From the NCBI GenBank assembly GCA_013697005.1, contig JACCXM010000129.1:1-32438 (forward strand): DNA of 32,438 bases. Reading direction: 5' to 3'. Made by a program: the position numbers and the translations under genes. Of the stretch, positions 1-32,438 are shown in pieces (the stretch's first letter is position 1; each line of letters begins with the position of its first letter). The DNA comes from Chloroflexia bacterium. Lineage in GTDB: Bacteria; Chloroflexota; Chloroflexia; Thermomicrobiales; UBA6265. Below the pieces are notes generated by a model. It worked only from the letters and a program-made list of their open reading frames with translations, did no database searches and had not been told where the DNA came from.

Positions 1-102
1 GTCTTCGCCGGGACCCATCCACGCCGGGGCCGGCCATGCTAGGGTACAACGCGGTCCTCGCGCGCCCATGCGCCGCGATGCCGCGAGTTGCGGAGGGGTT
101 GC

Positions 103-3100
103 ATGCGCGCGCCGTTCAGTCGCTCTCCACATCGTGGCTCCCGAGCGGCGCGGCGGAGCGCACTATCGCTCCGTAGTGTGCCCACGCAGTGGCTGCTGAT
201 CCTCTCCCTGCTGGTCAGTCTGCTGACGCCGCTGGCGCCGCTAACCCAGCCGGTGGCGGCCGCTCAAGGAAATGGGCAGTTTCCCCCACCGCTGCCGACT
301 CCCGGACGCGTCGCCCTGGCCGGGTCTTTCCAGACCGCGCTCGGGTGTCCAGCCGACTTCGATCCCACCTGCCCGCAGACGCAGCTTGGCGACGACGGGG
401 ACGGCTCGTGGACAGCGGTGCTGCCAGTCCCTCCCGGCGACTACGTCTTTCGCGTCGTCGCCTCCAGCGATGCGGAGCGTTCACTCGGCGACGGCGGCGA
501 TCCGAACGGGGCCGATCTCACGCTGAGCGTGCCGGGCAATGCCGCGGGAGCTTACTTCCGCTACGACAGTCTCACCGGCGATATCGTCGGTGTCCCGGTC
601 ACCAATGCCGCCACGCTCGTGACCGATCTGGGCGAGGAGTACCCCCTCGCTCCCGGAGTGGGTGGCGGCTATGAGATAGCCTGGGACGCCCAACCCGGCA
701 ACTACGGTTTCGAAATCCTCTTCAATGGGCAACCCGTGGCGCAGGACAGCATCGCTCTCGACGGACCGCGGCGGGTCGTCGTCGCGGTCGATGACGCCGG
801 CGCCGTGACCCTGAAGGACACCCTGCGCGATACCACGCTCGATGTCGCGGCGGTTGATGCCGCCGCTGCTCCGCGCCCAGGCGCCTGTTTCGCCATCGTC
901 GACGCCAATGACCGGCTGCGGACGCAGGCGTGCGACGGCGACGACGGGCAGGTCGATGGCTTCGTCGCACTACGCGTGCCCAACGGTCTCGAGGACGCCG
1001 ACTACTTCCTCCGCGAAACGTTCACTCCGGACGGCGGCGAAGCGACGGACGAGCAGCGGATCCCCCTCGGCGCCGGGCGCTTCGAGACAACCGTGGCTTC
1101 TGCCGGCGGCGAACTCAGCGTGCCAGCAACCGGGGAGCCTTCCGCTGAGCCGGCAACCGAAGTACCTGGAATCGTGCCGGCGACCGAAGAACCGGTTGAC
1201 GAGCCACCCGCGGGAACCGGACCGGCAGACGACCCGATCGCCGAGCCGGGTGAGCAGCCAGGGCGTCTTACCATTGTGGCCGTCGACGACGCCGGTCAGC
1301 CGCTGCCGGGCGCGTGCTTTGCGGTGGTGGAGTTCGGATTCGAGCTTTGTGATGACGACGGCGACGGCACGATTGATTTCGACGGTGTGCCCTCCGCACC
1401 GCTGACCCTGCGTGAAACCGTGCCCCCGGTTGGTTTCGAACCCGTCGGCGATCTTCCCATCAACATCGAACCGACCGGCGCGCGCCTCCTCGTGCCGCAT
1501 CGATCTAGCAGCGCCGAGACGCCGGCTGAGCCCGCGGAAATACCAACCGAAACGCCAACCGAGCCCGCGGAAGCACCAACCGAAACGGCGACGGCCGAGC
1601 CTGTCGAGACCCCGCAGACCGCCGCAACCGATGACGAACCGGGGCGGCTCGTCATTCTCGTCGCCGATGAAGACGGCAATCCGATGGCAGAAACCTGTTT
1701 CGATCTGCGCGGACCGGTCGAGTTGCTCGACGTCTGCGACCGCCAGAACGACGGCCAGCTCAACCTTCCCGATACCCCGCCCGGTGAGTACACCGTTACC
1801 CAGACCCAAACGGAAGCTGGCTTCACACCCGCGGATGAGACGACCGTGGAGGTGCCGCCGGGCGACACGATCGAGCTTCCCATCGTCAATGTCCCCGTGG
1901 GCAGCGATGCCGAGCAAGACGTGACCCCGGTCCCGACCATTCAGGACCAGGACCAGGACCCTGGTCAAGTCCTCCTCACGTTCCAGGGCGAAGACGGCGC
2001 GTCGCTGCCCGGCGCGTGCGTCGAGCTCACGGGCGAGGGACCGGACTCGTACATCGTCTGCGATGACAGTCAGGGAGACGAGAACCTTGCGCCCGGTCAG
2101 ATCGCGATCGCCGCGGTGACTCCGGGGAGTTACTCACTCGATCTCACACCGCCCGACGGTTTCGATGCACCGGAGCCTTCAACGATCGACGTCACTTCCG
2201 GCGCGGACGTGCCGGTCGAGATCGTCCTGTTCCAATCGCCGCCAGATACCGGCAGCATCGTCATTCTCGCCGAAGACGAGACGGGAAATCCTCTGCCGGA
2301 TGCCTGTTACACCGTGGCACTCGGCGAGCAGGCATTTGGACCGTTCTGCGATGACGATGGCGATGGCACCGTGACTATCGAAGGCGTCACCCCTGGCCCG
2401 CTTGCTGTCAGCGAGGAGACGCCTCCAACCGATTCGACGGCGGCCGACCCCGCCGTGCAGAATGCCGAGATCGCCGCCGGGGAAGAAACCGAGGTGATCT
2501 TCGCCCACGCCGCCGCGCAGGAGCAGGAAGCGGCTGGCAGCGTCGAGGTCGGTATCGTCGATCCCTCCGGCGCACCGTTCGCCGCCTGCGTTGAACTCGC
2601 TGGCGAAACGGACACGCTGACCGCCTGCGATGACGGCGACGATGACAGCGACGACCGGCCCGGTCAGGTGCGGTTCGACGCCGTTCCCGCCGGCCCCTAC
2701 ACCGTCGCCCTGACCGATCTCCCCGATGGCATCACCGCGCCAGACGACGAGACGATTGAGGTCCAGTCCGGCGAAACGACAGCGGTCACATTCGCGATCG
2801 TCTCCGGTCTGGGGACGCTGGTCATCCTCGTCGAGGACGAAGCGGGCACACCCCTCGGCGGCTCCTGCTTTACCATCGAGAGCCAGGGCCAAACCCAGAC
2901 CCTGACCGATGTCTGCGATCAGGGGGACGACGGCCGTCTCAATTTCCCCGATTTGGCATCGGGCGAATACACGGTCATCCAGACCCGTGCCGCCGCGGAC
3001 CGGCAGCTCGCGCGCGAGCAGGCCGTCACGGTTGAACCAGGGCAAACCGTCGAGATCACGCTGCTCAACCCAGGCGAACCAGAAACGCCAACCCCGACGC

Positions 3101-6100
3101 CGGAACCGACGACGACTCCAACAACGACGCCGGAACCCACCGCAACGCCGTCCCCGGAACCCGTGGTCACTCCCGTGCCCGAGGCCACCGTCGAGCGGCC
3201 GGCGGAATCCGGGGCAATCTCGATTGTCAGTCTTGCCCCGGACGGCAGCCCGTTGGGTGAAGGGTGTTTCAGCGTCACCGACACGGCAGGGACCGTGGTC
3301 GCCGAGCGCTGCGACAACGACAGCGCCGATTTCGATGGCGCCCAGGGCGTCGTCCAGCTAGGTGGACTCCCGTTCGGTGTGTACACCGTGACGCAGACCC
3401 AATCCGCGCCGGGCTTCACCCCGGCCGCGCCGGTCCAGATCGATCTCGGCGCAGAAGGCGCCTCCGTTGAGTTGGTCAGTGAAGCAGCCGCACCAGAAGT
3501 GGGCGCCGTCGAGTTCGCCACCTTCGACGACGCCGGCAACCCGGTCGCCGGTCAGTGCTACACCCTCGCCGGTGACGCCGGGACGTTTGGTCCCTTCTGC
3601 GACAACGGCGAAGGCGATGCCTCCGGCGATCCCGCGTTGCTTATCATCGAGGATCTCCCCACCGGAACCTACGAGGCGATGCTGGAGACCACGGCGGACG
3701 CGCCAGACGTCGAGCTGGGACAAGAGGCCCGGCAGCGCCGGTCCGTGTCGGTGCGGCGCGGCGATCGCCCCACGCGGGCCGAGTTCAGACTCCGCGCCCG
3801 GCAAAACCTGCGCGGCGATCTCCTCATCCGGGTGCGCGACCAGGACGGCGATTACCTCGCCGGCGCCTGTTTCGGACTGATCGAAACTGGCGCAACTGAA
3901 CCGAACGAAGAGGTCTGCGACAACGAAAACGGCGACGAAAACACCTCCGCCGGCCGCATCCTCATCACCGAGATCAGGGCCGGACGCTACACCCTGACCG
4001 AAACCACGCCTCCCGATGGCTATCTCCCCGCCCCGGATCAATCCGTTCGCGTGGCGGCGGGTGATGTACGCGAAGTCGCCGTCATCAACCAATCCGTACC
4101 GGAGCTGACCGCCACGCTCGACGTCGAAACGGTCGACGCCGCGGGCAATCTGCTCCCAGGGGCTTGCTACGCACTCCTGCTCGGCACGACAACGGTCGAG
4201 GCCTGCGACGACGACGGGGCTCTGGAAGGTATTACCGAGTTCGCCGATCTCGCTGCCGGTAGCTACCTCGTCCGTCAAATCCAGCCACCCACGGGCGGCT
4301 ATACGACCGCGGGCGACACGGCCACCCGGCTCGAACCGGGCGAGGCGGCGGTCGTCACCGTGGTCAACCAGGCGCGGCCCGGGAGTCTCGCCATCCGCAA
4401 GACCGACGACGCCGGGCAGCTTCTGGCGGACGCCTGTTTCGCCCTACGAAGTGGCGACCGCGCCATCTATACCGTCTGCGACAACGATGTCCGCGATGCT
4501 AATCGCGGCGTGGGGACCATCGTCTTCGGCACCGTCGCGCCGGGAACCTATCTCTTGCGCGAGACCCAACCACCGGCGGGGTATCTCGCCGCCGCTGACC
4601 GGGAGGTTGTCATCTCCGCCAACCAGCGGCGACAGCTCACCGTCGTCGACGCCTTGGCCCCGCCGCCGGAGCGGACCGGCGATCTGCGGGTCTTCAAAGT
4701 CGATACCCGCGGCCGCACCCTGGCTGGCTCCTGCTTTGCCGTGGTCGACGGCAATGGCCAGGTACTCGTTCCCCGCTGCGATGCCAATGACGGCGCCGAC
4801 GATGGGGTGATCCTCCTCGCCGGTATCGCCCCCGGCAACTACACGCTGCGCGAAACGCGCCGCCCCTCCGCGGACTACGAACTCGCGGCCGACGTCGCCG
4901 TGACGATCGTCGAGAACCGGACGGTCGACGTCGAGGTCGAAAATCGACTCCGCAATGGCCGCATCCTCATCCGCAAGATCGACCCCAATGGAGCACCTCT
5001 GGCAGGCGCCTGTTTCGATATCGTCGAAGACGCGGCGGGTGAATCGTGTACCGATGCCAACGGGACGGTCACCTTTAGCGGTCTCGTGCCGGGCATCTAT
5101 CGGGTGGTCGAAACCGAAGCGCCGCCGGGCCACCTCGGTGGACCAGCGCTCGATCCGGTCACGGTGCGGCCGGGAAGCACGACGACGGTCGATGTGGTCA
5201 ACCAACCCGCGCCGCCGCCGCCGGACAGTGGCTCGATTCAGATCAGGAAGTTCGTCTGTCCGGTCGAGCCGGGTGGCGGCGGGATCGTCTTCGTCGACTC
5301 GTCCAATCCGGACGGCGGCGGTCTGGCCCGCACCGCGGGGTGCACCGTTGGCGACGCCGCCTTCGTGCTCGACGGTCCAGCGGGGCCGATCGAGTTCCGC
5401 ACCGGCGCCGGCGGGCGCTTCCAGACCACCCTCGAGACCGGGGAGTACGTGCTCACCGAGCTGGCCACCGGCGCGGCGGAAGCGCTGACCGTGTCGGTCA
5501 ACGTCTTGACCACGGTTGTGGTCGTCAACTACGTCGAACCGGAAGGGGAACAGCCGGCGACGATCGACGTCATCAAGTACACCTGCGGGCCAGGTTTCCA
5601 GGGCCGCGTCTGGCTCGATTTCGCCGAGTCCTGCCGCGGCGATGAAAACCTCACCAACAACGTCGGGTTCCGGATTTCCGGGGCGGTCTCGGCGCGGCGG
5701 GTGACTGGCGATGCAGGAGTCGGCGGCGTGACCCAATTCACTGCGCTGCCCGCTGGCGATTACCGCCTGCGCGAAGAAACGCCCCTCGGCACGGTGGCGG
5801 TCTACGCCTTCTGCGGAATCGATCCGGCCTCGCCGAATGGGCGCGGGGTGGGCAACGCGGTGAATCTGCGGCTCGCCGCGGGGCAGATCGTGACCTGCCA
5901 CTGGTTCAACGTACCGGAGGATCTGGCCGGGGACACCGGGGCGGTGACGGTTTACAAATACGCCTGCCCGATCACCGTGCCGCCTACCACCTTCGACTGG
6001 TATGGCCGCTGCGATCCCCAGGGTCAGGGCGTCCGCTTCACGCTTTCCGTGCCCGATGGCGACCAGTTCCTGCCAGTCGTCACCGGCGCCACCGACGGCG

Positions 6101-6375
6101 ACGGCATCCTGCGTTTCACGCGGTTGCAACCCGGGACCTATCAACTGACGGAAGTCGACGCCACCTGGTGCCACGCCGAATCGGACAACGTCAACCGGGA
6201 CGGCAATGTCATTGTCGAGGCCGGCGAGCGCGCCAGTGTCTGGATTTTCAACTGCGTCGGGGCGAAGAATCCGCCCAACACCGGCGCCGGGCCGATGTGG
6301 ACCGCCGAGAGTCAGAAGTCGGACTCCCGACTTCCGGCTTCCGGCTTCCGGCTCAGATGGCGCAGCGCGTCATAA
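103..6375 (+). CDS. Giant secreted surface protein: X25-like N-terminal domain(s) followed by about 17 SpaA/Cna-B-like (prealbumin-fold) repeats
   Basis: ORF 88..6375; ATG at 103 is preceded by GGAGG. Signal-peptide-like WLLILSLLVSLLTPLAPL. VALAGSFQTALGCPADFDPTCPQTQL resembles pullulanase X25 domains. Repeats follow the pattern G-x-L-x-I-x-x-x-D-x-x-G-x-P-L-x-G-A-C-F ... C-D ... PGxYTLxETxPPxGY ... VVNQ. Confidence 0.85.
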   Translation: MRAPFSRSPHRGSRAARRSALSLRSVPTQWLLILSLLVSLLTPLAPLTQPVAAAQGNGQFPPPLPTPGRVALAGSFQTALGCPADFDPTCPQTQLGDDGDGSWTAVLPVPPGDYVFRVVASSDAERSLGDGGDPNGADLTLSVPGNAAGAYFRYDSLTGDIVGVPVTNAATLVTDLGEEYPLAPGVGGGYEIAWDAQPGNYGFEILFNGQPVAQDSIALDGPRRVVVAVDDAGAVTLKDTLRDTTLDVAAVDAAAAPRPGACFAIVDANDRLRTQACDGDDGQVDGFVALRVPNGLEDADYFLRETFTPDGGEATDEQRIPLGAGRFETTVASAGGELSVPATGEPSAEPATEVPGIVPATEEPVDEPPAGTGPADDPIAEPGEQPGRLTIVAVDDAGQPLPGACFAVVEFGFELCDDDGDGTIDFDGVPSAPLTLRETVPPVGFEPVGDLPINIEPTGARLLVPHRSSSAETPAEPAEIPTETPTEPAEAPTETATAEPVETPQTAATDDEPGRLVILVADEDGNPMAETCFDLRGPVELLDVCDRQNDGQLNLPDTPPGEYTVTQTQTEAGFTPADETTVEVPPGDTIELPIVNVPVGSDAEQDVTPVPTIQDQDQDPGQVLLTFQGEDGASLPGACVELTGEGPDSYIVCDDSQGDENLAPGQIAIAAVTPGSYSLDLTPPDGFDAPEPSTIDVTSGADVPVEIVLFQSPPDTGSIVILAEDETGNPLPDACYTVALGEQAFGPFCDDDGDGTVTIEGVTPGPLAVSEETPPTDSTAADPAVQNAEIAAGEETEVIFAHAAAQEQEAAGSVEVGIVDPSGAPFAACVELAGETDTLTACDDGDDDSDDRPGQVRFDAVPAGPYTVALTDLPDGITAPDDETIEVQSGETTAVTFAIVSGLGTLVILVEDEAGTPLGGSCFTIESQGQTQTLTDVCDQGDDGRLNFPDLASGEYTVIQTRAAADRQLAREQAVTVEPGQTVEITLLNPGEPETPTPTPEPTTTPTTTPEPTATPSPEPVVTPVPEATVERPAESGAISIVSLAPDGSPLGEGCFSVTDTAGTVVAERCDNDSADFDGAQGVVQLGGLPFGVYTVTQTQSAPGFTPAAPVQIDLGAEGASVELVSEAAAPEVGAVEFATFDDAGNPVAGQCYTLAGDAGTFGPFCDNGEGDASGDPALLIIEDLPTGTYEAMLETTADAPDVELGQEARQRRSVSVRRGDRPTRAEFRLRARQNLRGDLLIRVRDQDGDYLAGACFGLIETGATEPNEEVCDNENGDENTSAGRILITEIRAGRYTLTETTPPDGYLPAPDQSVRVAAGDVREVAVINQSVPELTATLDVETVDAAGNLLPGACYALLLGTTTVEACDDDGALEGITEFADLAAGSYLVRQIQPPTGGYTTAGDTATRLEPGEAAVVTVVNQARPGSLAIRKTDDAGQLLADACFALRSGDRAIYTVCDNDVRDANRGVGTIVFGTVAPGTYLLRETQPPAGYLAAADREVVISANQRRQLTVVDALAPPPERTGDLRVFKVDTRGRTLAGSCFAVVDGNGQVLVPRCDANDGADDGVILLAGIAPGNYTLRETRRPSADYELAADVAVTIVENRTVDVEVENRLRNGRILIRKIDPNGAPLAGACFDIVEDAAGESCTDANGTVTFSGLVPGIYRVVETEAPPGHLGGPALDPVTVRPGSTTTVDVVNQPAPPPPDSGSIQIRKFVCPVEPGGGGIVFVDSSNPDGGGLARTAGCTVGDAAFVLDGPAGPIEFRTGAGGRFQTTLETGEYVLTELATGAAEALTVSVNVLTTVVVVNYVEPEGEQPATIDVIKYTCGPGFQGRVWLDFAESCRGDENLTNNVGFRISGAVSARRVTGDAGVGGVTQFTALPAGDYRLREETPLGTVAVYAFCGIDPASPNGRGVGNAVNLRLAAGQIVTCHWFNVPEDLAGDTGAVTVYKYACPITVPPTTFDWYGRCDPQGQGVRFTLSVPDGDQFLPVVTGATDGDGILRFTRLQPGTYQLTEVDATWCHAESDNVNRDGNVIVEAGERASVWIFNCVGAKNPPNTGAGPMWTAESQKSDSRLPASGFRLRWRSAS
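1528..1593 (+). repeat. 33-bp tandem duplication (2 copies) encoding a P/T/E-rich inter-domain linker
   Basis: GAGCCCGCGGAAATACCAACCGAAACGCCAACC / GAGCCCGCGGAAGCACCAACCGAAACGGCGACG. Confidence 0.8.
6315..6351 (+). repeat. Hairpin GAAGTCGG-ACTC-CCGACTTC running into 3x CTTCCGG heptamers, inside the 3' end of the giant ORF
   Basis: Read directly: 8-bp perfect stem 6315-6322/6327-6334; heptamers at 6331-6337, 6338-6344 and 6345-6351. Confidence 0.85.
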
Positions 6376-6450
6376 CACGCTACTATTCGCCGTTGGAGTA
6401 GGGTGCCGGCACTGCCGGCTGCACCTCGAGCGCAGCGGAGCGTAGACACA

Positions 6451-8478
6451 ATGCAGTTCCGGCATCTCCGTGGGGCGGCGCGCCTCTTCCTCGTCATGGT
6501 TCTCATTGCGGGAACCGTGATCTCTGGGTATCTCCCTGTCTCCGATCCATCCAGGTCGCCATCTGAGGCCGCCGCCCTCGTGGCGAAGAACAAACACGCC
6601 AGGAACCAGGGAACGCAGTCCACCACCCAGCGCCAGCAATCGAACGCCAAGAAGAACGGCCAGAACACAAAAGAGCCGGGCAAATCCAACAATCCCAACA
6701 AAGGCAAAAACAAAAACGCGGGCAAGAACAACGGCAAGTCGAAGCAGCGCCGCGGCAAGGCGTCCGGCTCGCTCGATGCCGGCCAGATCGCCGCGGCGAA
6801 TGCGGAGACCGTCGCGGCGTTGCAATGCGACGGCGACCTGACCGCGATCCGGGTGGACGGCCGCGTCTATTGCACGCACGGTGAGGATCCCGAGCGTTAT
6901 CGCGCTAGGACCGGGACCGGTGGAGAGGTTCGCGGGGCCGGCGCCGGCGAGACGGGGTCGCGGGCGCTCTGCATCGATGACGGCGCCTCGGGTGCGCGCG
7001 TACAGCTCGTCTACGTCTATCGTAGTGACCAACCCAACCGTCTGGCGGAGCTGCAATCCACATTTCGCCGGCTTGCCACCGAGATGGATGCCATTTTCGA
7101 CCAAAGTGCCCGCAAGACCGGGGGCTCCCTCCGTGTTCGCTTTGTGACCAGCGCCGGCTCCGGTTGCCAGGTCGACATTCAGCAATTGCAAGCGACCTCT
7201 GCTGAGGTGAGCGGATTCGACTCCCTGGTCGGCAAAATGCAGTCTGCCGGCTTTAATCGGATCGACCGCAAATATTTGATGATGGTCGATGACAGCGTGT
7301 TCTGTGGGGTCGGCACGTTTTCCGGCGGGACGGGCGCCGATAGCCCGACCACCCAGGCCCACAATTTCACCGGTTACGCCCGGGTCGATCTCCCCTGCTG
7401 GGACGCCGGGACCATGGCCCACGAGCTCTCGCACAACCTGGGCGCGGTGCAGTATTCCGCGCCCAACACCAGCGGCGGCGCGCACTGCATCGATGAGTGG
7501 GACGTCATGTGCTACTCCGACACACCGTACCGACCGGCCATGCGGATCGATTGCGATCCTGGTCTGCAAGACTTTCGCCTCGAGTGCGGGAGCGACGACT
7601 ACTTTGCCATGCAGCCCAAGAGTTCATATCTCGCAAGTCATTGGAACATGGCCCGGAGCATCTATCTGACCCCCGGTAATGGCCCGGCATGCGCTGATGC
7701 GAGGTTCGAACCAGACGATGCCTATTGGTACGACTACTGGGAGGTTCCGTTGCGCGCGTTTCCGATCGGTCTGACCGAGAAACACGCGTTCTGCGCGGAG
7801 TCAGGTGACACCGACTGGGTGCTTATCCACGCCACAGGCGGCACGGCTTACACGATCGAAACAAAGAATCTCGCCCCGGAAGTCGATACAAATCTGGTGC
7901 TCTACCGCGGGTTCGAGGAGATGGGCTGGGACGGTATGGAGGAATTCGGAGCCAACAACAACCGATCAGGTACCGATCTCTCATCGGTGATCACCTTCAC
8001 CGCGCCCAGCAACGGTTCGTTCCTGGTCGGCATCGCCAACGTCGGCCCTGGCGCCGGATTCGACAAGAGCTATTCCCTCTCCATCACCGAAGCTGGCGGG
8101 TCCGCATTTGGCGACATGTCCCTCACACCGGCCGAGGCGCAGCGGAGGGAGGCGTTCACCGCGACCGTTGTCGGTCGTACCTCTGGCGAAATGGTCGATT
8201 TCCGGTGGGAGCGGGGCGGAAAATCCGACCCGCTGGGCGCCGCCGTTGCCGGGGCGGATGGGATCGCTCTCGGATCTTTGGCTGTGCCGGGAGATGCTAT
8301 CGCGGGCGAAAATCAGATCGACGCATTCGCCGGCAATAGACTCGTTGGTACCGCGACGATGACCGTGGACGTGCCCACCGTGACAACGCCGCCAGCGCCG
8401 GCAGCGCCGCCAAAGAGCAAGAAGGGCAAGAAGGGCAAAGGCGGGAAGAAGAAAGGCGGTGGCAAGGGCAAACCCTGA
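6451..8478 (+). CDS. Secreted metzincin-like zinc metalloprotease with PPC-like C-terminal domain and Lys/Gly/Asn-rich low-complexity ends
   Basis: ORF 6403..8478; start at the MQFRHLRG Met preferred because the hydrophobic signal follows. AHELSHNLGAVQYSAPNTSGGAHCIDEWDVMCYSD contains HExxHxxG and a Met-turn. GDTDWVLIHATGGTAYTIETKNL...DTNLVLYRG is PPC-like. Confidence 0.75.
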   Translation: MQFRHLRGAARLFLVMVLIAGTVISGYLPVSDPSRSPSEAAALVAKNKHARNQGTQSTTQRQQSNAKKNGQNTKEPGKSNNPNKGKNKNAGKNNGKSKQRRGKASGSLDAGQIAAANAETVAALQCDGDLTAIRVDGRVYCTHGEDPERYRARTGTGGEVRGAGAGETGSRALCIDDGASGARVQLVYVYRSDQPNRLAELQSTFRRLATEMDAIFDQSARKTGGSLRVRFVTSAGSGCQVDIQQLQATSAEVSGFDSLVGKMQSAGFNRIDRKYLMMVDDSVFCGVGTFSGGTGADSPTTQAHNFTGYARVDLPCWDAGTMAHELSHNLGAVQYSAPNTSGGAHCIDEWDVMCYSDTPYRPAMRIDCDPGLQDFRLECGSDDYFAMQPKSSYLASHWNMARSIYLTPGNGPACADARFEPDDAYWYDYWEVPLRAFPIGLTEKHAFCAESGDTDWVLIHATGGTAYTIETKNLAPEVDTNLVLYRGFEEMGWDGMEEFGANNNRSGTDLSSVITFTAPSNGSFLVGIANVGPGAGFDKSYSLSITEAGGSAFGDMSLTPAEAQRREAFTATVVGRTSGEMVDFRWERGGKSDPLGAAVAGADGIALGSLAVPGDAIAGENQIDAFAGNRLVGTATMTVDVPTVTTPPAPAAPPKSKKGKKGKGGKKKGGGKGKP

Positions 8479-8490
8479 CCCCCTCCTGCG

Positions 8491-8889
8491 CTACGGCGTC
8501 AGCGCGATGCACTCCACCTCGACCAGCGCGCCGAGCGGCAGCTTCGCCACCTGAACGGTCGAGCGAGGCGGCGGCGCGCTTCCCAGGAACTGCCCATAAA
8601 CGGCGTTGAATGCCGCGAAATCATTGAGATCGGCCAGAAAGCAGGTCGTCTTCACGACGCGGTCGAACCCGGAGCCGGCGGCCGCGAGCACCGCCCCCAG
8701 ATTCAGCATGACCCGCTCCGTCTGCGCTGAAATGTCACCCTCAACCAGGGTCATGGTTTCCGGGTCGAGCGGAAGCTGTCCCGCGGTGTAGAGGAGCCCA
8801 TTGGCTACGATCGCCTGCGAATACGGTCCAATTGCGGCAGGCGCGCCATCCGTGGCTACGATCGACCGTTCTGCCCGAACGTCCGACAC
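8491..8889 (-). CDS. RidA/YjgF/YER057c family protein
   Basis: AIGPYSQAIVANGLLYTAGQLPLDPET...NLGAVLAAAGSGFDRVVKTTCFLADLNDFAAFNAVYGQF...ARSTVQVAKLPLGALVEVECIA-type Rid family sequence. GTG start at 8889 preceded by GGGAGGAAG. Confidence 0.9.
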   Translation of the reverse strand: MSDVRAERSIVATDGAPAAIGPYSQAIVANGLLYTAGQLPLDPETMTLVEGDISAQTERVMLNLGAVLAAAGSGFDRVVKTTCFLADLNDFAAFNAVYGQFLGSAPPPRSTVQVAKLPLGALVEVECIALTP

Positions 8890-9122
8890 CGTCTCTTCCT
8901 CCCGTGATGCCGACGATTGCCGCTCGTGCCTCGACGTCAGTGTAGTCGTCGGGACAGAAAGTGGAGCCCAGTTCGGCCCACGTACTGCAATACACTCTCC
9001 GTCCACGCTGATGGCTCCCATAATCTAGAATTGGCAAGACCCCGGCGGCGCACGCTGGGAGCGTCTCGGGACTGCGCCGCCAAGCGGCGGAGCGACAAAT
9101 TTGAGCGGAAGGAGGAAGACCG

Positions 9123-9455
9123 ATGCCGTTCTACCTGACCCGGTTCAGCTACACGCCAGCGACGTGGGCGAAGCTCGTCAAGAACCCCGAGGACCGCCGC
9201 GCGGCAGCCACCCAGTACGTCGAAGCGATCGGCGGAACGATGCACGGGTACTGGTATGCCTTCGGCGATCACGACGCATACGCCTTGTATGAGGCTCCGG
9301 ATAACGTGTCGATGGCAGCCATGGCGATCGCAATCAGCGCGGGGGGAGCCCTGAGCTCCTACCAGACGATTGCCTTGCTGACGGTCGAGGAGACGCTCGC
9401 CGCCTTGCAAAAGGCCTCGTCGATCACTTATCGGCCACCAGGAGTTGAACGATAG
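9123..9455 (+). CDS. GYD-domain protein
   Basis: MPFYLTRFSYTPATWAKLVKNPEDR...GGTMHGYWYAFGDHDAYALYEAPDNVSMAAMAIAISAGGALSSYQTIALLT; GGAAGGAGGAAG upstream. Confidence 0.85.
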   Translation: MPFYLTRFSYTPATWAKLVKNPEDRRAAATQYVEAIGGTMHGYWYAFGDHDAYALYEAPDNVSMAAMAIAISAGGALSSYQTIALLTVEETLAALQKASSITYRPPGVER

Positions 9456-9508
9456 GAGCAGGATCACCCTCGTCTGACCCTGTATACTTCGCGCGTCGAG
9501 GATCGCGC

Positions 9509-11821
9509 GTGATCGTCGTCAACCCGCGCCTACCCGCCGGAGACTCGATGAATCTGACCAACCGGCTCGGCAGCACCGCTGCCGCGGGCCGACCTGTCGC
9601 ACTGGCGCTCCCACATCCCGTCCCCTCGCCGGAGCTCGCGCGCCTGTTGACGAAAATCCTCCTCATCCTCGGGCTCTTCGTTGCGGCCGGAGCGGCGGGT
9701 CTCGGACTCTATGCGTCATCCCATGCCGGCCGCATCTATGAAGGGGTTCATGTCGCCGGACTGGACATTGGCGGTCTCTCCGCGGCCGATGCCAAGGCCG
9801 ATCTCGACGCCCATTTCGCCACCTATGCAGAAACGCCGCTGACCCTTTCCGCAGGAGAGCAAACCTTCGCGATTACTCCGGCTGCGGCCGGCGCGCGACT
9901 CGATAGTGCGAGTACGGTCGACCACGCCATGGCCTGGGGACGGGAGGGCACGTTCTGGGATCAATCCCGCGCCTGGGCGCGCGCTCTGCTGCACGGCGCG
10001 TCGATTGCCCCGGTCATCTCGCTCGATCCCGATATCGTGCGGAGCAAGATCGCGGCGATCGCGCCGGACGTCGTCAGACCCGCCGTCGACGCGCGCTTGG
10101 CATTCAAGGCATCGGGGCAACCTGAAATCGTTCCCGATTCCACGGGCATTCGCCTCGACTACGTCGCCACCATGGCGGGGCTGACGGAGCGCATCGAAGC
10201 GTTCGCCAGCGATCCTGTTCCGCTGGTGACGCATGAAGACCCCGCGGCGGTGACGACCGCGTCTCTGACGTCCGGTCTCCCCGTGGCGAATGCCACCGTC
10301 GACGCGCCGCTGATTCTTTCCGCGGGCGACAGCTTCTGGCATATCCCGGTCGAAAGCTTGCGGCCACTGATCGCGGTCGATCCCGCCACGGCGAGCCTGC
10401 GCATCGACCGCAGACCGTTGCGCACGCTGGTCGCGGGTCTCGCCACCGAGGTGAATCGCGAGGCCACCGACGCGGGGATCACGGTCGATGGTAACGGCCG
10501 GCTCGCCGTCGTCCCCGCCGTGGCTGCCGGCGAGGTCGATGTCGAGGCGTCGGTCGCCGCGATCGCGGACGGACTCCTCGGCGGAAAAAACGACATCGCT
10601 CTAATCGTGAACGAAACCCCGGCCGCAATCTCGGATGCGTCAGCCGCCGCCGCCGTCGATCGCGGCGAGGACCTGATGGACCCCGGAATTACCCTCTCCT
10701 GGAAAGGCGGCGAAGGGGTGCTCGACCGCGGCGACCTGCTGCGCGCGCTGACCATCAATTCCCATCCTGGCGAGCAGGAACCGTTCACCTTCGGGCTCGA
10801 TCCCGATCTGGTGGGGGAGAGCCTCGGCGTCTACGCCGCGGAGTTCGACATCCCCGTCCAGGATGCGCGCTGGCGCATCATCGAGGGCAAGATTCAGCTT
10901 GCCGTTCCCGAGAGCAAAGGACGCGAGATCAACCTCGATCGCGGGGTGCGCAGCGTCATGACCGCCTTCCTCGAGGAGAAAACGGACGTCACCCTGGAAG
11001 TGCAAACGCTGCTCCCCCGCTGGAAAGGGTCCGATGGCAGCGCCATTACCCTTGGCGACGACATCCTGGGCGAAGGCGGGACATGGTACGGCGATTCCAG
11101 CGATGCCCGCCGCCTGAATGTCGAGCTGGCCTCATCCTATCTGACCGGTTGGCTGGTGCCCCCCGACGGAGTCTTTTCCTACGCCGATAGCGTCGGACTG
11201 ATCACCGAGGAGAACGGCTTCGTCACCGGACTCGGGATCGTCGACGACGGGAAAGGCGGGTTTACCACTGCTCCGGTCACCGGCGGCGGTATCTGTCAGG
11301 TTTCGACGACACTGTTCCAGGCCGCCTTCTGGAGCGGACTCCCGTTCGAAGAGCGGTATCAGCACCCGTACTACCTGCGCACCTACGGTGAGGCCGTGAC
11401 CGGTCTCCCCGGGCTGGACGCCATGGTGAATATCGAGCCGGACTGGCGGATCGACCTGAAGTTCCGGAATACCACGGGGCGCTGGATCGCGGTCATCCTG
11501 ATTCCCGACGGCGCGATGGTCTACGCCCGGATTGTCGGCACCGATCCTGGGTGGGACGTCGTCGTACCCGAGCCGACGATCAGTAACGAGGTCAAAGCCC
11601 CGACCGACATGCGCTACACCGATTCCCCCGAGATGCCGCTCGGGCAAGAACGGCTCGTCGAATCGGCGCAGGATGGTTTCGACGTCCGCATCGACCGCTT
11701 GGTGCGGGACGATGGCAAAGTCATTCTGGAAGATTCGATCTTCAGTTCCTTTGCCCCTTCCCGCAATACCACCATGCGCGGCACCGGGACCGGCGCCGAA
11801 CCAGGAACCGAAACCGGCTGA
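9509..11821 (+). CDS. VanW family protein with YoaR-like putative peptidoglycan-binding region
   Basis: Single N-terminal TM segment; repeated VAGLDIGGLSAADAKADL-type modules; C-terminal GWLVPPDGVFSYADSVGLITEENGF...GGGICQVSTTLFQAAFWSGLPFEERYQHPYYLRTY. Confidence 0.85.
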   Translation: MIVVNPRLPAGDSMNLTNRLGSTAAAGRPVALALPHPVPSPELARLLTKILLILGLFVAAGAAGLGLYASSHAGRIYEGVHVAGLDIGGLSAADAKADLDAHFATYAETPLTLSAGEQTFAITPAAAGARLDSASTVDHAMAWGREGTFWDQSRAWARALLHGASIAPVISLDPDIVRSKIAAIAPDVVRPAVDARLAFKASGQPEIVPDSTGIRLDYVATMAGLTERIEAFASDPVPLVTHEDPAAVTTASLTSGLPVANATVDAPLILSAGDSFWHIPVESLRPLIAVDPATASLRIDRRPLRTLVAGLATEVNREATDAGITVDGNGRLAVVPAVAAGEVDVEASVAAIADGLLGGKNDIALIVNETPAAISDASAAAAVDRGEDLMDPGITLSWKGGEGVLDRGDLLRALTINSHPGEQEPFTFGLDPDLVGESLGVYAAEFDIPVQDARWRIIEGKIQLAVPESKGREINLDRGVRSVMTAFLEEKTDVTLEVQTLLPRWKGSDGSAITLGDDILGEGGTWYGDSSDARRLNVELASSYLTGWLVPPDGVFSYADSVGLITEENGFVTGLGIVDDGKGGFTTAPVTGGGICQVSTTLFQAAFWSGLPFEERYQHPYYLRTYGEAVTGLPGLDAMVNIEPDWRIDLKFRNTTGRWIAVILIPDGAMVYARIVGTDPGWDVVVPEPTISNEVKAPTDMRYTDSPEMPLGQERLVESAQDGFDVRIDRLVRDDGKVILEDSIFSSFAPSRNTTMRGTGTGAEPGTETG

Positions 11822-11880
11822 GCGACGTTTTCACCCCTGCAACAAAGCACACGACGCCACTACTTTTGGAGATCATCATC

Positions 11881-13149
11881 ATGCCCGTCGCTCCGCCAAC
11901 GGAAAACCATAGCCGCCGCGGTCCGGATCGCCGTCTGCTGGCGGCAGGAGTCGTGCTGGCCGCCGCCGCCGGCGTCTGGGCCGGGCAACGCCTGCAGGAA
12001 CAGGCCAAAGCCCCCACCCGCGCCACCGAACCGCCGGCGCTCATCGACTGGCGCGCCGCCCGCGACATGGCCCTGATGATGAGCCGCGACGAGGCGTTAT
12101 CGATGCCCGAGCGGCGTAAGCTCGATGCGGAGTATCGCGATCTCGTTGCCCGCTGCGTCCCGATCGTCAGTGATTACACGGGCGACCAGCTTCCGGACGC
12201 CCCGGAGCGAACCTTTGCCTTCGACCGTGTCGACTGGGTCAATGCCAATATCGACGCCTTCGAACGAATGTTGGCCCCTCTGGACGGCATCCAACTCCTC
12301 GGCGATGCCGCGCAGCGCACGGTCGCCGGGCAGATGATGGGCACGGTCAATCAGAAGATTCTCAGCACCGAGATTGGACTGCTTCTCGGCTACCTGGCTC
12401 GCAAAGTGCTCGGTCAGTACGATCTGACCCTCCTCGGCCGCGAGCCGATGAACCCCGGTCGTCTCTATTATGTCCACCCCAATATTCAGGCCGCGGAACG
12501 CAGCTTGAATCTGCCCAGCGCCGACTTCCGCATGTGGCTGGCCCTGCATGAAACGACGCATGCCTTCGAGTTCGAGGCCCACCCCTGGCTGCGCGACCAT
12601 TTCAACGGGATGCTGGAGCGTTACTTCGGGTTTCTGCGCGAGGATGCGGTCGCCCTGCGCAGCCAGGGTCTCGGCGGTCTGCGGCTGTACATCGACCGTA
12701 TCCGCACCGGCGGCGGCGATTCCGGGAGCTGGCTGGAATCGCTGATGAATGCCGAGCAGCGTGCCCTCTTCTCCGCCATGCAGGCCACGATGTGTATCGT
12801 CGAGGGGTACTCCAACCACGTCATGAACGCCGTCGGCCGCGATCTGTTGCCCAATTACGCGCTCATTTCGCGCCGCTTCGCGCAGCGCCTGGAGCAGCGC
12901 TCACAGGCGGATCGGTTGTTGGCGAAACTGACCGGACTCGACGTCAAGATGGAGCAGTACCGGCTGGGTGAGCAATTCATCGACCGCGTCGTGGGTGAGC
13001 GCGGCCACAGTTTTGCCCGCCGCGTCTGGGATGGCCCGGACTCCATGCCGACGATGGCCGAGATTCGCCAACCGGACCTCTGGTTGGCGCGCATCGATCA
13101 TCGTGACGGCCGCATCCCAGTGGCGGCATCAATGCTTGCCGCTGGCTAA
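11881..13149 (+). CDS. Zinc-dependent metalloprotease, DUF2342 / coenzyme-F420-biosynthesis-associated family
   Basis: YYVHPNIQAAERSLNLPSADFRMWLALHETTHAFEFEAHPWLRDHFNGMLERYF; ATG at 11881 with GGAG upstream. Confidence 0.8.
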   Translation: MPVAPPTENHSRRGPDRRLLAAGVVLAAAAGVWAGQRLQEQAKAPTRATEPPALIDWRAARDMALMMSRDEALSMPERRKLDAEYRDLVARCVPIVSDYTGDQLPDAPERTFAFDRVDWVNANIDAFERMLAPLDGIQLLGDAAQRTVAGQMMGTVNQKILSTEIGLLLGYLARKVLGQYDLTLLGREPMNPGRLYYVHPNIQAAERSLNLPSADFRMWLALHETTHAFEFEAHPWLRDHFNGMLERYFGFLREDAVALRSQGLGGLRLYIDRIRTGGGDSGSWLESLMNAEQRALFSAMQATMCIVEGYSNHVMNAVGRDLLPNYALISRRFAQRLEQRSQADRLLAKLTGLDVKMEQYRLGEQFIDRVVGERGHSFARRVWDGPDSMPTMAEIRQPDLWLARIDHRDGRIPVAASMLAAG

Positions 13150-13165
13150 TGACGTTCGGACGGCT

Positions 13166-13636
13166 ATGGGTTGCCAGGAATGCGGCGCTGACGTCCCCGA
13201 TGCGGAGACATGCCTCGACTATTTCCATGCCCTTTTCGCGGCCGAGGTCGACAACGACGAGCTGCGCCGGATGCACGGCCTGACGTTACTCACCTATAAC
13301 CTGCAGCATCCGTCGCTGTCCAAACCGTGGTATCAGCTTTTTGGGGCCGAAGTGATGCGGCGCGTTTTCGTGCGGGGCGAAAACTGGAGCGACGCCCTAA
13401 TGGAGACCCATCCCCGCGGTGTCGGTCGCCAGCAAGCAGATGCCGCCGTGGCGCGCCTCAAAACTGGCGGTCCTTCAGTCATGCCGGACTGGGTCATCAC
13501 GCGGCCAGTTCCCGGCGAATTGACGGTAACGTGCGTCGACCTGGCGTCGGTGGAGAGCCAGGGTGACATGGTCACGGCTTGGGCGCGCTCAGTCGCGGCG
13601 CATCGCTATCTTGGTCGAGAACGGGACCAGATCTGA
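13166..13636 (+). CDS. DUF5946-like small protein
   Basis: MGCQECGADVPDAETCLDYFHALFAAEVDNDELRRMHGLTLLTYNLQHPSLSKPWYQLFG. ATG at 13166 is in frame with ORF 12968..13636 and follows the upstream stop. Confidence 0.65.
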   Translation: MGCQECGADVPDAETCLDYFHALFAAEVDNDELRRMHGLTLLTYNLQHPSLSKPWYQLFGAEVMRRVFVRGENWSDALMETHPRGVGRQQADAAVARLKTGGPSVMPDWVITRPVPGELTVTCVDLASVESQGDMVTAWARSVAAHRYLGRERDQI

Positions 13637-13668
13637 TCGCGGTCTGCGTCCAGGTGGAAAGACACCCC

Positions 13669-14238
13669 ATGGCGTCCGCGCCCAGGCTCGTGACCGAGCG
13701 GCTCATCCTCCGCCTTGCCGAGGCCAACGACGTCCCGTCGCTGATCCACTTCTTCACGGCGAACGCCGGCCATTTCGCGCCGACCTCACCGCTCCTCCCA
13801 CCCGGCTTCCTGACCGGGGCGTATTGGCGCGATCAGGTAGTCCGCAATCGCGACGATTTCGACGCGGGCCGGGCGGTAAAGTTTTTTCTCTTTCTCCGTG
13901 ATGACCCGGACGTCGTCATCGGTGGGCTCAGTCTCAACACCATCGTACGCGGGGCCGCCTATTCCTGCGATCTGGGGTACTCACTCGCCGCCGACCGGCA
14001 AGGGCAGGGTCTGATGAGCGAGGCCGTGGCTGCCGCGATTCGCTATGCATTCGATGAGCTTCATCTGCACCGGGTGAAAGCGGCCTACCTTCCCAGCAAC
14101 GAGCGGAGCGGCCGCCTGCTGCGCCGGCTCGGCTTCGTCGTCGAGGGTTACGCACGCGACTATCTGCTGATCCAGGGACGCTGGCAGGATCAGGTACTGG
14201 TTGGACTGACGAATCCGGAGTGGCGAGCCCCAGAATGA
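13669..14238 (+). CDS. GNAT N-acetyltransferase, RimJ/RimL-like
   Basis: APRLVTERLILRLAEANDVPSLIHFF...VIGGLSLNTIVRGAAYSCDLGYSLAADRQGQGLMSEAVAAAIRYAFDELHLHRVKAAYLPSNERSGRLLRRLGFVVEGYARDYLLIQGRWQD. Confidence 0.92.
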   Translation: MASAPRLVTERLILRLAEANDVPSLIHFFTANAGHFAPTSPLLPPGFLTGAYWRDQVVRNRDDFDAGRAVKFFLFLRDDPDVVIGGLSLNTIVRGAAYSCDLGYSLAADRQGQGLMSEAVAAAIRYAFDELHLHRVKAAYLPSNERSGRLLRRLGFVVEGYARDYLLIQGRWQDQVLVGLTNPEWRAPE

Positions 14239-14259
14239 GAGCGAGTGGGGGTGACCGGA

Positions 14260-14568
14260 CTATGCACTGCGAACGGCGGCGCGGGCGTAGATCACGTCAC
14301 CCAAGGCAGTGAAGTGGGGTTCTGGATACTGCACGCCACTGTCCGCGAACGTGGCCAGGATGGCGGCGATCGCTTCTTCGGCGTTGGCGGCCGCTTCGGC
14401 GCGAGTTGTGCCGTGAGTGCGGCACCCTCGGATATCGGGCACGGTGGCGACGAAAATGCCGTCCCGCTCATCCCACTCGATCACCACGGCATAGGGCCTC
14501 GCGGCCTCGTAGTCCTCTTGAGTCATTTGGGCGTTTGGGTCGAGGTCGTTGTGTGCGTATCGGTTCAT
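14260..14568 (-). CDS. hicB: HicB-family antitoxin
   Basis: YAVVIEWDERDGIFVATVPDIRGCRTHGTTRAEAAANAEEAIAAIL (HicB-like fold); 4-bp overlap with the upstream hicA-like ORF. Confidence 0.85.
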   Translation of the reverse strand: MNRYAHNDLDPNAQMTQEDYEAARPYAVVIEWDERDGIFVATVPDIRGCRTHGTTRAEAAANAEEAIAAILATFADSGVQYPEPHFTALGDVIYARAAVRSA

Positions 14569-14786
14569 GACTGGCGCTCATCATCTCTGTCGCGGATCGC
14601 CGCGATGGCGTCGCGGACAGTATCTTCCTGATAGTACCGCGCATCGTCGCCATCCCCCAGCGCGAGGTTCACGGTGATATCGCGGTAGCGCTCGTGTTGC
14701 CAGATGACTTGGCTGCCCTTCTGCCGGGCCGGCCGGAAGCCAGTTTTGCGCAGGTCGGCCTTGAGGTGGCGGCTCTTACGCGGCAT
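14565..14786 (-). CDS. hicA: HicA-family toxin (catalytic His position appears to be Gln)
   Basis: LKADLRKTGFRPARQKGSQVIWQHERYRDITVNLALGDGDDARYYQEDTVRDAI; partner hicB immediately downstream. Confidence 0.75.
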   Translation of the reverse strand: MPRKSRHLKADLRKTGFRPARQKGSQVIWQHERYRDITVNLALGDGDDARYYQEDTVRDAIAAIRDRDDERQS

Positions 14787-14942
14787 GCGCGAGCCGGTAT
14801 GTCACGAGCGATTCCCCGTGTCCCACACTGTTCCCGGTATTGGGCATGAGACAGGAGACGTACCGGCACTCGCAATCATAGCCCCAAGCCAGGTGATATC
14901 CTCTCAGACCAACAACACGCGACGAAAACTCCAGGTGTCCAG

Positions 14943-14971
14943 TTGACATCCGGGCATCTCACCCTTACTCT
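14943..14971 (+). promoter_or_regulatory. Sigma70-like promoter for ABC exporter leader
   Basis: TTGACA (14943-14948), 17-nt spacer, TACTCT (14966-14971). Confidence 0.55.
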
Positions 14972-15020
14972 GTCATCCGGCCTCGATGTGGGGCTCGTGT
15001 CTCGATTCGGGAGACAGGCG

Positions 15021-15149
15021 ATGGAGCGGTTCTTGACCAACACCGGGCTTTCCGGCCGCTACAGCGGTCGGCCCGCGGTGTGCCCACGCGTGTGGGGCAT
15101 TGCGCCCGGCGCTAATGGTCGGATTCTGCCTGTCGGCGGGGAGACGTGA
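15021..15149 (+). CDS. Candidate 42-aa leader peptide within the attenuator leader
   Basis: MERFLTNTGLSGRYSGRPAVCPRVWGIAPGANGRILPVGGET; GGGAG is located upstream of the ATG. It overlaps the anti-terminator segments. Confidence 0.35.
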   Translation: MERFLTNTGLSGRYSGRPAVCPRVWGIAPGANGRILPVGGET

Positions 15150-15208
15150 GCGGATAGCGTCACGCAGCACTTCCCACCGCGGGCCGAGGATCAACCTCTC
15201 GCCCGCGG
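15040..15208 (+). promoter_or_regulatory. Attenuator-type structured leader: alternative hairpin / anti-terminator / terminator
   Basis: Hairpin ACACCGGG-(CTTT)-CCGGCCGC-TACA-GCGGTCGG-CCCG-(CG)-GTGT (15040-15081). Its 3' arm TCGGCCCGCGGTG (15068-15080) is perfectly complementary to CACCGCGGGCCGA (15175-15187), the terminator 5' arm. Confidence 0.75.
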
Positions 15209-15216
15209 TTCTTTTT
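15177..15216 (+). terminator. Rho-independent terminator (attenuator) upstream of ABC exporter
   Basis: CCGCGGGC-c-GAGG-atcaa-CCTC-tc-GCCCGCGG followed by TTCTTTTTT. Confidence 0.85.
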
Positions 15217-15267
15217 TGCCCGCATCAACCCGAGAGCGCTCACGAGAGACGACAGAAAGGGACGATC

Positions 15268-16170
15268 ATGGTTGCGACACTCGAACGGCCATCGCCAGAA
15301 CACCGTATTAATACCGAGACCGAGATCGGCAGCGCGATCGTTATGAGCCGCGTCATCGAACCGGCGGCGATCGTCGAACACGTCTCCAAGGTTTTCATCC
15401 AGCGTCCCCTGTTCCGGCGTGGCGCCGTCAAAGAAGTGCGCGCCGTCGACGATGTCTCGTTTGCGGTCGGCCGCAACGAGATCTTCGGCATCCTGGGCGC
15501 CAATGGCTCCGGAAAGTCGACGCTGATCCGCATGCTCTCGACGCTGCTGATTCCCGATTCGGGACGGGTCGAGGTCTTCGGCTACGACGTGCGCCGTGAC
15601 GAAGCGCAGGTAAAACGGCTGATCAACCGCGTCTCGGTCGAGGCTTCGTTTTTCAAGAAGCTTTCACCGGGCGAAAACCTGGCCTACGCCCTGCGCCTCT
15701 ATGGACGCAGCGGACCAGCAGTGCGGACCGAAACCTACGCGGTATTGGAGCGGCTGGGGATCGCGCGCGACAAGGTGAGCGAGCCGCTGGAGCAGTTGTC
15801 GCGGGGAATGCAGCAGAAGGTCGCCATTGCCCGCGCCCTGCTGACGTCGCCGGTGCTGCTGCAGCTCGACGAGCCGACAACCGGGCTCGATCCGCGCTCC
15901 AAGCTCGATGTGCAGGGTTTCGTGCGTGAGCTGCGCCACGGCCACGATGCGACGATTCTGCTCTGCACCCACGACATGGCCGAGGCGGAAGCCCTCTGCG
16001 ATCGCGTGGCCATTCTCGAGAAAGGCAAACTGGTTGCACTCGACACGGTCGACGGTTTGAAGCGACGGTTCGGCGCCGAGATGGGCATGCGCGACCCATC
16101 CCTGGAAGAAATCTTCATTCACTTGACGGGCCGATCGCTGGCAGAAGATACGGAGGATGACAACGAATGA
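15268..16170 (+). CDS. ABC transporter ATP-binding protein (ABC-2/drug-exporter type)
   Basis: GILGANGSGKSTLIRML (Walker A), LSRGMQQKVAIARALL (signature), VLLQLDEPTTGLDP (Walker B); MVATLERP start at 15268 with a purine-rich RBS. Confidence 0.92.
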   Translation: MVATLERPSPEHRINTETEIGSAIVMSRVIEPAAIVEHVSKVFIQRPLFRRGAVKEVRAVDDVSFAVGRNEIFGILGANGSGKSTLIRMLSTLLIPDSGRVEVFGYDVRRDEAQVKRLINRVSVEASFFKKLSPGENLAYALRLYGRSGPAVRTETYAVLERLGIARDKVSEPLEQLSRGMQQKVAIARALLTSPVLLQLDEPTTGLDPRSKLDVQGFVRELRHGHDATILLCTHDMAEAEALCDRVAILEKGKLVALDTVDGLKRRFGAEMGMRDPSLEEIFIHLTGRSLAEDTEDDNE

Positions 16171-17033
16171 ACCAATCGTTAGGTCCGGCGCAGCGCACGC
16201 TGCCAGGGGCCGGAATCTGGTGGGAGACCCGTGCCTCGTTGGCGTTTGTCGAACGCAACCTCTACCTGGTGCGCCGCTACTGGCATCTGGAGCTTGCCTT
16301 CCTGATTTTCAACGTCGCCTCGGCGATGAGCGTGCTCTATATCGGTGAAGCGCAGATGCAGTCCGGTGGCGGCACCGGTGAGGGCCGGTTCGATCTGGTG
16401 CTCTATCTCGGCATCGGCACCGTGGTCTGGGCCTACCTGCGCGCGGTCTTCTCCAACGTCGGCGAGATGGTCGCCTGGGAGCGCTGGGAAGGAACGATCG
16501 AGTACACGATGATGGCGCCGATCTCGCGGTTGGCGCACATGCTCGGGGTCTCGCTGTTCAGCATCGTCTACGGGCTGATTCGCTCGGCGCTGTTGCTCGG
16601 CGTGCTCGCGCTGTTCTTCAGCGTCGATTTGAGCAACGCCAATCTCGGGGGGGCGGCGGTGATTCTACTCGTAGGCAGCATCAGCTTCCTCGGTTTCGGC
16701 ATCATGGCGGCGGTGCTGCCGCTCCTCTTTCCGGAGCGAGGCGAGGAAATGACCTTCGTCATCTCCTCGATCCTGCTGCTGGTGTCGGGGGTTTACTATC
16801 CGATCTCGGTGCTCCCCGATTGGATGGAACCACTGGCCACGATCTCCCCGGCAACCTATGTGCTGGAAGGCATGCGCGCCGCGCTGCTCGATGGCACCCC
16901 GACAATGGCGCTCGGCCCGTCCATTCTGCCGATTTCGATTCTCGGTGTGGTGACACTCCCGATCGGGATCGCCATCTTCGGCTGGGGCGAACGCTACGCC
17001 AAGCGGACAGGCCGTCTGAAGCGAAGTGGATGA
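16167..17033 (+). CDS. ABC-2 type transporter permease
   Basis: Multiple TM segments; ATGA overlap with the ATPase gene; SSILLLVSGVYYPISVLPDWMEPLATISPATYVLEGMRAALLDG. Confidence 0.9.
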   Translation: MNQSLGPAQRTLPGAGIWWETRASLAFVERNLYLVRRYWHLELAFLIFNVASAMSVLYIGEAQMQSGGGTGEGRFDLVLYLGIGTVVWAYLRAVFSNVGEMVAWERWEGTIEYTMMAPISRLAHMLGVSLFSIVYGLIRSALLLGVLALFFSVDLSNANLGGAAVILLVGSISFLGFGIMAAVLPLLFPERGEEMTFVISSILLLVSGVYYPISVLPDWMEPLATISPATYVLEGMRAALLDGTPTMALGPSILPISILGVVTLPIGIAIFGWGERYAKRTGRLKRSG

Positions 17034-17070
17034 ACGAGACGCGTCACGCATCCGCCGTGCTGGCGCGGGC

Positions 17071-17372
17071 GTATACTGAGCAGCACAGGTTGGTTCGCAT
17101 CCGGTCCTCGCACTGCCGGAGTTCGCGTTTCGGTGCGGTGACAGCGAGTCACCGTTCATCCCCTTCGAACCATCCTGGCGTGTCCGGTCGTTGCCCCCGC
17201 TACTCCGGCCCGCACCAGGCCCTGGTGCGCAGACCGTATGCCATAGCCCCGGTCTCCCCGGTGCAGTGGCCGCCGTCGGTCGACGGTTCACGTCCGAACT
17301 CACGTCGCGTATCGACCCCGCATCTTGGACCCGGTCGTCGTCATCGCGTTATACCATCGAGGAGCACGGCTG
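17071..17372 (+). promoter_or_regulatory. Candidate structured 5' leader upstream of a small hypothetical gene
   Basis: TATACT -10-like box at 17071, then long-range stem AGGTTGGTTCG (17087-17097)/CGAACCATCCT (17166-17176, one T-T mismatch) enclosing hairpin CGGTGAC-AGCGA-GTCACCG (17136-17154). Further hairpins: CGCACCAG-GCC-CTGGTGCG (17211-17229) and CCGTC-GGTC-GACGG (about 17272-17285). Confidence 0.45.
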
Positions 17373-17855
17373 ATGAACACGTCACAGGGGAACTCGAGTC
17401 CCGCAATCAATCCGCGGGAACTGGCCCGGGACTACGATCGGTTTATTTCGGCGCGCTGGCGGGGAGAGGACGAGACCGCCGATACCTTCGCGTCCTGGAT
17501 CGAAGCGCATTGGACGGGGCAGGCGCCATCTGAGCCGGACGATCCCCCAGAAGGGGCTAGCGTCCTCGGGAACGCCGGCGCCGGCATCCGCTGGTACGCC
17601 CGCGGCGGCTATGTGTTCGGCTATGCATCCCCCGGCAGCCAGGGCTGCTATCGCATTGCCGCGACCGAAACCGCGCCCGCCCTCACCGCTCCGTGGGACC
17701 CGGAACCTCAATTAGACGCTACGGCCGACCATCTGTTGCGCCAGACACCGGTGCGTGCGCGCCAATCACGCGCGGCCAAAGCTGACCGCACGCTCGCGGT
17801 TCTCGACACCGGAATTCAGGGCGAATCCAAGAATGGCCGGGTTCACGAGCATTGA
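17373..17855 (+). CDS. Hypothetical protein (160 aa)
   Basis: MNTSQGNSSPAINPRELARDYDRFISARWRGEDETADTFASWIEAHW; GAGGAG upstream; no family recognised. Confidence 0.55.
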   Translation: MNTSQGNSSPAINPRELARDYDRFISARWRGEDETADTFASWIEAHWTGQAPSEPDDPPEGASVLGNAGAGIRWYARGGYVFGYASPGSQGCYRIAATETAPALTAPWDPEPQLDATADHLLRQTPVRARQSRAAKADRTLAVLDTGIQGESKNGRVHEH

Positions 17856-17890
17856 TCACCCCGCGGACCTGACGCATCCCCGCCTCTGAG

Positions 17891-17933
17891 AAACCCTCAC
17901 CCCAACCCCTCTCCCTGTGCGCAGGGCGAGGGG
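17891..17933. repeat. Dispersed-type intergenic palindrome (CCCTCACCCCAACCCCTCTCCC...GGGCGAGGGG)
   Basis: Stem CCCCTC-t-CCCTG / CAGGG-c-GAGGGG, loop TGCG (17906-17933). The motif resembles REP-like sequences common in GC-rich bacteria. Confidence 0.7.
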
Positions 17934-17978
17934 ATCGTTTTGGGGGCAGAGTCGCTTCCATGGCCGAGACGTTCCTTG

Positions 17979-19625
17979 TCACGTCTCGGCGGAAGAGAAT
18001 GCGCGGGAGGAAGGAGAATTTCGCCAAGGACTGAACCGAGCGATGTAGCCACGGTAGGCGTCCGCCTCGGCATTGGCGCGCGCATTGCTCCAGCCGAGGT
18101 GACGGATCGCGACGACGGCCATGGCGCGGTCGACGCCGACGCCGAGATCGGCATTCAGACCCAGCATGCTCCGTCGCAGCATCACGTCCGCCAGCGTCTG
18201 CGCCAGTTCCCGCTCGAACGCGAAAACGACCTCCGCGCCGATGGCGTCATTCCCCGCACCCAGCGGTTCGAGCAGAGCACCGTTCCGCTTCGCCAGCGCG
18301 ATCACGTCCGTCGCGCGCGCGCCGTACACGTCCACTAACCGGTTGGCCGTCTTCTCTGGAAGTCCCGAAGTGGCGAGGAAGTGATTGCGGAACGCGGGAA
18401 TCGACACTCCGGCTGCACCTGGCAGCGGCAGCCGGGCCGTCTCGCAGGGTGGCGCTTTCTGACCGAGCTGCCGGAACGCCGCGTCGACGGCGTGTTCCGC
18501 CAGTGCCCGGTAGGTCGTCAACTTGCCCCCGGTGATCGAGAGCAGACCGCGATGCGTTTTTCCATGGTCGACGATCGCGTGGTCGCGGCTGATAGCGGCT
18601 TCGGAATCGCCTGGCTGGTAGGGGAGCGGTCTCACCCCGGCATAGGCATAATGCACGTCTGTGGGTGTCACCTTCGCGCTGGGGATCACCTCATTCAGTT
18701 CGTTGAGGAGATAGGCGATTTCGCGCTCAGCGGTTTGGACCCGATCGAGATCGCCGTCATAGCGTATGTCCGTGCTGCCGATCAGGTACTGCCCATTCCA
18801 GGGGACGATCAGGATCGGTCTGCCGTCGGCGCGCGCTTCGTAAAAGAAGGCGGCATCAGGTGCGCCGGGGAAGCGATCGACTACCAGGTGACTTCCTTTC
18901 GTCCCGCCAATCAGCCGCGGGACATTCTCAATCCCGGTGAGCACCTCATCCACCCAGGGACCAGCGACGTTGATCACACACCTGGCCGCGACTTCGATCC
19001 GATCGCCGGAGCGCGTCCCCGAGAGCGTTACTCCCGTGACCCGATCGCCGCTCTGCCGAATCCCGTCGACACGGTGATAGGTGAGCACCACAGCGCCGTG
19101 CTGGTGCGCCGAGATCGCGTTCTCGACGGCCAAGCGTTCGGCAAATGTGGCTTGGGCGTCGTAATAGCGCGCGGCGCCCAACAGCCCCTCCCGATTCAGC
19201 CCCGGCGCCTCGCGCAGTGCCTGCCGTTTGGACCACATGCGATGCCGCGGCAGGGATTTGTCAAACGAGAGCCCGTCGTAGAGCGTCATCCCCGCCCGGA
19301 TGGTCGCGGGGCGCCGCCGGTTCCCCTCGTAGATCGGGACGATGATCGGGATCGGTTTCACGAGATGAGCGGCATTCCGCAACAGCCGTTCTCGTTCGCG
19401 CAACGACTCGCGCACGAGCCGGACCTCGCCGTGCTCCAGATAGCGCAATCCGCCGTGAATCAACCGGCTCGACCAGCTCGTCGTACCGCTGGCGATGTCC
19501 CCCTTGTCCACCAGCAGCGTTTTCAGCCCGCGCATCGCGGCGTCGCGGGCAATCCCCGCGCCATTGACTCCCGCGCCGATGACAACCAGGTCGAATGTCT
19601 CGCGCTCGAGATCAGCGGGATCCAT
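17979..19625 (-). CDS. glpD: FAD-dependent glycerol-3-phosphate dehydrogenase
   Basis: FDLVVIGAGVNGAGIARDAAMRGLKTLLVDKGDIASGTTSWSSRLIHGGLRYLEHGEVRLVRESLRERERLL...LLSITGGKLTTYRALAEHAVD. Confidence 0.95.
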   Translation of the reverse strand: MDPADLERETFDLVVIGAGVNGAGIARDAAMRGLKTLLVDKGDIASGTTSWSSRLIHGGLRYLEHGEVRLVRESLRERERLLRNAAHLVKPIPIIVPIYEGNRRRPATIRAGMTLYDGLSFDKSLPRHRMWSKRQALREAPGLNREGLLGAARYYDAQATFAERLAVENAISAHQHGAVVLTYHRVDGIRQSGDRVTGVTLSGTRSGDRIEVAARCVINVAGPWVDEVLTGIENVPRLIGGTKGSHLVVDRFPGAPDAAFFYEARADGRPILIVPWNGQYLIGSTDIRYDGDLDRVQTAEREIAYLLNELNEVIPSAKVTPTDVHYAYAGVRPLPYQPGDSEAAISRDHAIVDHGKTHRGLLSITGGKLTTYRALAEHAVDAAFRQLGQKAPPCETARLPLPGAAGVSIPAFRNHFLATSGLPEKTANRLVDVYGARATDVIALAKRNGALLEPLGAGNDAIGAEVVFAFERELAQTLADVMLRRSMLGLNADLGVGVDRAMAVVAIRHLGWSNARANAEADAYRGYIARFSPWRNSPSSRAFSSAET

Positions 19626-19742
19626 CTGGTTCGGTGGTCTCTTTCTGTCGGTGTTCGCAATTCGTCATGCGCCGCCGTCGCGCTGGCAACGCTGGCCTAT
19701 TGCCTCCGGCGAGTCGTCAGTCGAAAGACGGAAGAATGACGG

Positions 19743-19781
19743 GCGAGGCAAGCCTCGCGGAGGGCGACGCAGGCGTCGTCC

Positions 19782-19783
<2 letters not shown>
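19743..19783. repeat. Tandem palindromes GCGAGGC-AA-GCCTCGC and GACGC-AG-GCGTC (dispersed-repeat-like)
   Basis: Read directly between glpD and the sulfurtransferase 3' end. Confidence 0.65.
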
Positions 19784-20669
<886 letters not shown>

Positions 20670-20754
20670 GGCAGGCTCCTGACGCTGATGATGCGACGAA
20701 CCACCGCCACGCGCTGCGTTCTCACATCGCGCGGCGTCGGAGTGCTATTCTAGA

Positions 20755-20770
20755 GTTCTTCATCAAGAAC
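20755..20770. promoter_or_regulatory. Inverted repeat GTTCTT-CATC-AAGAAC upstream of sseA
   Basis: Perfect 6-bp half-sites, 4-bp spacer, adjacent to a TAGAAT -10-like box (- strand, 20747-20752). Confidence 0.4.
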
Positions 20771-20790
20771 CACCAGAACATGATGGAATC

Positions 20791-21555
20791 TCAGGCGCTC
20801 GTTCCGGCAACCCAGGTGGCGATGTTCTGCCAGAGGGTCGCGTAGCCCTCCCACGCCACGAACGCCGGCGGCGCCCAATGGGGTCCGCAGTCCGAGGCGA
20901 ACGCCACCGCCCGGCCCTGCCCATACTCCCAGGCGACGACGAGCGGATCGACGCCCGCGACGGCGACCGTGGCTGCTTCCGGCCGCGCCGTCAGCCGGTT
21001 ATAGCCCAACAGCGCCGGCCAGCGCGCGGGCAGATTTGCCGCCAGGGGATGGTCCGCGGCGCTTACCTCGGGAATGACGCCCTCGGGGACCTCGATGCGA
21101 TCGTCGTGGTAGTGCATGGTGACCGGTAATGCCTCTTCGACCGCCGAACCCGCGTAATGTCCCTTGCCCTCGATCCCTTGAAATGTCAGATAGCCGCCGA
21201 CCATCACCAGCCCGCCACCGCCCGCGACCCACTCGCGCAGGAGCGCGAGCCGGTTTGGCGCAGCGAGGGAGCGCACAAAGGTGTCCGGCGAGAGCAGCAA
21301 CGAGTTGGCGCCAATGTCGCTGAGGATGACGACGTCGTAGCCCGCCAGTTCGTTCATGGTGGTGGGAAAGGCCGCCGGCGCCAGATGCCCAGGGAGATGC
21401 TCGACGGTCCAGCCCCCGGCTTCGAGCGCCGCTTGCAGCCATTGGTGTCCGGTGCCATAGTCGGTCGTGGTGAAGGAATCGAGTCCCTTCTGGTGGATCG
21501 TGTGCATGATCCACGACTCCCCCGCCAACAAGATGCGCCGCGGCCGTGATGTCAT
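20791..21555 (-). CDS. Glutamine-amidotransferase-like (GATase1/STM3548-like) protein
   Basis: RILLAGESWIMHTIHQKGLDSFTTTDYGTGHQWLQAALEAGGWTVEHLPGH...YDVVILSDIGANSLLL...GGGGLVMVGGYLTFQGIEGKGHYAGSAVEEALPV. Confidence 0.85.
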   Translation of the reverse strand: MTSRPRRILLAGESWIMHTIHQKGLDSFTTTDYGTGHQWLQAALEAGGWTVEHLPGHLAPAAFPTTMNELAGYDVVILSDIGANSLLLSPDTFVRSLAAPNRLALLREWVAGGGGLVMVGGYLTFQGIEGKGHYAGSAVEEALPVTMHYHDDRIEVPEGVIPEVSAADHPLAANLPARWPALLGYNRLTARPEAATVAVAGVDPLVVAWEYGQGRAVAFASDCGPHWAPPAFVAWEGYATLWQNIATWVAGTSA

Positions 21556-21687
21556 TGGTCCTCCCTGTTTCCTCTCGAAGGCGCGATGAACCGGCGGTTA
21601 GCGCACGAAGTGCGACGGCCGCGGGCTCGGCATCGGTTGGCGATCCGGCATCTCCTGAAGGTTCCTCCTCATCCGGTTCGAAACGCT

Positions 21688-22080
21688 CTACGTGCGAAGG
21701 GGTTGGACCTGAACGTCTGGGATCAACAGAAAGTGTTTAACGTTGTCGGTCAGGATTATTGCGCCGCGCGTTGCCGCCACTGCAGCAACCAGAGCGTCTG
21801 TAATCTGCAGCGCCGTACCGCGCCGACGCAGCGCGTAACGGTAGGCTCCGGCGCGGGCCGCGGTCTCGTAGGTAATGTCCCAAAAAAGAAACTCGCTCAA
21901 GAACTCATCCCAGCGGGGCATCTGTCCATTCGGGACACCAGCGGCGAATTCGGCCACATTAACGGCACAAACTCCGAGCTCAGCGCCAGAGCGGTTCAAC
22001 ACCGCCAAGCGTCCACGAATTCCCGCGATCCCCCGTGAGAGGTCGATGAGCACTGTCGTGTCGAGGAGATATCGCTCCAT
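21688..22080 (-). CDS. vapC: PIN-domain ribonuclease toxin, VapC family
   Basis: MERYLLDTTVLIDLSRG...CAVNVAEFAAGV...LQITDALVAAVAATRGAIILTDNVKHF (PIN acidic residues). Confidence 0.88.
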   Translation of the reverse strand: MERYLLDTTVLIDLSRGIAGIRGRLAVLNRSGAELGVCAVNVAEFAAGVPNGQMPRWDEFLSEFLFWDITYETAARAGAYRYALRRRGTALQITDALVAAVAATRGAIILTDNVKHFLLIPDVQVQPLRT

Positions 22081-22085
22081 CGTAT

Positions 22086-22397
22086 TCAGGCCGCCGATTC
22101 CGCGGTCCGCGGCACCTCATCACCGTCACGTAAGGCACGCACCCAGGCCGCCGCTGCTTCCGGTGTCTCCCATCCAGGGATGTCAAAGTCGGCCAGCGCT
22201 CCATCCATTTCGGCCAACGCCGCGTCAAGCCGGCGACGGCGGAGTTCCGCAGAGATCGTTTCGGCAATGAATTGACTGCGCCGTCGCTGTCCGACCAGGG
22301 CATCAATTGCCGCGACAAGATCGCCTGGCATGACGATGTGTATACGGCGCTGCTTTCTCGTATCGTCCACCAGTCTTTCCTTACCTGGTCCGATCAT
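22086..22397 (-). CDS. Ribbon-helix-helix-like antitoxin (VapB-type)
   Basis: RKQRRIHIVMPGDLVAAIDALVGQRRRSQFIAETISAELRRRRL; directly upstream of vapC (5-bp gap). The exact start is uncertain (ATG 22397 or a downstream GTG). Confidence 0.75.
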   Translation of the reverse strand: MIGPGKERLVDDTRKQRRIHIVMPGDLVAAIDALVGQRRRSQFIAETISAELRRRRLDAALAEMDGALADFDIPGWETPEAAAAWVRALRDGDEVPRTAESAA

Positions 22398-22401
22398 AGC
22401 A

Positions 22402-22453
22402 CACATATGTGGGCTTTGTTTTACGGGCTGCAATTCGCGTCTGCAATTCGGGG
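22402..22453. promoter_or_regulatory. Putative vapBC operator: palindrome CACATATGTG plus 13-bp-period direct repeats CTGCAATTCG
   Basis: CACATATGTG (22402-22411); CTGCAATTCG at 22428-22437 and 22441-22450; TATGAT -10-like box on the - strand adjacent. Confidence 0.45.
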
Positions 22454-22636
22454 CGGTCATCATCAGTCAAAACGTTGTCCGCCTGGACTACTGCCTCGGC
22501 GCGGCGCAGCCCGTCCAACTTCTGCCGGGCCGCTACCCGGATGAATGCACTTCGCTTGCGGCGACCGAAGCGGTTGTAAATGGCGAAGGCAGCCTCGAGT
22601 CACGTTTCAAGAGCGACCAGTGCTACAGCACGCCCG

Positions 22637-23128
22637 CTACGCCACCTCGTGAATCTTGCCCGTCTTTACGTCGTAAACGAACCCGGTCACCGGGGTGTCG
22701 TTCGGGATCAACGGCGAGGAGCGAATGATCTCCACGTCGTCGCGCACACTTTGTTCGAGGTCGCTGAAGGGGAGGAAATCGATGTCGGAGACATCGGCGC
22801 CGAGCTGCTCCTGGCAGATACCGTACATCGTCGGATTGTCGAAGGTCAGCATGCCGCAATCGGTGTGATGCACGACCAGCACTTCCCGCGTGCCCAGGAG
22901 GCGCTGAGAAATTGCGAGCGAGCGCAACGCGTCCGCGGCGCGACCGCCGGCATTCCGGATGACGTGCGCGTCCCCTTCCTCCAGTCCGAGTGCCTTGGCT
23001 GGATCGAGCCGGGCATCCATGCAAGCGACGACCGCGAATTTGCGCCCCGGTGGCATCGGCAAGTCACCCTTGCTGAATCCCTGGGCATACTCCTCGTTCG
23101 CGGCGCGGACCTCCTCAACGACTGCCAT
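22637..23128 (-). CDS. Beta-class carbonic anhydrase
   Basis: VVACMDARLDPAKALGLEEGDAHVIRNAGGRAADALRSLAISQRLLGTREVLVVHHTDCGM (CxDxR, HxxC). Confidence 0.93.
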   Translation of the reverse strand: MAVVEEVRAANEEYAQGFSKGDLPMPPGRKFAVVACMDARLDPAKALGLEEGDAHVIRNAGGRAADALRSLAISQRLLGTREVLVVHHTDCGMLTFDNPTMYGICQEQLGADVSDIDFLPFSDLEQSVRDDVEIIRSSPLIPNDTPVTGFVYDVKTGKIHEVA

Positions 23129-23181
23129 GACCTGTTTCCTTTCGCGTATCGAATCGAATCTCTAGTATATTGATCCACAAC

Positions 23182-24270
23182 TCAAGAACAAACCGTAGGC
23201 TGCGCTGACGTCTCGAGCTCGCTCGGCGCGGCGACCGCAGCGCCAGCGGCGAGATCGACCCGCACGATGGCCCCCTCGCCACTATCGGCGCCAAACGCGG
23301 GGAAGGCGATGAAGAGCCCGCCGTCCGCACCGAACTCCATCGCCACCGGCAACGACAGACCGGTCACGATCGCTTCCGCGCTATCGGGACCGGTCTGCCT
23401 GACGACCCGGCCGCTCCCAGTCACGACCGAGGCAGGATCATCCGGGTCGATCCCGGTCGCCATTTCCAGGGCGTACAGAGAACCGTCCGGTCCTAGCGCG
23501 AGCGCGGTGACGAGTGTCAATCCGGACCACACCTCGGTCACCGTTCCATCTGCGGCCACCTCGACCACCTTGGCCGCGCCATCTCGATAGGGAGCCGCGG
23601 TGAAAAAGGCGACATAGACGCCGCCATTGGGGGCGGGAGCGATGCCGGTCGGTATCGGGTGCCCGGCGGAGAGATCGGCGATGCGGCTGACGGAACCATC
23701 AAGTCCGAGGCGCAGGAGCTGGTTGCTGTTTCCTTCCGTCACCCAGAAGGCATCATCCATCGCCAGCATCGCGTAGGGTTGGCCGTCTGTGTCGTAATCC
23801 CCCGGGCGCTCCGCGACCGGGTTATCCCGGATGAACGTGCTGACGTCGGCGATCAGCGTGCTCTCCCCGCCCTCTTCGATGCGATAGAGTCCATTCACCA
23901 TCCCGCCGTCGTCGATGTTTCCGCCCGCGAGCAGGAAATAGCGCTCGCCGTCGCGAACGGCCACATCGGCCACTCCCACCGGTCCGCCGAAGACGACGCG
24001 ATACGATGGAAGCTCGTTCGCGATCGTGGTCAGGCACCCCGCATCGTCGATCAATGCCACGCCCGCGGTCGGCCCGGAAGCCCCGGCCATGGCGACGACG
24101 AGTCCGCCCTCATCGTCAAACGCAAATCCGCGCGGATTGACCAACCCTGTGGCAACGACGGTGAAGGGCTTATTCGTCTGAGCGAAACCGCCAACCGGCA
24201 GCCACCCACCGAGGATGAGCGTGACCAGCATTCCGAGACGAAGAAATCTGATGGAAACTCGCCACCGCAT
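23182..24270 (-). CDS. ScyD/ScyE family secreted beta-propeller protein
   Basis: Signal peptide; FTVVATGLVNPRGFAFDDEGGLVVAMAG...GPVGVADVAVRDGERYFLLAGG...GLYRIEEGGESTLIADVSTFIRDNPVAERPGDYDTDGQPYAMLAMDDAFWVTEGNSNQLLRL; ATG 24270 with AAGGAG. Confidence 0.8.
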   Translation of the reverse strand: MRWRVSIRFLRLGMLVTLILGGWLPVGGFAQTNKPFTVVATGLVNPRGFAFDDEGGLVVAMAGASGPTAGVALIDDAGCLTTIANELPSYRVVFGGPVGVADVAVRDGERYFLLAGGNIDDGGMVNGLYRIEEGGESTLIADVSTFIRDNPVAERPGDYDTDGQPYAMLAMDDAFWVTEGNSNQLLRLGLDGSVSRIADLSAGHPIPTGIAPAPNGGVYVAFFTAAPYRDGAAKVVEVAADGTVTEVWSGLTLVTALALGPDGSLYALEMATGIDPDDPASVVTGSGRVVRQTGPDSAEAIVTGLSLPVAMEFGADGGLFIAFPAFGADSGEGAIVRVDLAAGAAVAAPSELETSAQPTVCS

Positions 24271-24301
24271 ATGAAATTGCTCCTTCCGTGGCGCCGTATC
24301 T

Positions 24302-24430
24302 TCACCCATGAATCCACGTGGGCCAAGATTCGTCGCGGACGCCGCCGAGAATCTCCGTTTCGTACGCGCCATGCGCGGACTCGGTTGCTCGCAGCAGCGC
24401 CGCGATCGCGGGCTCGAGTCCAGTATCCAT
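24302..24430 (-). CDS. 42-aa small ORF
   Basis: MDTGLEPAIAALLRATESAHGAYETEILGGVRDESWPTWIHG*; AAAGGAG 9 nt upstream of the ATG; lies 31 bp upstream of the ScyD-like gene; below the ORF-track length cutoff. Confidence 0.5.
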   Translation of the reverse strand: MDTGLEPAIAALLRATESAHGAYETEILGGVRDESWPTWIHG

Positions 24431-24499
24431 GGTCAGGGCTCCTTTCTCTGAGATTCGTGTCCTTGACGTCCCCGTGCGCGACTGATTAGCATCCGCCGC

Positions 24500-25717
24500 G
24501 TGAGGGCGTCAGCGACTATCTCCATTTCGAATTCGCTCCGGTTTCGCCGCGCCCAGCGTGCGGCTTCCCTCATGGCCATGCTCATCGTGGCCGTGGCGAT
24601 GCTTCCGTTCCCGACCCTCGCCCAGGAAGCACCGGAGCTCCGGATCACCTCGACCAATTACATCGCGATCGACGCCGAGACCGGTGAAATCTATGCCCAA
24701 CGCGGCGCCCACGAGCGGCGCGCTCCCGCCAGTCTGACCAAAGTTTTCACCGCCATCGAAACGATCGAATCGGCGCCGCCGGACGCGCAGGTGATCACCA
24801 GCGACGCGGACCTCGTCAGTGAGTTTGCCAGCCAGGTTGGATTCGCCCCCGGCGAGACGTTCACGGTCGAGGAATTGCTCTACGGCATGATGCTGCCGTC
24901 GGGCAACGACGCCGCGCGGGCCCTGGCGAGAGGGCTCGGCGCGCAGGACGGCGACAGCGACGAGGAAGCGCTCAACCGCTTCCTGGCGCGGCTCAACCAG
25001 CGCGTCCAGAACATGGGTCTCGCCAACACCCAGCTGCTCAACCCCGACGGCTGGGGTATTCCCGGACACTACTCCTCACCATACGATCTGGCGGCGTGGA
25101 TGATGTACGCATTGCGTTATCCGCGATTCGTGCAGGCATTTTCGTCCGGAACCTACGAGACCGCCGACGGCCGCTACGAGTTCCGGAACAACAATCGCAT
25201 GCTCCGCACCTACGAGGGGATCGTTGGCGGCAAGACCGGCTACGACGACGACGCCGGCTGGTGCCTGATCAACGTCGCCGAGCGCGACGGGCGCCGCGTC
25301 ATCGCCGTCACCATGAACGGCGTTGCCCCTGACGACTGGTACGACGACAACCGGGTTCTCCTCGACTACGCCCTCGACCAGCAGGCGCTCCGCGCCGCGG
25401 GGGTAGCGGGAATGACCGGCGAAATCGTCCGCTTCCGCGACCCCGACGCCGCCGTCATTCTGGCGATGGCCGCCGCCGGCGCCACGGTCGGCGCGCCCAT
25501 CCCCATCTCGCAAGCAGCTCCCGAGATTCTTGCGCCCGGCGCCCCGGGAATGTCCCTCGCGCCGCGGAACGCGATCGGCGCCAGTGCGTCCGGGTGGACC
25601 ACCGCCGCTGCCGTCGCGGCCGCGTTGACCGTGCTTCACGGGGCGTCGATCTGGCGGCTCCGGGCGCGACGTGCGGTGACACCGGCGAATCCCGGAACGG
25701 CGTCAGCGAGCGATTGA
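24500..25717 (+). CDS. D-alanyl-D-alanine carboxypeptidase (peptidase S11)
   Basis: PASLTKVFTAIETIE (SxxK), MLPSGNDAARALA (SxN), VGGKTGYDDDAGW (KTG); signal peptide. Confidence 0.93.
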   Translation: MRASATISISNSLRFRRAQRAASLMAMLIVAVAMLPFPTLAQEAPELRITSTNYIAIDAETGEIYAQRGAHERRAPASLTKVFTAIETIESAPPDAQVITSDADLVSEFASQVGFAPGETFTVEELLYGMMLPSGNDAARALARGLGAQDGDSDEEALNRFLARLNQRVQNMGLANTQLLNPDGWGIPGHYSSPYDLAAWMMYALRYPRFVQAFSSGTYETADGRYEFRNNNRMLRTYEGIVGGKTGYDDDAGWCLINVAERDGRRVIAVTMNGVAPDDWYDDNRVLLDYALDQQALRAAGVAGMTGEIVRFRDPDAAVILAMAAAGATVGAPIPISQAAPEILAPGAPGMSLAPRNAIGASASGWTTAAAVAAALTVLHGASIWRLRARRAVTPANPGTASASD

Positions 25718-25756
25718 CACCCCCGGCTCGATCTTTCTATTCTTAGCGTGTCAATT

Positions 25757-26017
25757 GACGCAGTACGGCGTCGATCGGGACGAGTACCCGCGGGACCACC
25801 GCCAGAAAGACCGGCTGCAGCTGTGAGTCCGGTTCGGCAAGGCCTCGGCGAAAACCACCCGGGAGCTGACCACCGATCCCCTGATGGGGTGTAGGCTGGT
25901 CCGGATGGCCCCGTTAGCGGCTACGACGAGCGGGCAGGTGCATGCGGCGACCTGACCCGGAACGAGGGTGGAACCACGCCGGTCCGGCGTCCCTATGTGG
26001 GGACACGGGCCGTTTTT
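25757..26017 (+). promoter_or_regulatory. T-box leader (transcription-attenuation type) upstream of thrS
   Basis: T-box motif GAGGGTGGAACCACG (25964-25978). Stem I base GATCGG (25773-25778)/CCGATC (25873-25878). Candidate Thr specifier ACC at 25869-25871. Confidence 0.9.
25980..26017 (+). terminator. T-box intrinsic terminator
   Basis: CGGTCCG (25980-25986)/CGGGCCG (26006-26012), inner GTCCC/GGGAC, followed by TTTTT. Confidence 0.85.
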
Positions 26018-26071
26018 CATGCCCGCCGCGGCAACCCACCCGCGGCGACGTGCGACAACAAGGACACCAGC

Positions 26072-27907
26072 ATGGACGAAACACCCGACGACGTCGCGCA
26101 CATGGACATCGCCGTCGATCTGGAGGACGCTCCCGCCTACGAGCTGGCACGGATGCGCCATTCCGCCGCCCATCTCATGGCGGAGGCGGTGCTGGAGATG
26201 TTTCCGGACGCCAAATTCGGTATCGGGCCCGCCATCGAGCACGGGTTCTATTACGATTTCGAGCTTCCCCGCCAACTTGCACCGGAAGATCTGGAAGAGA
26301 TCGATCGTCGCATGGCGGCCAACCACCAGAAGCGGGAGCCGTTCGTGCGCGAGGTCGTCTCCCGCGACGAGGCGCTGCGCATCTTCGGCGACAGCCCCTA
26401 CAAGGTCGAGCTGATTGAAGGTCTGCCCCCGGACGAGATCATCACGACCTATCAGCAAGGAGCGTTTCTCGATCTCTGCCGCGGTCCCCATGTTGCCAGC
26501 ACGGGTGAGATCGGTCCGTGGAAATTGACGTCCATCGCCGGCGCCTACTGGCGCGGCGACGAGAAGCGGCCGATGTTGCAACGCATCTACGGCACGGCCT
26601 GGCCGACCCAAGAAGAGCTCGACGCGCATGTGCAGCGGCTCGCGGAGGCGCAGCGCCGCGATCACCGCAGGCTTGGGCGCGAGCTCGATCTCTTCTCGGT
26701 GAACGAGGAGATCGGTCCTGGGCTCATTCTCTGGCACCCCAATGGCGCCATGATCCGCTATCTGGTCGAGCAATTCGAGCAAAAGGAACAGCTCGCGCGC
26801 GGCTATGATCTGGTCAACACGCCGCACATTGCTTCGGAAAAGATCTACCGCACATCCGGTCACCTCGAAACGTACCGCGAGAACATGTACTCGCCGATGA
26901 GCATCGAGGAGGTCGATTACTACCTCAAACCGATGAACTGACCCGCTCACATCATGATCTACAAGAACCAGATCCACTCCTACCGCGATTTGCCGATCCG
27001 GTTCGCCGAGCTGGGCACGGTCTATCGCTACGAGCGCTCCGGGACCCTCCACGGCATGTTGCGGGTCCGCGGGTTCACCCAGGACGACGCGCACATCTTC
27101 TGCACGTTGGAGCAGGTCGTCGCCGAGGTGCGCGGCGTGATCGACCTCGCCATTCACATGGCGGGGGTCTTCGGCTATGAGTTCCAGACGTATCTTTCGA
27201 CCCGCCCGGAAAAAACGATCGGCAGCGACGAGGTGTGGGACCGTGCCACCGGCGACCTCCGCCGGGCCATGGAGGAACGCGGGCTTTCGTACAAGATCGA
27301 TGAGGGCGCGGGAACCTTCTATGGTCCCAAGATCGACATCAAGTGGGTCGATGCCCTCGGCCGGGAGTGGACCGGCCCCACGATCCAGGTCGATTTCAAT
27401 CTGCCAGAGCGATTCGACGTCAACTACATCGCCGAGGATGGCGAGCGCCATCGCGTCGCCATGATCCACCGCACGCTGCTGGGTTCGATGGAGCGCTTCG
27501 TCGGCGGCTTGGTCGAACACTACGCCGGAGCGTTTCCGCTCTGGTTGGCGCCAACGCAAGCCGCGCTGATTCCGATTACCGACGACCAGATCGATTACGC
27601 CCGCGACGTCGCGCGCCGGCTTCAGGACGCCGGCCTGCGCGTCGCGGTCAACGACCGGCGCGACCGCATGCAGGCCAAAATTCGGGAAGCGCAGATGCAG
27701 AAAATTCCCTACATGCTCGTCATCGGCAAGCGCGAGGCCGCCGAGGACGCGGTCGCAGTCCGTCTCCGCAACGGCCGCGACCTGGGCGCGATGCCGGTTG
27801 CCACCTTCCTCGATCTGGCGCTCCCCCGCATCGCATCCCGCTCACTCTATCTGGACGAGGTCGAGGAATCAGCCGCGAGGGAGGCTGAGTTCGCGGTATC
27901 CACTTGA
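26072..27907 (+). CDS. thrS: Threonyl-tRNA synthetase (TGS-less) interrupted by an in-frame TGA at 26939-26941 in place of the zinc-ligand Cys codon
   Basis: Part 1: RHSAAHLMAEAV editing motif ... YYLKPMN-TGA. Part 2, same frame: PAHIMIYKNQIHSYRDLPIRFAELGTVYRYERSGTLHGMLRVRGFTQDDAHIFC...HRTLLGSMERFVGGLVEHYAGAFPLWLAP. ORFs 25997..26941 and 26954..27907 are in the same frame. Confidence 0.88.
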
Positions 27908-28047
27908 GCGCGCCGTGATGCGCCAGTGGAGAGTGAACGGAGGATGGTGTCGAAGCGGTTGGCGTCTATGATCGATTCCTCCGCGGAGCACGAGACAGTC
28001 TCCTCGTGTGACCCACGGACGGTAGGGAGTTTCGCGAACAATAGATA

Positions 28048-28063
28048 TAGTGAAAATTCACTA
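28048..28063. promoter_or_regulatory. 16-bp perfect inverted repeat TAGTGAA-AA-TTCACTA (operator-like)
   Basis: Located in a locally AT-rich intergenic stretch between thrS and the ABC importer operon. Confidence 0.45.
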
Positions 28064-28247
28064 CGCATCGTTCTCTCTGTGACGCCGATACCGTGTGCCG
28101 CGGAATGGGACAGCATCTCGCTATTTCCCCACCCGAATTTGATCTCGCGTTAGCCATGCCTCCCCAACTCGGTCAGATAATGATATTGTCCGCGAAGCAC
28201 CATGCGGTCGATTGGAGTGTCCGGCTCTCGCGTCAAAGGAGTGTCCG

Positions 28248-29381
28248 ATGATCAACGTGCTTCAGAAATCGTTGGATCGCCGCCGTATCCTCAAGAGCGG
28301 TGTGGCCGCTAGTGCCGCGCTGGCGCTCAACCCATTGTGGATGCCGGCCGGAGCCGCCGCCCAGGATGCGCCGGACTTGCCGGCCGACGCCTCCGACATG
28401 GACGCTCTGATCGAAGGGGCGCAACAGGAGAACAAGATCGTCTCCTACGGGATGCCCCGCGAATGGGCCAATCTTGGCGAGATGTGGGACACCTTCCAGG
28501 AGAAATACTCGATCGAAACCTGGGAAGACACCGACATGGGCTCCGCGACAGAGATCGCGAAGTTCCTCGCCGAAAAGGACAACCCCGTCGCCGACATCGG
28601 CGATATCGGTATCCTCTTCGCGCCGTCAGCGGTCCAGTTCGGCGTCGTCGCCCCGTTCAAGAACGATACTTGGGACGAAATCCCCGACTGGGCGAAGCAC
28701 CCCGATGGGCTGTGGGCCACGCAGTATTACGGCACGCTGTCATTCTGGGTGAACACGGATCTGGTCGATCCGGTGCCGCGCACCTGGGAGGATTTGCTCA
28801 AGCCCGAATACGCCGGCCTGGTCACGATCGACGATCCGCGCACGGCGGCGCAGGGCAACTTCGCGGTCATTGGCGCGGCGTTCGCCAACGGTGGTAATGA
28901 AACGGACGTCACCCCCGGTCTCGCCTACTTCAAGGAGATGAACGATATCGGGAATCTCAATCCGACGGGCCTGGATATCGGCAAGGTGCAGAAGGGCGAG
29001 GTCGCGCTGGGTATTGGCTGGGACTATCTCGGTCTTGGCTGGCGCGATACGCTGGCGGGCCAGGTGAATCTCGAGGTCGTCATCCCCGAAGACGGCACCA
29101 CCGTTGGACCGTACGTGTCGATCATCAACCAGTGGGCGCCGAATCCGCATGCCGCCCGCTTGATGCGGAACTTCATCCTCAGCCCCGAGGGCCAGGTCAT
29201 TTACACCAAGGGCTACGCCACGCCGATCCTGCCATCGGTCGAAATTCCCGCCGATATTCAGGCGAAGCGGCCTTCGCAGGAAGCCTATGCGGTGGCCACG
29301 CCGATTGAGAACTGGCCGGCGGCGGTCGCCTCCTTCCAGCAGATCGCCGATAGCTGGGGCAACGACGTCCTCGGTCAGTAG
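28248..29381 (+). CDS. ABC transporter extracellular solute-binding protein, Tat-type signal
   Basis: DRRRILKSGVAASAALALNPLW twin-Arg signal; QYYGTLSFWVNTDLVDPVPRTWEDLLKPEYAGLVTIDDPRTAAQGNFAVIGAAFANGG (Fe3+/polyamine/thiamine-type SBP). Confidence 0.88.
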   Translation: MINVLQKSLDRRRILKSGVAASAALALNPLWMPAGAAAQDAPDLPADASDMDALIEGAQQENKIVSYGMPREWANLGEMWDTFQEKYSIETWEDTDMGSATEIAKFLAEKDNPVADIGDIGILFAPSAVQFGVVAPFKNDTWDEIPDWAKHPDGLWATQYYGTLSFWVNTDLVDPVPRTWEDLLKPEYAGLVTIDDPRTAAQGNFAVIGAAFANGGNETDVTPGLAYFKEMNDIGNLNPTGLDIGKVQKGEVALGIGWDYLGLGWRDTLAGQVNLEVVIPEDGTTVGPYVSIINQWAPNPHAARLMRNFILSPEGQVIYTKGYATPILPSVEIPADIQAKRPSQEAYAVATPIENWPAAVASFQQIADSWGNDVLGQ

Positions 29382-29411
29382 TAGGCGACGGAGCGCCGGC
29401 AGGGTTCGCGC

Positions 29412-30350
29412 ATGGCAATCCCCACGGAACTGACGGCCGACGCACTGGCGAGGGTGGATGATGCGGGTCTCGCATCATCCACCTCCGCGCGCGTCTCGCC
29501 GTGGCGGACGCGGCTGGGAAGTCTCCCTTGGCCGATCGTTCCCTTTCTCATCTTCTGCTTCGTTCTCGAAATCGTGCCGGTAACGATCTTGATCCGCGAC
29601 AGTTTCCGCGAGCTGGGCATGGGGGCATTTACGCTGCGCAACTACGCGGCGCTCGCCGAACCGCTCTATTGGCACTCGCTGCGCAACAGCGTGCTGCTCT
29701 CGGCGGGCACCGCCCTCCTCGGCGCATTCTGGGGAGCCTTGGTCGCCGCCGCGATCGTGCGCGAACGTGGCCGCGCCCAGCGCTGGTTGATGGGGTTGGT
29801 GGCCACGACCTCGAACTTTTCGGGAATTCCATTGGCGCTCGCGTTCATCGCCGTCCTCGGCGCAAGCGGCTTCATCACGCTCCTGGTGCGCACCCTGTTT
29901 GGCTTTCGCCTCTATCCGCAAAACTTCACGCTCTATTCGTGGACTGGGCTGACACTCGTCTATCTCTATTTCCAGATTCCGCTGATGGTGCTCCTCTTCC
30001 TACCCGCGATCGCCCGGCTCAAACCGCAATGGCAGGAGGCCGCCGCTATGCTGGGGGCGTCCTCATGGGTCTTCTGGCGCCGCGTCGGCCTGCCCGTGAT
30101 GGCCGCGCCCTTCACCGCCGCGCTGGCGCTCCTCTTCGCCAACGCCCTCGGCGCCTATGCCACCGCCTGGGGTCTCTCCGGCGGCAAGTTGAGCCTCTTC
30201 ACGATCCAGATCGCGTTCGAAGTCAACGGCGATGTGAGCTTCGATCCCGGCAAAGCCAGCGCCATGTCATTGACCCTGGCGCTGCTGATGGCAGTCAGTA
30301 TTCTGGTGGCGCAATTGCTGGCGCGACGGACACAACGATGGTTAGTCTGA
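29412..30350 (+). CDS. ABC transporter permease
   Basis: Multiple TM segments; EAAAMLGASSWVFWRRVGLPVMAAPFTAALALLFANALGAYATA (EAA loop). Confidence 0.9.
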   Translation: MAIPTELTADALARVDDAGLASSTSARVSPWRTRLGSLPWPIVPFLIFCFVLEIVPVTILIRDSFRELGMGAFTLRNYAALAEPLYWHSLRNSVLLSAGTALLGAFWGALVAAAIVRERGRAQRWLMGLVATTSNFSGIPLALAFIAVLGASGFITLLVRTLFGFRLYPQNFTLYSWTGLTLVYLYFQIPLMVLLFLPAIARLKPQWQEAAAMLGASSWVFWRRVGLPVMAAPFTAALALLFANALGAYATAWGLSGGKLSLFTIQIAFEVNGDVSFDPGKASAMSLTLALLMAVSILVAQLLARRTQRWLV

Positions 30351-31213
30351 TCCCCGTCGCCGAGACCGCGCTCCCCGGGTCGCGGCGATCGCGACGCTCG
30401 ACCGGGGCGGTCCTGTTGCGGGTGGCGCTCATCGCGGCCGCGCTTTATCTGGCCCTCCCCCTGCTGGCGACGGTCGCCTTCTCCCTGGCCACCGTCTGGA
30501 GCCGGACCATCGTCCCCGAGGGCTTCACATTCGACTGGTATAACGCCGCAATTGCCGACGATCGCTTCTGGCCAACCACCATCCGCACGTTGCAGGCAAC
30601 TACCGCCGCCGCGATCATCAGCCCGCTCCTGGTCGTTCCCGCTCTCTTGATGGTCCATCTGCGCGCGCCGCGCTGGAAACCCTGGCTGGAGTTTCTCTCC
30701 ATCGTGCCCTGGGCGCTGCCTGGCGTGGTGCTGGCGCTGGCCATGATCCGGGCCTACATCAGCCCGTTCAATGTGAGCCGGCCCGGATTGCTGATCCTGA
30801 CCTACGTGCTGCTTTCGCTGCCGTTCATGTTCCGCTCCATCGATGCCGCGCTGTCGGCCATCGATGCGCGCACCCTGTCCGAGGCGGCGCAGATGCTGGG
30901 GGCCGGCTGGTTCGACATTGGCCGGAGGGTATTGCTACCGGGGATCATGCCGGGTCTCATGAGCGGCATCCTCCTCATCGCCGCGCTCGGCGCGGGTGAA
31001 TATGCCCTCGCCTCGCTGATGGCCGGTTCTGGCTGGAAGACATTTCCCATCTACCAGGCCCAGGCGCAGAGCGTGGATGGCCGCATCGCCAGCGCCCTGG
31101 CGGTGATCGGGTTGTTCTACACCCTGGTGGTCTCACTCAGCCTGCTCTTCATCGCCGGCCGCAACCAGAACCGGGGCGGAACCGCGGGCCTGCCGATAGC
31201 CGCGAACAAATAG
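30338..31213 (+). CDS. ABC transporter permease
   Basis: EAAQMLGAGWFDIGRRVLLPGIMPGLMSGILLIAALGAGEYALASLMAG (EAA loop); overlaps the upstream permease gene by 13 bp. Confidence 0.9.
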   Translation: MVSLIPVAETALPGSRRSRRSTGAVLLRVALIAAALYLALPLLATVAFSLATVWSRTIVPEGFTFDWYNAAIADDRFWPTTIRTLQATTAAAIISPLLVVPALLMVHLRAPRWKPWLEFLSIVPWALPGVVLALAMIRAYISPFNVSRPGLLILTYVLLSLPFMFRSIDAALSAIDARTLSEAAQMLGAGWFDIGRRVLLPGIMPGLMSGILLIAALGAGEYALASLMAGSGWKTFPIYQAQAQSVDGRIASALAVIGLFYTLVVSLSLLFIAGRNQNRGGTAGLPIAANK

Positions 31214-31255
31214 CCCACCGGCGCGACACTCGGCACAGGGGGTAGACGAGAACGC

Positions 31256-32341
31256 ATGGGTGCCAATCTTCAGGTCCGCGCCCTCTCCAAGGCGTTTGAC
31301 AACACGGTGGCCGTCGACGACGTTTCGCTCGATGTCAGTCCCGGCGAGTTCCTCTCGCTCCTGGGCCCATCGGGATGCGGCAAGACCACCACCTTGCGCC
31401 TGATCGCCGGACTCGAACGCGCGGACGATGGTGAAATCGTCATCGATGGTCGCGAGGTGACCAACGTCCCGCCGCAGCGACGCATGCTCGGCATGGTCTT
31501 TCAGCAGTACGCACTCTTTCCCAATCTCACCGCCTACGAAAACATCGCCTTCGCCTTGCGGGTTCGCCGCCAGTCCAAATCCGAGGTCGCGCGCCGCGTC
31601 GGCGAGCTGCTCGCCGTGGTCCACCTCGAAGATGCCGCCGGGCGCTACCCACACCAGCTCTCCGGCGGTATGCAGCAACGCGTGGCGTTGGCCCGCGCCC
31701 TCGCCGCGGAACCTCCCCTGCTCCTGCTCGATGAACCGCTCTCCGCGCTCGATGCTGCCATCCGCGACGAGCTGCGCACCGAGCTTCGCCGCCTGCAACG
31801 CCAACTCGAATTGACCGTTATTTATGTCACGCACGATCAGGCCGAAGCGATGGCGATCTCCGACCGCATCGTGGTCATGGACCGCGGCACGGTCAATCAG
31901 ATCGGCTCCCCGCAGGAGCTCTACGACCGTCCCGCCACGCGGTTCTCCGCCAGTTTCATCGGCGCCAGCAACCGCCGTCTTACGACGGTCGAGTTGGTCG
32001 ACGGAGAGCCCACGATTTCCTGGGGGACCGCGCGGCTTCCCGTCACCCCGAATGGCGCGGTGAATCCCGGTTCGACCGTGTTGGCGGTCTGGCGGCCGGA
32101 AGCGGCGGCCGTGTCGGCTCTATTGCCTGAATCGGCCGTGACCGCTGCCATGCCGAGCGCCTTGCGCGGCCGCATCGAGCTGGTCACCTTCCTCGGTCCG
32201 ATCACCCGGCTCGACGTCCGGGTTGATGGTGACGACGAACCGGTTCTGGTCGACCTCGTTTCCGCCGCGGCCGCCCATCTCGAAGCGGGACAAGTCATCA
32301 CCGTCACCGTTCCCCCCGACGCAATCCGGATCTACACCTGA
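31256..32341 (+). CDS. ABC transporter ATP-binding protein (PotA/FbpC/UgpC type)
   Basis: LLGPSGCGKTTTLRLIAGLE, LSGGMQQRVALARALA, LLLLDEPLSALDAAIRDELR; C-terminal TOBE-like region. Confidence 0.95.
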   Translation: MGANLQVRALSKAFDNTVAVDDVSLDVSPGEFLSLLGPSGCGKTTTLRLIAGLERADDGEIVIDGREVTNVPPQRRMLGMVFQQYALFPNLTAYENIAFALRVRRQSKSEVARRVGELLAVVHLEDAAGRYPHQLSGGMQQRVALARALAAEPPLLLLDEPLSALDAAIRDELRTELRRLQRQLELTVIYVTHDQAEAMAISDRIVVMDRGTVNQIGSPQELYDRPATRFSASFIGASNRRLTTVELVDGEPTISWGTARLPVTPNGAVNPGSTVLAVWRPEAAAVSALLPESAVTAAMPSALRGRIELVTFLGPITRLDVRVDGDDEPVLVDLVSAAAAHLEAGQVITVTVPPDAIRIYT

Positions 32342-32376
32342 CACCCAGACACCCGGCCACCACGTCACCCTTCGTC

Positions 32377-32438
32377 CTACTCGATGCTCCCGTAACCAGC
32401 CAGCAGCGAGCGCCCCGGCTCCAGGCGCGTGTCGTTCC
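32377..32438 (-). CDS. C-terminal fragment of a minus-strand CDS extending beyond the window
   Basis: ...NDTRLEPGRSLLAGYGSIE* in frame to the window edge; follows convergently from the ABC operon. Confidence 0.4.
   Translation of the reverse strand, partial: NDTRLEPGRSLLAGYGSIE

Follow-up and report, generated by a model that had tools for sequence, protein, structure and literature searches.

The window analysed here, a stretch of 32,438 nucleotides from a Chloroflexia genome, opens with the gene of a giant adhesin whose stalk is built of repeated SpaA/CnaB-type domains. The locus raises the question of which covalent cross-links lock such a stalk, and in which of its units. A sequence-only reading had proposed that two cross-link chemistries occur in one fibre and that the stalk switches from disulfides to Lys-Asn isopeptide bonds, with units 12-14 alone having both. 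We assessed the residues of every unit in the window protein, their covariation in relatives, the predicted structures and the order of the units along the stalk.

Layout of the adhesin

The open reading frame runs on the forward strand from the ATG at 103 to the stop codon at 6375 and encodes a protein of 2,090 aa. The frame is open from 88, and a ggagg resembling a ribosome-binding site lies upstream of the ATG, which makes 103 the probable start; residue numbers such as K1438 are counted from the codon at nucleotide 88 and not from this ATG. The Pfam SpaA profile (PF17802) matched the protein encoded by 103..6375 in 12 stretches (E = 1.9e-101). A signal-peptide-like N-terminus is followed by an X25-like tip, 17 SpaA/CnaB-type units and a PPNTG motif (Table 1); Pro/Thr/Glu-rich linkers follow units 1, 2, 3 and 7. 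The unit limits read earlier fit well, unit 1 starting at nucleotide 835 and unit 17 ending near 6261. With the profile of sortase-polymerised pilins of the SpaH/EbpB type (NF033902), the protein scored 53.6 bits against a cut-off of 95 and is therefore not assigned to that family.

Table 1. Features of the adhesin gene, in nucleotide positions of the window
Feature	Position	Strand	Basis
Giant SpaA/CnaB-repeat adhesin, secreted	103..6375	+	ORF, RBS-like ggagg, Pfam SpaA
Basic N-terminus with putative hydrophobic signal peptide (…WLLILSLLVSLLTPLAPLTQPVAAAQ)	103..267	+	Sequence; N-termini alike in relatives
Tip: X25 (pullulanase/starch-binding-like) module 310-576 and second beta-sandwich module 577-831	310..831	+	PF22058, AlphaFold, Foldseek
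Units 1-11: Cys-pair SpaA-like, no Lys at isopeptide position	835..4380	+	
Unit 12: triad K1438-E1492-D1521 and C1450/C1464	4384..4665	+	Alignment, model strands
Unit 13: triad K1537-E1589-N1619 and C1549/C1564	4681..4953	+	Alignment, model strands
Unit 14: triad K1630-E1675-N1705 and C1642/C1654; nearest of the units to solved CnaB domains	4960..5214	+	
Unit 15: triad K1721-E1791-N1814 and relocated Cys pair C1724/C1752	5233..5541	+	Alignment
Unit 16: triad K1830-E1896-N1941 and four Cys (C1833, C1849, C1909, C1937)	5560..5922	+	Alignment
Unit 17: triad K1957-E2022-N2055 and four Cys (C1960, C1975, C2028, C2056)	5941..6261	+	Alignment
PPNTG sortase-type sorting motif	6271..6285	+	xPNTG in all relatives having this end
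Aberrant C-terminal tail	6286..6372	+	No hydrophobic segment; inverted-repeat-like stretch inside

Tip, anchor and cell machinery

The X25 profile (PF22058) matched the tip with 52.7 bits, above its cut-off of 27 (E = 4.5e-14). The AlphaFold model of the tip reached a pLDDT of 91.7 and a pTM of 0.85, and its Foldseek matches included the X25 pair of Sca5 (7rpy) and a pullulanase (2wan). The tip resembles the Sca5/Sas20 X25 pair of Ruminococcus bromii (PMC9112005, 7rpy) in that tandem X25 modules are carried on a surface protein with a sorting signal; however, the adhesin tip does not retain, as a set, the four ligand-binding Trp found there. Alignment A2, inspected by eye, showed no such Trp set to be conserved. 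Starch binding by the tip is therefore not supported, although its fold resembles an X25 pair.

At the other end of the protein, most relatives have a hydrophobic stretch and an Arg-rich end after xPNTG. The window copy has neither a hydrophobic nor a basic tail; i.e., the hydrophobic tail required for sortase anchoring is absent from it. A frameshift was rejected as the cause, as no other frame encodes a hydrophobic tail and a segment is missing in comparison with the relative L024. A repeat family was likewise rejected as the source of the inverted-repeat-like stretch, which has no second copy in the genome assembly.

The same genome encodes three sortases, the best NCBIfam match being to class F but under its cut-off, and two VKOR genes, one of which adjoins a gene for a DsbA-like thioredoxin. 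Isopeptide formation in CnaB domains needs no enzyme. With sortases and VKOR/DsbA-like proteins in the genome, both chemistries are plausible outside the membrane. An Rfam match to tRNA-Sec above its cut-off was identified by ARAGORN as tRNA-Leu and was discarded.

Cys in every unit and isopeptide residues in units 12-17

At the Lys position of the first strand, units 1-17 carry A, A, V, F, A, I, V, S, T, V, T, K, K, K, K, K and K, and all letters quoted in the sequence-only reading proved correct. The terminal residue, Asp in unit 12 and Asn in units 13-17, and the Cys pair in each of units 1-14 were also found as read. Each of units 12-17 has the catalytic Glu; in units 3, 4, 6, 7, 8, 9 and 11 Gln or Leu takes its place. 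The residues of an isopeptide CnaB domain, namely Lys in the first strand, Asn or Asp in the last strand and Glu between them, were thus found together in units 12-17 only and in none of units 1-11. The terminal Asn also persists in many Lys-less units, among them units 3, 7, 10 and 11 of the window protein; Asn by itself does not discriminate, and we rejected it as a diagnostic residue.

The proposed switch did not hold. Units 15-17 carry ten Cys, overlooked earlier and invariant in 18/18 sequences, with the pairings C1724/C1752 in unit 15, C1833/C1849 and C1909/C1937 in unit 16, and C1960/C1975 and C2028/C2056 in unit 17. Disulfides are therefore possible in every unit, and the triad comes on top of them as a second lock rather than in their place.

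Of only nine Lys among the 2,090 aa of the whole protein, six stand at the isopeptide position (K1438, K1537, K1630, K1721, K1830 and K1957). The probability that at least six of nine Lys would fall by chance on the 17 strand-A positions is 9e-12. Lys makes up 0.43% of the adhesin, compared with about 0.5 to 4.6% of the other likely genes of the window, and some of its rarity in the adhesin is compositional.

Covariation of the residues in relatives

Of 61 genomes searched at the protein level, 40 gave matches, and strong full-length relatives were confined to one family of Thermomicrobiales (Chloroflexota). A profile of units 1-14 (91 columns), run on 24 regions, yielded 366 assessable units in 23 sequences. 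Cys stood at column 18 in 361 of these and at column 32 in 360, and at no other match column. Both Cys were missing in five of the six exceptional units and one Cys in the remaining one. These five joint absences, and the positions at the ends of a hairpin in the model, are what would be expected of paired Cys that come and go as one and lie face to face in the domain.

Lys occupied column 6 in 112/366 units, and all 112 had Glu at column 59; only 58 of the 254 units without Lys had this Glu (Fisher P = 4e-51, which is a guide only because the sequences are related). Asn or Asp stood at the aligned column in 101 of the 112 Lys units. Inspected by eye, the rest comprised one misaligned unit with Asp nearby, two units that were cut off and eight that truly have no Asn or Asp, six of the eight being unit 1. 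Lys and Glu alone are therefore no proof of a bond. In 16 units Arg replaced Lys, with Glu in 16/16 and Asn or Asp in 0/16. Since the Arg units keep Glu, the Lys-Glu coupling alone could be electrostatic; however, Asn/Asp goes with Lys and not with Arg, which argues for an isopeptide and separates the salt bridge from isopeptide chemistry. Judged by their residues, the units may be sorted by core state into covalent, salt-bridged and uncharged.

Homologous positions were compared in alignment A1, which comprised units 10-17 from 18 sequences, i.e., 144 unit cells, and every Cys was retained in 144/144. Lys was present in 112 cells, each of which had the full triad with Glu and Asn/Asp (112/112), and Glu was missing in 28 of the 32 Lys-less cells. 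Unit 17 kept its triad in 18/18 sequences. Five sequences have a unit 16 with neither Lys, Glu nor Asn, for which the tree requires four or more changes. Across units, the tree of relatives implied a minimum of 17 changes for Lys and 16 for Glu. On well-supported branches Glu followed Lys in 9/11 contrasts and opposed it in none, these pooled contrasts being not fully independent as several units share one tree. The border of the triads varies: units 10 and 11 have triads in many relatives, and L041 and L043 have lost all triads of units 12-14. The covariation of Lys, Glu and Asn/Asp and the near-invariant Cys pairs support what the sequence-only reading had said of two chemistries in one fibre and of an isopeptide-competent part near the anchor.

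Predicted structures and fold matches

The AlphaFold model of units 10-17, which was fed with an 18-row alignment, had a pLDDT of 83.9 and a pTM of 0.35. Such a low pTM is expected of a flexible bead chain, and the geometry from unit to unit is therefore not interpretable. Within units 10-14, the first Cys opens one strand and the second closes the next, so that the pair sits where a hairpin opens, one Cys on either strand (model residues 18/34, 117/130, 207/221, 306/321 and 399/411, respectively). For the triads of units 12-17, the model puts Lys in the first strand, Glu on a core strand farther along, and Asn/Asp at the last strand or directly behind it.

The model has a CnaB-type beta-sandwich fold, in line with its Foldseek matches to pilins. 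These matches were the TIE protein, BcpA, RrgB, GBS52, SpaD and FimP, and HMMER led to the same group. For units 12-14, the best sequence and fold matches were BcpA (3kpt), GBS52 (3phs), the TIE protein (6fwv) and FbaB CnaB2 (2x5p). Unlike the adhesin, these four have no Cys at its two conserved columns in the alignments listed, and their architecture differs.

Order of the triads along the stalk

We counted triads back from unit 14 in the 18 sequences with a complete end. The first five positions had triads in 15, 16, 14, 8 and 10 of the 18 sequences, respectively, and positions farther out in 0 to 3. The mean distance was 2.8 units, against 7.6 in 5,000 within-sequence permutations, not one of which was as low, shared ancestry being uncorrected in this comparison. 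The graded order is not universal, as triads are scattered along the stalk in L042 and L045. L042, L041 and L043 are exceptions inside the 18-sequence set; L045, which has mostly triads and whose 3' end is off the contig, lies outside it.

Discussion

We conclude, with a probability of roughly 0.8, that the locus encodes a sortase-type fibrillar adhesin with a disulfide in all 17 units, to which a Lys-Asn/Asp isopeptide is added in the anchor-side units 12-17. The analysis establishes the residues, their order, their covariation in relatives and the fold predicted for them; that both kinds of bond form we infer with high confidence. The disulfide would close the B-C beta-hairpin of each of units 1-14, and the relocated Cys pairs of units 15-17 would do a similar job. 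In units 12-17, an autocatalytic, Glu-aided Lys-Asn isopeptide (Lys-Asp in unit 12) would tie the first strand to the last.

The opposing view of the Cys, namely that they bind metal or remain reduced, appears very improbable to us. The Asp-rich loop after the second Cys (C-D-[ND]-D-D-G…) could bind Ca2+; however, a Ca2+ site in that loop would not require Cys, the protein is secreted, VKOR and DsbA-like proteins are encoded in the genome, and the Cys are lost pairwise and lie at facing hairpin ends in the model. The possibility that Lys and Glu in units 12-17 form only a buried salt bridge, with no covalent isopeptide, deserves more weight, although we still consider it unlikely. Part of the Lys-Glu coupling is explained by a charge pair, as is evident from the 16/16 Arg units that keep Glu and from the eight Lys-Glu units without Asn or Asp. 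A salt bridge does not account for the tie of Asn/Asp to Lys (112/112 cells in alignment A1; 101/112 and one misaligned unit in the profile set) and never to Arg, or for a unit 16 without Lys, Glu and Asn at four separate places on the tree. In addition, the fold and the residue positions are those of families with proven bonds.

In Spy0128, an isopeptide bond renders the domain inextensible to about 800 pN, as cited in PMC8382745. Under pull, the anchor-proximal units of the adhesin would accordingly resemble inextensible beads. The B-C hairpin disulfide does not join the two ends of its domain; therefore, the distal units should still unfold, except for the small disulfide-closed loop of about a dozen residues between the Cys. 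The fibre would then stretch in its outer part and stay rigid at its base. We offer this mechanical role of the graded stalk as a hypothesis. In its fuller form, which we hold only tentatively and as rather doubtful, each bead has a constant disulfide and the three core states, i.e., covalent (K-E-N/D), salt-bridged (R-E without N) and uncharged (V/T/A with Q/L/M), evolve as units, with selection keeping the covalent state near the anchor and letting the outer beads unfold. A competing account, in which the absence of triads from units 1-11 is neutral decay of a repetitive protein and their anchor-side clustering has no mechanical meaning, is quite possible, if somewhat short of an even chance. 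The many losses and gains (at least 17 Lys changes on the tree) and the relatives whose triads are scattered or, over units 10-14, nearly absent (L042, L045, L041 and L043) are in keeping with it. However, neutral decay fits less well with the unit 17 triad in 18/18 sequences, with a clustering stronger than in all 5,000 permutations (shared ancestry uncorrected) and with the retention of Lys at the isopeptide sites of a protein in which it is otherwise very rare.

The combination of disulfide and isopeptide is not new. Both bonds occur within one CnaB protein in FimP and corynebacterial SpaA (PMC3485203), and the shaft pilins FimP and FimA of Actinomyces oris and SpaA of Corynebacterium diphtheriae share this combination with the adhesin. 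In the N-domain of FimP, a disulfide beginning beside the Lys closes off the loop that follows strand 1 (PMC3485203), a placement similar to the KxxC…C of units 15-17. However, FimP, FimA and SpaA are three-domain pilins polymerised by sortase, whereas the adhesin strings 17 units on one chain, each of them with a Cys pair, and has triads in the anchor-proximal units alone. The 2025 global survey (PMC12617251) is a further precedent: in the passages cited here, disulfides accompany 42.7% of the isopeptide domains predicted for Chloroflexota, some CLIPPER/DUF11 repeats are without an isopeptide bond, and fibrillar adhesins likewise have long stalks of tandem isopeptide domains. Those passages give frequencies, but neither an order along the stalk nor a joint loss of Lys, Glu and Asn on a constant disulfide scaffold. 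Our search of the open-access literature on Chloroflexota SpaA isopeptide proteins and Thermomicrobiales adhesins returned nothing relevant. In the open-access literature we found no description of a constant disulfide in every unit combined with triads that are present or absent as whole sets and biased to the anchor, and regard this as the new element.

The relatives supply hundreds of homologous domains in which the fold and the disulfide are constant and the triad is present or absent, a natural series for asking what an isopeptide contributes on top of a disulfide and what must be in place before a domain can lose its isopeptide. Units predicted to have both bonds are candidate scaffolds for tag/catcher protein chemistry. 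The adhesin also brings the little-studied Chloroflexota (Thermomicrobiales) into research on covalently locked adhesins.

Variation in the repeats and C-terminal tail of the adhesin

In the relatives' repeats, the isopeptide Lys was replaced by Arg in 16 units of the unit 3 and unit 1 types (e.g., in the adhesin loci L041, L043 and L044). All 16 of these units retained the Glu, and none carried the Asn/Asp; this combination possibly represents a salt-bridged core state. From the second Cys onward, columns 32–40 of each unit formed an Asp-rich loop, C-D-[ND]-D-D-G-D, sometimes in the variant DxDGDGxI. This loop resembles a Ca2+-binding loop; its EF-hand matches were only weak.

The hydrophobic sorting tail that follows xPNTG in most relatives was lost from the window's adhesin, and the adhesins of L029, L033 and L042 likewise had weak tails. 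Within the tail of the window's adhesin lay an inverted-repeat-like stretch, AGTCAGAAGTCGGACTCCCGACTTCC, of which no second copy was found elsewhere in the assembly. Either wall anchoring is gone from this copy, or the assembly is wrong at window 6286–6372. The secreted protein encoded downstream of the adhesin had Lys-rich tails; among the fetched loci, its counterpart was a neighbour of the adhesin in L024 only (55% identity).

Genes discussed in this section
Gene	Location	Strand	Feature
Secreted protein gene, downstream of adhesin	window 6403-8478	+	HELSHNLG zinc-protease motif
thrS	window 25997-27907	+	in-frame TGA at 26939-26941
DsbA-like lipoprotein gene	L051:1903-2727 (own genome, contig C9)	-	adjoins VKOR

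In-frame TGA codons and disulfide formation

The TGA in thrS occupied the exact position of the zinc-ligand Cys in the motif MN[C]PxH, where all eight relatives with the motif read had TGC or TGT. The hairpin 3' of this TGA was unremarkable (z -1.3). Probably, either an error of sequencing or assembly introduced this codon, or the gene is broken.

The DsbA-like lipoprotein read WGDYT[TGA]PGC. This protein matched the NCBIfam family NF041057 of thioredoxin-like (seleno)lipoproteins, and its homologues in two further genomes (G001 and G002) had a single TGA each. selB was found with a score above the cut-off; a search for tRNA-Sec confirmed none. Disulfide formation in the window's organism may depend on selenocysteine.
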